Below are positions 1 to 64,000 of a DNA stretch of 64,000 nucleotides, piece by piece. Below the pieces are notes generated by a model that was given only the letters and a program-made list of their open reading frames with translations, did not search any database and was not told the origin of the DNA. Numbering within the stretch: the first letter of the stretch is position 1; each line of letters begins with the position of its first letter. The stretch covers positions 3,720,001 through 3,784,000 of the forward strand of contig NZ_JACCBN010000001.1 of the NCBI RefSeq assembly GCF_013409505.1. The letters are read 5' to 3'. The position numbers and the translations under genes are program-made. The DNA comes from Actinomycetospora corticicola (GTDB lineage: Bacteria; Actinomycetota; Actinomycetes; Mycobacteriales; Pseudonocardiaceae).

Positions 1-56
1 CCGGACTGACGTGCAGCCGGAGCCGCGTCGAGCAGGTCGAGCGCGAGGAGTCGGTC

Positions 57-1715
57 GTGGTGGTCGAGATCGTTGCGGTGGTCGCCGGACTGGTGGCGCT
101 CACGGCGATGGTTCGGGCCGGGGCACGTCGGATCGGTGTCCCGGACCCGATCGCGCTGCTGGTGGTGGGCGCCGCGGTGTCGTGGGTGCCCGGCGTCCCG
201 CCGCTGCGCATCGACCCGGACCTGGTGCTGGTCGTCCTGCTCCCGCTGCTGCTCTACTGCGCGGCGTTCGCCGCGTCACTGCCGGCGTTCCGGCGGCACA
301 TACGGCCGATCCTGTTGCTCTCGGTCGGCCTGACGATCGTGTCGGCGCTGGCGGTCGGGGTCGTGGCCTCGGCCGTGGTGCCCGGCCTGGGGTTCGCCGC
401 GGCGTGTGCGCTCGGGGCTGCCGTCGCGCCGCCGGACGCCGTCGCCGCGACCGCGGTCGCGCGCGGGATCCGCCTGCCGAGACGGGTCGAGGCGCTGCTC
501 GAGGGCGAGAGCCTGTTCAACGACGCCGCCGCGCTCACCGTGCTCACGGTGGCCGTCGCCGCGGCCACCGGCGAGGGCCTGACCTTCGCCCAGGCGAGCG
601 GGCAGTTCCTGCTCAGCGCCCTGGGCGGGCTCGTCATCGGTGGACTCGTCGCCGCGGTCATGGCCTGGGTGCGCCGGCGGGTCCGCAACCCCTACACCGA
701 CGTCGTGGTCTTCCTGGTCGCCCCGTTCGCGGCCTATCTGCCCGCCGACGTGGTGGGCGCCTCCGGCCTGGTGGCGGTGGTCTGCACCGGGCTCTACCTC
801 GGCCACCGCGCGACGACGATCATGGAGCCCGGAGCCCGCGTCGTGACCGGGTCGGTCCGGACCGCGGTGTCCTGGCTCCTCGAGGGCATCGTCTTCCTGC
901 TGGTCGGGCTGAAGCTGCGCGACGTGATCGCCGGGCTCGCCTCGACCCCGCTCGCCGTCGTGATCACGTCATCGGTCGCGGTCGTGATCACCTTGGTCGT
1001 CGTCCGTGTCGTGTGGCTGGCCCTCACCGAACAGGCCATACCCGCCGCTCTCGGGCACCGGAGCGCGACCTGGGGTGAGTCGACGTTGACCGCGTGGGCC
1101 GGGATGCGGGGCGCGGTGTCCCTGGCCGCGGTCCTGACCCTGCCGCTGGTGATGCCCGACGGGCAGGCCTTCCCACAGCGCGACCTGATCGTCTTCCTCA
1201 CCTTCGTGGTCATCCTGGCGACGCTGCTCGGTCAGGGACTGACCCTCCCCCTGCTGGCGCGCCGGCTCGCCGGCGGCGGGTCGGAAGTGGCCACCGAGGC
1301 ACGGCAGGAAGCACACGCGCGACGCGAAGCGGCCGACGCCGCGCTGGCCTGTCTCGAAGACATGGAACAGGACGACCGCGGCGGCGACGAGGTCGTCGAC
1401 CAGCTCCGCCGCCGCGTGCAGAACCGCAGGCACGACGCCGACGAACAGCTCGCCGCCCTCGAATCGCCGTCCCACACCGACGGCGCCGGCACCGCCGACT
1501 CCGACCCGCAAGCTTTCCTCGAACCGCGCGCGGCGACCGACAACGGGCAGCAGGAACTCCCCCGCGACACCTACCGGCGCTACGGCCAAGCCATGATCAC
1601 CGCCGAGAGAAGCCGCCTGCTCTCCCTCCGCGACGAAGGAAACCTCACCGAGGCCGCCTTCAACCGCATCCAACGCGAACTCGACCTCGAGCAGGCCGCG
1701 CTTCTCGTGCGCTGA
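57..1715 (+). CDS. CPA1-family Na+/H+ antiporter
   Basis: Predicted 552-residue inner-membrane monovalent cation/proton antiporter of the NhaP/CPA1 type, exchanging Na+ (or K+) for H+ to hold cytoplasmic pH and ion balance. About 12 hydrophobic segments fill residues 1-405. The ion-binding signatures are visible: APPDAVAA near residues 124-131 and EGESLFNDAAAL near 149-160, whose N-D pair is the hallmark of electroneutral CPA1 exchangers. Residues 410-552 form a charged, helical cytoplasmic tail. The GTG start is chosen because GAGGAG lies 6 bases upstream; the frame is open to the left window edge, so a longer product cannot be excluded. The last ~30 codons have a decayed copy at 3113-3205. 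Confidence 0.88.
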   Translation: MVVEIVAVVAGLVALTAMVRAGARRIGVPDPIALLVVGAAVSWVPGVPPLRIDPDLVLVVLLPLLLYCAAFAASLPAFRRHIRPILLLSVGLTIVSALAVGVVASAVVPGLGFAAACALGAAVAPPDAVAATAVARGIRLPRRVEALLEGESLFNDAAALTVLTVAVAAATGEGLTFAQASGQFLLSALGGLVIGGLVAAVMAWVRRRVRNPYTDVVVFLVAPFAAYLPADVVGASGLVAVVCTGLYLGHRATTIMEPGARVVTGSVRTAVSWLLEGIVFLLVGLKLRDVIAGLASTPLAVVITSSVAVVITLVVVRVVWLALTEQAIPAALGHRSATWGESTLTAWAGMRGAVSLAAVLTLPLVMPDGQAFPQRDLIVFLTFVVILATLLGQGLTLPLLARRLAGGGSEVATEARQEAHARREAADAALACLEDMEQDDRGGDEVVDQLRRRVQNRRHDADEQLAALESPSHTDGAGTADSDPQAFLEPRAATDNGQQELPRDTYRRYGQAMITAERSRLLSLRDEGNLTEAAFNRIQRELDLEQAALLVR

Positions 1716-1841
1716 ACACCCGACATCGGTCTCAGCGCAGAACCGCCTCGGCTCCGCGGCGGGGGCGAGCGCCAGCCGCTGATCGGACGGTTGCACACCC
1801 ATGCCTCGTACTTCTCACCCTCGACGGGGAAATTGAAGACG

Positions 1842-1994
1842 ATGGCTGACATTCTGTTCGTGATGACTGGCATCGAGGGATTCACGTCCGCGCCGACAGG
1901 ACGCCGCGCCGACCGCCCGACGGTCCGAGGGAACCTCGACCAGCACGGCGCCGAATTGCGAGTCGCCGTACTGCCTCACCTACCGCGAGACTGA
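1842..1994 (+). pseudogene. possible DJ-1/PfpI (type 1 glutamine amidotransferase-like) N-terminal remnant
   Basis: The reading frame opens with MADILFVMTG, which resembles the first beta strand of DJ-1/PfpI-superfamily proteins, then loses similarity within about 20 codons and stops after 50 codons. The conserved Cys nucleophile region and the rest of the fold are absent. It lies in the 290-base gap between the antiporter and an ADH-like gene that is itself followed by another gene remnant. I read it as the stump of a deleted gene. The similarity is short, so chance remains possible. Confidence 0.3.
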
Positions 1995-2005
1995 AGGATG
2001 GGCGT

Positions 2006-3010
2006 ATGACCGAGACGATGCGTGCCGTTGCCTACCGTCGTCCTGGGGGCGCGGATGTGTTCGAGGATGTCGAGGTGCCCGTCCCCGCCCCCGGCCCGAG
2101 AGACCTCGTTGTCGCGGTGCGGGCCGTGTCGGTCAACCCGGTCGACATCGAGCTCCGCGCGGGAAAGGACCCTGGAGGCGAGCCCCACATCCTGGGCTAC
2201 GACGCGGCAGGGGTCGTCAGGGGAGTCGGCGCGGAGGTCGAGATGTTCAGCCCCGGCGACGAGGTCTACTACTCCGGCTCGACCGCGCGGGCAGGAACCG
2301 ACGCGCAGGTTCACGTGGTGGACGAGCGGATCGTCGGGCCCAAACCGCGCACCCTGTCCTTCGCCGAGGCGGCCGCGCTCCCGCTCACCACCATCGTGGC
2401 GTGGGAGACCCTGTTCGACCGCTTCGGCGTCGACGCCGACTCCACCGGCACGCTTGTCGTGATCGGGGCCGCCGGCGGGGCCGGCTCGATGGTCATCCAG
2501 CTCGCTCGCGCGCTGACCGGGCTCACCGTGATCGGAACCGCGTCGCGTCCGGAGTCGCAGCAGTGGGCGCGCGACCTCGGCGCCCACCACGTCGTCGACC
2601 ACTCGGGCGACCTCGGCGAGGCCGTGGCCGCCGTCGCGCCCGACGGTGTCGACCTCGTGTTCTCCTCACGCACCGGCGGGATGATCGAGACCTACGAGCG
2701 GATGCTTCGCCCCGGAGGCGCGATCTGCGCGATCGACGGGCCCGAAGGGCTCGAGCTGCTGCCGTTGAAGAACAAGAGCATCACCTTTCACTGGGAGCTC
2801 ATGTTCACCCGCCCGCTCTACGCCCCCGACGACATGGTCGTGCAGCACAACCTCCTCGAGACCGTCGCCGGGCTCGTCGACGCCGGAACGCTACGAACCA
2901 CGCTCACCTGCGAGGTCGGCCCCCTCGATGCCACCACCCTGCGGCAGGCCCACGAGCTGGTGGAGGCCGGGCACATGGTCGGCAAGGTGGTGCTCACCGT
3001 CGACAGCTGA
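2006..3010 (+). CDS. zinc-binding-dehydrogenase-family NADP-dependent oxidoreductase (quinone oxidoreductase-like MDR)
   Basis: A 334-residue medium-chain dehydrogenase/reductase. The N-terminal GroES-like domain spans residues ~25-130 and the Rossmann domain follows, with dinucleotide motif GAAGGAG near 154-160. The catalytic-zinc cysteine/histidine set of true alcohol dehydrogenases is not present, so it is expected to be a zinc-independent enoyl or quinone reductase acting on activated double bonds with NAD(P)H. The stretch GPKPRTLSFAEAAALPLTT is characteristic of the TIGR02817-type family. The ATG is preceded by AAGGA at a normal distance. It stands alone between decayed gene pieces. The substrate cannot be told from sequence. 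Confidence 0.85.
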   Translation: MTETMRAVAYRRPGGADVFEDVEVPVPAPGPRDLVVAVRAVSVNPVDIELRAGKDPGGEPHILGYDAAGVVRGVGAEVEMFSPGDEVYYSGSTARAGTDAQVHVVDERIVGPKPRTLSFAEAAALPLTTIVAWETLFDRFGVDADSTGTLVVIGAAGGAGSMVIQLARALTGLTVIGTASRPESQQWARDLGAHHVVDHSGDLGEAVAAVAPDGVDLVFSSRTGGMIETYERMLRPGGAICAIDGPEGLELLPLKNKSITFHWELMFTRPLYAPDDMVVQHNLLETVAGLVDAGTLRTTLTCEVGPLDATTLRQAHELVEAGHMVGKVVLTVDS

Positions 3011-3112
3011 CCGGACCCCCGGGCACCACAGCGCGTGGCACCAGCAGGCCGACGCCGCCCACGAGACCCGCGCCGACCCCGCTCCGCGTCGTGGTCGTGT
3101 CCTCGGCGCCGC

Positions 3113-3205
3113 CTGCCGTCCTTCGGAGACGATGGAGATCTCAGCGGGTCCGCCTCGGACCGTCTTCAGCACGAACTCGAGCAGGCCGCGCTGCTTGTGC
3201 GGTGA
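3113..3205 (+). pseudogene. remnant of a second CPA1 antiporter 3' end
   Basis: Read in the frame ending with TGA at 3203-3205, the last 30 codons end in HELEQAALLVR, matching the antiporter C-terminus (RELDLEQAALLVR) that ends at 1715. The preceding residues (GDDGDLSGSASDRLQ) align with the antiporter's DEGNLTEAAFNRIQ. The nucleotide match is also visible around the shared GAGCAGGCCGCGCT. There is no intact upstream portion, so this is a decayed duplicate or the scar of a recombination event that placed the ADH-like gene between two antiporter tails. Confidence 0.6.
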
Positions 3206-3299
3206 AGGTCCGGGTTGGTGACAGGACAAGGCCCCACCTCGCGGATCGAACTGACGACGCGACGAGTGCGTCATCCCGCTGATCAGTCCCGCCGACCGC

Positions 3300-5414
3300 T
3301 CACCCGATGAAGTCGTCCACCGTCAGCGGCAACGAACGCACGCGCCGACCGGTGGCGTGATATGCGGCGTTGGCGATGGCTGCGGCCGACCCGACGATCC
3401 CGATCTCGCCGATGCCCTTGGTGCCCATCGGGTTGACGTAGGGGTCCTGCTCGTCGATCCAGTCGATCTCCATGGAGTTGACGTCGGCGTTGGAAACGAC
3501 GTGGTAGTTCGCCAGGTCACGGTTGACGACGTGGCCGGTGCGCGGGTCGAGCACGCTCTGCTCGTGCAGGGCCATCGACAGGCCCATCGTCATGCCCCCC
3601 AGGAACTGCGACCGCCCCAACGTCGGATTGACGATGCGTCCTGCTGCGAATACGCCGAGCATCCGTGGCACTCGGATTTCGCCGGTGTCGGCGTGGACCG
3701 CGATTTCGACGAAATGCGCTCCGTACGCCGACATCGCGTACTGGTCACCATAGGCGTTGTCGGGCATGGCCCCGTCGGCCTCGGCGCCGTCCTCGGGGTC
3801 GGAGCCCCACTTGTCGCGGAAGCGGTCGGCGGTGTCGGCGATGGTCGCGCCCCACGAGCCCGTGCCCGAGGACCCGCCGGCCAGCGATGCGGTCGGTAGC
3901 GCCGTGTCGCCGATCTCGACGTCGACGACCTCGGCGGGCACGCCGAGCGCGTCGGCGGCGATCTGGGTGAGGACGGTGCGTGCTCCGGTGCCGATGTCGG
4001 CGGCGGCGATCTCGACCTCGTAGCGCCCGGTGGCGCCGAGGGCGGGGTCGAGCGAGGGGTCGTGGTGGAAGCGGATGACCGCGGTGGACCCGGGCATGGT
4101 GTTGACCGGGTAGCTGGAACCAGCCACCCCCGTGCCGTGCCACCAGCCGTCGACGAGGCGGGCGCGGGGCTGCGGGTCGCGATGTGACCAGGCGAAGCGC
4201 TCGGCGCCGCGTCGCAGGCAGGCGACGAGGTTACGGCTGGAGAACGGCAGCCCCGACTCGGGGCTGACCGTTGGCTCGTTGCGCACCCGCAGTTCGACGG
4301 GGTCGAGGCCGGCGACGACGGCGAGCTCGTCCATGGCGACCTCGGCGGCGAAACTGCCCGGAGCCTCGCCGGGCGCTCGCATCCACGAAGCCATCCCGAC
4401 GTCGAGCGGGACCAGGCGGTGGGTGGTGCGCCGGTTGGGGGTGGCGTACATCGAGCGGCTGTAGGTCGCGGTCTGCTCGGCGAACTCCTTGTACCGGGCG
4501 GTCTGCTCGACGACGTCGTGCGTGATCGCGGTCAGCGTCCCGTCGGCCTCGGCGCCGAGCGCGACGTGCTGGATGGTCGGTGTCCGGTACCCGACCAGGT
4601 CGAACATCTGCTGGCGGGTCAGCGCGTACTTCACCGCGCGGCCGGGCACGGCCATCGCGGCGAGGGTGGCCAGCACGGTGTTGGCGTGCAGGTTGCCCTT
4701 GGAGCCGAACCCGCCGCCGACGTGCGGGGCGATCACGGTGACCGCGTCGGCGTCGAGACCGAAGAGGCTCATGACGGCTTTGCGGGTGGTGACCACGCCC
4801 TGGGTCGACTCGAACAGCGTCAGCCGCCCGCCCTCGGCGTCCCAGGTCGCGATCGTGGTGTGCGGCTCGAGGGGATTGTTGTGGGTCATCGCCGTGGTGT
4901 AGGTCTGGCGCACCGTGTACTCGGCGGCGGCGAGAGCGGCGTCCGGATCGCCGACACTCTCATCGGTCGCGAACGCCGGGTTGACCACGTCCGGGGCGTA
5001 GAGATCGGGCGAGTGCTCGTCGAGCGACGCCACGTGGGTGTCCTGGTCGTAGGCCACGGCCACGAGCTCGGCGGCCTGGCGGGCGATCTCGGATCCCTCG
5101 GCGAGCACCCCGGCCACGTACTGGCCGCGGAACCCGACCTCGGGGGTCTGCAGGACCGACCACTCGGCGTCCGAGGTGTCCGCGAGCCGGACTGCGTTCT
5201 CGTGGGTGATCACGGCCACGACACCGTCGAGGGCCTCGGCCGCCGAGGCGTCGATCGCGGTGATCCGGCCCCGGGCGATCGTCGACTGCACCGGGTGCAG
5301 GTACAGCGGCCGGACCACGGGGTACTCGAAGGCGTAGCGGGCGGTGCCGGCGACCTTCTGGGGGCCCTCGATGCGGGGGTGGGAGGTGCCCATCGACTGT
5401 GCGGTGATGCTCAT
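3300..5414 (-). CDS. xanthine dehydrogenase-family molybdopterin-binding subunit (PaoC-like aldehyde oxidoreductase)
   Basis: A 704-residue large subunit of a molybdenum hydroxylase, closest in layout to E. coli PaoC (YagR), which oxidises aromatic and other aldehydes to acids at a molybdenum cytosine dinucleotide cofactor. The N-terminal a/b hammerhead domain spans residues ~15-125. The molybdopterin-binding region follows, with GGGFGSKGNLHANT in the middle and RAPGEAPG shortly after. Near the C-terminus, GTKGIGEIGIVGSA carries the conserved catalytic glutamate. It is the last gene of a three-gene operon whose upstream FAD subunit overlaps its start by 4 bases. No XdhC/PaoD-type maturation factor is adjacent, so that must lie elsewhere. 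Confidence 0.9.
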   Translation of the reverse strand: MSITAQSMGTSHPRIEGPQKVAGTARYAFEYPVVRPLYLHPVQSTIARGRITAIDASAAEALDGVVAVITHENAVRLADTSDAEWSVLQTPEVGFRGQYVAGVLAEGSEIARQAAELVAVAYDQDTHVASLDEHSPDLYAPDVVNPAFATDESVGDPDAALAAAEYTVRQTYTTAMTHNNPLEPHTTIATWDAEGGRLTLFESTQGVVTTRKAVMSLFGLDADAVTVIAPHVGGGFGSKGNLHANTVLATLAAMAVPGRAVKYALTRQQMFDLVGYRTPTIQHVALGAEADGTLTAITHDVVEQTARYKEFAEQTATYSRSMYATPNRRTTHRLVPLDVGMASWMRAPGEAPGSFAAEVAMDELAVVAGLDPVELRVRNEPTVSPESGLPFSSRNLVACLRRGAERFAWSHRDPQPRARLVDGWWHGTGVAGSSYPVNTMPGSTAVIRFHHDPSLDPALGATGRYEVEIAAADIGTGARTVLTQIAADALGVPAEVVDVEIGDTALPTASLAGGSSGTGSWGATIADTADRFRDKWGSDPEDGAEADGAMPDNAYGDQYAMSAYGAHFVEIAVHADTGEIRVPRMLGVFAAGRIVNPTLGRSQFLGGMTMGLSMALHEQSVLDPRTGHVVNRDLANYHVVSNADVNSMEIDWIDEQDPYVNPMGTKGIGEIGIVGSAAAIANAAYHATGRRVRSLPLTVDDFIG

Positions 5415-6487
5415 GCGGATTCTCCGGAGACGCCGTCGGTCGCAGACGGGTCCTGGGCCAGGCGGCGCAGGGCCGCGGTCACGGTCCCGGCCACCAGCGG
5501 GATCTTGAAGGCGTTACCGCCGGCCGGGCTCTCGACGGGTCGCGCGCTCTCGAGTTCGGCCTCCGCGGCGGCGCGGAAGTTCTCCTCGGTCGCCGGGCGC
5601 CCGCGCAGCGCCTCCTCGGCACGGTGCGCGCGCCACGGCATGTGCGCGACCCCGCCGAGGGCGAGGCGCACGTCGGCGACGACCGGCCCGTCGGGGGTGC
5701 GGTCGACCTCGAGCGCGGCCGCCACCGAGACGAGCGCGAACGCGTAGGACGCCCGGTCGCGGACCTTGTAGTAGGTGGAGTTGGTGGCGATCGGCGCGGG
5801 CGGGAGGTCGACGGCGGTGATGAGCTCGCCGTGGCGCAGGACGGTGTCGCGGGTCGGGTCGTCGCCGGGAAGCCGGTAGAACTCCCCGATCGGGATCGTG
5901 CGCTCGCCCTCGGGGCCGAGGACCTGCACCCGGGCGTCGAGCATCGACATCGCCACGGCCATGTCCGACGGGTGGGTGGCGATGCAGCGCTGCAGGCCTT
6001 CGTCGTCCTCGGCGGCGCCGAGGATCGCGTGGTATCGCGCCCATCCTCCGAGCGCCGAGCACGGCTCGTCGAGTGATCGCTTCGTGCACGGTGTGGTGCG
6101 GTCCTGGAAGTAGGCGCAGCGGGTGCGCTGGAGCAGGTTGCCGCCGGTGGTGGCCATGTTGCGCAGCTGGCCCGACGCGCCCTGCAGCAGCGCCTCGGCA
6201 AGCGCCGGGTACTCGGCGCGCACCCGGGGGTGCGCGGCGAGGTCGGAGTTGCGGACCGCGGCTCCGATCCGCAGGCCTCCCTCCTGCCCGTCGTCGCCGT
6301 CCACATCGGTGATCCGGTCGGAGGTCAGGCCGGTGACGTCGACGAGCGTGCTCGGCGCCGCGATGCCCAGCTTGAGGTGGTCGACGAGGTTGGTGCCGCC
6401 GGCGAGGAACATCGCCTCCCGGTCGGCGGTCACCGAGGCGACGGCGCCGTCGGCGTCGTCGGCGCGGGTGTAGGTGAAGGGCCTCAC
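5411..6487 (-). CDS. xanthine dehydrogenase-family FAD-binding subunit (PaoB-like)
   Basis: A 358-residue FAD subunit that passes electrons between the Fe-S and molybdenum subunits of the PaoABC-like complex. The FAD-binding motif FLAGGTNLVDHLKLG lies near residues 23-37. ATTGGNLLQRTRCAYF and the following TPCTKR and EPCSALGG resemble the cysteine-bearing insertion that binds a [4Fe-4S] cluster in PaoB; a further Cys lies in LQRCIATHPSDMA. The frame stays open far upstream, but GTG at 6487 is chosen because it forms a GTGA overlap with the Fe-S gene and gives the usual family length. Its own stop overlaps the PaoC-like start. Confidence 0.88.
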   Translation of the reverse strand: MRPFTYTRADDADGAVASVTADREAMFLAGGTNLVDHLKLGIAAPSTLVDVTGLTSDRITDVDGDDGQEGGLRIGAAVRNSDLAAHPRVRAEYPALAEALLQGASGQLRNMATTGGNLLQRTRCAYFQDRTTPCTKRSLDEPCSALGGWARYHAILGAAEDDEGLQRCIATHPSDMAVAMSMLDARVQVLGPEGERTIPIGEFYRLPGDDPTRDTVLRHGELITAVDLPPAPIATNSTYYKVRDRASYAFALVSVAAALEVDRTPDGPVVADVRLALGGVAHMPWRAHRAEEALRGRPATEENFRAAAEAELESARPVESPAGGNAFKIPLVAGTVTAALRRLAQDPSATDGVSGESA

Positions 6488-7008
6488 CGGAGGGCTCCAT
6501 CCTGCGCGGCGTGCGCGTTCTCGATCGCGGTGACGATGTTGGCGTACGCGGCGCAGCGGCAGAGGTTGCCGCTCATGCGTTCGGCGATCTCGGCGCGGTC
6601 GAGTCGGGGCGGGGCGGCCACGTCGGTCGCCGCGGCGCTCGGGTGACCGTTGTCGACCTCTCCGAGCATCCCGACCGCCGAGGTGATCTGGCCCGGGGTG
6701 CAGTAGCCGCACTGGTAGGCGTCGGCGTCCAGGAACGCCTGCGCCATCGCGTGCCGCTCCCCTTCCGGGGCGAGCCCGTCGGCGGTGACGACCTCGTCGC
6801 CGTCGTGGGCGACGGCGAGCGAGAGACACGCCAGGGTGCGCCGACCGTTCAGCAGGACCGTGCACGAACCGCACTGGCCGTGATCACAACCCTTCTTGAC
6901 GCTCGTGACGTCGAGGTGTTCGCGGAGGGCATCGAGCACGGTGGTCCGGGAATCGATCGTCAGCGACCGCTCCCGACCGTCGACGGTCAGCGTGATCGAG
7001 GCTTTCAA
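6484..7008 (-). CDS. 2Fe-2S subunit of PaoABC-like aldehyde oxidoreductase
   Basis: A 174-residue iron-sulfur subunit with two [2Fe-2S] clusters. The plant-ferredoxin-type cluster uses Cys41, 46, 49 and 61 (CDHGQCGSC...LAC). The all-alpha domain uses Cys100/103 and Cys150/152 (QCGYCTPGQ...NLCRC). I choose the TTG at 7008 because GGGGAG sits 8 bases upstream and the protein then begins directly with the ferredoxin fold; an ORF to 7311 adds only non-conserved Arg/Ser-rich sequence. Unlike E. coli PaoA there is no Tat signal, so the complex should be cytoplasmic. It is the first gene of the operon. Confidence 0.87.
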   Translation of the reverse strand: MKASITLTVDGRERSLTIDSRTTVLDALREHLDVTSVKKGCDHGQCGSCTVLLNGRRTLACLSLAVAHDGDEVVTADGLAPEGERHAMAQAFLDADAYQCGYCTPGQITSAVGMLGEVDNGHPSAAATDVAAPPRLDRAEIAERMSGNLCRCAAYANIVTAIENAHAAQDGALR

Positions 7009-7485
7009 GATGAGGGCTCCCCACTGCCTGCTCCGGCTAGTTGTCCGCTCGCCCGAACGGGCGCACCGGTGCGGCCCACACGCCCTGCTGTACGGAAACC
7101 GAAGATCCCGGACGCCAGCGCCGGCCACAATCGGCGACCACACTAGGAGCCACCACCCGAAGCTCCGAGACGATTCCGGCCCCGGACTCGAGCCGGAATC
7201 GGCCGTCCCCACGCCGCCGCCGCTCGACCACGCCGGGTAACACGAGCGCGCCCGATTCCGCACCGCTGCCACAGCCGGATGCGGCCCCCGCGCGACCGAC
7301 CCGTTGCCCACTGACTGACGCCCTTCGCCCCCGTGGGATCAAACTGCTGCGGTCGGACTGCACGCGACTACGCCCACGACCACCTGGAGCGACCGGGCCC
7401 CTCGGCTGACGAGTGTCGCGACCGTGACACACCGGTCGTCGGGAAGGAGGCAGACCCGCTCCTCGGGCCGCCCGAGACTCCCCGC
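7009..7485. other. intergenic region upstream of the pao-like operon
   Basis: A 477-base stretch between the divergently oriented Fe-S subunit gene and an RCC1-like lipoprotein gene. It must hold the pao-like promoter. I see no convincing -35/-10 pair, palindrome or coding signal; open frames here have poor, Arg/Pro-rich composition. Confidence 0.4.
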
Positions 7486-7960
7486 ATGACCGTCCGTGTC
7501 GCCGTCCTGCTCGGGCTGGCGCTCGTCCTGCTGACGTCGTGCACCTACTACACGGCTCGCCGGGCCGGACGCCACGGTGGCGCTCTCGACCGGGCGGTAT
7601 GGCCTGGTGATGATCGGGCTCGACGGGTCGGTGTGGGTGCGCGGGCGACTCGAGGGACGGCCCCCGGGTGACTGCGGACGCGCCTGCACCCTGACCCCGG
7701 TACAGGAGCTACCCGCCGGGTCCGCCGTCACGACGGCGGGTCCGGCCGGGGTCCGGGTCCGGACCGCCGACGGCACCGTGTTGATGCGGGACCACGAGGG
7801 ACTCAGCGGCGGTGAGGTCGGCCCCCGGGGGTGGACGCCCGTCCCGGACCTGACCGGCGCCGCCATGGTGGCCCACGGGGACCAGCACCTGCTGCTGCTC
7901 ACCCCGGACGGCCGGGTGCGCGCGAAGGGCTTCAACGCCCACGGGCAGCTGGGGTTCTAG
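7486..7960 (+). pseudogene. RCC1-repeat-like lipoprotein gene, apparently frameshifted
   Basis: ATG at 7486 opens a clear lipoprotein signal peptide (MTVRVAVLLGLALVLLTSC, lipobox LTSC), but that frame degenerates after about 25 codons. From about 7559 the +1 frame encodes RCC1-like beta-propeller text, including GRYGLVMIGLDGSVWVRG and LLLTPDGRVRAKGFNAHGQLGF, to the stop at 7960. A single base change between about 7545 and 7575 would join them into one secreted protein of roughly 157 residues. Either the gene is mutated or the assembly has an indel. The separate GTG start at 7577 would give a protein with no signal peptide. Confidence 0.5.
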
Positions 7961-8023
7961 AGCGGCGCCTCGTCGGCGGCCCCGAGCCCATCTACCGACG
8001 CACGACGAAGCAGGAGCCCGACG

Positions 8024-8515
8024 ATGTCCACCAACCGCTCGACGGTGTCCCACCCACCCGGCACGACCCAGGGGTCCCAGGCCGCTCGGAACCGACGCGC
8101 CAGCCGCCGGGCGCTGTGGTGGAGCAGCGGGACCGCCCTCGGCGCCGCCACGATCGCCGCCACGGTCTGGCTCGCCGACCACAAGGACCCGCAGACCGGC
8201 TCCTGGACGTGGACGCTGCTGCTGATCGTCCTGGGCCTGATCGTCGTCGCCGTGCTGCGCGCCACCGTGGGAGTGCGCGCCGACGAGGTCGCGTGGAGCG
8301 CGGCCCTCGCCGATCTACTCGCCCAGCACGGCCAGCCGTCGGAGGAGCCCGCCGACGCCGTCCTTGGCATCGAGTGGTCACTGCAGGGGCTGTCCCTCGC
8401 CGACGGCCCGCGCGCCGTCGGCATGCTCCCGAGGATTCTCGGGTCCGACGGCGCGATCACAGTCCTCCAGGCTCATCGACGACTCGTGATCGAGGCCCGA
8501 TCACGGTCATGGTGA
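8024..8515 (+). CDS. two-helix membrane protein of unknown function
   Basis: 163 residues, not recognised. The N-terminal ~30 residues are basic and polar. Two transmembrane helices follow, near residues 31-52 (LWWSSGTALGAATIAATVWLA) and 63-81 (WTLLLIVLGLIVVAVLRAT). The soluble C-terminal half (~80 residues) is acidic then basic, ending LVIEARSRSW. GCAGGAG lies 7 bases upstream of the ATG. It follows the frameshifted RCC1-like gene on the same strand by 63 bases and may be cotranscribed with it. Confidence 0.6.
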   Translation: MSTNRSTVSHPPGTTQGSQAARNRRASRRALWWSSGTALGAATIAATVWLADHKDPQTGSWTWTLLLIVLGLIVVAVLRATVGVRADEVAWSAALADLLAQHGQPSEEPADAVLGIEWSLQGLSLADGPRAVGMLPRILGSDGAITVLQAHRRLVIEARSRSW

Positions 8516-8576
8516 GGGGGGCGTCGACCGCAGCGGTGTGTCCAGGGAGCGCTCTGCGCGCCCCCGGACGTCGGCG

Positions 8577-9749
8577 TCAGTCGGAGTCCGAGGTCACTGC
8601 CCCGATCCGGAGCGTCACCACGTCGCCGGCACACGCCCGCTCGGGACGGGGCACATACGCCGCGGCGTCCTCGCCGGGCGGGTGGACACGCAGACCGCGG
8701 ACCTCGACCGGATCGCACCGGTCCGACCCGAGCGCACCGGTGTCCGAGGTGCGCAGGGTCGCGTGCGCGGAGTCGCCGGGAGCAAGTTCCACCCGTTCAC
8801 CGGGCGGGCCGACCTCCTCGGCGTCCGGGCCGACCTGATGACCGTCGTCGCCGGCGACGTGCGCGACGGCCGGGAACCCCTGCAGCGCGCACACCGACTC
8901 CCCGGTGTTCGTGAACACCAGCGGCTGATAGCTCGACCCGGCCGCACCCTCGGCCTCTCCCAGCCGCACCGACAGCGCGGTCGTAGCGCAGTGCGGCGCC
9001 GTGACACCGGTGTCGCCGCTGAGATCACCCGGCCCGGGCACGATGGTCCGTACGCGGATCGTGGACAGCTCGCCCGAGCAGGAGACTCCGGGGGACGGTA
9101 CGTACGCGGCCCCCTCGCTCCCCGGCGGGTACACCCGGAAGCCGCGCACCTCGGTGGGCCGGCACGCGTCGCGGTCGACCAGGTCGGCGTTCGTCACGCT
9201 GATGATCGCGTGTGCGGTGTCCCCGGGAGCGAGCTCGACCGCGTCGCCCCGCGGGCCGACCCAGGCGCCGGCGCGTCCGACCTGGTGTCCGTCGTCCCCG
9301 GCCACGTGGGAGACGCCGGCGAAGCCTCGCAACCGGCAGGCCGACGAGCCGGTGTTGGTGAAGACCAACGGCCGGTAGACGGTCCCCGTCGTGCCCTCCC
9401 CACGACCCAGCGTGATCGACAACGACGACGTCGGACACACCGGCGGCACGCCGGCGGCGTCACCACCCGGCGCGATCGGGACGATGACGCCGGGCCGCCC
9501 CGGCGGCGAGGTGGTCGTGGAGGTCGCCGCGGGTCCCGACGGCGTGCCGACAGCGGCTCCCGTCGTCGGCGCGACGGAGGTGGACGTCGGCGTCGAGGTC
9601 GTGACCGTCGAGCGGGCGACCGGCGAACCGGATGCGGGTTCCCCCGCCGCTCCGCACGCAGTCAGCGCGGCCAGCCCGGTCAGCGATACCAGTGCCAGCG
9701 CGGGCACGAGCCCTCGGACCCGCCGCCTCCGCGTGTCGCGCGTGTCCAT
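8577..9749 (-). CDS. lipoprotein with two tandem DUF4232 domains
   Basis: A 390-residue exported protein. The lipoprotein signal peptide has a lipobox near residues 29-32 (LTAC). A long Thr/Ser/Pro-rich linker (~35-100) follows, then two copies of the DUF4232 beta-sandwich (~105-240 and ~255-390). The copies share YxPLVFTNTG, HVAGDDGHQVG, VELAPGD and AYVP motifs and each has a conserved Cys pair, so they arose by internal duplication. ATG at 9749 is preferred because it begins the signal peptide; the open frame to 10115 is non-conserved. DUF4232 lipoproteins are common in actinobacteria and of unknown role. Confidence 0.8.
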   Translation of the reverse strand: MDTRDTRRRRVRGLVPALALVSLTGLAALTACGAAGEPASGSPVARSTVTTSTPTSTSVAPTTGAAVGTPSGPAATSTTTSPPGRPGVIVPIAPGGDAAGVPPVCPTSSLSITLGRGEGTTGTVYRPLVFTNTGSSACRLRGFAGVSHVAGDDGHQVGRAGAWVGPRGDAVELAPGDTAHAIISVTNADLVDRDACRPTEVRGFRVYPPGSEGAAYVPSPGVSCSGELSTIRVRTIVPGPGDLSGDTGVTAPHCATTALSVRLGEAEGAAGSSYQPLVFTNTGESVCALQGFPAVAHVAGDDGHQVGPDAEEVGPPGERVELAPGDSAHATLRTSDTGALGSDRCDPVEVRGLRVHPPGEDAAAYVPRPERACAGDVVTLRIGAVTSDSD

Positions 9750-10012
9750 CGTCCCTCTGTCGTTCGCTCGGCTCACGATCTCCCGTTCCCGTACCCCGCC
9801 TCGACCAGCTGCCATACCGGCGCCGACCTTGCGGTCACCTGACGACCGGTCGCCGACGGGCGTTCCGGGACGAGGTTCCGAGTCGCGAGGGCCTTGGTGT
9901 CCGCGAGGAGTCGGCGCGGCTCTGTGTCGTAGGACAGGAGTCGATCTCATCGTGCGCGGCCCGACATCTGGCCCCATGAAGCGGCCCATGCCGGGTGTGA
10001 TCGTGTCGGGCG

Positions 10013-10762
10013 CTAGCGGTTCTCGGCGATGCGCGCGGTTCGTGGACCGTCCAGGACCGGAGGCCACAGAGCAGCGACCCGACAGAGCCGATCGGGCACG
10101 ATGACGCCGTACCACCCACGATCGCGGGTGGGAGATCGGATGCCCAGACCGGCCGCGGTTGCATCGTCGGTGAGCTCGGCGAGCGCGAAATCGCCCTCGA
10201 TCGCCTCGACCCGGCGGAGCTCACGCTCGACAGGGGCGCCGTATCCTCCGATGAGCTCCGTGGCCAGGCCTGGCCGCCCAGGAACCGGTGTCAGCGCAGC
10301 AGTGGGCGTCAGCAGGGTCTTGCTGACGGCGATCGTGTCGACCTCGACCGTCCCGCTGCGCCCGGACCGCAAGATGCCCGGGGCCGGGGAGGAAACGACC
10401 GCGACCCATGGCGGTGGATCCACGCTGGCCGTGAACTCGTTCCCGCGGAGCGCGACGATCCAGGCATTCACGGCCGTCTCGGCCAGAGGCTGGTCGACTG
10501 ACACTTCCTGCCCCACTCGCACCGCGGCGGCCTGATCAGCCTCGACACGCCCGGTCAGCGTGGACCCGTCCGACACGGTCGCGCGAGCCGAGAAGCCCTC
10601 GATCAGACCGCCGATGATCGTCGGGGCCGAGCAACGGCCGGTCACCTGAGAAAATGTGATCCCGACGAACAGACCGGCCGCCAGAATTCCCAGACACAGA
10701 GCCAGAACCGCTGCCGGTCCCACACGTGCTCGTGCCACCCGATGACAGTAGTTCGGGCGCAC
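10013..10762 (-). CDS. single-pass membrane protein, possible HlyD-like beta-barrel domain
   Basis: 249 residues, family not recognised. One N-terminal membrane helix lies at residues ~15-38 (VGPAAVLALCLGILAAGLFVG). A predicted extracytoplasmic beta-rich domain follows; LTGRVEADQAAAVRVGQEVSV resembles the barrel of HlyD-type adaptor proteins, but that is only suggestive. No RBS is evident before the GTG, and a perfect inverted repeat overlaps this start (10760-10785), so the true start may be an internal GTG near 10738. Flanking genes also encode exported proteins. Confidence 0.5.
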   Translation of the reverse strand: MRPNYCHRVARARVGPAAVLALCLGILAAGLFVGITFSQVTGRCSAPTIIGGLIEGFSARATVSDGSTLTGRVEADQAAAVRVGQEVSVDQPLAETAVNAWIVALRGNEFTASVDPPPWVAVVSSPAPGILRSGRSGTVEVDTIAVSKTLLTPTAALTPVPGRPGLATELIGGYGAPVERELRRVEAIEGDFALAELTDDATAAGLGIRSPTRDRGWYGVIVPDRLCRVAALWPPVLDGPRTARIAENR

Positions 10763-10785
10763 TCGGTGACCACGCGCACCGAGTG
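10760..10785 (-). terminator. 9-bp inverted repeat between two leftward genes
   Basis: CACTCGGTG at 10760-10768 and CACCGAGTG at 10777-10785 form a perfect 9-bp stem with an 8-base loop. It sits 27 bases past the stop of the beta-propeller lipoprotein gene and overlaps the annotated GTG of the next gene. It may be a terminator without a T tract, or a structure occluding the downstream start. Confidence 0.45.
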
Positions 10786-10811
10786 ACTCTCAGAGCATGG
10801 GAGACGAGCCC

Positions 10812-11972
10812 TCAGCGCAGCGCCTCCGGGTAGGGCACGAACTGGAGTTGGCCGTTCGTGGTGGAGCCGGTGGTCACGGTCTCGCCGGTCGTGGGGTCGA
10901 CGGCGACGCTGTTGGGCTGGCGCACCGTCGGGATCGAGACCTGGTGCTGGACCTGGGTTCCCGAGAGCGTGAGCCCGAGGAGTTCGTCGGTGCCGGTGAG
11001 CGTGACCCAGAGCGTGTGGCGGGCGGTGTCGTAGGCGTCGCCGTAGGGCTTGGAGCCCGCTCCGGTGGGGATGGTCGCCACCTGCCGGGGCCCGGTGGGG
11101 GTGGCCTCGAAGCCGAGGACGGCATCGCCGTTGGTGTCGTTGACCCAGAACAGGCCGTCGTCGCCGGCCACGGTGTGGGTGGGACCGGCGCCGCAGTTGG
11201 CGGTGCCCACGGTGTCACCGGTCGCGGTGTACTCGGTGATCTGTCGACCCCGCACTCCCACTCCGACGGCGTAGCGGCCGTCGGAGGTCGCGGCGCCCCC
11301 GCCGGGCTGCAAGGGGGTCGGCACGGTGCGGACGACCCGGCGGTCGCGGATGATGGAGAAGGAGTTGCCGAACTCGTTGGCCACGAAGATCGTGCCCTCC
11401 CCGACGGCGAAGGCCTCGTGGGGTGCTGGTCCGGTCGTGGGCACCGTGTCGTCGATCTGCCCGCTGGGCAGGTCGATCACCGACAGGGTGCCGTCCTTCT
11501 CCCCGGCCGAGAGCGCTGGGCCGTCCGGGCCGGCCAGGGTCAGGTGCCGCCCCTCGCTGCGCAGGGGGACGAACCTCGGAGTCGTGGTGGTCGGGCCCTG
11601 GCCGCCGGGGGTGATGGGCAGGATGTCGAGTCCGTCGGGGTTGCGGACGTTGACCGCCACCGTGCCCGCCGCGGTCACCGCGATCCCTTCCGGCGCGCCT
11701 GCCAACGGGATCACCGTGCCCGGCAGCGAGGCCCGCGCGGGCGGAGAGACGGCCGGTTCGGGCGCTTCGGCCAGCGGGGTCGCCGCGGGCTCGGAGGTGG
11801 CCGTGGACGAGGGCGTCGGCGTGGCGGCCGGTGTGGAGGCGGTACCCGGCGAGCCGCAGCCGGCGAGCAGACCGGCGGTGACCACGAGCGCCGCGACGGC
11901 GACGCCCGTCCTCCGCCGTCGTCCGCCCGTGCCCGAGGGACAGGGGTGGGGACGATCCCGGGTGATGGCCAT
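10812..11972 (-). CDS. beta-propeller lipoprotein (YncE/NHL-like)
   Basis: 386-residue exported lipoprotein. The signal peptide has lipobox LLAGC near residue 37, followed by a Thr/Pro/Ala linker (~40-80) and a seven-bladed-type propeller with repeated short motifs such as EGIAVTAAGTVAVNVRNPDG, HEAFAVGEGTIFVANEFGN and QPNSVAVDPTTGETVTTGS. Such YncE-like proteins usually bind ligands or partners at the cell surface rather than catalyse. ATG at 11972 is used because it starts the signal peptide; a longer frame to 12068 adds polar non-conserved residues. It is a leftward gene with a hairpin just downstream. Confidence 0.72.
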   Translation of the reverse strand: MAITRDRPHPCPSGTGGRRRRTGVAVAALVVTAGLLAGCGSPGTASTPAATPTPSSTATSEPAATPLAEAPEPAVSPPARASLPGTVIPLAGAPEGIAVTAAGTVAVNVRNPDGLDILPITPGGQGPTTTTPRFVPLRSEGRHLTLAGPDGPALSAGEKDGTLSVIDLPSGQIDDTVPTTGPAPHEAFAVGEGTIFVANEFGNSFSIIRDRRVVRTVPTPLQPGGGAATSDGRYAVGVGVRGRQITEYTATGDTVGTANCGAGPTHTVAGDDGLFWVNDTNGDAVLGFEATPTGPRQVATIPTGAGSKPYGDAYDTARHTLWVTLTGTDELLGLTLSGTQVQHQVSIPTVRQPNSVAVDPTTGETVTTGSTTNGQLQFVPYPEALR

Positions 11973-12084
11973 GGTTCGCGTTCGCCGGGAACGGCGTCGG
12001 GGTTTGCCGTGACCCGGTGGGGCGGCGACAGCGGAGGAGTTCCCGTTCACCGCCGTCCAGCTGCTCACCGCGCAGACTGGCGAC

Positions 12085-12327
12085 GTGAGGTTGTGGGCGT
12101 CGGAGCCGGTCGGGTGCTCGGGTCTCGTGGTGCTCGCTGCCGTCGATGATCGTCATGTCGAGGACGGCTGCGAGCCGGGGAGCCTGCCTTCGACCTGGCT
12201 GGTCGACGTGGCGACCGCGGAACTCGCGGTCGAGATGCTCCAGGACGCCGTCGCGACCGGCCACGATGTCGACATCGACCACATCGTCGTCCGTGCAGCG
12301 CAGGCAACCGGAGGACGACTCGACTGA
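12085..12327 (+). CDS. small hypothetical protein
   Basis: 80 residues, not recognised. The frame has actinobacterial third-position GC preference and a plausible mixed alpha/beta composition, with amphipathic stretch LVDVATAELAVEMLQDAVATG in the middle. No signal peptide or membrane segment. The GTG lacks a strong RBS. The overlapping reverse-strand frame is Arg-rich and less convincing. Confidence 0.4.
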   Translation: MRLWASEPVGCSGLVVLAAVDDRHVEDGCEPGSLPSTWLVDVATAELAVEMLQDAVATGHDVDIDHIVVRAAQATGGRLD

Positions 12328-12354
12328 GGAGCGCCGGAGCCGAGGACAGCGAGC

Positions 12355-12840
12355 TCAGCGAGTCATTGCGTCGTGGCGCCCTGGTTCAGGGGACAGGGCG
12401 GCGGGAGCCGCTTCTGTGTGGCCCGACGACCCGACCGGCGACGGGACCGCGGTCCCCCCGATCGCGCTCGCTCGCGGAATGGCGAGGCCGTGCCCGCCGG
12501 TCTCGGGGATCGGCGCCGGGTGGGTGACCAGGAGCGCCACGCCGCCCAGGACGACGATGCCGAGCCCGATCAGCTCGACGAGCCGGGCGAGCGGCGGGAT
12601 CGCCACCCCGAGAGGGATCAGCGCGCAGGCGACGCCCGAGACGACGATGCCGGCACCGAAGACGGCGACCGCGGCTCCGAAGGTCCGGCCGACCGGGTCG
12701 GGAGCCCATCCGACACACCACCGCACCTCGCGCCTGCTCCACAGCGTCGGCCGCAGACTCGCGGCGATTCCCCAGCCGACGACCAGGGAGCCGAGCAACA
12801 GCGCGGCGAAGACGGCCAGCGTGCGCAGATGCAGGTGCAT
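12355..12840 (-). CDS. three-helix membrane protein of unknown function
   Basis: 161 residues. Three hydrophobic segments lie near residues 6-28, 55-80 and 84-107, followed by a disordered Pro/Ala/Gly-rich tail of about 50 residues. AAGGAG sits 7 bases before ATG 12840, which decides the start over the adjacent GTG. No family recognised and no linked gene suggests a role. Confidence 0.58.
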   Translation of the reverse strand: MHLHLRTLAVFAALLLGSLVVGWGIAASLRPTLWSRREVRWCVGWAPDPVGRTFGAAVAVFGAGIVVSGVACALIPLGVAIPPLARLVELIGLGIVVLGGVALLVTHPAPIPETGGHGLAIPRASAIGGTAVPSPVGSSGHTEAAPAALSPEPGRHDAMTR

Positions 12841-13155
12841 CACGGAACTCCTTCCGACGGGCCCGTCGGATGCAACGCCGTCAGGCGGCGACGGTGACGT
12901 CCCGCCAGGTGGATCGCCTCGTCCGGGGCGGCTGAACCAGCTGTATGGCGTCGCGTCGGTCGCGCACGTCAGCTCCTCCGCCAGCGCGCACGCGCTCGAG
13001 GGGGGTCGAACCGCTCGCAGATCACGTCGAGCACGTGCAGCGGACGGCGCTGCCGACGAGGCACACGGAAGGAGGGCCGCGTCGCCGACTTCCGAGGAGA
13101 TCCGTCCACACGCGCCGGAGTCGAACTCGAGCGGCCCGGCCGCCGAAGGAGCGGT
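12841..13155. other. divergent intergenic region
   Basis: 315 bases between a leftward membrane-protein gene and the rightward molybdoenzyme gene. It must hold both promoters. No clear palindrome or coding signal was seen apart from the ribosome-binding sites at each end. Confidence 0.4.
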
Positions 13156-14751
13156 ATGTCGACCGACACCGATCCTCCGGCGGGAACGACGCTCTCCCGG
13201 CGGACCACGATCTCGAGTCCGGTCGCCGCGGCGATCGGCGTGCTCGCCGTGGGGGTCGCACTCGGGCTCGGCGACCTCGTCGCCGCGCTCACCGCGCCGC
13301 CCTCCTCACCGTTCCTCGCCGTCGGCGACCAGTTCATCCGGCTGACCCCGGAGGCGCTCAAGGAATTCGCGACCAGCACGTTCGGTGTGCACGACAAGCA
13401 GGTGCTGTTGGCGAGCATGGCCGTCGTGATCGCCGCGGTCGCCGTGATCGGCGGGCTCCTCTCGCGCCGCAGCGTCCTGCCGGGGACCGTGCTCGTCGTC
13501 GTCCTGGGTCTCGTCGGGCTGTCGACGGCCGTCGCGTCCCCCACCTTCACGGCCGCCTACCTGATCGCCCCGCTCGTGGCGCTCGTCGGCGGTGTGGCCA
13601 CGTTCGTGGGGCTGCACCGCCTGGCCCTGGCGTCGGGCGGAGCGACGGGAGCCGAGCCGGACGTCGAGGCCGGGTACGCCCGCAATCCCCGACGGCGGCT
13701 CGCTCTCGGACTCGGCGCGGCCTTCGCCGGAGCAGCCGTCACCGGACTCCTCGGGCGAGTCCTCGCCGCCTCCGGAGGGGCCGAGGCCTCCCGGAACGCC
13801 GTCGGTCCGCTGCCGTCGCCGGGGGGAGCGCCGGCGAGCCCTCCTCCCGACGCGGACTTCGCCGCGTCCGGTACACCGACCTGGATCACCCCGAACGCCG
13901 ACTTCTACCGCATCGACACCGCCCTGCAGGTGCCCCAGGTGTCCGCGTCCTCCTACCAGCTGCGCATCCACGGGATGGTCGACCGGGAGATCACGCTCTC
14001 CTACGACCAATTGCGGGCCCGCGCTGCGCTCGAGGCCCCGATCACGATGTGCTGCGTCTCCAACGACATCGGCGGGAACCTGATCTCCAACGCGGTCTTC
14101 CTCGGTGTACCCCTGCGCGACCTGCTCGCCGAGGCCGGTGTCCGACCCGGCGCCGACCAGATCGCCTCCACCAGCGTCGACGGCTTCACCACCGGCACCC
14201 CGGTCGCCGCCTGCACCGACGGCCGCAACGCGATGCTCGCCCTGGGCATGAACGGACAACCCCTGCCGGTGGAACACGGTTTCCCGGTCCGCATGGTCGT
14301 CCCTGGGCTCTACGGGTTCGTCTCCGGATGCAAGTGGATCACCGACATCGAACTCACCACCTTCGACGCGTTCCAGCCCTACTGGCAGCAACGCGGATGG
14401 GCCGCGCAAGCACCGGTCAAGACGCAGTCGCGCATCGACGCGCCACGCGACGGGGCGACGGTGCCGGCTGGTCGCGTCGTCGTCGCCGGCACCGCCTGGG
14501 CGCAGCATCGCGGGGTGGCCCGTGTGGAGGTCCGCGCGGACTCGGGGGCGTGGCAGACCGCCACCCTCGCCGCCGAGGTCTCGATCGACACGTGGCGGAT
14601 GTGGCGCGCCGAGCTCGACCTCTCCCCAGGGGCGCACACCCTCCAGGTCCGCGCGACCGACGCCACCGGCGCCACGCAGCCGGAGGCGTTCAGCCTGACC
14701 ATCCCCGACGGCGCCACCGGATGGCACACCGTGGACATCACCGCACGGTGA
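13156..14751 (+). CDS. membrane-anchored sulfite-oxidase-family molybdopterin oxidoreductase
   Basis: 531 residues. About five transmembrane helices fill residues 20-205. An extracytoplasmic sulfite-oxidase/YedY-type Mo-cofactor domain follows (~235-415), with ITMCCVSNDIGG carrying the candidate Mo-ligating Cys and GCKWITDIELTTFDAFQPYW late in the domain. An Ig-like Mo-co dimerisation domain ends the protein (~430-531). Family members reduce or oxidise small oxyanions or methionine sulfoxide; the substrate here is unknown. The N-terminal helices may pass electrons to or from quinone, or simply anchor the enzyme. AAGGAG precedes the ATG. It is transcribed alone. Confidence 0.85.
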   Translation: MSTDTDPPAGTTLSRRTTISSPVAAAIGVLAVGVALGLGDLVAALTAPPSSPFLAVGDQFIRLTPEALKEFATSTFGVHDKQVLLASMAVVIAAVAVIGGLLSRRSVLPGTVLVVVLGLVGLSTAVASPTFTAAYLIAPLVALVGGVATFVGLHRLALASGGATGAEPDVEAGYARNPRRRLALGLGAAFAGAAVTGLLGRVLAASGGAEASRNAVGPLPSPGGAPASPPPDADFAASGTPTWITPNADFYRIDTALQVPQVSASSYQLRIHGMVDREITLSYDQLRARAALEAPITMCCVSNDIGGNLISNAVFLGVPLRDLLAEAGVRPGADQIASTSVDGFTTGTPVAACTDGRNAMLALGMNGQPLPVEHGFPVRMVVPGLYGFVSGCKWITDIELTTFDAFQPYWQQRGWAAQAPVKTQSRIDAPRDGATVPAGRVVVAGTAWAQHRGVARVEVRADSGAWQTATLAAEVSIDTWRMWRAELDLSPGAHTLQVRATDATGATQPEAFSLTIPDGATGWHTVDITAR

Positions 14752-14808
14752 TGGGCTGCCCGGCGTCCGCCGGGGGGTGGCCGGCGGGCGAGGACCCGGG
14801 CAGCTGCA

Positions 14809-15111
14809 TCATCGAGAATCCCGTGACGGCGTTCCCGCTCGAGCAGGCAGGTGCGCGGCGACCACCAGCCCGTCGCGGGACGGCGCGGTCGGTGGAATCG
14901 CCGGGGCGACTCGACGCGCGGTGCCGGCCCGTGGACGCAGCGGGACGCCGCTCTCCAGCAGCAGCTTGCGCACGGTGGCGACGTTGATCCCGACCGAGAG
15001 CGCGATCCCGCGCAAAGTGGCGCCGGCGTCGTAGCGGGAGGCGCAGTCCGCAGCCACCTCCGAGCGCGATCGACCCGACAGATGCTCGCTCGCGGACCGT
15101 CCGGTCATCAC
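14809..15111 (-). CDS. small helix-turn-helix protein
   Basis: 100 residues. The central part (SRYDAGATLRGIALSVGIN then VATVRKLLLESGVPLR) has the spacing of a homeodomain-like HTH of the kind found in resolvase and transposase DNA-binding domains and in many small actinobacterial regulators. The last ~25 residues are polar and non-conserved. The ATG overlaps the stop of the upstream STAS gene (ATGA), so the two are translationally coupled and probably act together. Confidence 0.6.
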   Translation of the reverse strand: MMTGRSASEHLSGRSRSEVAADCASRYDAGATLRGIALSVGINVATVRKLLLESGVPLRPRAGTARRVAPAIPPTAPSRDGLVVAAHLPARAGTPSRDSR

Positions 15112-15521
15112 TCGCTGGCCGCCCGGCGATCGACCAGCGTGCGGGCAGCGGCATGGAGGCGGCGGACCTCGCGGACGTCCGCGGCTCCGAGCATGCCGAT
15201 GAAGTGCCGCCAGCGGGCGCCGGTCACCACGACCACCAGGCCGTCCCCGCGCTCGGCCAGGGCCAGGAGGCCCTCGAGGCCGTGCCGGTCGCAGCTCGTC
15301 ACCGCCGAGAGATCGAGCTCGAGGGCCCGTACCCCGGTGCTGTGCAGGCGACCGCGGTACTCGGTCAGGTTGCTCATCTCGCGGATGTCCAGGCCACCGG
15401 CGAGGACCAGCCGTCGTGGGGTCGGGGTCACCGCGGCACCGGCGTTCTCCTCAACGCTCAGGACCGGTGGCTGACGGCTTGCGCGGCCTGCCGGGGGGCC
15501 GGCAGAGGGTCCGGCGCCCAC
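15108..15521 (-). CDS. STAS-domain protein (anti-sigma factor antagonist-like)
   Basis: 137 residues with a STAS fold from about residue 35 to 125. The segment LELDLSAVTSCDRHGLEGLL matches the STAS core, but where SpoIIAA-type antagonists have D-S-S-G with the phosphorylated serine, this protein has D-R-H-G. It therefore cannot be controlled by the usual serine kinase and may bind its partner constitutively or sense something else. The first ~20 residues are Pro/Ala/Gly-rich, so the true start may be internal. It overlaps a small HTH gene. Confidence 0.68.
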   Translation of the reverse strand: MGAGPSAGPPAGRASRQPPVLSVEENAGAAVTPTPRRLVLAGGLDIREMSNLTEYRGRLHSTGVRALELDLSAVTSCDRHGLEGLLALAERGDGLVVVVTGARWRHFIGMLGAADVREVRRLHAAARTLVDRRAASE

Positions 15522-15669
15522 CGCGACGGTGCGGGGAGGCGACGCACCTCGCGCTCGCCAGGACTGATCGGTGCAGGGGACAGGACCACGAGCCCCTGCG
15601 CGAACACCCCAAGAACCTCCCGCGCGAGATCGAGGAGATCGACGACGAGCTGCCCACCCACGACCCGCA

Positions 15670-15924
15670 TCACCAGCCGCCCTCGGAGAGACGGGAGTCG
15701 CGTGACACCGAGTCCCACACCCGCCGCGCCTCGGGATCGCCGGCGATCCATCGCCGCGCCTGCGCGTCGGCGTCGACGTCGCCGTGCAGCGAGAGGACCC
15801 GCAGCGAGATCAGCCGGTCGATCCACTCCTCCTCGAGCGGACGAGGAGGCGCAGGAGTGTCGTAGTCCCAGGGAGAACCGGCAACAGGAAACACAGGAGG
15901 TCCTTGCTCGTGCGTTGTGGTCAC
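15670..15924 (-). CDS. small hypothetical protein
   Basis: 84 residues from a GTG, not recognised. The C-terminal half is a plausible helical domain (EEEWIDRLISLRVLSLHGD, then ARRWIAGDPEARRVWDSVSR). A longer frame reaches 16182 but its added part is Arg/Ser-rich noise. RBS is weak. It lies upstream of the STAS gene on the same strand with about 150 bases between. Confidence 0.35.
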   Translation of the reverse strand: MTTTHEQGPPVFPVAGSPWDYDTPAPPRPLEEEWIDRLISLRVLSLHGDVDADAQARRWIAGDPEARRVWDSVSRDSRLSEGGW

Positions 15925-16831
15925 CGAACTCGGAGTCGGGACCTGCGGAGCGACGCCACCTCCTCGGAGATGACACACGACATGGCCGACGACCCCGGCT
16001 GTCGAACTCGACGAGCGGACACCGCGTCCGACCGGCCGAGACGATCCACGAGATCGTCCGGGAACGCGCCTTCTGGAAGTGCCCGGACTTCCCTGGCGGG
16101 CTGACGCCGGAGTCCACGGCCCATTCGGCCGTCGAGGGTGCCCCGTCGAGCGGAGCATCCTCCGACCACCGGATTCACGCAAGGCCGATCGAGTCGCAGA
16201 GCCGCCACGCCCGGCATCGCACCCTGCCAGCCGCCACGACAGCGACGACGAGGGCGACCACGGCGTCCCGCTCGCCGTTCCACGAGTGTCGTCGCACCCG
16301 ATGACCCCGCCGAGGCTCCGCCGGTGGCCCGGCCTCGTGCAGGTGCGCCTGGACCGGCGCTCGCGCGGCCAGGAGGTGGTCAGACGGCTCAGGCGCCGAG
16401 GACCACCTCCCCCGCTTCCCCCGGAGTATCAGTGAGCGCCCCTGCCCTGCGTCCCGAGTTGACGGTGCGCGCACTGCGGCCGTGACGGGGCGCCGAGCTG
16501 CTCGGCGAGCCGACGGAACGTCGGACGCTGACTACTCGTGCGCTACAGACGAACCACGCGGTCCCACAGCTCGTCGGAGTACTTCTTCGCCGCTACCATC
16601 GAAGACCCTCCCTTGGCCCACCGCCATGATCGTCGATCTCCGAGCTACCAGGGGAACCTCGACTGGCTCGCTGGGCCGTCCACCGGTCCCTGCTACGGGC
16701 CCGGCCGACCGGGCAGCCGATCCCCGACGATTCCAGGCGGCCGTCACGCCAGAACGGTTGCCCCGCGGGGTGAACGTGGACGGGTCGGGCCGCGAACGCA
16801 TGCGGTCATCCACGTGAGGAGAACGACCTCG
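15925..16831. other. long region without a convincing gene
   Basis: About 900 bases with many overlapping open frames on both strands, all Arg/Pro/Ser-rich and without domain similarity I can see. No RNA gene, repeat or mobile-element end was recognised. It probably holds the promoter of the DUF305 lipoprotein gene at its right end and otherwise decayed sequence. Confidence 0.4.
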
Positions 16832-17416
16832 ATGAGATCCGAACGCGCCCGTCGTCGGCTCGCCATCGGACTGCTCGCCCCGGCCCTGGCCGCGCTCGCC
16901 GCCTGTGGCGCATCAGGTGCACCGTCCGGTACCGGCACGATGGCGACGACGGCGCCCCCGGCGGCCGCGACTCCCGTCGACTCCGCGTTCGTGCTGCACA
17001 TGCTCCCGCACCACGAACGGGCGCTGCAGGTCGGCGCGCTGATGGCGGCGCAGGGGTCGGACCCGCGGGTCCGAGAGTTCGGGCAGCGGATCGTCACCGA
17101 GCAGACCCCCGAACGAGACCGGCTCCAGAGCTGGGTGACGACGCTGCACCTGACGACGTCACCCGGCGACGCGACCATGGCGTCCGGGTACATCGACGAC
17201 CCGACGCTGGCCCGGCTGCGCGGCGAGGCCGGGAGCGCGTTCGACCGCGACGCGCTGCTCTCCTCGGCGAACTCCGAGACCGGGGCTGCGCAGATGAGCG
17301 CTGTCGAGCTGCGGGGCGGCACCTACACCCCGGCCCGAGACCTCGCCACCGCCATCTCGACCGCACCCGCCGGGGAGATCCCACAGCTCCAGCAGCTGGC
17401 GACCCAGCTGGGGTGA
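16832..17416 (+). CDS. DUF305-family lipoprotein
   Basis: 194-residue exported lipoprotein with signal peptide and lipobox near residues 22-25 (LAAC). The DUF305 domain (ferritin-like four-helix bundle) spans residues ~50-190. It carries the typical FVLHMLPHHERALQVGALM near 53-71 and VREFGQRIVTEQTPERDRL near 82-100; the His/Met-rich motif may bind metal, and DUF305 genes often accompany copper genes. GAGGAG precedes the ATG by 10 bases. Its stop overlaps the start of the next small membrane-protein gene. Confidence 0.78.
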   Translation: MRSERARRRLAIGLLAPALAALAACGASGAPSGTGTMATTAPPAAATPVDSAFVLHMLPHHERALQVGALMAAQGSDPRVREFGQRIVTEQTPERDRLQSWVTTLHLTTSPGDATMASGYIDDPTLARLRGEAGSAFDRDALLSSANSETGAAQMSAVELRGGTYTPARDLATAISTAPAGEIPQLQQLATQLG

Positions 17417-17587
17417 CTCGCCGGACGCCCCGCCAGCTGGTGGTGATCAGCGGCGGCGTCTCGGTGGGGCTGCTGGTCCTGGCGAACCTCCATCGCTGCC
17501 ACCCTGTTGCTCGGCGTCCTTCTGGGCGCCCGACTCGGCGAGACCGGCACCGTCGACGAGATCGCAGCACTCACAAGCAACGCCTAG
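17413..17587 (+). pseudogene. small two-helix membrane protein gene, apparently frameshifted
   Basis: GTG at 17413 overlaps the DUF305 stop and encodes MTRRTPRQLVVISGG plus a first membrane helix ending GLLVLA. At about 17480-17490 this frame becomes Arg-rich, whereas the next frame continues as SIAATLLLGVLLGARLG followed by ETGTVDEIAALTSNA and TAG at 17585-17587. One base shift therefore restores a sensible ~58-residue protein. As with the RCC1-like gene at 7486, this is either a real mutation or a sequencing indel. Confidence 0.45.
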
Positions 17588-17801
17588 TCTTCCGATCACA
17601 CCTTCCCCGGAAGCACGCTGAGTTCACCCAATCGCGTACGCGGTTCCGCGATAATCCCCGTTATCGCGGCGTTCTGTCGGGCGGCTGTCGGAGCTGGACA
17701 GCGCATCGACTCGGCTGACGGCTGAACGGCGCAGACCGGCGTTCGCCTGCGAAGCAGGCACGAGCAGCAGCTCGACCGCCAAGTCCTCCGCGGCGACCGA
17801 G

Positions 17802-18935
17802 CTACGTCGTCGGACTGTTCGCAGCAGTCACCGCAGCGCCCCCGGTTGCCGCGGTGTGCTCATCGACCGCCCGGCGGTTGTGGGCGGTGATCGCGTCGGT
17901 GAGGGCACGGTAGGGCTCGTCGAACGGGTCCTTCACGCCCCATCCGCGCCCCAGGTTCTCGACGTAACCGCACCAGTGCAGGCCGGCGAACCAGGGCTCG
18001 TGGCGCACCGCGTCGAGGACGAGGCCGTAGTCCTCGCCGCGGGCGGCGTGGTCGGGCAGCCCGACGCGGTGCGGGTTCAGGTCGGTGGGCGTCCAGTTGC
18101 CGTGGTCGGCGACGAGCACGGGCTTGCCGCCGGCCTGCTCGCTCCACCCGGCCAGGTCGTTGCGGAACTGTCGCCGGTCGTCCTCGGTGGGGCCCGCGAA
18201 GCGCTGCACCGAGAGGACGTCGACGAAGGGCGCCATGGCGCGCAGCACCGGCTCGGGGATGCCTTTGTCGCCGTTGTAGCGGTCGCCGAGGATCAGGTGG
18301 TCGGGGTCGTAGCGGCGGATCGCCGTCGTGATCGTCTCGTAGTAGCGGCTGGCGACGTCGTAGAGCCTGCCCTCCCGCTCGACACCGTCGAGCCCGGCGA
18401 GCTCGGGGAAGTCGCGCCCGGAGGCGTGCGGTAGCCAGGCGGGGATGTCGACGAAGAAGTACCCGAGCAGGTTCTCGTCGTCGGCGTGCGGGAGGACGAC
18501 GGCGCGGGCGAGGTAGTCGCACCACTTTGCGAAGTCCTCGTCGAGGGGACGGAACGCGGGGTGGCCGTTCCAGTCCTCGATGTCCTGGACCTGCATCTGC
18601 GCGACGTAGGGCAGTCCGGCCCCTCGGAGCTCGGCGGAGGTCCACGGCAGCGAGTGGTAGAGGTCGATCGGGTCGCCGAACCAGTCCAGGGCCTCCCCCC
18701 AGCCCCCGGCCACGTACTCGCGCGTCCAGCCGATCGTGTTCATGTTCCACGCCCGCAGGTCGGCGAGCGGCCCGTCGCACAGCCACGCCTCGCGGGATCC
18801 GTACTTCCGGCGCCAGACGTCGATGTTGTGCGGGTACTGCAGGTTGGTCTCGTCGGCGTGGTTGAGCCCGAGGGACAGGAACGGGTGTCCGTCGGGGTCG
18901 ACGAGACGCCCGTCGCGGACGGCGAACGTGCTCAC
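17802..18935 (-). CDS. glycoside-hydrolase-like TIM-barrel protein
   Basis: 377 residues, probably a (beta/alpha)8 hydrolase resembling agarase/GH-A-type proteins. Features are FLSLGLNHADETN near residue 18, RAWNMNTIGWTREYV near 62, DHLILGDRYNGDKG mid-protein and WFAGLHWCGYVEN near 325. Acidic catalytic residues cannot be assigned safely. GTG 18935 forms a GTGA overlap with the upstream hydrolase and no signal peptide is present, so it acts inside the cell. It is the last gene of the leftward ROK-linked operon, and may cleave or remodel a small glycoside rather than a polymer. Confidence 0.7.
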   Translation of the reverse strand: MSTFAVRDGRLVDPDGHPFLSLGLNHADETNLQYPHNIDVWRRKYGSREAWLCDGPLADLRAWNMNTIGWTREYVAGGWGEALDWFGDPIDLYHSLPWTSAELRGAGLPYVAQMQVQDIEDWNGHPAFRPLDEDFAKWCDYLARAVVLPHADDENLLGYFFVDIPAWLPHASGRDFPELAGLDGVEREGRLYDVASRYYETITTAIRRYDPDHLILGDRYNGDKGIPEPVLRAMAPFVDVLSVQRFAGPTEDDRRQFRNDLAGWSEQAGGKPVLVADHGNWTPTDLNPHRVGLPDHAARGEDYGLVLDAVRHEPWFAGLHWCGYVENLGRGWGVKDPFDEPYRALTDAITAHNRRAVDEHTAATGGAAVTAANSPTT

Positions 18936-19819
18936 GGGGTGCCTCCGGAGAAGAAGTCGAGGTAGGCCGCAGCCAGGTCGTCGGGGCACTCCTCGGCGAG
19001 CTGGTGGCCGTAGGGGAACGACACCGTGGTCACGTCCGTGGCGACCTCCCGGCACACCCGGGCGTTGTCGGCGCCGATGAACGGATCACTGGCGACGGCG
19101 AGGACCGGCATCGGCAGCGGGGTCTTCGCGGCCTCGCGGTTCTGCGCGGCGTCGGTGAGCGTGGCCCGGTAGATGTTCGCCATGGCGCGCAGGCCGCCGG
19201 GCGAGGAGTAGCACCGGACGTACTCGTCGATCGCGTCCTCGCCGATCGCGGTGGCGTCCTGGGCCTCGTGCTTGATGAAGTAGCTGAAGTACTCGCGTTC
19301 GTGCCCGGCGATGAGCATCTCGGGGAACTCGGGCACGGCGTAGAAGTTGATGTGCCAGAGCCACACGTAGCTCGCGACGTTCTCGGCCGTGAGGAACGAG
19401 TAGTCCTCGAGCCCGAACCCGGAGAGGATCATCTCCTGGTAGACGAGCTGGACGACGTGCTCCGAGTGGCGGGCGGCGAGCTGGTAGGCCGCGGCGGCGC
19501 CCCAGTCCTCCCCGACCACGCGGTAGCGCTCGTGGCCGAGGTGGGCCATGAGCGCGGCGAAGTCGTCGGCGATGGTGGCCATGTCGTAGCCGGACTCGGC
19601 GTGCTCGGAGTCGCCGAGGCCGCGCATGTCGGGCATGACCACGGTGTGGCGCGGGGTTAGGTGGGGCAGGACCTTGCGCCAGTAGTAGGAGGTCTTCGGG
19701 ACCCCGTGCAGCAGCAGCACCGGGTCGCCGTCCCCGGCGATGCGGTAGTGCAGGCGGACCCCGTTCACGGTGGCCCGCTGGGCGCGGACGGTCTCGCCCC
19801 GGTGGTCGACGACGGTCAT
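18932..19819 (-). CDS. alpha/beta hydrolase, epoxide hydrolase-like
   Basis: 295 residues of alpha/beta-hydrolase fold. Oxyanion-hole motif HGVPKTSYYW lies near 40-49. The nucleophile elbow GEDWGA, near 109-114, has Asp rather than Ser, as in epoxide hydrolases and haloalkane/fluoroacetate dehalogenases. The acid is probably in ASDPFIGADN and the catalytic His in YGHQLAEE. The cap domain lies between. GAGGAG is 5 bases upstream of the ATG. It is a paralog of the product of 24084-24977 in the divergent operon; the shared HGVPKT and GEDWGA motifs suggest related substrates. Confidence 0.85.
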   Translation of the reverse strand: MTVVDHRGETVRAQRATVNGVRLHYRIAGDGDPVLLLHGVPKTSYYWRKVLPHLTPRHTVVMPDMRGLGDSEHAESGYDMATIADDFAALMAHLGHERYRVVGEDWGAAAAYQLAARHSEHVVQLVYQEMILSGFGLEDYSFLTAENVASYVWLWHINFYAVPEFPEMLIAGHEREYFSYFIKHEAQDATAIGEDAIDEYVRCYSSPGGLRAMANIYRATLTDAAQNREAAKTPLPMPVLAVASDPFIGADNARVCREVATDVTTVSFPYGHQLAEECPDDLAAAYLDFFSGGTP

Positions 19820-19836
19820 GTCAGCTCCTCTGCCGC

Positions 19837-20766
19837 TCACGCGACGATCAGGGGTCGGAGGGTGCGGTACGCGACCTCCAGCCCCGTGTGGACCTTGTCC
19901 TCGGTGCCGCCCCACACCGGGTCCTCGTGCTCGACCGACAGCACGCCGGTGAAGCCGCCCGCGTAGAGCGTGTCGACGACGCGGCGCCAGTCGACGTCGC
20001 CGAGCCCGGGCACGCGGTAGCGCCACCAGCCGGTGGTGAACGGGTCGGACTCGCGACCGACGGCGATCCCGGGCCAGCCGTAGCTGTTGCGACGGTCCGG
20101 GAACAGTTGGATGTCCTTGGCCTGGGCGTGCGGGATGCGGTCGACGTAGGGCGCGAGCGCCTCGACGGGATCGATGCCCATCCACACCAGGTGCGACGGG
20201 TCGAAGTTCAGGTAGAGCCCGAGGGAGAACATCCACTCCCAGAGTTCGGGCGAGTAGGCGAGGTTGCCCGGATAGCCGTCGGGGTGCCACCCCTCCATCA
20301 CGCAGTTCTCGACGATCAGCTTCACGCCGCGCTCCCCCGCCCGGTCCACCAGCGGAGCGAAGATCTCCTCGGCGTCCCGGAGATTCTCGGCCACGGTCCG
20401 CCCGGGATGGCGCCCGATGAACGTGCCGACCGTCTCGGTGCCGAGCAGCGCGGCAGCGTCGATGCAGGCGGCGACGTGGGCGTTGACGCGGGCCCGCTCG
20501 TCGGGGTCGGGGTGCAGGTTGTTGTCGTAGTACGCCAGCGACGACGGCGCCGACCCCAGTCCGTGGCGTTCCAGCAGAGCGCGGGTGTCGTCGGCCCGTG
20601 CCTGGTCGAGGGACACCACGTCGAGGTGCGACGCGGTGAACTCCCGGTCCCCGACGGCGGGCCACGCGGCCACCTCGAGCGCCTCGTAGCCGGCCCGCGC
20701 CGCCCAGGCCGCGATCTGCTCGAGGGTCTGGTCGGGCAGGCAGGCGGTCAACATGCCGAGCTTCAC
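19837..20766 (-). CDS. sugar phosphate isomerase/epimerase-like TIM barrel
   Basis: 309-residue xylose-isomerase-like (AP endonuclease family 2) TIM barrel. It begins MKLGMLTACLPDQTLEQIAAWA. Metal-ligand-type strands are visible at LIVENCVMEG (Glu), LNFDPSHLVWMG (Asp, His), HAQAKDIQL and LSVEHEDPVWGG. Such proteins isomerise or epimerise sugars or keto-inositols with a divalent metal. GTG 20766 overlaps the stop of the Gfo/Idh gene by 4 bases, coupling translation. Third gene of the leftward operon. Confidence 0.85.
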   Translation of the reverse strand: MKLGMLTACLPDQTLEQIAAWAARAGYEALEVAAWPAVGDREFTASHLDVVSLDQARADDTRALLERHGLGSAPSSLAYYDNNLHPDPDERARVNAHVAACIDAAALLGTETVGTFIGRHPGRTVAENLRDAEEIFAPLVDRAGERGVKLIVENCVMEGWHPDGYPGNLAYSPELWEWMFSLGLYLNFDPSHLVWMGIDPVEALAPYVDRIPHAQAKDIQLFPDRRNSYGWPGIAVGRESDPFTTGWWRYRVPGLGDVDWRRVVDTLYAGGFTGVLSVEHEDPVWGGTEDKVHTGLEVAYRTLRPLIVA

Positions 20767-21806
20767 GTGGGGACCTCCACCCAGGTCGCGCCGGCCGCGA
20801 TCGAACGGCCGACGGCATCGGTCAACGCCGCGGCCCGGACACCGTCGGCGAAGGACGGCAGCCCGTCCGGGCGCTCGCCACAGACCGCCTCGTACACGTC
20901 GGACACGAACGCGTCGAAGCAGTCCTGGTAGCCCTGCGGATGGCCGGGCGGCAGCCGCGAGTAGCGGGCGGCCGACGGGTCCATGGACGCCGAGCCGCGG
21001 GGCAGGACGACGGTGCCGTCGACGCCCCGCACCGCGAGGGTCTCGGGCTCCTCCTGGTCGAACCCGTAGGAGGCACGCGCTCCGTCCACCGAGAGCGCGA
21101 GCTGGTTGCGCCGCCCGATCGCGGTCTGGCTGACCGTGGTCGAGCCGGTGGCGCCGTGGTCGGTCTCGAAGAGCACCGTCGTCGAGGCGCCGTCGGCGGC
21201 GAGCCGGGCGAGCAGCCGGGTGATCCGGTGGGAGGAGACGAACTCGGCGAGGTCGCACCAGTGGATACCGACATCGGCGAAGGCCCGCGTGGCGTCGCCG
21301 TCGCCGCGCCATCCGGGGTCCCCCGCGGCCTGCCAGTCCTGGAGGTAGCCCCCGTGGAGCAGGTGCAGGGCGCCGGCGTCGCCCCGGGCGACGCGCGCAC
21401 GGGCCTCCCGCACCATCGGGTGGAAGCGGTAGACGAAGGGGACCGCGGTCACGGCGTCCCCGGCCTCGTCGAGCAGGGCCCGCGCGTCGTCGAGCGTGGT
21501 CGCCAGTGGCTTCTCGCAGACGACGGCCTTGCCGGCGGCCAGGGCCCGTCGGGCGAGCGGAACATGCAGGGCGTCCGGGGTGCAGACGTGCACGACGTCG
21601 ACGTCGTCGGCGACGACGATCTCCTCGGCGTCGCCCGCGCGGTCGGCTCCGAGCCGGCGGGCCGCGTCGGCACCACGGCTGGGGTCCGACGCGGCGACGG
21701 CGACGAGGTGGGCGCCGGACGCCCGTACCGCGTGGGCGTGGACGGTGCCGATGAAGCCGACGCCGAGGACGGCGACCCGCAGGGCGGAGCTCACGTCCCT
21801 GCTCAC
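20763..21806 (-). CDS. Gfo/Idh/MocA-family oxidoreductase
   Basis: 347 residues. The N-terminal Rossmann fold has GVGFIGTVHAHA near 16-27. The family signature KAVVCEKPLATTLDDA lies near 93-108, with Lys of E-K-P as the catalytic/cofactor-orienting residue, and FADVGIHWCDLAEF near 175-188 supplies the downstream Asp/His. These enzymes oxidise or reduce sugar or cyclitol hydroxyls with NAD(P). The GTG overlaps the upstream TIM-barrel stop. Together with the two flanking isomerase-like genes it suggests an oxidation/isomerisation route for a sugar, cyclitol or keto-glycoside. Confidence 0.88.
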   Translation of the reverse strand: MSRDVSSALRVAVLGVGFIGTVHAHAVRASGAHLVAVAASDPSRGADAARRLGADRAGDAEEIVVADDVDVVHVCTPDALHVPLARRALAAGKAVVCEKPLATTLDDARALLDEAGDAVTAVPFVYRFHPMVREARARVARGDAGALHLLHGGYLQDWQAAGDPGWRGDGDATRAFADVGIHWCDLAEFVSSHRITRLLARLAADGASTTVLFETDHGATGSTTVSQTAIGRRNQLALSVDGARASYGFDQEEPETLAVRGVDGTVVLPRGSASMDPSAARYSRLPPGHPQGYQDCFDAFVSDVYEAVCGERPDGLPSFADGVRAAALTDAVGRSIAAGATWVEVPT

Positions 21807-22621
21807 GGCGCCCCGAACCCGCGGTCGGCGAGCCAGGCGCGGCTGGTCCGGGCGGCATCGGCCGGGTCGCCGTCGAAGGAGTCGAGCTCGACGACCAGCC
21901 AGTCGTCGTAGCCGGTCTCCCGCACGGCGGCCAGGACATCGTCGAGATCGAGGTCCCCGGTACCCAGCGGTCGGAACGCCCCCGAGGCCCGGTCGAGGTC
22001 CTTGAGATGGACGTGCCGGACCCGGTCACCGTGGCGCCGGACGAGGGCGGCGGGGTCGCCGCCGCCGGCCGCGAGGTGGGCGGTGTCGGGGCAGAACCCG
22101 ATCCGTGAGCGGTCCAGCACGGCGTCGACGGCGTCGGGGGCCTCGACGATGGTGCCCAGATGGGGGTGGAAGCAGGCGGTCAGGCCCCGCTCGGCCGCGA
22201 GGTCGGCGACCGCGTCGAGCCCGATCACGAGGCGGTCGAGGTCCCCGGCATGCGGGCCCGCGGCCCGCGGGGACCCGCCGCCGACGACCAGCTGTGAGGC
22301 CCCGGCGCGGGCGGCAGCATCGGCGGACACCGCGATCCGCGCCAGCTCCTCCTCGCGGACGTCGTCGAACACGAACCCGGCTCCGGTGTAGACGCCGACC
22401 AGTTCGAGGCCCGTCTCGTCGAGCAGGCGCCGGAGGTCGTCGCCCAGTTCGAGGACGTTGCCCTCGAACAGCTCGACCCCGGCATAACCCGCGGCCGCGA
22501 TGTCGTGCAGGGCGCGCGTCATGTCGCCGGCCACGCGGTAGCGCAGGTCCCGGACGCTGGTGACTCCCTCGGCGGTCGCCGTCAGGCCACCCCAGGTGAT
22601 GGCGTGGTAGCCGAGCCGCAT
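21803..22621 (-). CDS. sugar isomerase/inosose dehydratase-like TIM barrel
   Basis: 272-residue xylose-isomerase-like TIM barrel, first gene of the leftward operon. Motifs include MRLGYHAITWGG at the N-terminus, GYAGVELFEGNV (Glu), TACFHPHLGT, GFCPDTAHLAAGG (Asp, His), HVHLKDLDR and LVVELDSFDGDP. The set resembles IolE/IolI and hydroxypyruvate isomerase relatives. ATG 22621 is chosen because upstream sequence in frame covers the promoter. The start lies 37 bases downstream of the -10 of the conserved promoter element at 22658-22687. Confidence 0.85.
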   Translation of the reverse strand: MRLGYHAITWGGLTATAEGVTSVRDLRYRVAGDMTRALHDIAAAGYAGVELFEGNVLELGDDLRRLLDETGLELVGVYTGAGFVFDDVREEELARIAVSADAAARAGASQLVVGGGSPRAAGPHAGDLDRLVIGLDAVADLAAERGLTACFHPHLGTIVEAPDAVDAVLDRSRIGFCPDTAHLAAGGGDPAALVRRHGDRVRHVHLKDLDRASGAFRPLGTGDLDLDDVLAAVRETGYDDWLVVELDSFDGDPADAARTSRAWLADRGFGAP

Positions 22622-22657
22622 CAGCCCTCCCGTGGTCGTCCTCGTCGACGCGAACGA

Positions 22658-22687
22658 CGCTAATGTTCGCATCGAGCAGAAGTCAAT
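22658..22687 (-). promoter_or_regulatory. promoter of leftward catabolic operon with putative ROK operator
   Basis: On the minus strand, TTGACT (22686-22681) is followed after exactly 17 bases by TTAGCG (22663-22658). The 28 bases at 22660-22687 match, in opposite orientation, the element at 24013-24040 at 23 of 28 positions. Sharing this degree of sequence across the -35/-10 spacer of two catabolic operons points to a common repressor site, most simply that of the ROK regulator encoded between them. Confidence 0.6.
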
Positions 22688-22735
22688 GACCTACTCTCGG
22701 CTCCAGATTCGACCCCACGGGCCCGGGGAGGTGCC

Positions 22736-23992
22736 ATGAGCAGGGCGCTCGATCTGGACGAGCAGGTCGACGACCTCGTGCTCCTGCTCGACCTCGTCCG
22801 ACACGGGCGCGCCCGCACCCGTCCGGAACTCGCTCGGCGGTCCGGGCTCGGCCGCACCGTGGTGTCCGCCCGGCTGACACGGCTCCTCGATGCGGATCTG
22901 GTCGTCGAGGGCGAGCTCGGGCCGTCGACCGGCGGCCGGGCGCCGCGCGAGCTGCGGTTCCGCGCCGAGGCCGGCGCGGTGCTCGTCGCCGAGGTCGGCG
23001 CGACCGGGTTCGCCGTCGGCGTCACCGACCTGGGCGGCGCCCTGCGGGAGCACCGGCACCGGGCGTGGGACGTGTCGGCCGGACCCGAGGCCACCCTGGA
23101 CCGCATCGCCGATGATCTCGAGGACCTGCGGGGCGACGTCGGCGACGTCGCCCCGATCTGGGGCCTCGGGCTCGGGCTCCCCGGTCCGGTGGAGTTCGCG
23201 AGCGGTCGCCCGGTGGCGCCGCCGATCATGCCCGGATGGGACGGTCACCCGGTGCGCGAGCACCTGGCCGGTCGGTTCGGCGTGCCGGTGTGGGTCGACA
23301 ACGAGGTCAACACGATGGCCCTGGGCGAGCTGCGCCACGGCGTGGCCCGAGGCGTCTCCGACCTGCTCTACGTCAAGATCGGGACCGGGATCGGCGCCGG
23401 CCTCGTCACGGGCGGGCGCCTGCACCGCGGGGCGCAGGGCGCGGCCGGCGACCTCGGACACACGGCGGTGCACGAGGACTCCGGCATCGTCTGTCGCTGC
23501 GGCAACCGCGGCTGCCTCGAAGTGCTGGCCGGGGGCGGGGCACTGGCCCGGGACGCCGTGACGGTCGCCCGCGGTGGCCACAGCGGGCGTCTCGCCGCGC
23601 GGCTCGCCGACGCCGGGGAACTGACCGCCCGCGACGTCGTCGAGGCCGCGCGGGAGGGCGACCAGGAGTCGCGGCGGATGTTGGAGCACGCCGGTGTGCT
23701 GATCGGGACCACCCTGTCGGTGGCGGTCAATCTCGTGAACCCGGCGATGGTCCTGTTGGGAGGCCAGGTCGGGGCGTCCAGCGACCAGGTCCTCGCGGCG
23801 GTCCGGGAGATCGTGTACCGACGGTCGTTGCCGTTGGCCACGCGGGAGCTGCGCATCGAGCCCTCGCCGCTGTCGGGGCGGGCAGGCCTGATCGGCGCCG
23901 CGACGATGGTGGTCGACGAGCTGCTCTCCCCGGCGCGCCTCGTGCGGTGGCTGCAGGACGGGAGCCCCGTCGGCCGGGCCGACCTGACCTGA
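22736..23992 (+). CDS. ROK-family transcriptional regulator
   Basis: 418 residues. The N-terminal winged HTH (~15-75) contains RTRPELARRSGLGRTVVSARL. The ROK kinase-like fold has zinc-site CRCGNRGCLE near 257-266 and VKIGTGIGAGLVTGG near 219-233. ROK regulators bind sugars or sugar phosphates and usually repress nearby catabolic genes. It sits between two operons that start at matching promoter/operator elements, so it is the obvious local regulator. GGGGAGG precedes the ATG. The kinase-type GxGxGG phosphate loop is not evident, as expected for a regulator. Confidence 0.9.
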   Translation: MSRALDLDEQVDDLVLLLDLVRHGRARTRPELARRSGLGRTVVSARLTRLLDADLVVEGELGPSTGGRAPRELRFRAEAGAVLVAEVGATGFAVGVTDLGGALREHRHRAWDVSAGPEATLDRIADDLEDLRGDVGDVAPIWGLGLGLPGPVEFASGRPVAPPIMPGWDGHPVREHLAGRFGVPVWVDNEVNTMALGELRHGVARGVSDLLYVKIGTGIGAGLVTGGRLHRGAQGAAGDLGHTAVHEDSGIVCRCGNRGCLEVLAGGGALARDAVTVARGGHSGRLAARLADAGELTARDVVEAAREGDQESRRMLEHAGVLIGTTLSVAVNLVNPAMVLLGGQVGASSDQVLAAVREIVYRRSLPLATRELRIEPSPLSGRAGLIGAATMVVDELLSPARLVRWLQDGSPVGRADLT

Positions 23993-24012
23993 GGCTCTTG
24001 CGTTAGCGTCGC

Positions 24013-24042
24013 CTTGACATTTGCTCGCCGCGAACATAAGAC
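24013..24042 (+). promoter_or_regulatory. promoter of rightward catabolic operon with putative ROK operator
   Basis: TTGACA at 24014-24019, exactly 17 bases, then TAAGAC at 24037-24042, placed 42 bases upstream of ATG 24084. The spacer contains CGCCGCGAACAT, part of a 28-base element also found in inverted orientation at 22660-22687. It lies only 21 bases past the ROK gene stop, so the rightward operon has its own start rather than read-through alone. Confidence 0.62.
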
Positions 24043-24083
24043 GGGGAGCGACGCTGTCGTCGCCCGCTGTCGAGGAGCACGAG

Positions 24084-24977
24084 ATGCGCGAGGTCACCGA
24101 CCATTCCGGCCACCCCGTCACGCACGGGCGGACCACTGTGAACGGGGTTCGTCTGCACTATGTGACCGCGGGCTCCGGGCCGCCGCTGGTGCTGCTCCAC
24201 GGTGTCCCCAAGACCTGGTACTACTGGCACCGCGTCATCCCGCTGCTCTCCGAGCGGTTCACCGTCGTCGCGCCCGACATCCGCGGCTTCGGCGACTCCG
24301 CCCGTCCCGACGGTGGCTATGACATGGGCACGATCGCCGCCGACGTCGCTGAGCTGATGACGGCGCTGGGACACGAGCGCTTCGCCGTCGCGGGCGAGGA
24401 CTGGGGCGCTGCGTTCGCCTACGGGGTCGCCGCCTCGTATCCCGAGCGCGTCACCCGGCTGTCCTTCTCCGAGATGCTCGTGCCCGGCGCCGGCCTGGAG
24501 ACGTGGTCGGCGCTCACCGAGGACAACGTCGCGTCCGACCACTTCCTGTGGCACGTCGGGTTCTTCCACGTCCGCGACTTCCCCGAGATGCTGATCAGCG
24601 GGCGGGAGCGGGTCTTCTGGGAGACCTGGATGAAGAACGAGACCTACGACCCCGCCGCGATCACCGAGGACTGTGTCGAGGAGTGGGTCCGCTGCTCGTC
24701 GGCGCCCGGTGGCCTGCGGGCGATCTTCGAGGTGTATCGGGCCACGTTCGTCAACATCGAGCTGGACCGGCGGTGGTCGGCGCGTCGGCTCCCGATGCCC
24801 GTGCTGACGGTCGGCAGCGACAGCTTCATCGGCGAGGAGGGCCGCCGGCAGATGGAGCGGGTGGCCGACGACGTCCGCTACGTCGAGCTCGAGCGCTGCG
24901 GGCACTCGATGGCCCTCGAGCGCCCTGCCGAGCTCGCGCGGGTGATGGGTGACTTCTTCGCCGCGGACATCGCGTGA
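24084..24977 (+). CDS. alpha/beta hydrolase, epoxide hydrolase-like
   Basis: 297 residues, paralogous to the product of 18932-19819. Motifs are HGVPKTWYYW near residues 44-53, nucleophile elbow GEDWGA with Asp near 113, SDSFIGEEG for the acid loop and CGHSMALERP for the catalytic His. The Asp nucleophile implies an ester intermediate opened by water, as in epoxide hydrolases or dehalogenases. GAGGAG is 6 bases before ATG 24084, which is preferred to an upstream in-frame start at 24021 lying inside the promoter. First gene of the rightward operon; overlaps the next gene by GTGA. Confidence 0.87.
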   Translation: MREVTDHSGHPVTHGRTTVNGVRLHYVTAGSGPPLVLLHGVPKTWYYWHRVIPLLSERFTVVAPDIRGFGDSARPDGGYDMGTIAADVAELMTALGHERFAVAGEDWGAAFAYGVAASYPERVTRLSFSEMLVPGAGLETWSALTEDNVASDHFLWHVGFFHVRDFPEMLISGRERVFWETWMKNETYDPAAITEDCVEEWVRCSSAPGGLRAIFEVYRATFVNIELDRRWSARRLPMPVLTVGSDSFIGEEGRRQMERVADDVRYVELERCGHSMALERPAELARVMGDFFAADIA

Positions 24978-25846
24978 GGTACGCCGCGGAGATCCTCCCC
25001 TATCACGATGCCGACCTCGACACCGCGCTCGGCGAGCTGGCCGGCCTCGGGTTCGACGAGGTGATGCTCTGGTCCTCGGCCCCGCCCCTGGCCGACCACG
25101 TCCATCCCGGCGACGACGTCGCGACGATCCGGCGGACGCTCGGACGGCACGGCATGCGTGCCACCGGACTGACCTGCTACGGCCGCGACCGCGACGAGCT
25201 GACCGCCCGACTGCGCCTGGCCCACGACCTCGGCGTCGACACCCTCGTGTTCGACTGCGAGGCGCCCTACCCTGAGTTCGTCGAGCACTGGCTCGCACCG
25301 ATGCTCGACGAGGCCGAGCGTCTCGGCGTGCGCATCGCGGTCGAGAACCACCTCACGGTGCCGTTCTCCGCCGACTTCGAATCGGGTGCCGGAGAGGATC
25401 AGCGCTGGTCGGAGGGCGTCGACAGCCTCGCCCAGATCCGTCGGCTGGTCACCGAGCTCGACCACCCGAACCTGGGCGTCTGCCTCGCTCCCCCACACCT
25501 GTGGGTGATGGGCGAGAGCATCAGCGAGGCCGTGTGGTTCCTCGCCGAACGCGGCAAGCTCTTCCACTACTACCTCTGGGACGTCGACCGCGCCTACCGC
25601 CGCGGCGTTGACGGCCTGGACTTCGGTCCCGGCGAGCGCCAGCTGCCGCGCCCCGACGGCGTGCTCGACCACGCGGTCGGGCTCGCGGCGCTCGACCGCG
25701 TCGCCTACACCGGAGCGGCGTCGCTGAAGTGCCACGGCACCGCGGGATGGCCGGTCGAGAAGGTCACCCGCGAGCTGCGCCGCGCCGACACCCACCTCCG
25801 GACCTGCTTCGCGCGGGCCGGGATCGCCCTCTCGAGGAGGACCTGA
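24974..25846 (+). CDS. sugar phosphate isomerase/epimerase-like TIM barrel
   Basis: 290 residues, third xylose-isomerase-like TIM barrel of the locus. It starts MRYAAEILPYHDADLDTALG; IAVENHLTVPF carries the Glu/His metal-site strand, GVCLAPPHLWVMG replaces the usual D-x-x-H strand with P-x-H, and TGAASLKCHGTAGWP lies late in the barrel. The altered strand suggests a changed metal site or substrate. The start overlaps the hydrolase stop by 4 bases and the SDR gene begins 1 base after its stop, so the genes form a tight operon. Confidence 0.78.
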   Translation: MRYAAEILPYHDADLDTALGELAGLGFDEVMLWSSAPPLADHVHPGDDVATIRRTLGRHGMRATGLTCYGRDRDELTARLRLAHDLGVDTLVFDCEAPYPEFVEHWLAPMLDEAERLGVRIAVENHLTVPFSADFESGAGEDQRWSEGVDSLAQIRRLVTELDHPNLGVCLAPPHLWVMGESISEAVWFLAERGKLFHYYLWDVDRAYRRGVDGLDFGPGERQLPRPDGVLDHAVGLAALDRVAYTGAASLKCHGTAGWPVEKVTRELRRADTHLRTCFARAGIALSRRT

Positions 25847-25847
25847 C

Positions 25848-26675
25848 ATGGCCGGGAACGGCAACCGCATGGACGGCCGCGTCGCCGTCGTCACCGGCGC
25901 CGCCCGCGGGCAGGGCCGCGCGCACGCGGTCCGGCTCGCAAAGGCGGGCGCCGACGTCGTCGTCGCCGACGTGCCCGGTGACATCGCCACCGTCGACTAC
26001 CCGATGGGCACCCACGACGAGCTCGCCGAGACCGTCCGGCTCGTCGAGAAGCAGGGACGGCGCGCCGTCGCCGTCGAGGGCGACCTGCGCGACACCGACA
26101 CCGCCACCCGCCTGGCCGACACCGCCCGCCGCGAGTTCGGCCGCGTCGACACCCTCGTCCCGAGCGCCGGCGTCCTCAGCGTCGCCGACAGCACCTGGGA
26201 CCTCACCGACGACCAGTGGGACGACATGCTCGCCACCAACCTCACGGCGGTGTGGAAGACGTGCCGCGCCGTCGTCCCGGTCATGATCGAGGCGGGGAAC
26301 GGCGGCGCGGTCGTGCTCACGGGCTCGGTGGGCGGTCTGCGTTCGGTGGCCGGGTGCACGCACTACAACGTCGCGAAGTTCGGCGTGATCGCCCTCATGC
26401 GAACCCTGGCCTGGGAGCTGGCTCCGCACCACATCCGCGTCAACGTCGTCCACCCGACCGGGGTGAACACGATGATGGGCGACAACCCGGCCTTCCGGCA
26501 GTGGGCCGAGGAGCACCCCGACCTGCTGGAGCCGATGCGCGGCAACCTCCTGCCCGGCGTCGACCTCGTCGAGCCCGAGGACGTCGCAGCGCTCGTCGCG
26601 TTCCTGGTCTCCGACGACGCCCGCTACATCACCGGCGTCGAGCACCGGGTCGACGCCGGGTTCATGCTCAAGTGA
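25848..26675 (+). CDS. SDR oxidoreductase, mycofactocin-coupled type
   Basis: 275-residue classical SDR. Cofactor motif TGAARGQGRAHAVRLA near residues 16-31 is the form typical of mycofactocin-associated SDRs (carveol-dehydrogenase-like), which hold NAD non-exchangeably and pass electrons to mycofactocin. The catalytic set is LTGSVGG (Ser), HYNVAK (Tyr-x-x-x-Lys) and an Asn in NLTAVWK. The C-terminus GVEHRVDAGFMLK is usual. No mft genes lie in the window, so mycofactocin would come from elsewhere on the chromosome. Probably oxidises a secondary alcohol of the pathway substrate. Confidence 0.85.
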   Translation: MAGNGNRMDGRVAVVTGAARGQGRAHAVRLAKAGADVVVADVPGDIATVDYPMGTHDELAETVRLVEKQGRRAVAVEGDLRDTDTATRLADTARREFGRVDTLVPSAGVLSVADSTWDLTDDQWDDMLATNLTAVWKTCRAVVPVMIEAGNGGAVVLTGSVGGLRSVAGCTHYNVAKFGVIALMRTLAWELAPHHIRVNVVHPTGVNTMMGDNPAFRQWAEEHPDLLEPMRGNLLPGVDLVEPEDVAALVAFLVSDDARYITGVEHRVDAGFMLK

Positions 26676-26854
26676 TCCGGACCGTCGACGACCCCGGCCG
26701 CGAGCTCGCCACCTTCGCCCCACGGTCCGTCGTCACCGCGACGACGGTCCGGGCCTGGTGAGCACCGCGCTCCCGTCCCGGGGCCCCGCGCCGCCCGGTT
26801 CGCGCGGGACGTCGCGAGGTCCTTCGACCGAGATCGACAGCGAGGAGACCGCAG

Positions 26855-27601
26855 ATGAGCGAGCGGGTATGTCTGGTCACCGGAGCCAGCCGGGGGATCG
26901 GTGCGGCGACGGCACGCGAACTCGCGTGCCGCGGCTACCGCGTGGTGGTCAATCATCGCGACAGCGCCACCACCGCCGAGGCCGTCGCCGGCGACGTGCG
27001 GACGGGCGGCGGGGAGGCCCTGGTGGTGCAGGGCGACGTGACCGACCCCGACGACGTGACCCGGCTGGTCGAGACGACCGTCGGACACTGGGGGCGGCTC
27101 GACGTGCTGGTGCACAACGCCATGGCGCCGTTCCCGGTCACCTCGTTCGCCGACCTGGGCTGGGAGCAGCTCGGCGCCAAGCTCGACCAGGAGCTGCGCG
27201 CCGCCTATCTGCTCACCCATGCCGTGCTGCCGGGGATGACCGACCGCTCCTACGGGCGGCTGGTCTACCTGTCCACCGGACTGTCCCGACGCCCCCGCGA
27301 CGGGATGATCGCGCTCGGCGTCGCCAAGGCCGCCCTGGACTCCTTCGTGCGCTACGTCGCCACCGAGGTCGCACCGCACGGCATCACCGCCAACGTCGTC
27401 GCCCCCTCCACCGTCGAGGACACCGCGGTGGGCGACAAGCTCCCCGACGAGCTCCGCGCACAGCTCGCCGCGGCCACCCCGATGGGTCGGCTCGCCCGAC
27501 CCGAGGACGTCGCGCGCACCGTGGCCTACTTCGCGGGCGATGACGCCGGCTTCACCACCGGCAGCTGGGCCCCGGTCAACGGCGGCGCGCTCATGCCCTG
27601 A
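26855..27601 (+). CDS. SDR-family protein lacking the catalytic tyrosine
   Basis: 248 residues. TGASRGIGAATARELA near 9-24 is a normal nucleotide-binding motif, the N-x-A-x motif is HNAMAPF, and the Ser strand is VYLSTGLSRR. The active-site segment, however, reads MIALGVAKAALDSF: the Lys is kept but the residue four before it is Leu, not Tyr. A normal dehydrogenase mechanism is therefore doubtful; it may be a binding or regulatory protein or use another acid. It starts 180 bases after the previous gene, with a likely RBS (GAGGAG, 26841-26846), and continues the rightward operon. Confidence 0.78.
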   Translation: MSERVCLVTGASRGIGAATARELACRGYRVVVNHRDSATTAEAVAGDVRTGGGEALVVQGDVTDPDDVTRLVETTVGHWGRLDVLVHNAMAPFPVTSFADLGWEQLGAKLDQELRAAYLLTHAVLPGMTDRSYGRLVYLSTGLSRRPRDGMIALGVAKAALDSFVRYVATEVAPHGITANVVAPSTVEDTAVGDKLPDELRAQLAAATPMGRLARPEDVARTVAYFAGDDAGFTTGSWAPVNGGALMP

Positions 27602-27648
27602 CCTCGCACCGCGACCACCCTGATATCGAGCCGCACCGGAGCAGCGCG

Positions 27649-28527
27649 TTGCACACCCTCGACCTCACCTACGTCGGCCACGGCCTGCACGAGGAACTCG
27701 TCGCCTACGTCGCCGACCAGGAAGGCTTCCCCGAACAGGAGGGCGTGCACCTCGCTCTGCGCGACGGGGTGAGCTGGGACGACCAGCGGCTCCGTCGCGG
27801 CGCCACCATCGGGCTCGGACGTTCGGTGTTCACCCGACTCGCCGACGGCGTCGAGTGGACCGCCCTGTCCGTCAGCACCCACCGCCCCCTGTTCTGGTTC
27901 GTCGGCGGCCCGCAGGTGAGTGCCATGGAACAGCTGCGGGGTCGGCGCCTGCTGGTGCACGCCCCGCACACCGCACCAGGCTGCTTCGCCCGCATCGTCC
28001 TGCGCCGCCACGGCCTCGACCCCGACCGCGACCTCGAGTGCGTGGTCCGCCCGCCCGGGGACTACGCCATGGACCTCCGCCGACTCCGCGCGGGCGAGGT
28101 CGACGCCGCCTACCTCGGCAGCACCCTCGCCCCCGCGCAGGTCGCCGCCGAGGAAGGGTTCCACGAGCTCGCCTGGGTCGGCGACCACCTGGCCATCCCC
28201 ACCGTCGGACTCGCCGTCGACCCCGCCGTCATCCCCCTCGATCACCCGGCCGTCACGGCCGCGGTGCGGGCACAGCGTCGGGCCCTGGCCCTGCTCGCCG
28301 AGAACCCGGAGACCGCCATCGCCTACCTCCAGCGCTTCCTCGGCCGCGCCACCCCCGACGAAGTACGGCGCTACCACGCCCGCTTCATCGCGCCCTGGTT
28401 CACCACCGACGGGCAGGTCGATCTCGCCGTCGCCGACGAGGGCCTCGCCGCTGTCGCCGCCGAACTCGGCGTCACGGAGGTCCCCCGGGCTGCCGACGTC
28501 TACCTCACCGACCTCGTCACGCTTTGA
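27649..28527 (+). CDS. NMT1/SsuA-like substrate-binding-fold protein without signal peptide
   Basis: 292 residues with a periplasmic-binding-protein type 2 fold of the NMT1/SsuA/ThiY group: DLTYVGHGLHEELVAYVADQ at the start, MEQLRGRRLLVHAP and FARIVLRRHGLDPDRDLECV in the middle, RRLRAGEVDAAYLGS late. No signal peptide or lipobox precedes it, and no ABC permease or ATPase is nearby, so it may be a cytoplasmic enzyme like THI5/NMT1-type or tetrapyrrole/aromatic-acid relatives such as 4,5-dihydroxyphthalate decarboxylase. The TTG start is uncertain. Last gene of the rightward catabolic operon. Confidence 0.68.
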   Translation: MHTLDLTYVGHGLHEELVAYVADQEGFPEQEGVHLALRDGVSWDDQRLRRGATIGLGRSVFTRLADGVEWTALSVSTHRPLFWFVGGPQVSAMEQLRGRRLLVHAPHTAPGCFARIVLRRHGLDPDRDLECVVRPPGDYAMDLRRLRAGEVDAAYLGSTLAPAQVAAEEGFHELAWVGDHLAIPTVGLAVDPAVIPLDHPAVTAAVRAQRRALALLAENPETAIAYLQRFLGRATPDEVRRYHARFIAPWFTTDGQVDLAVADEGLAAVAAELGVTEVPRAADVYLTDLVTL

Positions 28528-28984
28528 CCGGCACCGACCGCACGCCGTCAGGAGCCCCGGGGCCCGCCGCCGGCGGGATGCGACCTTGTCGGCGCCCCCG
28601 GCCCCCACGTGCCCGCTCGTAGAGAGTTGGGCGCTGCCACTGTCGACGGGTCTCGTAGCTAACGGTGTAGTTCACGTCAGAGGACGCCATCCGCGACCGC
28701 GCGTTGCAACAGCCGCAGTTGCTACGCGTTCCAGCAAGCCCGACGGTCTGTCTTGCGCAGTGCCAGCCGCGTGAGCCGCCAAGGGGAATGAGAGGGGTTG
28801 AGTAACGGTCACGACCCGGCGGGGTGGGGAGGCCATCGACGTCCGTCCGGGCGTAGGGCGTCGCCCGACGGGTCGGCGACCGCAGTGGTCGGCTCGTCGG
28901 GCCAGTCCTGGTCCAGCTCGGCCGACTTGAGGGGTAGCCCCTGGCCTTCGGTCTCACGTGCAAGGCCCTTGCCTTCCGGCCGGG
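28528..28984. other. convergent intergenic region between the two catabolic loci
   Basis: 457 bases between convergent genes. The GC-rich repeat CCCGCCGCCGGCGGG at about 28562-28576 could form a terminator stem for the rightward operon. A minus-strand frame at about 28809-28985 reads plausible charged sequence ending at 28809 but without a start or recognised family. Base composition drops around 28630-28800. No RNA gene was recognised. Confidence 0.4.
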
Positions 28985-29743
28985 TCAGCTCGCGCGGTAG
29001 TCGGCGACGAGTTGTCGGGCGGCCAGGGCGAGCAGGGTGGTGTCGTTGGCGAGGACGACGAATGCGGCGCCCTTCGCCGCTGCGCGGGCCCCGGCTTCGG
29101 CGTCGGCGCCGAAGGCAAGGCCGCACGGCTTGCCTGCGGCTGCCGCGGCGTCGAGGACGGAGTCGACCATCTCGACGAGGGTCGGATCATTGGCCGCGAG
29201 CCCGGCGGAGAGACCCAGGTCGGCTGCGCCGACGAACACCGCGTCGACCTCGTCGAGGGCGAGGATGTCGGGCGCGGCGGCGACGGCGCGTTCGCTCTCG
29301 ATCTGTGGGATCACGAGTGGGCGGAACCCGAGGTAGTCCGTGGTCGGTCGCAGGCCCCAGTTCCCGGCGCGGCTGGTGCCTCCTGCGCCGCGGTCGCCGT
29401 GCGGGGGGAAGCGGGCGGCGCGGGCGACCGCGACGGCGGCGTCGACGGAGTCCACCCGGGGCGCGAGTACTCCGTGGGCGCCTGCGTCGAGGACCCGCTG
29501 GATCGTCGCGGGTGCGTGGTCGGGTACGCGGACCAGGGGGGCGACGCCGGACGGGGCGGATACCGCGATCGACCGGTACGCCGACTCCAGGGTCAGCAGG
29601 GTGTGCTCGAGGTCGATGATCACGAAGTCGAAGCCGGCGAAGGCAGCGATCTGGGCCGGTTCGACGGCGGGCATCTTCAGCCAGGTCCCGACGGGCGCCG
29701 TGCTCGGGGCCTCCTGTCCGGGCAGGGTCAGCAGGGTGCTCAT
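28985..29743 (-). CDS. HpcH/HpaI-type class II aldolase
   Basis: 252-residue HpaI/citrate-lyase-beta-like TIM barrel that makes or cleaves C-C bonds between pyruvate (or a related 2-oxo acid) and an aldehyde using divalent metal. Motifs: GTWLKMPAVEPAQIAAFAGF at 19-38, FVIIDLEHTLLT (Asp-Leu-Glu-His), VLAPRVDS, IPQIESERAV (metal-binding Glu) and AVFVGAADLGLSAG (metal-binding Asp). Translation is coupled by an ATGA overlap with the upstream cupin gene. Last gene of the leftward IclR-linked operon. Confidence 0.88.
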   Translation of the reverse strand: MSTLLTLPGQEAPSTAPVGTWLKMPAVEPAQIAAFAGFDFVIIDLEHTLLTLESAYRSIAVSAPSGVAPLVRVPDHAPATIQRVLDAGAHGVLAPRVDSVDAAVAVARAARFPPHGDRGAGGTSRAGNWGLRPTTDYLGFRPLVIPQIESERAVAAAPDILALDEVDAVFVGAADLGLSAGLAANDPTLVEMVDSVLDAAAAAGKPCGLAFGADAEAGARAAAKGAAFVVLANDTTLLALAARQLVADYRAS

Positions 29744-30639
29744 GGCGTCGGGTACTCCTCGGCGTTGAGCACCCAGCCGGGGCGGGAGGAGAAGTCCGCC
29801 CGCGGGCCGGCGAAGATGTCGATCAACTGGTTCCGCCCTGCCCCGACGGCCTCGGTGGTGTGGACCGTCGGTGGTGGGATGACGGTGATCGAGGGGCTCC
29901 CGACGGTCACGTGGTCGTCGTCGCGCCAGCGCGAGGAATCGGTGCCCCAGGGCGTGCGGATGTGATGGGTGAATTCGCCTTCGACCGCGAGTGAGAGCTG
30001 CTCGAAGTCGTCGTGGTGGTGCGGTGAGAGCTTCGTGCGGTCCCGCGGCCCGTCGTGGTGGTCGAGGAAGTTCACCATGAATGAGCGGGACCGGAAAATA
30101 CGTCCGAAGCGTCCGGGTTCGGTCGGGATCTCGGCGAGCGGGTAGACGCGGAGCTTCTCCCCGCCGGGCGGCGCCGGCCATGGCTCGAGCGGCGCCACGT
30201 TCGCGTGCGGGGTGTCGTAGCTCGCGGCGTTCCGGGCGCGTGTGGCCCACGTCGTGCCGCTCTCGACGAGGCGCACGAGGTCGCCCGCGCCGAGGGCGGT
30301 GATCTCGCAGTGACCGGGCGGGATGATGACGACGCCGCGACCGCGCAGGGTGTCCTCGCCGCCGGCGGTCACGAAGTGGGCGGCGGAGTCGTCGTGGGCG
30401 AGGATCACCACCTGCTCGGTGTCCAGGTCGGTCGGCTCGAGGGTCTCCCCCGCGACCGGGCGGGTGTGGGCGAGCACGGCGTTCTGCGAGCGGGCGATCC
30501 AGGTGCGGCCACCCGCCGGGGAGACCTCGTCGGGCGCGGAGCGGGAGAAGTCGAGGTACTCCGGGTCGGCGGCGACGTCGGCGGGACGCGCCGTCGCGGT
30601 GGCCGCCAGGGCGGCGCGGGGGTCGGTGGGGTCGTACAC
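29740..30639 (-). CDS. cupin-fold protein of unknown activity
   Basis: 299 residues, a likely double-cupin protein. The second barrel has the clearer metal-site motif, SPHHHDDFEQLSLAVEGEF, with HxH...E spacing; a His in PPTVHTTEA could be the distal ligand. The first barrel has IIPPGHCEITALGAGD and may be degenerate. GAGGAG precedes the GTG at 30639, just after the DUF6282 stop; upstream in-frame sequence covers that gene. Possible roles are sugar isomerase or dioxygenase. Position between an aldolase and an amidohydrolase-like gene indicates a catabolic enzyme. Confidence 0.65.
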   Translation of the reverse strand: MYDPTDPRAALAATATARPADVAADPEYLDFSRSAPDEVSPAGGRTWIARSQNAVLAHTRPVAGETLEPTDLDTEQVVILAHDDSAAHFVTAGGEDTLRGRGVVIIPPGHCEITALGAGDLVRLVESGTTWATRARNAASYDTPHANVAPLEPWPAPPGGEKLRVYPLAEIPTEPGRFGRIFRSRSFMVNFLDHHDGPRDRTKLSPHHHDDFEQLSLAVEGEFTHHIRTPWGTDSSRWRDDDHVTVGSPSITVIPPPTVHTTEAVGAGRNQLIDIFAGPRADFSSRPGWVLNAEEYPTP

Positions 30640-30650
30640 GGCGGGTCTCC

Positions 30651-31535
30651 TCAGTCCAGGCCGAGCAGGAAGCTCGGGTTGTCGCGCACCATCAGGCGCA
30701 GGTCCTTCTCGGCGAGGCCCAGGTCGAGCAGGGCGCCCGCGACGCGCAGGAACCCGTCGACCGGCTTGGGGTTGTTGTGCTGGCCCATGTCCGAGGCCAG
30801 GACGGTGTGCTCGGGCCCGATCCGCTCGATCCACTCCAGCAGCGCGCGCGGTTCCCACCGCATGTTCGCCTCGGGGTCGTACATCACGGCCTCGTGCTCG
30901 ATGAACGCCCCGAGGCGCGTGAATTCCAGGCACTGCTCGGGCTCGGCGCCGATGACGAAGTTCGGGTGGCTGATGATCATGCGGTCCATCCCGCGCCCGC
31001 GCCCGACCTCGAAGAGCTGGCGGATGAACTCCGGGTGCATGTGCCCCGCGGACATGAGCGCGCCGGTCTCCTGGATGACGTCGAGGATCTCGTGCACCTC
31101 GGGTCGGAGTTCACCGTCGTCGCCGGTGATGTCGATGCGCTCGACGGTCAGGGGCACGGTCGCGGTGGGGAAGTGGTCGCCCTCGGGGTGGCAGTCGATG
31201 TGCCGGCCGGAGGAGATCGTCGGGAACCAGACCACCCGCCCGCCCATGTAGAGCGACATCCGCACCGCGTGCGGGTTGAGCCCGCCCACCATGCTGTTCA
31301 GCGCGATGCCACCGAAGACCTCGGTGTCCACCTCGGCCAGCCGACCGCGCATGGCCAGCAGATCCATGACGGTGTTGTGGTGGTGGGACTTGGCGACCAT
31401 CGCCCGCATCCCGAGGCGCTCGGCACCGTCACGGGCGGCCTCGACGTGGTCGAACCGACGCGGGAACGGACTGGGCCCGGAGTGGCAGTGGAGGTCCACC
31501 AACCCGTGCAGAGCCTGCGCGACAGCAGCTGACAT
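30651..31535 (-). CDS. DUF6282 amidohydrolase/PHP-like protein
   Basis: 294 residues, metal-dependent hydrolase-like. LVDLHCHSGPSPFPRRFD near 12-29 gives the HxH pair after strand 1, VAKSHHHNTVMDLL lies near 48-61, SAGHMHPEFI mid-protein, MIISHPNFVIG after it, and TVLASDMGQHNN supplies a late Asp. These fit the metal ligands of TIM-barrel amidohydrolases. AAAGGAG is at the right distance from the ATG. It is the first gene of the leftward operon and sits across a 176-base divergent promoter region from the IclR gene. Confidence 0.75.
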   Translation of the reverse strand: MSAAVAQALHGLVDLHCHSGPSPFPRRFDHVEAARDGAERLGMRAMVAKSHHHNTVMDLLAMRGRLAEVDTEVFGGIALNSMVGGLNPHAVRMSLYMGGRVVWFPTISSGRHIDCHPEGDHFPTATVPLTVERIDITGDDGELRPEVHEILDVIQETGALMSAGHMHPEFIRQLFEVGRGRGMDRMIISHPNFVIGAEPEQCLEFTRLGAFIEHEAVMYDPEANMRWEPRALLEWIERIGPEHTVLASDMGQHNNPKPVDGFLRVAGALLDLGLAEKDLRLMVRDNPSFLLGLD

Positions 31536-31573
31536 GACGAGCTCCTTTGCTTGGTTCGCATCTCAGCGTGATA

Positions 31574-31588
31574 GTTCGACATGTGAAC
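31574..31588. promoter_or_regulatory. putative IclR operator, copy 1
   Basis: GTTCGACATGTGAAC is a near-palindrome; its reverse complement GTTCACATGTCGAAC matches copy 2 (31669-31683, GTTCACATGACGGAC) at 13 of 15 positions. It lies directly after a minus-strand TTGACG hexamer (31593-31588), overlapping the probable promoter of the leftward operon. Confidence 0.55.
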
Positions 31589-31668
31589 GTCAAGACCACC
31601 GAACGCCACGTGAGATGGCGTCGACAGCGGGCTTGTGTGGCATGGGTCGCACGTTCTACCGTCCAGAC

Positions 31669-31683
31669 GTTCACATGACGGAC
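31669..31683. promoter_or_regulatory. putative IclR operator, copy 2
   Basis: GTTCACATGACGGAC, a second copy of the 15-base near-palindrome at 31574-31588 in the opposite orientation. It ends 28 bases before the IclR gene start, suggesting autoregulation. The centre-to-centre spacing of 95 bases is about nine helical turns. Confidence 0.5.
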
Positions 31684-31711
31684 CAGGAGTTCAGAAGGGA
31701 GGTGGTCAGCG

Positions 31712-32488
31712 GTGGCGGCTTCCGATATGACTGATCCCGTGCAGGAGCCGGCGGAGATCCAGTCGGTGAGTCGTGCCGCGCAGGTGCTGGGCCTCTTCGG
31801 GCCGCTCACCCCGGAGATCACCGCCGCCGAGGCCGCCGAGCGGCTCGGCCTCAACCGCACCACCGCCTACCGGTACTGCACCTCGCTGGTGGCGGCGGGC
31901 CTGCTCGAGCGCGGCGTCGAGGCCGGGTCCTTCGTGCCGGGGGCCCTGCTGTTGCAGGTCGGGGCGTTCGCGCTGGGGCGCCGCAAGGTCGTCGACCTCG
32001 CCCCGCCCTTCCTGCGTGGGCTCTCCTCCCGCACGAACCTCACCGCGGTCCTGAGCCTGTGGGGCTCCTCCGGTGCCGTGGTCACGCGCGTCGAGGAGGA
32101 CAGCACCAGGGCGGCCCTGGTGACCGTGCGGGTGGGCACGCAGCTCTCGTTCGACAGCGCCCAGGCGAAGGTCTTCCTCGCCTACCACCACGATCAGCTC
32201 TCGGTCACCCGGCTCATGACCAACGTGCCGGAGACCCAGCGCCGCGAGCTCGAGCGGGTGCTCGAGCGCGTCCGCGTCCGCGGCTTCGCCGCCAACGAGG
32301 ACCTCGACGGCATCGTCGCGGTCGGCGCCCCGGTGTTCGACGAGCACGGGGTCTGCGCCGCCGTCGCCGCCGTGGGGACGGAACGCTCGGCCTCCACCGC
32401 CGAGGACTCCTCCACCGTGCGCTCGGTCCTCGAGACCGCGCGCGCCCTGTCCAAGGAACTCGGCGCCGAGTACCCGGCGACCGACTGA
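31712..32488 (+). CDS. IclR-family transcriptional regulator
   Basis: 258 residues. The N-terminal winged HTH (~15-75) contains SVSRAAQVLGLFG and AAEAAERLGLNRTTAYRYC. The C-terminal IclR effector-binding domain (~90-250) has SFDSAQAKVFLAYH and GIVAVGAPVFDEHG. IclR proteins bind small organic acids and repress or activate adjacent catabolic operons. It is divergent from the DUF6282-cupin-aldolase operon and upstream of MFS-BKACE-SDR on the same strand, so it likely controls both. AGGGAGG precedes the GTG; ATG at 31727 is an alternative start. Confidence 0.9.
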   Translation: MAASDMTDPVQEPAEIQSVSRAAQVLGLFGPLTPEITAAEAAERLGLNRTTAYRYCTSLVAAGLLERGVEAGSFVPGALLLQVGAFALGRRKVVDLAPPFLRGLSSRTNLTAVLSLWGSSGAVVTRVEEDSTRAALVTVRVGTQLSFDSAQAKVFLAYHHDQLSVTRLMTNVPETQRRELERVLERVRVRGFAANEDLDGIVAVGAPVFDEHGVCAAVAAVGTERSASTAEDSSTVRSVLETARALSKELGAEYPATD

Positions 32489-32582
32489 CCCCCTCCCGGC
32501 GCTCCCACGACCCGCCACCGCGGTGTCGTGTCGGCGGCGCGCGCCCGATCACCGACGATCGACCCGAAAGCCGAGGACGACC

Positions 32583-33971
32583 ATGTCCGACTCCCCACCC
32601 GTCACCGACGGCCTCGACCACACCGCTCGACCTGCCGGCACCGACGGCGACGCCGCGAAGGCGCGCACCGCCGTCCGCGCCGGCGTACTCGCCTACTTCG
32701 TCGACCAGTTCGACATCTATCTGCCGATCGTCGTGCTGGCCCCGGCCACGGCCTACTTCCAGTCCGCCTCGCTCGACGCGGGCACCTCGGCGATCCTGAC
32801 CGCGCTCGTGTTCGCGTCCACCCTGATCGCCCGACCGGTCGGCGCCGCGATCTTCGGGCACTTCGCGGACACGACCTCCCGCAAGCGGACCACGTTGATC
32901 GCGGTCGCCGGGTTTGGCGTGACCACGCTGCTCATCGCCTGCCTACCCGGCTACTCGACGATCGGGCTCTGGTCGGTCGGCCTGCTGATCGCCCTGCGCT
33001 TCGTCGACGGCATCTTCCTCGGCGGGGAGTACACGACGGCGGTCCCGCTCGCGATGGAGTGGAGCCCGAAACGCCGACGCGGCCTCAACGGCGGGCTGAT
33101 CACCTGCACCTCGCCGGGCGCCTACGCCGTGATTGCGACGGTCACCCTGCTGCTGCTCGAGGTCATCCCGTCCGCGGGACCGGACTCGGCCTACAGCCAG
33201 TGGGGCTGGCGCATCCCGTTCGTGGTCGGCGCCCTGCTCGCCGTCGTGCTCTACCGGCAGTACTCCCGCGAGGTCGAGGAACCCCCCACCGAGCGGACCG
33301 CCGAGGGAGCCCGATCCCCACTCGCCGAACTCGTCACCGGCCCGCACCGCCGGGCGCTCGCCCAGGTCTTCGTCCTCATGAGCGGGGTGTGGCTGGCGAA
33401 CAACATGACCAGCGCCGTCATGCCGGGCCTGCTCAAGTCCGACCTCGGGTTCTCCAGCACCCAGGTCTCGATCGCGATGGCCGTGACGATGGCGATCACC
33501 GCAGCCAGCTTCCCGCTGTTCGGGGTGCTCTCCCAGCGCATCGGCCGCCGCCGCTTCTACCTGGGCTTCGCCGTCGCCATGATCGTGATCGGCGGCGGTG
33601 CGTACGCGGCGCTGGTGACCACGCGACCCACCTTCGGGCTCGCGCTCGTGCTCACCACGCTGATCGGCATCTTCACCCTCGGCACCTTCGGCCCGATCGC
33701 CGCCTACCTCACCGAACGCTTCCCGTCCACGATCCGGGCGAGCGGCTACGGCGTGGGCTACAGCCTGGCACTGATCATCCCCGCCTTCTACGCCTTCTAC
33801 CTCAGCGGCCTGTCCGCCGTGTTGCCCGGCGCCCTCGGCGCGGTCGCGCTCCTCGTCGTGGCCGGGGTCCTGGTGGGAGTGGGTGGCCTGCTGGGCCCGG
33901 AGACCCGCGACGTCGACATGCGCGACGCCGAGCACCGCACCGCCACGCCCGCCGCCGAGGTGCTCCGATGA
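32583..33971 (+). CDS. MFS transporter, metabolite:H+ symporter type
   Basis: 462 residues with 12 predicted membrane helices from about residue 35 to 445. FGHFADTTSRKRTTL near 98-112 is the MFS loop 2-3 signature (G-x-x-x-D-x-x-x-R/K), and RFVDGIFLGGEYTTAVPLAMEWSPKRRRG near 140-168 is typical of the MHS subfamily that imports carboxylates, sugars or betaines with protons. ATG 32583 is chosen over an upstream in-frame start because it begins right after a Shine-Dalgarno-like GAGGACGACC. Stop overlaps the BKACE gene (ATGA). It probably imports the substrate of this locus. Confidence 0.88.
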   Translation: MSDSPPVTDGLDHTARPAGTDGDAAKARTAVRAGVLAYFVDQFDIYLPIVVLAPATAYFQSASLDAGTSAILTALVFASTLIARPVGAAIFGHFADTTSRKRTTLIAVAGFGVTTLLIACLPGYSTIGLWSVGLLIALRFVDGIFLGGEYTTAVPLAMEWSPKRRRGLNGGLITCTSPGAYAVIATVTLLLLEVIPSAGPDSAYSQWGWRIPFVVGALLAVVLYRQYSREVEEPPTERTAEGARSPLAELVTGPHRRALAQVFVLMSGVWLANNMTSAVMPGLLKSDLGFSSTQVSIAMAVTMAITAASFPLFGVLSQRIGRRRFYLGFAVAMIVIGGGAYAALVTTRPTFGLALVLTTLIGIFTLGTFGPIAAYLTERFPSTIRASGYGVGYSLALIIPAFYAFYLSGLSAVLPGALGAVALLVVAGVLVGVGGLLGPETRDVDMRDAEHRTATPAAEVLR

Positions 33972-34888
33972 GCCGCAAGACGATCATCAGCTGCGCGGTG
34001 ACCGGGTCGATCCACATCCCGTCGATGTCCGACGCCCTGCCCGTCACCCCGGAGGAGATCGCCCGCCAATCGGTGGACGCCGCCCGCGCCGGCGCGGCGA
34101 TCCTGCACCTGCACGCCCGCGACCCCCGCACCGGCCGACCCAGCCCCGACCCCGAGGTCTTCGCGAAGTTCCTCCCCACCATCACCGCCGAGACCGACGC
34201 CGTCATCAACATCTCCACCGGCGGCAGCGCCGACATGGCCGTCGCCGACCGGCTCGCCGCCGCGAAGGCCCACGCCCCCGAGCTCGCCTCGCTCAACATG
34301 GGCTCGATGAACTTCGTGTTCGCCGGCGCCGCGGATCGGGTCCAGACGTGGAAGCACGACTGGGAGGAGCCCTACGTCCGCGGCTCGAGCAACCGCATCT
34401 TCGCCAACACCTTCGACCAGATCGAACGCACCCTGCGCGAGCTCGGCGACGGCCTCGGCGTCCGCTTCGAGTTCGAGTGCTACGACGTCGGCCACCTCTA
34501 CACGCTGGCCCACTTCCTCGACCGCGGACTCGTGCGCCCCCCGCTGCTCGTCCAGACGATCTTCGGTGTCCTCGGCGGGATCGGCGCCGACCTCGACAAC
34601 TTCCGCCACATGGCCACGATCGCCGACCGGCTCTTCGGCGACGCCCACCAGCTCTCCTGCTTCGCCGCCGGGAAGCACCAGATGAGCTTCATGACCGCAG
34701 CCGGGCTCGCCGGCGGGCACGTCCGCGTCGGCCTCGAGGACAGCCTCTACCTCGAACGCGGCCGCCCCGCGGCCAGCAACGCCGAACAGGTCGACAAGGC
34801 CGTGCGCATCCTGCGCGAACTCGGGCGGGAGATCGCCACCCCCAACGAGGCCCGGGCGCTGCTCGCGCTGCGCGGCCGCAACCGATGA
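33968..34888 (+). CDS. BKACE-family beta-keto acid cleavage enzyme (DUF849)
   Basis: 306-residue TIM-barrel protein of the beta-keto acid cleavage family, which condenses a beta-keto acid with acetyl-CoA and splits it into a CoA ester and acetoacetate. Characteristic strings are CAVTGSIHIPSMSDALPVTPEEIA at 8-31, AAILHLHARDPRTGRPSPD (Zn-binding HxH) near 44-62, NISTGG near 79-84, FECYDVGHL, and HVRVGLEDSLYL near the end with the conserved Glu. ATGA overlap with the transporter gene. The beta-keto acid is presumably made by the SDRs of the locus. Confidence 0.9.
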   Translation: MSRKTIISCAVTGSIHIPSMSDALPVTPEEIARQSVDAARAGAAILHLHARDPRTGRPSPDPEVFAKFLPTITAETDAVINISTGGSADMAVADRLAAAKAHAPELASLNMGSMNFVFAGAADRVQTWKHDWEEPYVRGSSNRIFANTFDQIERTLRELGDGLGVRFEFECYDVGHLYTLAHFLDRGLVRPPLLVQTIFGVLGGIGADLDNFRHMATIADRLFGDAHQLSCFAAGKHQMSFMTAAGLAGGHVRVGLEDSLYLERGRPAASNAEQVDKAVRILRELGREIATPNEARALLALRGRNR

Positions 34889-34899
34889 CAGGAGAACAC

Positions 34900-35646
34900 A
34901 TGCTGCTCGAGGGCAAGGTCGTGCTGGTGGTCGGCGCCAGCACCGGGATCGGCGCCGACGCCGCCCGGCTCTTCGCCGAGGAAGGCGCCGCGGTCATGCT
35001 CGCCGCACGCACCGAGAAGACACTCGCCGATCTCACCGACGAACTCAACGCCGCCGGGCACCAGGTCGGCCACATCGCCACCGACGTCGCGGTCGCCGCC
35101 GACGTGGCCCGGGCGATTGACACGACACTCGCCCGCTTCGGCCGCCTCGACGGGGCCTTCAACAACGCCGGAATGAACCAGCAAGGGCGCCTCGACGAGG
35201 TCCCCGAAGCCGACTTCGACCGGCTGATGGCCGTCAACGTCAAAGGCACCTGGCTGTGCCTGCGCGAAGAGATCCGCGCGATGCGCCAACACGGCGGATC
35301 GATCGTGAACACCTCGAGCATCGGCGGCTACCGCGGCAACACCGGCCTCGGCGCCTACCAGGCCAGCAAACACGCCGTCATCGGACTGACCCGCACCGCC
35401 GCCCACGACAACGGCCCACTGGGCATCCGCGTCAACGCCGTCGCACCAGGACCCACCGAGACCCCCATGCTCACCGCCTGGCGGGAGAACGACCCCGACG
35501 GCGTCGCCCGCCGACTCGCCGCCGTCCCCCTACGCAAAGCAGGAACCACCACCGAGGTCGCCGACGCCGCCGCCTGGCTACTCAGCGACCGCGCCAGCCA
35601 GATCTCCGGCGTCGTCCTCCCCGTCGACGGCGGCATGACCGCCTGA
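34900..35646 (+). CDS. SDR-family oxidoreductase
   Basis: 248-residue classical SDR. VVGASTGIGADAARLFAEEG near 10-29, NNAGMNQQG near 86-94, NTSSIGG (Ser) and AYQASKHAVIGL (Tyr-x-x-x-Lys) form a complete cofactor site and catalytic triad. AGGAG 5 bases before ATG 34900 decides the start over ATG 34885, which overlaps the BKACE stop. It likely oxidises a beta-hydroxy acid to the beta-keto acid cleaved by the BKACE enzyme, though that is inference from gene order. Last gene of the rightward IclR-linked operon. Confidence 0.88.
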   Translation: MLLEGKVVLVVGASTGIGADAARLFAEEGAAVMLAARTEKTLADLTDELNAAGHQVGHIATDVAVAADVARAIDTTLARFGRLDGAFNNAGMNQQGRLDEVPEADFDRLMAVNVKGTWLCLREEIRAMRQHGGSIVNTSSIGGYRGNTGLGAYQASKHAVIGLTRTAAHDNGPLGIRVNAVAPGPTETPMLTAWRENDPDGVARRLAAVPLRKAGTTTEVADAAAWLLSDRASQISGVVLPVDGGMTA

Positions 35647-36161
35647 CGGGCCCGCTATTCCCAGCGCGTCGAGGTCGGGCGCGAGCGACACGGTCTGGCC
35701 CCGCGAGTGCTCGGGTGCGGCGGACGCCGGGGCCGGCGGGTCGACGAAGGGCTGCTAGGCCGCGAGGACCGACTCTTCATCCGGTCGGCTCTGACCTCGG
35801 GTCAGGGGATTCGAGTTATGGCGAAGGCTCGACCGAGCACGGTGGTGGCTCTCACGGGCGACGGGTCTCGGCAACTCGAGCGAGAGGGCGGGGCGGACCC
35901 TCCGCGCCGTCGTGGGCGTGTCCGGTCGCGCGCGTGAAGGTCACGCGACGTTCTCCAGGACTCCCCGCCGGAATTCGACGACGTGTCGGGGAGGAAGCCC
36001 GACCCGGCAGATGTCCCCCGTCTCCCGCTGCGGCGTGATCCGTCCGCCGGCCGTGGGAGCCCGACTGCGCGCCGGCCCGGCTCCGAGACGAAAGCCGGAC
36101 CTATGGCCGTCGAGGTCAGGAGGTCCAGCTCGAGTTGTAGCTGCCGTGATGCTTCTCGAAG
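35647..36161. other. intergenic region with no recognised feature
   Basis: 515 bases between convergent genes. Codon-like composition is lost after the SDR stop; open frames are short and Arg/Ser-rich. I see no strong hairpin, repeat or RNA gene. Confidence 0.4.
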
Positions 36162-37265
36162 TCAGCTTGGCGTCCTCGATGATGGCGTGGCGGTTGAGCC
36201 TGGAGCGCGGCTCGAAGGGGTGCGAGTCGCACCCGGGTCACCTGACCATGCGGTGATCGCGGCGTCGTCCGACGCCGCCGCAGCGACTTCAGCTGTGCGG
36301 CTCGCCAGGCCGGCCGCGAGGTCGCGCAGCGCCTCGGGGTACTCGACCACGAATGGGCGGTCCATCGCGACCAGGGTGCCCACGACCCACTCGAGGCGGT
36401 CGGCCCGCAGGAACACCCGTAACCAGCCCGACTCTCCGCCGGCGGCGTCGACCGGGGTTGCCGACGCCATCGTCTCGGGCAGCCACGATCGCACGTGGGC
36501 CGGTTCGGCGTGGACGCGCAGTGCGACCTCGTGCAGCTGCGGCGCCGGGGCGAAGGGGCCGAGGACGTGGTGGACCGGGTCGGTGTCGACCGGTGCCGAC
36601 ACCGTGCCCTCGAGCGTCCGCACGCCGGCGATGCGGTCGAGGCGGAAGGTGCGGACCGCCTGTCGGGTGACGTCGAATCCGCTGAGGTAGAGCCGGCCCT
36701 GGTGCGCGACGATGCCGTACGGCTCGACGTGACGCTGGGTCGCTGCCGCGCGGCGCGCGGTGTAACCGAAGCTGACCGGGCGCAGGTCACGAGCCGCTTC
36801 AGCCAGGGCGAGCAGCACGGTCGCGCGTGCCGACCCGTCCTGCTCCTCGTACCGGTCGCGGTCCGGCGCCGGGGTGAAGCTGACGGTGTCGAGGACCGCG
36901 TCGATGCGCCGTGCGAGTCCCGCCGGCAGGACCCGCCGCACCTTGGCCGAGGCGCTCTGCACGGCCAGCTCCGATGTCGGTCCCACCGTGTCGCGGCGGT
37001 CGGCCAGCAGAGCCCACACGACGGCCAGCGCCTCTTCGTCGGTGAACATGAGCGGGGGTAGCCGCGAGTGACGGGCGAGCCGGTAGCCGCCGTAGCGTCC
37101 CCGCACCGTCTCCACTGCGATGTCGAGCTCGCGCAGGTGCTGCACGTACCGGCGCGCGGTGCGCTCGTCGACGACGACCCGGCGGGCGAGCTCGGCCACG
37201 GTATGGGTGCCGCCCGCCTGGAGGATCTCGAGCATCGCCAGGACCCGGCCGACCGGTCTCACCAT
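36162..37265 (-). CDS. WYL-domain transcriptional regulator (YafY-type)
   Basis: 367 residues. The N-terminal HTH_11-type winged helix (~1-60) has HTVAELARRVVVDERTARRYVQ and YGGYRLARHSRLPPLMF. The WYL ligand-sensing domain (~150-225) has VSFGYTARRAAATQRHVEPYG and RLYLSGFDVTRQAVRTFRLDR. A WCX-like C-terminal domain follows (~240-320). The last ~45 residues are low-complexity Ala/Ser/Thr/Pro and probably an extension with no conserved role. The start is 62 bases from a divergent glyoxalase-like gene, and a palindrome lies between them. Confidence 0.86.
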   Translation of the reverse strand: MVRPVGRVLAMLEILQAGGTHTVAELARRVVVDERTARRYVQHLRELDIAVETVRGRYGGYRLARHSRLPPLMFTDEEALAVVWALLADRRDTVGPTSELAVQSASAKVRRVLPAGLARRIDAVLDTVSFTPAPDRDRYEEQDGSARATVLLALAEAARDLRPVSFGYTARRAAATQRHVEPYGIVAHQGRLYLSGFDVTRQAVRTFRLDRIAGVRTLEGTVSAPVDTDPVHHVLGPFAPAPQLHEVALRVHAEPAHVRSWLPETMASATPVDAAGGESGWLRVFLRADRLEWVVGTLVAMDRPFVVEYPEALRDLAAGLASRTAEVAAAASDDAAITAWSGDPGATRTPSSRAPGSTATPSSRTPS

Positions 37266-37272
37266 GCTGCAA

Positions 37273-37287
37273 GTATCGCGCCGATAC
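37273..37287. promoter_or_regulatory. putative WYL-regulator operator
   Basis: GTATCG at 37273-37278 and CGATAC at 37282-37287 form a perfect 6-bp inverted repeat with 3-base centre. A third partial copy, GGTATC, lies at 37304-37309. The site is inside the 62-base divergent region between the WYL gene and the glyoxalase-like gene, the expected place for their operator. Confidence 0.5.
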
Positions 37288-37327
37288 CGGGCCGATCCTG
37301 ACCGGTATCCGACCTAGCGTGCGCTCC

Positions 37328-37795
37328 ATGACCGACACCCAGACCGCCCCCGCCAACACCGTCCAGCTCGCCTCCGTCCGATTGCTCACCGAGGACGTCG
37401 AGGCTCTCGTGCGCTTCTACGAGGCCATCACCGGCGTCACCGCCCGATGGCTGACCGACGACTTCGCCGAGATGGTGACGCCGTCGGCCACCTTCGCGGT
37501 CAGCCACGTCGACCGGGTCGCGTTCGTCGAGGGAACCCCTCCGCGGGCCGCCGCCAACGACAGCGCGATCACCGAGTTCCTGGTCGACGACGTCGACCTC
37601 CTGTTCCAGGAACTGCTCGCCGAGCTCGGCGACGCGCTGCGGGTCGTGCAACCCGTGACCCTGATGCCGTGGGGGAACCGGTCGCTGCTGCTCCGCGACC
37701 CCGACGGGTCCCTGATCAACCTCTACACCCCGGTGACCGAACAGGGACTCGACCTTCAGCGTCATCGGCAACCGCAGCTGCACCCCGAGAAGTGA
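37328..37795 (+). CDS. VOC-superfamily glyoxalase/dioxygenase-like protein
   Basis: 155 residues with one beta-alpha-beta-beta-beta pair set: LASVRLLTEDVEALVRFYEAIT near 16-37, TEFLVDDVDLLFQELLAEL in the middle and NRSLLLRDPDGSLINLYTPV near the C-terminus. Members are metal-dependent lyases, dioxygenases or antibiotic-binding proteins. ATG 37328 starts 62 bases from the divergent WYL regulator, which probably controls it. Its 3' end abuts the left end of an IS3-derived element 20 bases beyond the stop. Confidence 0.8.
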   Translation: MTDTQTAPANTVQLASVRLLTEDVEALVRFYEAITGVTARWLTDDFAEMVTPSATFAVSHVDRVAFVEGTPPRAAANDSAITEFLVDDVDLLFQELLAELGDALRVVQPVTLMPWGNRSLLLRDPDGSLINLYTPVTEQGLDLQRHRQPQLHPEK

Positions 37796-37814
37796 CACGC
37801 CGGAGCGCCGTCGG

Positions 37815-38120
37815 TGAAGCGCCCCGGGTCTGGTGGCGGCTCTGAAGCCCCGGGAGGGGGTGGAGCGTGCCAGCACCGAAGAAGTACCCCGAAGAGATGC
37901 GGGAGCGCTCGGTCCGGTTGGTCCTGGATCTGGTCGAGGGCGAGGAGCAGGCCAGCGTCACCGGAGCGTGTAGCCGGGTCGGGCAGCAGCTCGGAGTCAA
38001 CCGCGACACGTTGCGTGGCTGGGTCAAGCAGGCCCAGATCGACGCCGGGTCGCAGCAAGCCACCCAAAGAGCACACGCTCTCGGGAGAACCCAGCCTCCA
38101 CTCAACCCGGGGCCGCTTCA
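37815..38120 (+). mobile_element. internally deleted IS3-family element (about 306 bp) with both terminal inverted repeats
   Basis: The left end TGAAGCGCCCCGGGT (37815-37829) pairs with the right end ACCCGGGGCCGCTTCA (38105-38120), identical apart from one extra base. Between them is the 5' part of an IS3-type orfA and nothing of orfB, so the element is a non-autonomous deletion derivative. The right end lies inside an ArsR gene and supplies its stop codon. No target-site duplication is visible: the left flank is the end of the glyoxalase region, not ArsR sequence, so an adjacent deletion followed insertion. Confidence 0.7.
37867..38070 (+). pseudogene. truncated IS3-family transposase OrfA
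   Basis: From GTG 37867 the product begins MPAPKKYPEEMRERSVRLVL and runs through an HTH region (VTGACSRVGQQLGVNRDTLR, then GWVKQAQIDAG) typical of IS3/IS911-type OrfA. After about residue 64 similarity ends abruptly; the frame continues through unrelated sequence to 38442. The leucine-zipper part and the frameshift window to orfB are gone, so it cannot make an active transposase. Confidence 0.7.
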
Positions 38121-38222
38121 GAGCTCCTGCACCGAGCAGGGCTGGCGTGCGAGCAGCTCGAAGATCGCGCGACGGCTGGGGTCACTCAACAGACCCAGTC
38201 CGCCATCTTCGTTCGTCGACAC
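38118..38222 (-). pseudogene. ArsR-family regulator, truncated by the IS3 element
   Basis: The minus-strand frame from GTG 38222 encodes GLLSDPSRRAIFELLARQPC and SVQEL, the start of an ArsR winged-helix domain (normal consensus: ADPTRR-IL-LL---SV-ELA). It stops with TGA at 38118-38120, exactly the first three bases of the IS right end. The remaining ~70 residues, including the recognition helix, are missing. No second half is found beyond the element. Confidence 0.6.
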
Positions 38223-38265
38223 GAAGGGCCAGTCGACACGAACGGTCAGTCGATACGAACTGTGT
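38215..38265. repeat. three tandem 17-bp repeats at the arsR start
   Basis: GTCGACACGAAGGGCCA (38215-38231), GTCGACACGAACGGTCA (38232-38248) and GTCGATACGAACTGTGT (38249-38265) follow each other without gaps. Copies 1 and 2 differ at two positions; copy 3 is more diverged. They cover and precede the start of the truncated ArsR gene, so they look like a multi-site operator left behind after the regulator was lost. Confidence 0.65.
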
Positions 38266-38374
38266 CGAGGAATGTTTGCCCCCGCGGGGGGAGCCCGACC
38301 CGTGTTGCCCGCCTGTGGCCGTGAGCTCGGCCGTCGCACGGCTCGCGCGGGCTACTGCTCCAATGAAATCAGCC

Positions 38375-38797
38375 TTATGCTTCTAGTGTCCGACGCACCT
38401 GATCGAGGATCTCCTCGAGCATCGCGGCCTGCGCGAAGGTGAGGCCGAGCGCGGCCGGTGCGTTGAAGTCGCGCACGGCGGGCCGGGTCCGTTCGAGGAC
38501 CTCCCGCCCGTGCGCGGACAGGGCCAGGCCGACTCGCCGTCCGCGGCCGCCTGGTCCCTGCCGCTCGATCAGGCCACGGTCGAGCATGTCCCCGACCAGC
38601 ACGCCCATGGACTGCGGTCGGACCAGCACCTCGCGGGCGAGCTGCGCCTGGCTCATCCCCTCGCCCCGGTCGAGAGCGCGCAGGACGCCGAACTGCGTCG
38701 GTGTGAGGTCCATCGCGGCGAACAGTTCAGCGAAGCGCAGGCCCACGACGTGCGCGGTCCGCACCAGGTTCCACACGGGCAGCGCATCGTCGGACAC
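38375..38797 (-). CDS. MarR-family transcriptional regulator
   Basis: 140 residues with a MarR winged HTH: LTPTQFGVLRALDRGEGMSQ near 31-50, QAQLAREVLVRPQSMGVLVG as the recognition-helix region and LIERQGPGGRGRRVGLALSA as the wing. C-terminal helices form the dimer. It is divergent from the FAD monooxygenase gene with a 48-base spacer containing a 16-base palindrome, and probably represses that gene and itself in response to a phenolic ligand. Confidence 0.87.
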   Translation of the reverse strand: MSDDALPVWNLVRTAHVVGLRFAELFAAMDLTPTQFGVLRALDRGEGMSQAQLAREVLVRPQSMGVLVGDMLDRGLIERQGPGGRGRRVGLALSAHGREVLERTRPAVRDFNAPAALGLTFAQAAMLEEILDQVRRTLEA

Positions 38798-38807
38798 CCA
38801 CGTATGG

Positions 38808-38823
38808 TATCAGCTGACTGATA
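38808..38823. promoter_or_regulatory. putative MarR operator
   Basis: TATCAGCTGACTGATA: perfect 6-bp arms TATCAG/CTGATA around a 4-base centre, lying in the 48-base spacer between the divergent MarR and monooxygenase genes. Size and position fit a MarR dimer site covering both promoters. Confidence 0.6.
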
Positions 38824-38845
38824 TTCGCGATCGGGAGGTACGACC

Positions 38846-40153
38846 ATGCGGGTGACCGTGATCGGCGCCGGGATCGGGGGCCTGGCCCTCGCGCAGGCCC
38901 TGCGCCGGGCCGACATCGACGTCGTGGTGCACGACCGGGACGCCCACGTGGGCGCCACCGGCGGGTACCGCCTGGCCCTCGACCGGCCGGCCTGCGAGAC
39001 CCTGTGCGAAGCGCTGGGCCCGGAGCACTACCAGGCCCTCCTGGGCAGCTCGGCGCCACCGTCGGCGTCCCGGGTCCTCACCCTCGCCGACCACCGGCTG
39101 CGCGTCCTGGCCGAGCAGACCTTCGACCCCGCCGACGAGGCCCTGTTCATCGGCCGGGTTCCGCTGCGGGCGCTGCTGGCCGAGGGGCTCGGGGAGCGTC
39201 TGCGCTTCGGCAGCAGCTACCGAGACCACGAGGTCCGTCCCGACGGCCGGGTCGTCACCTACTTCGAAGACGGGGACAGCGAGGTCTCCGACGTCCTCGT
39301 CGGCGCCGACGGCGTCCGGTCCCGGGTCACCGCGAACCTCGCCGGCCGACCCACCTCCACCCCCTGCGACTACGGCTGTATCGCCGCGCGCATTCCGCTC
39401 ACCGCAGCCGTCCGCCGGCGGCTGCCCGCGCTCCTCGCGGGCGGCCCCGGCCTCGCCCAGGGGCCCGGCGGGCTCGGCCTGTTCCTCACCGCCCACGACC
39501 CCGCCGCCGGGGCCACCGTCGACCCGGCCACCTGCCGCGAGGTCGCGGCCATCACCGAGCCACCGGCCCTGGTCTGGGGACTCATCGGGCCCGAGGCACT
39601 GCTGCGACCCACGCGATCCTCTGGCCCGCCGCTCGCGGCGCAAGACCCGGTCGCCCACTCCCTCATCGTTCTGCGCGGCTGGGCGCCCGACCTGCGGGAC
39701 CTCCTGACCGCCACCGACCCCACGAGCGCGGCGTACTTCGGCTACCACACCTGCGACCCCGACAGCGACCTCACGCCGTGGCCGGCGGGCGCGGTCACCG
39801 CGCTCGGCGACGCCGTCCACGCCATGCCGCCCACCGGCGGCGGATCAGCCGCCACCGCCGTCCGCGACGCCGGACACCTCGCCACCGAACTCGTCGCCGC
39901 CCGCGACGGGACGACCACGATCCCGCTCGCCACCCTGCGCTTCCAACAGACGATGACCGGCTACGCCCCGTCCCGGGTGCGCGACGCCCTCGGGCTCCTG
40001 CACTCGATGCAACGACTGTCCCACCCGCTCGCCAGCGGGGCCGCCCGCATCGGGTTCCCGACCCTCGCCGCGTGGCACCGGGTCCGCACCAGCCTCACCG
40101 GCACCGGTCGCACCTCCGCCGCCGTGGCCGGACCCTCGCAGGTGGTCTCGTGA
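38846..40153 (+). CDS. FAD-dependent monooxygenase (PHBH-like)
   Basis: 435 residues. FAD motif GAGIGGLALAQALRRA near 7-22, second motif VLVGADGVRSRV (D-G) near 151-162 and third motif LGDAVHAMPPTGGGSA near 321-336, the order and spacing of p-hydroxybenzoate-hydroxylase-like group A flavin monooxygenases that hydroxylate aromatic or polyketide-like substrates with NAD(P)H and O2. The stop overlaps the start of an NmrA/SDR-like gene (GTGA). Divergent MarR suggests induction by a phenolic compound or drug. Confidence 0.87.
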   Translation: MRVTVIGAGIGGLALAQALRRADIDVVVHDRDAHVGATGGYRLALDRPACETLCEALGPEHYQALLGSSAPPSASRVLTLADHRLRVLAEQTFDPADEALFIGRVPLRALLAEGLGERLRFGSSYRDHEVRPDGRVVTYFEDGDSEVSDVLVGADGVRSRVTANLAGRPTSTPCDYGCIAARIPLTAAVRRRLPALLAGGPGLAQGPGGLGLFLTAHDPAAGATVDPATCREVAAITEPPALVWGLIGPEALLRPTRSSGPPLAAQDPVAHSLIVLRGWAPDLRDLLTATDPTSAAYFGYHTCDPDSDLTPWPAGAVTALGDAVHAMPPTGGGSAATAVRDAGHLATELVAARDGTTTIPLATLRFQQTMTGYAPSRVRDALGLLHSMQRLSHPLASGAARIGFPTLAAWHRVRTSLTGTGRTSAAVAGPSQVVS

Positions 40154-40800
40154 GCACCGGCCTCGCCGTCGTCGTCCTCGGCGCCGCCGGCGGCATCGGG
40201 CGCCACGTCGTCACCGAGGCGCTGCGCGCCGGTCACCGCGTCACCGCCACCGCCCGCCACCCCGACCGGCTCCCCAACCCGGACCTGCCCGCCGAGCAAA
40301 CCGCCCGCCTCACCGTCACCCGGGCCGACGTGCGGGACACCGCGAGCCTCGAGACCGCGATGGCGGGACACGACGTCGTCGTCTCCGCGGTCGGTCCGCC
40401 CGGGCGTCACGCGCGCGGGCTCTACTCCGACGGGGCACGAGCCACCGTCGCGGCCATGGACCGCTGTGGGGTCGACCGCTTCCTCGGCGTCACCTCAGCC
40501 GGCGTCCGCTACGACGACCCCGAACTCGCCCCCTGGTACCGGCTGCTCGTCCGCCCGCTGCTGCGCGAGCTGTACGCCGACATGATCGCCATGGAGGACC
40601 TCATCACCGCCTCCGACCTCGACTGGACCCTCGTCCGGCCCGTCCTGCTCCTCGACCGCGACCCCACCGACCTCTACCGCGTCGCCGACGCCGCGACCCC
40701 ACCCCGCGGCCGCTCGGTCACCCGCGCCGACGTCGCCCGCTTCATCGTCGCCGAACTGCACGAACGTCGATGGACGCGCCGCCATCCGACCATCGCATAG
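40150..40800 (+). CDS. atypical SDR (NAD(P)H-binding, NmrA/flavin reductase-like)
   Basis: 216 residues. The motif VLGAAGGIGRHVVTEALRAG near 9-28 is a Rossmann GxxGxxG of the atypical SDR class. VVVSAVGPPGRHARGLYSDG and FLGVTSAGVRYDDPEL follow, then DLDWTLVRPVLLLD. No classical Y-x-x-x-K catalytic pair is apparent. It is translationally coupled to the monooxygenase; it may supply reduced flavin or NAD(P)H-dependent reduction of the product. Confidence 0.8.
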   Translation: MSTGLAVVVLGAAGGIGRHVVTEALRAGHRVTATARHPDRLPNPDLPAEQTARLTVTRADVRDTASLETAMAGHDVVVSAVGPPGRHARGLYSDGARATVAAMDRCGVDRFLGVTSAGVRYDDPELAPWYRLLVRPLLRELYADMIAMEDLITASDLDWTLVRPVLLLDRDPTDLYRVADAATPPRGRSVTRADVARFIVAELHERRWTRRHPTIA

Positions 40801-41108
40801 AGAGCCGCCCGGGTCGGGGCCTGACGACCGCTGAGCGCTCGAACACGGCCGGCGTCCGTCGAGCGTGGTTCAGCCTCGTCGCGATTTCAGCACGAACCGG
40901 ACGCGCGAGGAGCGGCGAGGCTCACCGCCTGCCTACGCGCGTTATGTCAGTCAAGAGGACGGCCCCCGTTGGTTCAGCCCGGCGTTCCAAAGCCATCGAT
41001 CGGTCGAACGGCGAGATCACCCGCACATTCGCGGCGAAATCTGCCCCCGCAACGCCCACAGGGTCACCGCACGATCTCGTACGGATCGTCGACGAGGTTC
41101 GTCATCCT
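40801..41108. other. intergenic region with no recognised feature
   Basis: 308 bases between convergent genes. Composition is less GC-biased than coding DNA nearby. No clear hairpin, repeat or gene fragment could be identified. Confidence 0.35.
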
Positions 41109-41906
41109 TCACTTGGTGTTGTCGAGGATCAGCCGGGTCGCTTCGCGCGGGGCGTCCCATTGGGGGAAGTGGCCGCACCGCTCGAACCAGTGCAGCTTCG
41201 CGTCGGGGAAGAGCGCCGTGGCCCGTGCGGCCTGTCCCGGGACGGTCACCAGGTCACGACGACCCCAGCCGATCGTGACCCGGCCGGGCACGGTGCCGGC
41301 CGGGGCTCCCTCTTGTTTGGGGCCCTTGGTCAGGGCGTCCATGGCAGCGCCGGTCGAGGGGGAGTCGGCCAGCCCGCGCACGTCCGGCAGCACGGTTTCG
41401 CGCGAGAGCGCCCAGGGCCGCGCCGAGAACTGCGCCAGCAGCAAGGTCCTTCCCACCGCGCTGTCGAGCAGCGCCGGCAGCCCGCGTCGCAGCGCTCGGA
41501 CCAGCGCGATCGACGGCCGCAGCGTGGCGCCGAAGACGGCGACCTCGCGGTCGCTCCAGAAGCCGCCCGGGTCCAACGCCACGGTGTCGCCGCCCACGCC
41601 CCGCCGTGCGAGCTCGAGCACGATGCGGCCGCCCATCGACTGGCCGGCGGTCGAGACCCCGTCCAGGCCCTGGTCGCGGATGAAGTTCTCGACGGAGTCG
41701 GTCAGGGTCGCGATCGAGATGTCGCCACTCAACGGCGGTGTCTCGCCGAAACCCGGCAGGTCGACGGCGATGACCTCACGATGTTCTGCCAGTTCATCGA
41801 GGATCGGGGACCACGAATTCCACCCGGCACCGAGACCGTGCACGAGCAACAGCGGGCTGCCGCTCCCTCGTCTGATGTGATTCAACACCGCACCTGCCAC
41901 TCTCAC
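41109..41906 (-). CDS. alpha/beta hydrolase
   Basis: 265 residues of alpha/beta-hydrolase fold. Oxyanion motif LVHGLGAGWNSW near 21-32, nucleophile elbow AGQSMGGR with Ser near residue 90, acid strand GRVTIGWGRRDLVTV (Asp) and catalytic His in CGHFPQWD near the end. A complete Ser-Asp-His triad distinguishes it from the Asp-nucleophile hydrolases at 18932 and 24084. Transcribed leftward; about 200 bases separate it from the upstream SnoaL-like gene. Substrate unknown. Confidence 0.82.
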   Translation of the reverse strand: MRVAGAVLNHIRRGSGSPLLLVHGLGAGWNSWSPILDELAEHREVIAVDLPGFGETPPLSGDISIATLTDSVENFIRDQGLDGVSTAGQSMGGRIVLELARRGVGGDTVALDPGGFWSDREVAVFGATLRPSIALVRALRRGLPALLDSAVGRTLLLAQFSARPWALSRETVLPDVRGLADSPSTGAAMDALTKGPKQEGAPAGTVPGRVTIGWGRRDLVTVPGQAARATALFPDAKLHWFERCGHFPQWDAPREATRLILDNTK

Positions 41907-42111
41907 TCCTAGGATTCTTCGAGAACGTGCGGGACCGGCGGACGGTCGATGATTTCGTGCTCCGCGGCCCGCCCGTGTGAACGATCAGCTGCTCGACCTC
42001 GCGCCGGTTGGATCCGGACTCGGGGAGCCCGTGGAGCAGCAGGACGGGTCCCCCGTCCAGCGTTCAGGTGGTGCAGCCGGATCGGCGGGCTCCTGCCCAC
42101 GGTGGTGGGGG

Positions 42112-42522
42112 TCAGGCCTGGAGCTGGGAGAGCAGGCCCGCCATGTCGGTGGCGCCCCAGCGCTCGACGATCTGACCGTTCTCGAAGCGGCCGAGCTGCA
42201 GCCCGCGCACCTCGATCCGGCGGCCGGTGGCGGCCAGACCCTCGAACTCGCCCTGGTGGGTTCCGGTCAGGGTGTAGGCGAACGCGACCGTGTCGTCGTC
42301 GGCCACCATCCGCTGCGGGGTGATCGTGAAGTCGGGGAACGCGCCGACCAGGTAGTGGAAGAACCGGCGGTACCCCTCGCGGCCCTGCTCCTGGAACGGC
42401 GCCGGGTCGTGGTCGACCGCGTCCGGCGCGAACATGATGTCCACCCCGGCGTCGACGTCCCCGGCGTTGAGGCGCTCGGCGGCCTTCTCCTGCGTAGCGA
42501 TGTTGTCGTCCCGGGTGCTCAC
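42112..42522 (-). CDS. SnoaL-like/ester cyclase family protein
   Basis: 136 residues with an NTF2-like alpha+beta cone: an N-terminal helix (EKAAERLNAGDVDAGVDIMF), DAVDHDPAP, GYRRFFHYLVGAFPDFTITP, VAFAYTLTGTHQGEF and RFENGQIVERWGATD, typical of the SnoaL-like polyketide cyclase / ester cyclase group. AGGAGG lies 6 bases upstream of GTG 42522, setting the start. These proteins catalyse aldol, dehydration or hydrolysis steps or bind small hydrophobic ligands. No pathway partner is evident. Confidence 0.8.
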   Translation of the reverse strand: MSTRDDNIATQEKAAERLNAGDVDAGVDIMFAPDAVDHDPAPFQEQGREGYRRFFHYLVGAFPDFTITPQRMVADDDTVAFAYTLTGTHQGEFEGLAATGRRIEVRGLQLGRFENGQIVERWGATDMAGLLSQLQA

Positions 42523-42590
42523 GGGTGTCCTCCTGGATGGGGATGGATCCGGCCGCCGCACCGCAGGTGTCACCCGCGGCGCGGACCCGG

Positions 42591-42860
42591 TCAGGCTGCG
42601 GGCTTGAGCAGGACCTTGGTCCAGCCCTCCAGGCGGTCGTCGAAGCTCCGGTAGGCGTCGGGCGCCTCGGCCAGCGACAGCTCGTGGCTCACGATGAACC
42701 CGGCCTCCAGGCCGGTGCGGCCCTCGTACATGTGCAGGTCCGACCCGCAGATGTTGGTCGTGGTGATGCGCACGAGCACGTCGGTGGGGCGCTCGATCCC
42801 TGCATCGGGGACGTCCCGGACCGAGACCGACCTCGGACCGTCGTAGACCAACGCCTTCAT
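42591..42860 (-). pseudogene. fdhA: glutathione-independent formaldehyde dehydrogenase with a large in-frame internal deletion
   Basis: 89 codons remain of a normal ~390-400. Residues 1-57 (MKALVYDGPRSVSVRDVPDA, then RITTTNICGSDLHMYEGRTG) are the N-terminus of zinc-dependent FdhA-type dehydrogenases, including the first zinc Cys. Residues 58-89 (SHELSLAEAPDAYRSFDDRL, then GWTKVLLKPAA) are their extreme C-terminus. The whole NAD-binding domain and the GHE zinc/structural-zinc region are missing, and the two ends are joined in frame at FIVSHEL. The junction sits where both parts read H-E, suggesting recombination at a short match. A functional dehydrogenase is impossible. Confidence 0.75.
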
Positions 42861-43303
42861 GGAGCAGCTTCCCTACCTCGGGGCGGGGGCCTGCTCGACG
42901 TCCGTTGCTATGACGACGGCGTCAGGCCCCACAGGATCCGCGGGGTCTGGCGCGGGTTGAACGACGCCGACCTTGTCATCCATGTCCACGTCTGTCGACC
43001 CGAACGCACGACTCGAGCGGGCCCGGCACGCGGCCGGTGCACCCACGTGAGGGGCATGGGCCCGCTTCAGGGGACCGCGCATCCGATGTCACTCGTGGGC
43101 GCCCGAAACCGGCGGCCCGCGGCGGTCACCGGAGCAGCCTGTCAGCCGCGAGAGCCGCCGTCGTGAAGGCGCGCCGCGCCGACCGGGCAGATGCGGCGGG
43201 CATCAGGTCCTGGTCGGCCATGACCGCCATCTTCTCCGCTCGGCACCCGCTCGACCCACCCGAGCGATCGTCGCGCAGGCCCCGTGACCCTCGTAGGGCG
43301 ACG
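42861..43303. other. intergenic region with no recognised feature
   Basis: 443 bases between the formaldehyde dehydrogenase remnant and the acyl-CoA ligase stop. Short open frames occur on both strands but none has convincing codon use or similarity. Possibly decayed coding DNA. Confidence 0.35.
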
Positions 43304-44869
43304 TCAGCGCTGGTCGTCGCGACCGAAGCGCTCGCGCAGGGCCTTCTTGACCACCTTGCCCCCGGCATTGCGCGGCAGGGCGTCCACGTACCGGACGTGC
43401 CGGGGCCGCTTGTAGGCCGCGAGGTGCTCGCGGGCGAACGCCTCGACCTCGGCGTCGGTCGGCGCGTCATGCGGTGCGCGCGGGACGACGACCGCCAGCG
43501 GGGTCTCGCCCCACCTCGGGTCCGGGACGCCGATCAACGCCACCTCGGCGATCTTCGGGTGCGCGGCCAGCACGTTCTCCACCTCGGCGCAGTAGATGTT
43601 CTCGCCACCCGAGATGATCATGTCCTTGAGCCGGTCGACGACATACAGGTAGCCGTCCTCGTCCTCGCGCACCAGGTCGCCCGAGTGGAACCAGGCGCCG
43701 CGGAACGCCTCCGCGGTCTCGTCGGGCTTGTTCCAGTACCCGGTCATCACCATGGGGCTGCGGTACACGATCTCCCCGACCGCGCCGCGCGGGACGTCGT
43801 TCATCTCGTCGTCGACCACGCGGACCTCGACGCCGACCATGGGGGTCCCGATCGAGCCGATCTTGCGGATCGAGTCCTCCCCGCGCAGGTAGGTGGTGAC
43901 CGGGCTGCACTCGGTCTGCCCGAAGGCCGTGCAGACCTCGGCCTGCGGGAAGGATTCGATCATCGTCCGCAGCAGCGTGTCCGACGCCGGCGCGGCGCCC
44001 CAGGAGATACGGCGCAGCCGGGAGAGGTCGAAGGTGGCGAGGTCGGGCAGCGCGCAGACCGCCTGCCACTGGGCCGGGACCATGAAGCACGACGTGACGC
44101 GCTCGTTCGCGAGGGTCGCGACGGTGGCGGCCGGGTCGAACCCGCCCGACGGCGGGATGACGGTCGTCCCCGCGGTGATCAATGCCGGCAGCATCCCCGA
44201 GAGCCCGGCGATGTGGAACAGCGGCGCCGCCGACATCCAGACGAGGTCGTCGCCCTCGCGCCCGAGGGTCGCCATCGAGCAGAAGGCGTGCAGGTAGAGG
44301 TTGCGGTGGGTCAGCACCGCTCCCTTCGGAGACCCCGTCGTCCCCGACGTGTACATGATGAAGGCCGCCGCCTCGTCCTCCACCGGCCGCTCGGTGGAGG
44401 TCCCGGTCGCCTCGGCGAGCACCGCGTCCAGGCCGGCCCCGAGGGTGAGCACGTCGACGACCTCGGGGGCGGCCCGGCGGGCGTCGTCGACGACCGGGAC
44501 GAACGCCTCGTCGCAGAGCACGACGCGGGCCCCGCTGTCGGCCAGCACGTAGGCGACCTCGTCGGCGACCATCCGGAAGTTCACCGGCACCGCGATCGCG
44601 CCGATCCGCAGCGCCGCGAGCCAGGCCTCGACGACGTCGGTGCTGTTGAGCCCCAGCACGGCCAACCGGTCCCCGGGGGCGACACCGCGGGAGGCCAACG
44701 CGTTGCCCAGCCGCGTCACGCGGTCGTCGACCTCGCGGTAGGACCGTCGGGACCGGACGTCGACGAAAGCCGTGCGGTCGGGTTCCAGGCGCGCGTCCCG
44801 GGCGACCAGATCGCTCATCGTCATCCCGCGCCCGGTGATCGATCCGGCGGGCCCCACCGCTCCGGTCAT
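43304..44869 (-). CDS. AMP-dependent acyl-CoA synthetase/ligase
   Basis: 521-residue ANL-superfamily enzyme that activates a carboxylic acid with ATP to the acyl-AMP and then the CoA thioester. Motifs: P-loop-like YTSGTTGSPKGAV near 171-183, FGQTECSP near 316-323, WFHSGDLVREDEDGYLYVVDR near 393-413, and the catalytic Lys in NAGGKVVKKAL at the C-terminus. The N-terminal ~17 residues are variable, so MTMSDL near residue 16 is an alternative start; GAGGAG precedes ATG 44869. Medium- or long-chain or aromatic acid specificity cannot be told. Confidence 0.88.
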   Translation of the reverse strand: MTGAVGPAGSITGRGMTMSDLVARDARLEPDRTAFVDVRSRRSYREVDDRVTRLGNALASRGVAPGDRLAVLGLNSTDVVEAWLAALRIGAIAVPVNFRMVADEVAYVLADSGARVVLCDEAFVPVVDDARRAAPEVVDVLTLGAGLDAVLAEATGTSTERPVEDEAAAFIMYTSGTTGSPKGAVLTHRNLYLHAFCSMATLGREGDDLVWMSAAPLFHIAGLSGMLPALITAGTTVIPPSGGFDPAATVATLANERVTSCFMVPAQWQAVCALPDLATFDLSRLRRISWGAAPASDTLLRTMIESFPQAEVCTAFGQTECSPVTTYLRGEDSIRKIGSIGTPMVGVEVRVVDDEMNDVPRGAVGEIVYRSPMVMTGYWNKPDETAEAFRGAWFHSGDLVREDEDGYLYVVDRLKDMIISGGENIYCAEVENVLAAHPKIAEVALIGVPDPRWGETPLAVVVPRAPHDAPTDAEVEAFAREHLAAYKRPRHVRYVDALPRNAGGKVVKKALRERFGRDDQR

Positions 44870-45085
44870 CGGACTCCTCGTCGCCGTGCCGTCCCGCGAT
44901 CCGGCGCCATCCTCCTGCGCCACGGACCTCACTGACCAGACCTGGGTCGGCGTCAGGGCCGCACGAACCACGTCGCCGACCCTCACGTCGACGCGGAGGG
45001 GGCCGTCCTCCCGACCTACCCTCTCCCTCGACGGGGGACGGCGTCGGGCCGGCTCACCTCCGCAGCGCAAGGAGTCGACCGCGGT

Positions 45086-45901
45086 ATGGACGAGCGACCG
45101 ATCGCCGTGCTCGGAGCGACGGGACGAACGGGCTCACGCGTCGCCCGGGCCCTCACGGCCCGCGGCGCGCCTGTCCGGCCGCTGTCGCGGAACGGCACGG
45201 GGCGCGAGCGGGCCGACATGCGCGACCCGTCCTCCCTCACCCACGCGCTCGAGGGGTGCCGTGCCGTCTTCGTCGTGTGTCCCGGCTTCGCGCAGGACGA
45301 GGCCGAGATGATCGCCGCGGCCGCCCGCGCCGCCGCCGAGGTCGGGCTGGACCGCATCGTGCTCAGCTCGGTGATCCACCCCCACACCAGCACGATGGCC
45401 CACCACGTGCGCAAGGCCGACGGCGAGGAGGCCGTCCGCGACTGCGGCGTCCCGTGGACCGTCCTCCAGCCCGCGATGTTCGCCCAGTCGGTCACCGGCC
45501 TCTTCGCCCACCTGGGCGGCGACGAGCACGACGTCGTCATCGCCTGGGACCCGACCAGGAGGCTGTCGGCCCTCGACCTGACCGACCTCGCCGAGGTCGC
45601 CGCCACCTGCCTGCTCGACGACGGACACGAGTACGCGACCTACGAGCTCGCCGGTCCGGAAGCACTCTCCGCCACCACCATGGTCGAGCAGCTCGCGGCG
45701 GTGACGGGTCGGCCCTACCGCGTCCTGCCGGTCGAGCCGGGCGCGGTGGCTCCCCCCGGGATGGGTGAGGCCGAGAAGCGCGACTTCGCCGCCATGTGCC
45801 GGGAGTACGGCACCCACGGACTGCACGGCAACCCCCGGGTGCTCGAGATGCTCCTGGGACGACCGGCGACCACCTTCGCGGACGCCGTCACCCCCCGGTA
45901 G
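45086..45901 (+). CDS. NmrA-like NAD(P)-binding protein
   Basis: 271 residues. IAVLGATGRTGSRVARALTARG near 6-27 gives the GxxGxxG motif. DRIVLSSVIHPHTSTMAHHV and GVPWTVLQPAMFAQSVTGLF are typical of NmrA/HSCARG-type atypical SDRs, which reduce small molecules or sense NADP(H). The C-terminal substrate domain contains YELAGPEALSATTMVEQLAA. It is divergent from the acyl-CoA ligase gene and convergent with the CMD gene. Confidence 0.82.
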   Translation: MDERPIAVLGATGRTGSRVARALTARGAPVRPLSRNGTGRERADMRDPSSLTHALEGCRAVFVVCPGFAQDEAEMIAAAARAAAEVGLDRIVLSSVIHPHTSTMAHHVRKADGEEAVRDCGVPWTVLQPAMFAQSVTGLFAHLGGDEHDVVIAWDPTRRLSALDLTDLAEVAATCLLDDGHEYATYELAGPEALSATTMVEQLAAVTGRPYRVLPVEPGAVAPPGMGEAEKRDFAAMCREYGTHGLHGNPRVLEMLLGRPATTFADAVTPR

Positions 45902-45936
45902 CCCTCCTGGCATCGACGTCACGCCGACCGTGGACG

Positions 45937-46740
45937 TCAGTGCGACGCGAAGGCCTCCCGTGCCTCGGCGAGCGCGTTCAGGGCCGCGGGGAACCCGGCG
46001 TAGACCGCCATCTGTGTGATGACCTCGAGGACCTCCTCGCGGGTGCCGCCGACGGAGAGGCATCCGCCGATGTGGAGACGCAGCTGCGGGGCGGCGGTGC
46101 CGAGGGCCGTACACGCGGCGACGGTCACCAGCTCCCGCGTCCGCAGGTCGAGGCCGTCGCCCGCGTAGATGTCGCCGAACGCGAACTCGACGAGGTAGCG
46201 ACCCAGGTCCGGCGCGACGTCGCGCAGGCTCTCGACCACCCGGTGCCCGGCGTCGCCGTCGATCTCCGACAGCAGGCGCAGGCCCCGCTCGTACCGGCTC
46301 TCGTCCCCGGCGGGTCCGGGGTCGGCGGCGACGTCGACCTCGGTCCCCGCCTCGGAGAACACGGTCCGCGCGGCGCTCAACCCGTTGAGGGCGGCGGGGA
46401 AGCCGGCGTAGACGCTGACGTGCGCGATGGTCTCGGTGATCTCGCGCGGCGTGGCGCCGACCTCGAGGGCCCCGCGGATGTGGAAGTGCAGTTGGGCCGC
46501 GGCGTTCCCCAGCGCGGTCAGGGCCGCCACTGTCACCAGCTGCCGCTCCCGCCAGGTCAGACCGGGGCGGGCGTACACGTCGCCGTAGGCGAACTCGACG
46601 GTGTACCGCGCCACGTCGGGCGCCAGGTCGGCGAGGGACTCCACCACCGCCGGGTCGTGCCGGCCGCCGACCGCCCGCAGGATCTCCAGACCCCGCGCGT
46701 ACCGGTCCTGCGACGACGGTGAGGTCGCATCCTCGTCCAC
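45937..46740 (-). CDS. tandem carboxymuconolactone decarboxylase (CMD)-domain protein
   Basis: 267 residues made of two CMD-type helical domains (~15-130 and ~148-265). Each has the pattern R-E-L-V-T-V-A-A-x-T-A-L-G followed by H and VYAGFPAALN (LTWRERQLVTVAALTALGNA...HFHIRGALEVG and LDLRTRELVTVAACTALGTA...LHIGGCLSVG). The CxxC pair of AhpD-like peroxidases is absent, so it more resembles gamma-carboxymuconolactone decarboxylase-type proteins. The two halves clearly arose by duplication. Confidence 0.85.
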   Translation of the reverse strand: MDEDATSPSSQDRYARGLEILRAVGGRHDPAVVESLADLAPDVARYTVEFAYGDVYARPGLTWRERQLVTVAALTALGNAAAQLHFHIRGALEVGATPREITETIAHVSVYAGFPAALNGLSAARTVFSEAGTEVDVAADPGPAGDESRYERGLRLLSEIDGDAGHRVVESLRDVAPDLGRYLVEFAFGDIYAGDGLDLRTRELVTVAACTALGTAAPQLRLHIGGCLSVGGTREEVLEVITQMAVYAGFPAALNALAEAREAFASH

Positions 46741-46902
46741 GGCAGCCGCCTCTCCCCGAACGTCGGAGCATCGCCCCGGGACCTGCCGTCGTGACGGTCC
46801 GGGGCGAGCCTCCCACCGCTCGACGGGCCCCGCGCCGGGACGGTCCTCGGGCCCGGCGCCCGCACCCGCAGCCGGTCCCTCGACCTCGACGGCGTGGAGG
46901 CC

Positions 46903-48678
46903 TCAGTCGACGGACGCCTCCAGCCAGGCCTCCTCGAGACCCTCGCGCTCCGCGATCAGGGCCCGGAGCTCGGCGTCGAGATCGAGTAGACGGGTCGGGT
47001 CGTTGGCTGCGTCCGCGAGCAGCGTGTGCAGCTGCTTCTCCCGGGTGTCCAGCTTCTCGATCCGCCGCTCGATGCGCTGGATCTCCTTGCGGGCCGCGCG
47101 CTTGTCGGCCTCGGACGTCCCGGAAGTGGCCGACGAGGACGCCACCGTGCGCACCGCACCCGCCGTCTCGAGCTGCTGGTCCCGACGACGGAGGTACTCC
47201 TCGATGCCGCCGGGCAGGTCGGTGATCCTCCCGTCGCCGAACAGCGCCACGACCCGGTCGCACACCCGCTCGGTGAGGTAGCGGTCGTGGCTCACGACGA
47301 CGAGCGTGCCCGCCCAGCCGTCGAGGATGTCCTCGAGCTGCTGGAGGGTGTCCACGTCGAGGTCGTTCGTGGGCTCGTCGAGCATGAGCACGTTCGGCTC
47401 GGTCATCAGCAGCCGCACGAGCTGCAGCCGGCGTCGCTCGCCGCCGGAGAGGTCGGACACCGGCGTCCACTGCTGCGCGGCCGTGAACCCGAAGCGCTCG
47501 GCCAGCGCGGAGGCCGTGTGCTCCCGGCCCCCGATGAACACGCGCTCCGCGACGTCCTCCACGGCCTGCAGCACGCGGCGGTGCAACGGCAGGTCGGAGA
47601 GGTCCTGCGACAGGTGCGCCAGGCGCACCGTCGTGCCGAGGACGCGCGACCCGCCGTCGGGAACCCGCTCCCCGGCCAGGGTCTTGAGCAGCGTCGTCTT
47701 GCCCGAGCCGTTGATCCCGACGATGCCCACGCGGTCGCCCGGGCCGATGCGCCAGGTCTGCCGGTTCACGATCGTGCGCGGCGGGTCCGAGGGGACGGTG
47801 AGGGTGATGTCCTCGAGCTCGATGACGGTGCGCCCGAGGCGGTGGCGGGCCATCGTCACGAGCTCGACGGAGTTCCGCGGCTCGGGCACGTCGGCGATCA
47901 GCGCCTCGGCGGCCTCGATGCGGTACTTCGGCTTCGACGTCCGCGCGGGCGGGCCGCGCCGCAGCCAGGCCAGTTCCTTGCGCGCGAGGTTGCGGCGTCG
48001 CTGCTCGGCGGCGTCGGCGAGCCGGGTCCGCTCGGCGCGGGCGTAGATCCAGTCGTTGTAGCCGCCCTCGAACTGCTCGACGCGACCGTCCACGACCTCC
48101 CACGTGCGGGAGGCGACGGTGTCGAGGAACCAGCGGTCGTGCGTCACGACGACGAGCGCGGTCCGGCGGGCGAGCAGGTGCGCGGCCAGCCAGCGCACGC
48201 CCTCGACGTCGAGGTGGTTGGTCGGCTCGTCGAGCACGAGCAGGTCGAGGTCCTGCACGAGGGCTGCTGCGAGCGCGATCCGCTGCCGCTCGCCACCGGA
48301 CAGGCCCTCCACCGACGCGTCGAGGCCGCGGCCGCCGCCGGGGCGCAGGCCCTCGATGACGGTGCGGGACCGTGCGTCGGCGGCCCACTCGTGGTCGGGG
48401 ACCTCGCCGCCGAGCACCGAGGCCCGCACGGTCGCGCCGGTCGGCTGCGACTGCTGGGTCACCGACGCCATCCGCAGCCCGCGCACGGGGCTGACGCGCC
48501 CGTCGTCGGGAAGCTGCCGCCCGGCGAGGATCGAGATCAGCGTCGACTTACCGCCGCCGTTGCGGCCGACGACGCCGACCCGGTCGCCGGTCTCGACGCC
48601 GAGGGACACGCCGTCGAGCACGGGCTTCGGGCCGCCGAAGGAGATGGCGACGTTCTCGAGGTTGACGAGGTTGGGCAC
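46903..48678 (-). CDS. ABC-F family ATPase (Uup-like)
   Basis: 591 residues with two ABC ATPase domains and no membrane segments. Walker A GRNGGGKST near 38-46 and GINGSGKTT near 325-333; signature LSGGERQR near 125-132 and LSGGERRR near 410; Walker B with DEPTNHLD and DEPTNDLD. The last ~80 residues are a charged coiled-coil (KEIQRIERRIEKLDTREKQL) as in Uup, which binds DNA or ribosomes. ABC-F proteins act on the ribosome in translation or antibiotic protection. It lies 9 bases after ispE, the conserved actinobacterial order. Confidence 0.92.
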   Translation of the reverse strand: MPNLVNLENVAISFGGPKPVLDGVSLGVETGDRVGVVGRNGGGKSTLISILAGRQLPDDGRVSPVRGLRMASVTQQSQPTGATVRASVLGGEVPDHEWAADARSRTVIEGLRPGGGRGLDASVEGLSGGERQRIALAAALVQDLDLLVLDEPTNHLDVEGVRWLAAHLLARRTALVVVTHDRWFLDTVASRTWEVVDGRVEQFEGGYNDWIYARAERTRLADAAEQRRRNLARKELAWLRRGPPARTSKPKYRIEAAEALIADVPEPRNSVELVTMARHRLGRTVIELEDITLTVPSDPPRTIVNRQTWRIGPGDRVGIVGINGSGKTTLLKTLAGERVPDGGSRVLGTTVRLAHLSQDLSDLPLHRRVLQAVEDVAERVFIGGREHTASALAERFGFTAAQQWTPVSDLSGGERRRLQLVRLLMTEPNVLMLDEPTNDLDVDTLQQLEDILDGWAGTLVVVSHDRYLTERVCDRVVALFGDGRITDLPGGIEEYLRRRDQQLETAGAVRTVASSSATSGTSEADKRAARKEIQRIERRIEKLDTREKQLHTLLADAANDPTRLLDLDAELRALIAEREGLEEAWLEASVD

Positions 48679-48687
48679 AGCAGCCTT

Positions 48688-49725
48688 TCAGGCGTACATG
48701 TTCGGGCCGGGATCCGGCGCGGGCGGGCCACCGGGGCCACGGGGAGGACGGGCCGGGTCGCCGTCGGTCACGCGCGCGCCGGGCACCGGCCCGTGGGCGA
48801 CGCGCACCGTGCGGCACACCCCGGCCCCGGCGAGCTCGGCGGCGACGCGGACGGCGTCGGGACCGTCGGCGCACAGGAACACGCAGGTCGGCCCGGAGCC
48901 GGACACCACCCCGGCGAGCGCGCCGGCCGCCACGCCGGCGCGCAGCGTCCGCCGCAGCCCCGGGTCGAGGCTGACCGCCGCGGCCTGCAGGTCGTTCCCC
49001 AGCAGCAGCGCGAGCGAGCGGGCCTCACCGGATGCCACGGCCTCGAGCACCGGCTCGACGTCGCCGACGCGACGCACGGGGCTCTCCGCGGTGGCCGCGG
49101 CCCGCAGCCGGTCGAGCTCGCCGAACACCGTCGGGGTGGACAGCCCGTGGTCGGACAGCGCGACCACCCAGTGGAACGTGTGGCGGGACAGGACCGGCAC
49201 GAGGTTCTCACCGCGCCCGGTGCCGAGCGCGGTGCCGCCGTGCAGCGCGAACGCGACGTCGCTGCCGACCTGCGCCGCGACCTGCATCAGCGCCTCGCGC
49301 CCGAGGTCGAGGCGCCACAGCGTGGAGAGCGCGAGCAGGGTGCCGGCAGCGTCGGCGCTGCCTCCGGCCATGCCGCCCGCGACCGGGATGGACTTGCGGA
49401 TGCCGATCCGGACGTCGGGCTCGCGGTCCGCGACCTCGGCCAGCGCCACGGCCGCCTTCCACACCAGGTTCGACCCGTCGAGCGGCACGGCCGCGCGGTC
49501 GGCCTCGGAGACGTCCCCGAGCAGCTCCACGTCCGGCCCGTCGGCGTGGTCCGCGCCCCGCCGGGGGTGCGTCGACACGACCGAGATCTCGTCGAAGAGG
49601 TTCAACGCCTGGAACACGGTGACGAGGTCGTGGTAGCCGTCGGCGCGGAGGTCGCCCACCGCGAGGTGGAGGTTGATCTTGGCCGGGACACGCACGGTCA
49701 CCGGGGGCCCGACGGCGGAGAGCAC
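48688..49725 (-). CDS. ispE: 4-diphosphocytidyl-2-C-methyl-D-erythritol kinase
   Basis: 345-residue GHMP kinase that phosphorylates CDP-methylerythritol in the MEP route to isoprenoids. [30 protein letters not shown] near 11-40 contains the catalytic Lys and substrate motifs, [20 protein letters not shown] near 113-132 is the ATP-binding glycine loop, and [13 protein letters not shown] lies near 284-296. The C-terminal ~45 residues are Pro/Gly-rich and non-conserved. GTG 49725 fits the family N-terminus; longer frames are not conserved. Normally adjacent to ksgA, but here separated from it by about 4.7 kb. Confidence 0.93.
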
Positions 49726-49915
49726 CCGTCCAGGGTACGGAAGCGCCCCCGGCGCCTCGTTCACGACCGCCCCACGCGGGGAACCTCTCGAAGCGGACAC
49801 ACGTTGGTCGGTCAACGAACGCGAGTTCCCCGAGGCAGTCCCCGAGGCGAGGAGCCATGGACCCCAGTCACAGTCCTGACACCACCGGTCCCGTCGACCA
49901 GGTGGTGGCCCCCCG

Positions 49916-51322
49916 ATGATCACGACGATCCTCGGCATCCTGCTCGGCGTGGTGGTGGTCGTCCTGATCACCGCCGCGACCGGGTACTTCGTGGCGCAGG
50001 AGTTCGGCTACATGGCCGTCGACCGCGCCCGCCTGCGCGCCCGCGCCGCGGAGGGCGACACCGGAGCCGTGCGGGCGCTGGACATCACGCGCCGCACCTC
50101 CTTCATGCTCTCCGGCGCCCAGCTCGGCATCACCGTCACCGGCCTGCTGGTCGGGTACGTCGCCGAGCCCCTCATCGGCGACGGGGTCGGTGAGCTGCTC
50201 GGCGTCGCCGGCGTCCCCACCGCGATCGGGGTGGCGATCGGCACGGTGTTCGCGCTCCTGCTGTCCACCGTGGTGCAGATGGTGTTCGGCGAGCTGTTCC
50301 CGAAGAACCTCGCGATCGCCCGCCCGGAGCCGGTGGCCCGCGCCCTCGCGCTGTCCACGAAGATCTACCTGGCGCTGTTCGGCTGGATCATCCGCCTCTT
50401 CGACGCCGCCTCGAACGCGCTGCTCAAGGCGCTGCGGATCGAGCCGGTGCACGACGTCGAGCACTCGGCCACGCCACGCGATCTCGAGGCGATCATCGAC
50501 GACTCGCGCGACTCGGGCGATCTGCGCCCCGAGCTCGCCGCACTGCTCGACCGCTCGGTCGACTTCTCCGAGCGCACCGCCCGCGCGGCGATGATCCCGC
50601 GGCCGCGGGTGTCGTGGGTGCGGGCCGAGGACACGGTCGCCGACCTCACCCGCGTGATGGTCGGCGGGCACTCCCGCTACCCCGTGCTCGGCACCGCCCC
50701 GGACACCGACGACGACGGGGCCGGCTCGGCCCCCGACCTCGTCGGCGTCGTGTGCCTGCGCGACGTGCTCGCCTGGACCGGCCCGACGACGGCGCCGGTC
50801 TCCGACCTCATGCGCGCCCCGGTGCTCGTGCCGTCCACGCTGCCGCTGCCCCAGGTGCTCGAGCAGCTGCGGGCCGAGGGCGAGGAGCTCGCCTGTGTGC
50901 TCGACGAGTACGGCGACCTCGCGGGCGTCATCACCGTCGAGGACGTGGCCGAGGAGCTCGTCGGCGAGATCACCGACGAGCACGACCCCGCGGGCACCGA
51001 CCGCACGCGCACCGCCGGCGACGGTTGGGTGGTCCCCGGCGACCGGCACGTCGACGAGGTGTCGCGCCTCATCGACGCCGAGCTGCCCGAGGGCGAGTAC
51101 CAGACGATCGCGGGCCTCGTCGTCGCCGAGCTGGCCCGCCTGCCCGAGCCGGGCGACACCGTCGTCCTGACGATCCCCGACGACGACCCGGACGAGCCCG
51201 ACCGCACGCTGCACGCCACCGTGCGTGCCGTGGACCGTCGGGTCCCGTCCGAGGTCGGACTCCGGTGGGCCCCGCTCACCGACCCGGCCGCCGTCCCCGC
51301 CGACCGGGAGGTCTCCCGATGA
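49916..51322 (+). CDS. CNNM/CorC-family transport-associated protein (DUF21-CBS-CorC)
   Basis: 468 residues with the HlyC/CorC layout: a DUF21 membrane domain with about four helices (residues 3-150, including [19 protein letters not shown] and [16 protein letters not shown]), a CBS pair (~215-340, [20 protein letters not shown] and [20 protein letters not shown]) and a C-terminal CorC_HlyC domain (~360-450, [20 protein letters not shown]). Members export or control Mg2+/Co2+. It is divergent from ispE and coupled by ATGA to a second CNNM gene, forming a typical two-gene pair. Confidence 0.9.
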
Positions 51323-52308
51323 GCGTCACCGCGATCGTGGTGTCGGTCCTGCTGATCGCCGCCTCCGCCTTCTTCGTCGCCGTCGAGTTCGCCCTCGTCG
51401 CGGCCCGGACCTACCGGCTCGAGGAGGAGGCCGCGCACAGCGCCTCCGCCCGCGCCGCCCTGCGCAGCGCCCGCGACCTGTCGCTGCTGCTCGCCGGCTC
51501 GCAGCTGGGCATCACGCTCTGCGTGCTCGGCCTGGGTGCGATCACCAAGCCGGCCGTGGACGAGGCGCTGAACCCGCTGCTCACCGGCTGGGGCGTCCCG
51601 ACGGCCGTGGCCGGGGTGGCGTCGTTCGTGCTCTCGCTGATCGTGGTGACGTTCCTGCACCTCGTGGTGGGCGAGATGGCCCCGAAGTCGTGGGCGATCG
51701 CGCACCCGGAGCGCTCCGCGGTGCTGCTGGCGCTGCCGATGCGGGCGTTCATGGTCGTGACCCGGCCGCTGCTGGTGGTGCTCAACGGCGCCGCGAACCG
51801 CTGCCTCCGGGCCATCGGCGTCGAGCCCGTCGACGAGATGGCCGGCGGCCGCGGACCGGACGACCTGCGCGAGCTCGTCGACCACTCCGCCGAGACCGGC
51901 GCGCTCGACCCGGAGCGCCGCGACCAGCTGCTCGCGGCCCTCGAGCTGGAGCGGACCCCGGTGCGCGACCTCGCCCGGAAGCCGGTCGGCGTCGCCGCGG
52001 ACGACGACGTCGCCACCGTGCAGGCGCTGGCCCGCGACAGCGGCCACCTGCGGCTCGTGGTCAACGACGGCGGGCGCCCCGTGGGCTACGTGCACGTACG
52101 GGACACCCTCACCCGCCCGGCGTCCACCACGGCGCGCGAGGTGATGCGCCCGGTGCTGCGCCTCGACGCGGACACGCTGCTGCACGCCGCGGTCGAGACC
52201 ATGCGCGAGCAGCGGGCCCACCTGGCGCTCGTGGAGTCCGACGGCCGCCCGCTGGGGCTGCTGACGCTCTCCGACCTGGTCGGTCGGCTGCTCCCGGCGG
52301 CCGCGTAG
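51319..52308 (+). CDS. CNNM/CorC-family protein, short form (DUF21-CBS)
   Basis: 329 residues. The DUF21 membrane domain (residues 3-150) has LLLAGSQLGITLCVLGLGA and HLVVGEMAPKSWAIAHPERS; a CBS pair follows (~215-325, LRLVVNDGGRPVGYVHVRDT and HLALVESDGRPLGLLTLSDL). It lacks the C-terminal CorC_HlyC domain of its partner. The ATGA overlap and shared domains indicate the two products form a heteromeric membrane complex. It converges on the TetR gene with a strong hairpin between. Confidence 0.89.
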   Translation: MSVTAIVVSVLLIAASAFFVAVEFALVAARTYRLEEEAAHSASARAALRSARDLSLLLAGSQLGITLCVLGLGAITKPAVDEALNPLLTGWGVPTAVAGVASFVLSLIVVTFLHLVVGEMAPKSWAIAHPERSAVLLALPMRAFMVVTRPLLVVLNGAANRCLRAIGVEPVDEMAGGRGPDDLRELVDHSAETGALDPERRDQLLAALELERTPVRDLARKPVGVAADDDVATVQALARDSGHLRLVVNDGGRPVGYVHVRDTLTRPASTTAREVMRPVLRLDADTLLHAAVETMREQRAHLALVESDGRPLGLLTLSDLVGRLLPAAA

Positions 52309-52317
52309 CGGGTCGTC

Positions 52318-52348
52318 GGACGTCAGCGGTGGCACACGGCTGACGTCC
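52318..52348. terminator. bidirectional terminator hairpin
   Basis: GGACGTCAGC (52318-52327) and GCTGACGTCC (52339-52348) form a perfect 10-bp stem with an 11-base loop in the 44-base gap between the convergent CNNM and TetR genes. There is no T tract, as is common in high-GC actinobacteria. Confidence 0.65.
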
Positions 52349-52352
52349 GGCG

Positions 52353-53012
52353 TCAGGAATCCGCCACGGCGCCTTCCCGACGACGGGCCCCGTCGTCGGG
52401 AAGGCCGATCAGCGGCCAGACCGTGGCGGTGACGCGCTCGGCGAAGGGCGCACCACCGGGGTCGCCGCGGAGGAAGGCGCCGAAGAAGCTCCCGAAGCAC
52501 ATGGTGGTGAGGGCGTCGGCGTCGAGGTCGGCGCGGACGTGGCCGCGCTCCTGCAGGCCCCGGAGCACGTCGACCAGCAGCGCCAGGCGTGGTTCGACCG
52601 CGCGCTCGCGCAGGATCTGCAGCAGCTCCGGCGCGCGGGGCTGCTCCCCCATGAACCCGCCCTGCAGGATGATCGCGTCGGGGTTGACGTAGCAGGGGTC
52701 GACCCGGCGCACCGCCTCGGCGAACGCCTCCCGGGGCGGGAGGGCCGCCAGGTCGAGCGGCGGGTAGCTGTCGAGCTGGGCGCGGAACCCCCAGTCCAGG
52801 GCGTCGACGACGAGCTCGAACTTGCCCGGCCACCGTCGGTAGAGGGTCGGCCGGGACACCCCGGCGTCGGACGCGATGTCGCCGAGGGCCATCTTCGAGT
52901 AGCCGTCGAGCACCAGGCGTCGACGGGTGGCACGGATGATCGCCTCGTCGAGCGCCGGGTCGCGGGGGCGCCCGCCCGGGTTCGACTGCTCACCGGTCGC
53001 CGCTCCGTCCAC
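52353..53012 (-). CDS. TetR-family transcriptional regulator
   Basis: 219 residues. TetR HTH (~25-70) with DGYSKMALGDIASDAGVSRP and TLYRRWPGKFELVVDALDWG; the helical ligand domain follows, with a TetR_C-type RADLDADALTTMCFGSFFGA near the end. It begins 11 bases after the nitroreductase stop, so it is the third gene of a pnbB-pnbA-tetR operon and probably represses it in response to an aromatic nitro compound. GTG 53021 is an alternative start three codons upstream. Confidence 0.85.
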   Translation of the reverse strand: MDGAATGEQSNPGGRPRDPALDEAIIRATRRRLVLDGYSKMALGDIASDAGVSRPTLYRRWPGKFELVVDALDWGFRAQLDSYPPLDLAALPPREAFAEAVRRVDPCYVNPDAIILQGGFMGEQPRAPELLQILRERAVEPRLALLVDVLRGLQERGHVRADLDADALTTMCFGSFFGAFLRGDPGGAPFAERVTATVWPLIGLPDDGARRREGAVADS

Positions 53013-53022
53013 GACCCGCACC

Positions 53023-53754
53023 CTACGAGCCGCCGTCCCCGTGGAACGTGGCGAACGCCGACACGGCCTCGCGCGGGGTGACCACCTCGTCGAGCGGGTG
53101 CTCGTGGTCGGCGTACCCGAGCGCCACACCGCAGACGACGATCTGGTCGTCCCCGATGTCGAGGTGCCGCCGGAGGACGCGGTGGAAGTCGATGAACGAC
53201 GCCTGGGCGCACGTGTCCAACCCGGCCTCGCGGGCCGCGAGCATGAGGCCCTGGAGGAACTGGCCGGCGTCGACGAGCGCCCCGTCGAGTGGGTGGGCGC
53301 TCACCGTCAGGATCATCCCGACCGGGGCGCCGAAGAACTCGTAGTTGCGCCGGTGGTGACAGTCGCGCCCCTCGGCGTCGTCGTGCTCCACGCCGAGGCA
53401 CTGCCGGTAGAGCTGGTCGCCGAACGCCGCGCGGCGGCTGCGGAACGGCTCGACCCAGGCCTCCGGCGCCGGCTGGTAGGTGTAGCCGGGCTGCGGGTGC
53501 CGGTGCCCGGCGTCCAGGGCCTCCCACAGGTCCTCGGCGAGCCGGCGCTTCGCGTCGCCGGTCACCACGTGCACCCGCCACGGCTGGGTGTTCGAGTTGC
53601 TCGCCGAGCGCGACGCCAGGGCGAGCAGCTCCTCCACGAGCTCCCGCGGCACCGGCGTCGGGCGGAACGCCCGGACGCTCCGACGCGACCGCAGCGCCTC
53701 GGAGACCGAGGAGGCCGGGGCGGCCGGGGCGGCGGTGCGCTGCGCGAGGGTCAC
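53023..53754 (-). CDS. pnbA: nitroreductase, probable 4-nitrobenzoate reductase
   Basis: 243-residue FMN-dependent nitroreductase: SRRSVRAFRPTPVPRELVEE near 24-43 (FMN phosphate-binding R-R-S-x-R), ASRSASNSNTQPWRVHVVTG near 47-66, and FLQGLMLAAREAGLDTCAQA near 168-187, followed by VCGVALGYAD. The family reduces aromatic nitro groups to hydroxylamines with NAD(P)H. The assignment to 4-nitrobenzoate rests on its coupling (GTGA overlap) to a DUF4863 gene, the family of 4-hydroxylaminobenzoate lyase. Biochemistry is not shown by sequence alone. Confidence 0.72.
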   Translation of the reverse strand: MTLAQRTAAPAAPASSVSEALRSRRSVRAFRPTPVPRELVEELLALASRSASNSNTQPWRVHVVTGDAKRRLAEDLWEALDAGHRHPQPGYTYQPAPEAWVEPFRSRRAAFGDQLYRQCLGVEHDDAEGRDCHHRRNYEFFGAPVGMILTVSAHPLDGALVDAGQFLQGLMLAAREAGLDTCAQASFIDFHRVLRRHLDIGDDQIVVCGVALGYADHEHPLDEVVTPREAVSAFATFHGDGGS

Positions 53755-54266
53755 GAGGCGTCCGGCGCGTCGATGTCGTAGGAGATGCGGCCGGCCGGCA
53801 GGAAGAACAGCGCGATCACGGCGCCGCCGCGGACCTCCGGGTAGTGGTGGCTCGCCGGCTCGGGCGCGGTCCACCCGGGGCCCTGCCACCCGCGCGGCCC
53901 GCCCAGCTGCGCGCCCTCGTCGAGCGGGATCACCATGTTGATCTCGCCGTAGGGGTGCTGGTGGTACTGCCCGCGGAACTCCTCGACGCTGTCCATGAGG
54001 ACGGCCGTGATGCTGAACCAGCTCAGCCGCTCGCTCGGCTCGGAGATCCGGCTGCGGCGGTAGTGCGGCCCGTCGACCTCGATGTTCGCGGCCCAGCCCT
54101 GCTCCACGCCGTCCCGGATGATCGCCGCGAGGTCGTCCCACACGGGGTCGCCGGGGCCGTGGTGGGTGTTGAGGTACGCCTCGAGCTCCTCCCCCGCGGT
54201 CTTGTTCTTGATGGTCTCGAGGAAGGGGATGCTGCGGAGGATCAGGTCCTCGGCGGTAGCGGTCAT
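53751..54266 (-). CDS. pnbB: DUF4863 protein, probable 4-hydroxylaminobenzoate lyase
   Basis: 171 residues of the DUF4863 family, which includes PnbB, the enzyme converting 4-hydroxylaminobenzoate to 3,4-dihydroxybenzoate and ammonia. It has an N-terminal helical part (ILRSIPFLETIKNKTAGEEL, then EAYLNTHHGPGD) and a cupin-like beta part (GQYHQHPYGEINMVIPLDEG and GGAVIALFFLPAGRISYDID) with HQHPYGE as a likely metal or catalytic site. First gene of the operon, overlapping the nitroreductase start; a palindrome lies 24 bases upstream. Product would be protocatechuate; no ring-cleavage genes are in the window. Confidence 0.72.
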   Translation of the reverse strand: MTATAEDLILRSIPFLETIKNKTAGEELEAYLNTHHGPGDPVWDDLAAIIRDGVEQGWAANIEVDGPHYRRSRISEPSERLSWFSITAVLMDSVEEFRGQYHQHPYGEINMVIPLDEGAQLGGPRGWQGPGWTAPEPASHHYPEVRGGAVIALFFLPAGRISYDIDAPDAS

Positions 54267-54289
54267 GGGACGACGGTAGGTCGAGCTTC

Positions 54290-54312
54290 CGTTACAGTCA
54301 ATGTTCGTAACG
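54290..54312. promoter_or_regulatory. putative TetR operator upstream of pnbB
   Basis: CGTTAC (54290-54295) and GTAACG (54307-54312) are perfect inverted arms around an 11-base centre containing GTCAATGTT. The site is 24 bases upstream of pnbB, where a TetR dimer would block the operon promoter. It is the only AT-richer patch in the region. Confidence 0.55.
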
Positions 54313-54399
54313 TATCCGGGACGACGGGCGGTGGGTCGGTGGCCCCGTCGACGCATCCCGTGACATCGACGGGCCATTCCTGTCGGGTGGGAGCGGACG

Positions 54400-55254
54400 T
54401 CAGGACGGGGTGGCGGCGAGCGCGGCGAAGCGCATGACGTCGAGCTGCTCGCCCCGGGTGGTCGGGTCGATCCCCGCCGCGCGGAGACGGCGCTCGGCCT
54501 CGGCCGGGGACCCGGCCCAGCCGGCGAGGGCGGCCCGCAGCCCCTTGCGGCGCTGGGCGAAGGCGGCGTCGACGACGGCGAAGACGGCGCGCCGGTCCCC
54601 GTCGGGCTCCGGACGGCGCTCGAAGGCCACGAGCGCCGAGTCGACGCCGGGGACGGGCCAGAACACCCCGCGCGGCACCGGGCCCGCACGGCGCGCGTCG
54701 GCGTACCAGGCCAGCTTCACGCTGGGCGAGCCGTAGGCGGGCTCGCCGGGGCCGGCGGCGAGGCGGTCGGCGACCTCCGACTGCACCATCACCAGCCCGC
54801 GGTGCAGCGTGGGCAGCTCGGCGAGGAGGTGCAGCACCACTGGCACGGCGACGTTGTAGGGCAGGTTCGCGACGAGGGCGGTGGGCGCGACCGGGAGGTC
54901 CGCGGCGGTGATGCGCAGGGCGTCGGCCTCGACGACGTGCAGCGTGCGGTCCGGGGCGTGCTCGGCGGCGGTGGCGGGCAGCCGGGCGGCGAGCGCCGGG
55001 TCGATCTCGACGGCCACCACGGCCGCGGTCTCGTCGAGCAGGGCGAGGGTCAGCGAGCCGAGCCCCGGGCCGACCTCGAGGACGACGTCGTCGGGACCGA
55101 GCTCCGCCAGCCGCACGATCCGGCGCACGGTGTTGGCGTCGTGGACGAAGTTCTGGCCGAGCTTCTTGGTGGGCCGCACGCCGAGCTCCGTGGCCAACGC
55201 CCGGATCTCACCGGCCCCGAGCAGACGGACGGGCGCCGGGGTCACGCCGACCAT
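54400..55254 (-). CDS. ksgA: 16S rRNA (adenine1518-N6/adenine1519-N6)-dimethyltransferase
   Basis: 284-residue Rossmann methyltransferase that dimethylates two adjacent adenines near the 3' end of 16S rRNA during small-subunit maturation. [20 protein letters not shown] near 30-49, SAM-binding [18 protein letters not shown] near 58-75, VEADALRI, and the catalytic [15 protein letters not shown] near 123-137 are all intact. C-terminal rRNA-binding domain has [17 protein letters not shown]. Sits downstream of rpfB as in other actinobacteria, separated by a strong hairpin. Confidence 0.95.
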
Positions 55255-55301
55255 GATCCCAGGCCGCGGCACACCCGCCGTCGGGACCCGGCGAACGCGA
55301 A

Positions 55302-55327
55302 CGGGCCCCGGGGAGTCCCGGGGCCCG
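55302..55327 (-). terminator. terminator between rpfB and ksgA
   Basis: CGGGCCCCGGG (55302-55312) pairs perfectly with CCCGGGGCCCG (55317-55327) around a 4-base loop: an 11-bp all-GC stem 67 bases after the rpfB stop and 48 bases before the ksgA start. No T tract follows. Confidence 0.7.
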
Positions 55328-55393
55328 ATCGACGATGTGGCTTCCCTGCCACTGGATGACAGCAACGACGCGTCGCTGCCACCAGGAGGGTGA

Positions 55394-57196
<1,803 letters not shown>

Positions 57197-58054
57197 TCAC
57201 GGTTGAGGCTGTTCGGCCAGCCGGAAGGTCCGCTGGGCGTTCCGGGTGGCCGCGGCGGCGAGCTCCTCGGCCGGTTCGTCACGCAGCTCCGCGAGGTCCC
57301 GGGCCGTGTGGGGGATGACGTATGGCTCGTTCGGCCTACCGCGGTACGGGTGCGGAGTCAGGAACGGGGCGTCGGTCTCGGTGAGCACGAGGTCGGCCGG
57401 GGCGTGAGCGGCGGCCTCGCGGAGGTCGACGGCGTTCGCGTTGCGGAAGGTCGCGGTGCCCGAGAACGACATCGACCAGCCGTGCTCGGCGCACACGCGG
57501 GCGAGATCGGGGCCGCCGGAGAAGCAGTGGAAGACCACCGACTCCGGGGCCCCCTCGGCGCGCAGGACGTCGAGAATCGCGTCATGGGCCTCGCGATCGT
57601 GGATCACGAGCGGGAGCCCCGTGCGCTTGGCGAGATCGATGTGCCAGGCGAAGGCCTCGCGCTGGACGTCCAGCGGCGCGCAGTCCTCCCGCCGCGTCGT
57701 CCAGTAGTCGTCGAGGCCGGACTCCCCCACGGCGACGACGCGGGGCAGCGTCGCCAGGTGCTCGAGCTCGGCGCGCGCGGCGTCGTCGAGGTCGTTCGAG
57801 CGGGTCGGGTGCAGCCCGACGGCGGCGAACACCCGCGCGTCGGTGCCCGCCGCCCACGCGGCCCACCGCGCGGACGCGAGGTCGTCCGCCGTCGTCACCA
57901 TCGCGGTCACGCCCGCCGCGGTGGCCCGGTCGAGGACCTGGGCCAACGTGTCGGGGTCGGTGGCCCCGCACGCGTCGAGATGGGTGTGGGCGTCGATCAC
58001 CCCGCCGCGGATGGGCTCCGGGACGGGGGGCGGGACCCGATCCTTACTCCCCAC
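57197..58054 (-). CDS. tatD: TatD-family metal-dependent hydrolase (DNase)
   Basis: 285 residues of amidohydrolase-like TIM barrel. [12 protein letters not shown] near 19-30 supplies the first HxH pair, [12 protein letters not shown] near 76-87, [13 protein letters not shown] (Glu) near 105-117, [12 protein letters not shown] near 147-158, FHCFSGG near 175-181 and [11 protein letters not shown] (Asp) near 222-232: the full metal-site set. TatD proteins are 3'-5' exonucleases in DNA repair or RNA quality control. Start overlaps the metG stop by 11 bases, so it is cotranscribed. Confidence 0.92.
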
Positions 58055-59849
58055 GCTTGATCGGTGCCCAGGACGGCCCCGTCTCCCCCAGCTCGGGGTC
58101 GAGCTTGGGGAACAGCGGGGTGGGTCGGGCGAGGGGCCGGCCGACCGGGATCGGGGTCGACTCCCAGCGCGCCTGCTCGTGGGCGTAATCGCCGGTGAGC
58201 ACGGAGTGGGTGGTGCCGAGGTCGGCTGAAGAACCGGCGCCGACCTCCTCTCGACGTGGCTGCGCCGCCCACACCCCGGTGCCGCCGAGGGCCTCGTGGA
58301 CCTTCTGCGCGGCGTGCGGCAGGAACGGCGTCAGGAGCGTGTTGGCGTCCTGCACCACCTGCAGCGCGGTGTGCAGGATCGTGTCGCGCCGCTCCGGGTC
58401 GTCCTTGCGCTTCCACGGCTCCTGGTGCGAGAGGTAGGCGTTGGCCGCTCCAATGACGCGCATCGCCTCGGTGGATGCCTGCTTGAACCGCGAGCGCTGC
58501 AGGTGCGCGCCGACCGTGGTGAACGCCGCGCGCGACTGCGCGAGGAGCTCGGCGTCGGCGACCTCCGGGCGGGTCGGCTCCGGCACCGCGCCGACGTTCT
58601 TCGCCGCCATCGAGACCGAGCGGTTGACGAGGTTGCCCCACTCGTTGGCGAGCTCGAAGTTGGTGCGGCGGACGAACTCGTCCCAGGTGAAGTCGGTGTC
58701 CTGGTTCTCCGGCCCGGCGACGGAGATGAAGTAGCGCAGCGCGTCCGGCCCGAACTCGCGCAGGAAGTCCCCGACGTAGATGACCGTGCCGCGGCTCGTG
58801 GAGAACTTCGAGCCCGACATCGTCAGGAACTCGCTGGAGACGACCTCCGTCGGGAGGTTGAGCGTGCCGAACTCCCCCGGCGTCCCGCCCTTGTCGCCCG
58901 CCCCGTTCTGCCCGAGCAGGAGCGCGGGCCAGATGAGCGAGTGGAAGACGATGTTGTCCTTGCCCATGAAGTAGTAGGCGCTGGCCTGCGGGTCGCACCA
59001 CCACTGCTTCCAGGCGTCCGGGTCACCGGAGCGCTCGGCCCACTCCACCGACGCCGACAGGTAGCCGATGACCGCGTCGAACCAGACGTAGAAGCGCTTC
59101 ATCGGCGCGTCCCGCCAGCCGTCGAGCGGGACCTTGACGCCCCAGTCGAGGTCGCGGGTGATCGCGCGCGGCCGCAGGTCGTCGAGCAGGTTGCGGCTGA
59201 AGTTGAGGACGTTCGGGCGCCAGTTGGTGCGGGTGTCGAGCCAGCCCGCGAGCGACTGCGAGAACGCCGGGAGGTCGAGCATCAGGTGCTCGGTCTCGCG
59301 GAACTCCGGGACCTCGCCGTTGATGCGGCTCCGCGGCTCCTTGAGGTCGGCGGGGTCGAGCTGGTTGCCGCAGTTGTCGCACTGGTCGCCGCGGGCGCTC
59401 GGGTAGCCGCAGATCGGGCAGGTGCCCTCGATGTAGCGGTCGGGCAGCGTGCGGCCGGTCGACGGGCTGATCGCGCCGAGGGTCTTCTCCCCGAACACGT
59501 AGCCGTTCTTCCACAACCCCTCGAACATCCCCTGCACCACGCGGTGGTGGTTGTCGGTGGAGGTGCGGGTGAACAGGTCGTAGGACAGCCCGAGCCCGAC
59601 CAGGTCGTCCTGGATCACGCGGGAGTACCGGTCGACCAGCTCGCGCGGGGTGGTCCCCTCGGCGTCGGCCTGCACCTGGATCGGGGTGCCGTGCTCGTCG
59701 GTGCCCGACACCATGAGCACCCGGTTCCCGACCATCCGCTGGTAGCGGGAGAACACGTCGGAGGGCACACCGAAGCCGGACACGTGGCCGATGTGCCGGG
59801 GACCGTTCGCGTAGGGCCACGCGACGGCGGTCAGCACGGACTCGCTCAT
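58044..59849 (-). CDS. metG: methionyl-tRNA synthetase
   Basis: 601 residues, class I tRNA synthetase charging tRNA-Met. HIGH motif in [19 protein letters not shown] near 13-31. The zinc knuckle has two Cys pairs, CPICGY and CDNCGN, near 144-164. The KMSKS-like loop is SGSKFSTSR, with Phe in place of Met/Leu. The C-terminal anticodon-binding helical domain spans ~380-530. The last ~60 residues ([20 protein letters not shown]...) are a short extension without the EMAP-type tRNA-binding domain. Overlaps tatD. Confidence 0.95.
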
Positions 59850-59902
59850 GTCCTCATTCTCCCGGTGCGCGCCACCGGGCTCCCGCGCGGGCTACGTCGC
59901 CC

Positions 59903-60523
59903 TCACATCGCCCCGAACTGCCGGTCCCCCGCGTCCCCCAGACCCGGGACGATGTAGCCGTGGTCGTTGAGCCGCTCGTCCACGGTGGCGGTGACGACGC
60001 GGACCGCCGGGTGCGCCGCACGGAGCCGCTCGATGCCCTCGGGCGCCGCGACGACGCACACCGCGGTCACGTCGTCGGCGCCCCGCGCGGCGAGGAGGTC
60101 GATGGTGTGGGCCATCGAGCCGCCGGTGGCGAGCATCGGGTCGAGCACGAACACGGGCCGGCCCGCGAGGTCGGCGGGCAGCGACTCCATGTACGGGGTC
60201 GGCTGCAGCGTCTCCTCGTCGCGCGCCACCCCGACGAAGCCCATCAGCGCGCCCGGCACCTGCGCGTGCGCGGCCTCTGCCATGCCCAGCCCGGCCCGCA
60301 GGACGGGCACCAGCACCGGCGGCGCGGCGAGAGCGGTGCCTGCGGTGTCGGCCACCGGCGTCGTCACGCGGGTGTCGGTGACCGGCGCGTCGCGCAGGGC
60401 CTCGTAGACGAGCATCGTCGTGAGGTCGCGGACGGCGGCGCGGAACGCGGCGCGGTCGGTGCGGGCGTCGCGCAGGGCGGTCAGACGCACGCGCGCGAGC
60501 GGATGGTCCACGACGAGGAGCAT
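59903..60523 (-). CDS. upp: uracil phosphoribosyltransferase
   Basis: 206-residue type I PRTase making UMP from uracil and PRPP in pyrimidine salvage. [15 protein letters not shown] near 71-85 and PRPP-binding loop [20 protein letters not shown] near 124-143 (D-P-M-L-A-T-G-G-S) are diagnostic; [20 protein letters not shown] near 178-197 contains the uracil-binding G-Y-I-V-P-G-L-G. Divergent from the DinB-like gene, with a 44-base spacer. Confidence 0.95.
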
Positions 60524-60567
60524 GGCCAGGGAACCTAGCCGGACCCGCCGTCTGGGACCCTGGCGCC

Positions 60568-61251
60568 GTGAGCGCCGACGTCTACCGCTCCGGTCACGCC
60601 CGCGTCGTCGCGCTGGTCGAGGGCCTTCCCGACGACAGGTGGGAGCGGGCGGTGCCCGCCTGCCCGGACTGGAGCGTGCGGGACCTGCTCGCCCACCTGG
60701 TCGGCACCGCGTCCGACGTCGCCGCCCGGCGCACCGCCGGGTTCGCCGGCCCCGAGTGGACCGCGACGCACGTGCGGGACCGGGCCGGGCTCGACGTCGG
60801 GAGCCTGCTCGCGGAGTGGGAGAGCCACCTCGCGGCGACGACGGAGGCGCTCGAGGAGCGGCGCGTCCCGCTCGCCGTCGTCGGGGACCTGCTGGTGCAC
60901 GAGGGCGACCTCGTGGAGGCGCTCGGGGCGCCGCAGCCGCCGTGGGACGGGTGGGCCGGGACCGCGTCGGTGCTGGTCCGGCAGGTGGTGAAGGGCATCC
61001 GCGGCCGGGAGACGCTCGTGGTGCGCGCCGGCGGGACCGAGTGGCGCAGCCCGGACGACACCGCCGAGGGCGCCGTGCGCAGCGTGCTGCGGGTCGACCT
61101 GTACGAGCTCTACCGCGGGTTGTCCAGCCGCCGGAGCCGACCGCAGATGCGGCGGTGGGACTGGGAGGGGCCGGCGGACCCGTGGGTCGACGCCCTGCCG
61201 GTGCACGGACCCCGGGACGACGAACAGCCGGTGCCCCCTCCTCGGGTGTGA
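60568..61251 (+). CDS. DinB-fold maleylpyruvate isomerase-family, mycothiol-dependent enzyme
   Basis: 227 residues. The N-terminal DinB/MDMPI domain has [20 protein letters not shown] and [13 protein letters not shown] near 31-43, in which the H of AHLV is the first metal ligand; [18 protein letters not shown] near 110-127 supplies the later His/Asp/Glu ligands. Members use mycothiol as cofactor for isomerisation or detoxification. The final ~20 residues are Pro-rich and are encoded within a bidirectional terminator stem, so the C-terminus is probably dispensable. Confidence 0.82.
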
Positions 61252-61265
61252 GGAGGGGACACCGG
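61228..61265. terminator. strong bidirectional terminator
   Basis: CCGGTGCCCCCTCCTC (61228-61243) and GAGGAGGGGACACCGG (61250-61265) form a 16-bp stem with one mismatch and a 6-base loop, ending transcription of both the DinB-like gene and the leftward secreted-protein array. It overlaps the last codons of the DinB-like gene. Confidence 0.75.
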
Positions 61266-61288
61266 CCGTGTGATGGAGCGTCAGGACC

Positions 61289-61645
61289 TCAGAGCCCGAG
61301 CAGCCCGGTGAGGGTCTCGGTGATCGTGGTCGTGCTGGTGCGGTCCGAGGTCTCGGTGCGGGTGTCGCCGTTGACGATGGTGCCGGCGAGCGTCGCGATG
61401 TTGTTGCCCGAGAGGATCTCGTTGCCGTTCAGGATGTCGCAGACGTTCGAGCCCGACAGGTCCTGGTCGCCACCGGTGGTGTCGCCGAGGGTGCGGCCCG
61501 CGCCGTTCTCGGAGGAGGCCTTGATCGCGTTCGAGCAGCCCGAGGCGGCGTGGCCCGACTCGTGGGCCGAGGCGATCCCGGCGAGCGAGCCGAGGCCGGC
61601 GCCGACGATGGCGGTGGAGACGACGACCTTGCGCAGCATGGACAT
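61289..61645 (-). CDS. array member 1: small secreted two-Cys protein, family unknown
   Basis: 118 residues. Signal peptide ~1-27 (MSMLRKVVVSTAIVGAGLGS, cleavage near ASA). The mature part has Cys37 (SGCSNAI) and Cys69 (SNVCDILNGN), 32 residues apart, with GAGRTLGDTTGGDQDLSGS between. An Asn/Gly core NGNEILSGNNIATLAGTIVN follows, then a Thr/Ser/Arg tail ending LTGLLGL. AGGAG is 6 bases before the ATG. Paralogous to the four genes upstream (116, 135, 115 and 116 residues) and to a partial one at the window edge. No enzyme motif; a surface or matrix protein is the simplest guess. Confidence 0.75.
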   Translation of the reverse strand: MSMLRKVVVSTAIVGAGLGSLAGIASAHESGHAASGCSNAIKASSENGAGRTLGDTTGGDQDLSGSNVCDILNGNEILSGNNIATLAGTIVNGDTRTETSDRTSTTTITETLTGLLGL

Positions 61646-61809
61646 GAATTTCTCCTGGGGAGCGGGCGGCGGACGCCGCCGGGAGGACCGCACGGCGGGG
61701 ACCGGGCGGGTGGAACGACACCGGGGGTTCGGGGACTCCCGGCGGAGTGCGGGGCGGGGCGGGCCCGCCGCGGAGCGCGCGGTCGGGGCGGCCCGTCCGC
61801 GGGCGGGGA

Positions 61810-62160
61810 CTACGCCGGCGGCGTGACCGTCGTCGAGCGGTCGACGGTGGACGTGTCGCTCGAGGTGCGCGTGATGTCGGTCGTGTCGCCGTTGACGATC
61901 GTGCCGAGCGCGGTGGCGACGTTGTTCTGGCTGCCGATCACGTTGCCGTTGAGGATGTCGCAGGTGTTGCTGGCGTCGAGCGTCTGCCCGCCACCCACGG
62001 TGTCGCCCAGCGAGTCACCGGAGGAGTTCTTCGCGGCGGCCTCGGCGGCGTTCGAGCAGCCCTTGGCGGCGTGGCCCGACTCGTGCGCCGAGGCGATGCC
62101 GGCGAGCGAGGCAAGGCCGGTGCCGACGACGGCGGTGGCGATCAGGGTCTTGCGGAACAT
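61810..62160 (-). CDS. array member 2: small secreted two-Cys protein, family unknown
   Basis: 116 residues. Signal peptide MFRKTLIATAVVGTGLASLA to ASA near 26; Cys at KGCSNAA and at SNTCDILNGN, again 32 residues apart. The core reads SSGDSLGDTVGGGQTLDASN, then NGNVIGSQNNVATALGTIVN and GDTTDITRTSSDTST, with a short Thr/Pro end instead of the Leu-rich end of member 1. GGGAG precedes the ATG. The downstream gap is GC-rich with an imperfect CCCGCCGCGGA/TCCGCGGGCGGG pairing that may terminate transcription. Confidence 0.75.
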   Translation of the reverse strand: MFRKTLIATAVVGTGLASLAGIASAHESGHAAKGCSNAAEAAAKNSSGDSLGDTVGGGQTLDASNTCDILNGNVIGSQNNVATALGTIVNGDTTDITRTSSDTSTVDRSTTVTPPA

Positions 62161-62203
62161 GGGTGTCTCCCGGGGAGCGTGAAGGGGCGGGCGGAACGAG
62201 AGA

Positions 62204-62611
62204 TCAGCCGAGGCCGCCGAGCAGGCCACCCAGGTCGAGGCCGCCGGCGCCACCGGGGGTCGCGGGCACCGTGGTGTCGGTGGTCTCGGTGTTGGTGTCG
62301 GTCGAGGTGCGCGTGATGTCGGTGGTGTCGCCGTTGATGATCGTGCCGGCGGTCGCGACGTTGTTCTTCGACGCGATCTGGTTGCCGTTCAGGATGTCGC
62401 AGAGGTTGCTGGCATCGAAGGCCTGGTCGCCGCCGGTCGTGTCGCCCAGCGAGTCACCGGAACCGTTCTCGCTCGCACCCGCGATCGAGTTGGAGCAGCC
62501 CTTGGCGGAGTCGGAACCGTGGTGGTCCCACGCGAGCGCCGCACCGGACATCGAGCCGAGGCCGGCCCCGATGATGACGGTGGTGAGAACGGTCTTGCGC
62601 AGCATCGACAT
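62204..62611 (-). CDS. array member 3: small secreted two-Cys protein, family unknown
   Basis: 135 residues, the longest member. Signal peptide MSMLRKTVLTTVIIGAGLGS to ALA; Cys at KGCSNSI and SNLCDILNGN. The core has GSGDSLGDTTGGDQAFDASN and NGNQIASKNNVATAGTIINGD followed by TTDITRTSTDTNTETTDTTV. Unlike the others it ends in a Gly/Leu-rich tail (PGGAGGLDLGGLLGGLG). A His/Asp cluster (WDHHGSDS) follows the signal peptide. The Gly/Leu end could be a sorting or assembly tail, which is speculation. Confidence 0.74.
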   Translation of the reverse strand: MSMLRKTVLTTVIIGAGLGSMSGAALAWDHHGSDSAKGCSNSIAGASENGSGDSLGDTTGGDQAFDASNLCDILNGNQIASKNNVATAGTIINGDTTDITRTSTDTNTETTDTTVPATPGGAGGLDLGGLLGGLG

Positions 62612-62828
62612 GTGGTATTCCCCCGAATATCGTCGTCGGACGGTGTGCGCCGGTTCCATGCAGTGCATGACGGCCACGTCGCAATCAACGGACGGCCCAT
62701 AGGAGGGTCACGGGGAAATCACGACGTTCCCCCGTTCGTGACGCCCCGAGTTTCGGGGCCACACCATCGCAGCAATTCACGACACTATTTCGCGACACCG
62801 TGACCTCGATAAACCCGAAAACGACGAC

Positions 62829-62865
62829 GGGCCGGTGCCCACCCTCGCGGGATGGGCACCGGCCC
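62829..62865 (-). terminator. terminator after array member 4
   Basis: GGGCCGGTGCCCA (62829-62841) and TGGGCACCGGCCC (62853-62865) form a perfect 13-bp stem with an 11-base loop, 26 bases downstream of the member 4 stop on the minus strand. Array members 3 and 4 are thus likely separate transcripts. Confidence 0.75.
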
Positions 62866-62890
62866 GGTCGGACGCGGTGACGGCGTGGAA

Positions 62891-63238
62891 TCAGCCGGCG
62901 GTCGTGGTGCGGGTGCTCGTGTCCGAGCTCGTGCGCGTGGTGGAGATGTCGGTCGTGTCGCCGTTGACGATCGTCCCGCCGGTGGCGGCGTTGTTGTCGC
63001 TCAGCACCTTGTTGCCGTTGAGGATGTCGCAGGTGTTCGACGCGGACAGGTCCTGCGAGCCCCCGGTGGTGTCCCCCAGGGTGCGGCCCGCACCGTTGCT
63101 GCTCTCGGCGGCGGCGGCGTTGGAGCAGGACTTTCCGGCCTCGCCGTGGCTGCCGTGCGCCATGGCGACACCGGCGGTGGAGGCGAGGCCGGCGCCCAGG
63201 ACGGCGGTGGCGAGAACGGTCTTGCGGAAGACGGACAT
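62891..63238 (-). CDS. array member 4: small secreted two-Cys protein, family unknown
   Basis: 115 residues. Signal peptide MSVFRKTVLATAVLGAGLAS to AMA; Cys at KSCSNAA and SNTCDILNGN, spaced as in members 1-3. Core: GAGRTLGDTTGGSQDLSASN, NGNKVLSDNNAATGGTIVNGD, then a Thr/Ser tail (TTDISTTRTSSDTSTRTTTAG). Closest to member 1 in the GRTLGDTTGG segment and to member 2 in its short end. Followed by a strong hairpin. Confidence 0.75.
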   Translation of the reverse strand: MSVFRKTVLATAVLGAGLASTAGVAMAHGSHGEAGKSCSNAAAAESSNGAGRTLGDTTGGSQDLSASNTCDILNGNKVLSDNNAATGGTIVNGDTTDISTTRTSSDTSTRTTTAG

Positions 63239-63346
63239 GAGTGGGATCCCCCGATGCATCGGTTCCTGCGGTCGAGGAGCCCAACGGATGCGGCACCGTT
63301 CTCGACGCGAATTCCCGGGAATGTTCGCCCGAACGGGAACGACGAA

Positions 63347-63380
63347 ACGGCCGACAAACGCGTACGCGAATGCCGGCCGT
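63347..63380 (-). terminator. hairpin after array member 5
   Basis: ACGGCCG (63347-63353) and CGGCCGT (63374-63380) form a 7-bp stem with a 20-base loop, 19 bases downstream of the member 5 stop. A further inverted repeat TTCCCGGGAA at 63311-63320 lies beyond it. Confidence 0.5.
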
Positions 63381-63398
63381 GGGTCGTCGGAGCGGGGA

Positions 63399-63749
63399 TC
63401 AGTTGAAGGGGAAGCCCGGGCCGAAGAAGGAGTCGAACGTCGTCGTGCGGGTGACGGTGCGGGTGATGGTCGTCTGGTCCCCGTTGCGGATCGTGCCGCC
63501 GGCCGTCGCGGTGTTGTTCCGGCTGCCGATGACGTTGCCGTTCCCGTTGTGGCAGGAGTTCGACACGGAGATGTTCTGGGACCCGCCGGTGACGTCCCCG
63601 AGGGTGCGGCCCACGGAGGTCTTGGAGACCGCCTTGACGGAGTTGGAGCACGAGTTCGACGGCGCGGCGCTCGCGATCCCGGCGGTCGAGGTGATACCCA
63701 CGCCGATCACGGCGGCAGCGATGGCGGCGCGACCGATGACGTTCTTCAT
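63399..63749 (-). CDS. array member 5: diverged small secreted two-Cys protein
   Basis: 116 residues. Signal peptide MKNVIGRAAIAAAVIGVGIT to ASA differs from the M(S)xxRKT type of members 1-4. Cys at NSCSNSV and SNSCHNGNGN; the CDILNGN motif has become CHNGNGN, and the linker is SVGRTLGDVTGGSQNISVSN. Core NGNVIGSRNNTATAGGTIRNGD and tail TTITRTVTRTTTFD, ending FFGPGFPFN. It is the most diverged complete copy, so the array did not arise by a single recent amplification. Confidence 0.72.
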   Translation of the reverse strand: MKNVIGRAAIAAAVIGVGITSTAGIASAAPSNSCSNSVKAVSKTSVGRTLGDVTGGSQNISVSNSCHNGNGNVIGSRNNTATAGGTIRNGDQTTITRTVTRTTTFDSFFGPGFPFN

Positions 63750-63875
63750 GACGTTTCCCCCTGGATTCTCACCGGCCGCGGGATGCATTCCGGTGTCAGC
63801 AGGGGAATCGGCGCCGGGCGGGCCGATGTCACCGATTCTGCGGCGTATCCGCCGAAAGGGTGACGACATGACGAA

Positions 63876-63946
63876 GGGCCGGACCCTCGCGCAGCTGGGG
63901 AGCCGGGCCCCGGGAATTCCCGGGGCCGTGCGCGTGGGTCCGGCCC
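63876..63946 (-). terminator. nested hairpin after array member 6
   Basis: Outer arms GGGCCGGACCC (63876-63886) and GGGTCCGGCCC (63936-63946) are perfectly complementary. Inside them lies a perfect 22-base palindrome at 63906-63927, centred on AATT. The structure begins 18 bases after the stop of the partial gene at the right edge. Confidence 0.65.
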
Positions 63947-63964
63947 GTCGAGGTCGGGGGCGGA

Positions 63965-64000
63965 TCAGCCCAGGAGACCCGTGAGGTCGGTGATGATGGT
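63965..64000 (-). CDS. array member 6: C-terminal end only (cut by window edge)
   Basis: Only the last 11 codons and stop are present: TIITDLTGLLG. They match the C-terminus of member 1 (TITETLTGLLGL), and the frame, strand and downstream hairpin follow the array pattern. The gene continues beyond the window. Confidence 0.5.
   Translation of the reverse strand, partial: TIITDLTGLLG

Follow-up and report, generated by a model that had tools for sequence, protein, structure and literature searches.

A tandem array of nine paralogous genes (g1-g9) on the minus strand of the 6.17-Mb genome of Actinomycetospora corticicola encodes small proteins which, with a probability of roughly 0.55, are clade-specific exported surface proteins of aerial hyphae or spores, placed under BldN-type control and similar to chaplins and rodlins in their way of working, rather than by demonstrated homology. 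In actinomycetes, the protein sheath of aerial hyphae has been studied in the form of chaplins and rodlins. The restriction of the array to one clade, the empty sites in sister species and the BldN-type promoters suggest that sheath proteins can arise anew under a developmental switch that is kept. No published description of the array is known from literature searches on Actinomycetospora, chaplin and rodlin.

The array starts close to the right end of the window, i.e. the whole stretch of 64,000 nucleotides that was analysed, and reaches G000:C1:3786653 (G000 being the A. corticicola genome), 2.65 kb past the window end. Five genes, identified by open reading frame, start and family alignment, lie whole inside the window, all on the minus strand: g1 (61289..61645, 118 aa), g2 (61810..62160, 116 aa), g3 (62204..62611, 135 aa, with a Gly-rich tail), g4 (62891..63238, 115 aa), and g5 (63399..63749, 116 aa, with the tail FFGPGFPFN). 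The sixth, g6, is represented there by its final 36 bp (63965..64000, minus strand), the whole gene occupying G000:C1:3783965-3784327 and encoding 120 aa, and g7, g8 and g9 lie beyond. All nine members have plausible starts (seven ATG and two GTG), each preceded by a purine-rich stretch. The earlier note had described a leftward tandem array of at least six paralogs, five complete and one partial; the array is confirmed and, with the genome read beyond the window, comprises nine genes in total, the count of five and one being correct within the window, but the array does not stop at its edge.

A signal-like N-terminus (K/R, a hydrophobic stretch and AxA) is present in all nine proteins. Seven of them (g1-g6 and g9) share, in the family alignment, a core with CSN, LGDxTGG, SNxC, GNxxxSxNN and NGD, in which the two Cys are 32 positions apart, and this pair, together with the N-termini, bears out the proposed family of small two-cysteine paralogs that are predicted to be secreted. 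The GDTTGG linker and NGDT strand ascribed to the family are missing from the diverged g7 and g8, which keep two Cys and LNNSxNGNxSNNS, g8 having a third Cys ahead of the core; likewise, the CDILNGN motif is exact in g1-g4 and g6 but altered to CHNGNGN in g5 and to CHILTGN in g9. Counted in the trimmed sequences from beyond residue 28, His residues number 8, 5 and 5 in g7, g8 and g9, respectively, and none or one in g1-g6. Such His-rich N-termini, on small paralogs with signal-like leaders, are what secreted metal-binding or antibacterial proteins might look like; this reading is nevertheless very unlikely, as g1-g6 are nearly or entirely free of His in this count, the array positions are kept across species, and no immunity or processing gene was seen when the gene content of the array was inspected.

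When 43 array proteins of five species are placed in a tree, g1, g3, g5 and g6 each form a clade with one row per species (5/5), as does g2 for the four species that have it; g4, which is absent in A. chiangmaiensis, and g9 do not resolve as clades, and the g7 and g8 rows group partly by species. Pooled dN/dS, which is a ratio of pooled counts with no significance attached, is 0.07-0.46 in the signal region, 0.33-0.80 in the core, where it is thus only moderately low, and 0.20-0.97 in the tail. Signal and core both stay below 1, and the signal below the core, at all seven positions tested, and tail values come near 1 at g1, g6 and g9. Since orthologs at the same position form supported clades and the pooled ratios of signal and core are below 1, the array is more than a chance set of open frames. 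The least probable of the explanations considered is that these are recently born genes with little function that are drifting: their presence in a single clade and the tail ratios near 1 would agree with it, but it sits badly with the ratios of signal and core at 7/7 positions and with a g8-type promoter of which 27 of 27 bp are identical in 8/8 species.

The absence of any recognised family, as originally proposed, was borne out: none of g1-g9 has a Pfam or NCBIfam match above cut-off, the best sub-threshold match being that of g5 to the MAP_0585 family (19.4 bits where 170 are required, E 0.00089), and no PDB chain matches a profile of 57 cores at E<=1. Profile searches across actinobacterial genomes, which the earlier note had suggested, gave no convincing relative outside Actinomycetospora among 150 family, 397 order and 394 class genomes, these sets being samples and the searches scoring only candidates from a loose first look (often 15-30 per genome), such that remote relatives may be missed. 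A seven-row profile run on the family genomes at E<=0.01 matched six, all of them Actinomycetospora, one (G118) through the signal region only. Among the order genomes, the 57-core profile matched A. corticicola itself and one 27-residue stretch in G091 (E 0.005), which was rejected as a chance match because it reads LSGNQVLSGN without Cys or linker, and a profile of cores lacking Cys had A. corticicola as its one match in the class genomes. The protein g9 matched no plasmid or phage record.

Within the genus, the family is present in 8 of 18 genomes (E<=1e-8). Five carriers have arrays of eight or nine genes, and the arrays of the other three are diverged, with five genes in G152, six in G155 and at least four in G156, a genome that is 59% complete and whose contig terminates within the array; at least one G155 array gene was missed by the signal filter (match G155:C8:152070-152369), and the array alignment thus includes five of the six. 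An alpha/beta hydrolase gene (Pfam) adjoins g9; it occurs in all 18 genomes and adjoins the array in the eight carriers. On the far side, seven of the eight carriers have an MDMPI_N-domain gene (Pfam PF11716; 60568..61251, plus strand, in the window) and upp, the G156 contig ending before this point. The MDMPI_N gene therefore stands beside the array in 7/7 carriers whose contig reaches it, and it is missing at the array-less junction in 10/10 genomes, where hydrolase and upp are separated by 67-223 bp between aligned ends with no array. In a tree of the hydrolase, carriers and non-carriers fall on the two sides of a single branch with support 100/100. One gain in the carrier clade appears more likely than one loss, given that no relatives were found elsewhere. 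Sister species that lack the array provide natural controls.

Alignments upstream of orthologs revealed an element of the form CGTGACC...CGTTG. As CGTGACC-N15/16-CGTTG it has 11 sites in the A. corticicola genome, with 0 sites for a reversed-pattern control, and four of them fall in the array, within 4.1 kb, on the coding strand and 70-97 nt ahead of the starts of g9, g8, g6 and g3. The g3 element, CGTGAC-N16-CGTTG, lies at 62686..62712 (minus strand), 74 nt ahead of the start, and that of g6, found by the genome-wide pattern search, at G000:C1:3784403-3784430; no matching promoter of their own precedes g1, g2, g4, g5 or g7 in this genome. Of the seven sites outside the array, one precedes the gene of a response regulator, two fall within long open frames, and four are upstream of other frames. 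With the looser pattern CGT[AGC]AC-N15-18-CGTTG, the eight array loci have 4, 4, 5, 5, 4, 4, 5 and 3 sites, positions 1-60000 of the window have one, and ten other loci (eight distinct places) have none. One study gives the BldN motif as CGTAAC-N16-CGTTGA, with bldM as a target (PMC2375139), and another names chaplin and rodlin genes as the other key BldN targets in Streptomyces (PMC4125116). The array -35 element differs from the published motif by one base, and in two of the four array sites the spacer is 17 instead of 16; control of the array by a BldN-type sigma factor may be inferred from this resemblance, and the promoters lend indirect support to the surface role in an actinobacterium that had been suggested.

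Just upstream of the g3 promoter, a palindrome TCACGA-N11-TCGTGA (62719..62741, minus strand) is conserved before g3 in 5/5 aligned species; the idea that it is a group I site of BldM (TCACcCgnncGgGTGA) was rejected, since TCAC and GTGA, at its ends, are spaced by 15 where the published site has 8.

The regulator gene preceded by a BldN-type element encodes a product with receiver and LuxR-type domains and sits between groES-groEL and rsdA-guaB, a position that we take to be that of bldM in S. coelicolor. Upstream of this BldM-like gene, CGT[G/C]AC-N16-CGTT is found in all 18 genus genomes, 233-321 bp before the TVLICDD codons, as CGTGAC in the eight carriers and as CGTCAC, at another place, in the ten others, and the base after CGTT is G in 17 of the 18. 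Relatives of the BldM-like protein on plasmid records have 36-41% identity over the full length, and one Pseudonocardia plasmid record has 56% over 46% of the query; these identities are uninformative, and the attempt to establish BldM identity through plasmid records was dropped.

Several features of the array recall the chaplins of Streptomyces (ChpA-H, PF03777), which are likewise several small secreted two-cysteine paralogs; the array promoter element resembles that of BldN targets such as these, with one base changed in the -35. The array core, however, is rich in Asn, Gly and Thr, whereas the chaplin core is hydrophobic with a different Cys context, and the LPxTG/LAxTG motif is lacking, the sortase pattern L[PA]xTG being absent from 43/43 array proteins. 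Chaplin membership was rejected, in agreement with the earlier note: hmmscan with the ChpA-C domain (PF03777) found no match in g1-g9, the genus search found none in an array, and the best match in the A. corticicola genome lies outside the array (E 0.641).

Rodlins (RdlA and RdlB of Streptomyces) are also secreted, are about 100-130 aa long, and are described as a BldN target class in S. venezuelae; RdlB is reported to form amyloid. According to a 2013 survey (PMC4255298), obvious rodlins occur in streptomycetes alone, and few further genera have chaplin-like genes. A rodlin-like family with the signature PxNxCxNxVPVNVLGVQVPxQD occurs in 18 of 298 genomes of the order, representing 8 of 76 genera, with four scattered copies in A. 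corticicola itself, and this Pseudonocardiaceae family resembles the array in having a similar signal-like N-terminus and two Cys in the same genome. The array could be a diverged branch of it, the same kind of sheath protein with its mature part rewritten, a reading that is kept as a rival on account of the alike signal peptides but is unlikely. In its favour are, among the matches to the array profile in this genome outside the array and a second locus, those of the four rodlin-like genes through the signal region (E 2e-7 to 3e-5), and a PVNVCHVLDDN stretch in G155 array members; yet hhalign finds no alignment of the two mature parts (probability 1.3, with 8 aligned columns), so that the profile comparison fails to support descent, the copies are scattered, none of the four is preceded by the array promoter, and a common signal could reflect gene conversion or convergence. 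Restricted to one clade and preceded by promoters of a developmental type, the array probably belongs, in its predicted working, with the sheath proteins of actinomycetes as a variant.

The preferred reading of the array as sheath proteins would involve a BldN-type ECF sigma factor that uses the promoters ahead of g9, g8, g6 and g3 in this genome and transcribes the BldM-like regulator gene along with the array, presumably at the time of aerial hypha or spore formation. The proteins would then be exported through Sec and lose their signal peptide, their two conserved Cys would probably join as one disulfide, and the Asn/Gly/Thr core would mediate assembly outside the wall into a coat, the surface of which may be tuned by the variable tails and by the His-rich N-termini of g7-g9.

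How such a core might fold was addressed with AlphaFold2, which gave a mean pLDDT of 39.6 for the core and of 55.0 for the N-terminal region of one long relative, both from shallow alignments (41 and 33 rows, respectively), and with an internal repeat test in which a fraction of 0.24 of the shuffles reached the best lag, which is not significant. The beta-solenoid put forward in the earlier note is left without support by these results, since there is neither a confident fold nor a significant repeat, although confidence this low excludes no fold; of that interpretation, the predicted secreted two-cysteine family without an accepted match is supported. It is quite unlikely that the proteins make up a fibre or adhesin of beta-solenoid or amyloid-like build that serves vegetative growth and has no tie to development: a predicted secreted array with two Cys and an Asn/Gly/Thr-rich core would suit such a structure, but the promoters point to development, the models have low confidence and no repeat is significant.

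Long proteins encoded at a second locus are related to the array through their N-terminal part. It is conceivable, and offered tentatively, that one clade came by as many as nine unrelated two-cysteine surface proteins and placed them under the conserved BldN-type switch, the sheath material being new and its control retained, and that a copy without Cys became the N-terminus of these long proteins in the inner five species. Both core Cys are missing in 6/6 long relatives, a joint absence that would fit a disulfide pair.

Several of the nine minus-strand paralogs of the array (g1 to g9) are preceded by the BldN-type promoter element CGTGACC-N15/16-CGTTG, and further conserved sequence is found in or beside some of these promoters. 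Directly upstream of the g3 promoter lies the palindrome TCACGA-N11-TCGTGA (window 62719-62741, and in array loci L049-L052), which in some species also stands upstream of g6. The 27 bp of the g8 promoter, including the spacer (contig NZ_JACCBN010000001.1, 3786032-3786058), are identical in 8 of 8 species, and the spacer contains a second palindrome, CTCGATCGAG, that is perhaps an operator.

Promoter-like elements also occur outside the array. The one upstream of the gene for a BldM-like response regulator (contig 3880979-3881005; relatives in L156-L173) reads CGTGAC in the 8 array carriers and CGTCAC, at a different position, in the 10 array-free genomes, so that the -35 variant follows the clade split. 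An exact match at contig 5220382-5220408 precedes the gene of a predicted secreted protein which, by our own judgement, looks like an L,D-transpeptidase, and this gene would possibly belong to the array's regulon.

At all 7 array positions compared (g1-g6 and g9 with their orthologs), constraint (pooled dN/dS) is stronger on the signal peptide than on the mature core, an unusual pattern for which gene conversion at the 5' end is one possible cause. Copies of the core, lacking Cys, also form the N-termini of two long predicted secreted proteins (about 439 and 496 residues, with low-complexity tails) at a second locus (contig 2754288-2756419; L056, 7293-10585); it is found in 5 of the 18 genus genomes, all five of which carry the array, and a scan of it for the array-type promoter found none.

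Next to the array, the gain or loss of an MDMPI_N-domain gene (window 60568-61251) coincides with that of the array. A resuscitation-promoting-factor-like protein (three DUF348 domains, G5 and a transglycosylase-like domain) is encoded at window 55394-56935, which is 4.4 kb away from the array. Four rodlin-like genes sharing the motif PxNxCNNxVPVNVLGVQVPVQD are scattered over the contig (2384423, 4755437, 5336221 and 5882528; L017, L015, L016 and L019, respectively); those tested against Pfam and NCBIfam gave nothing above the cut-off, and the family occurs in 18 of 298 genomes of the order, frequently as pairs.
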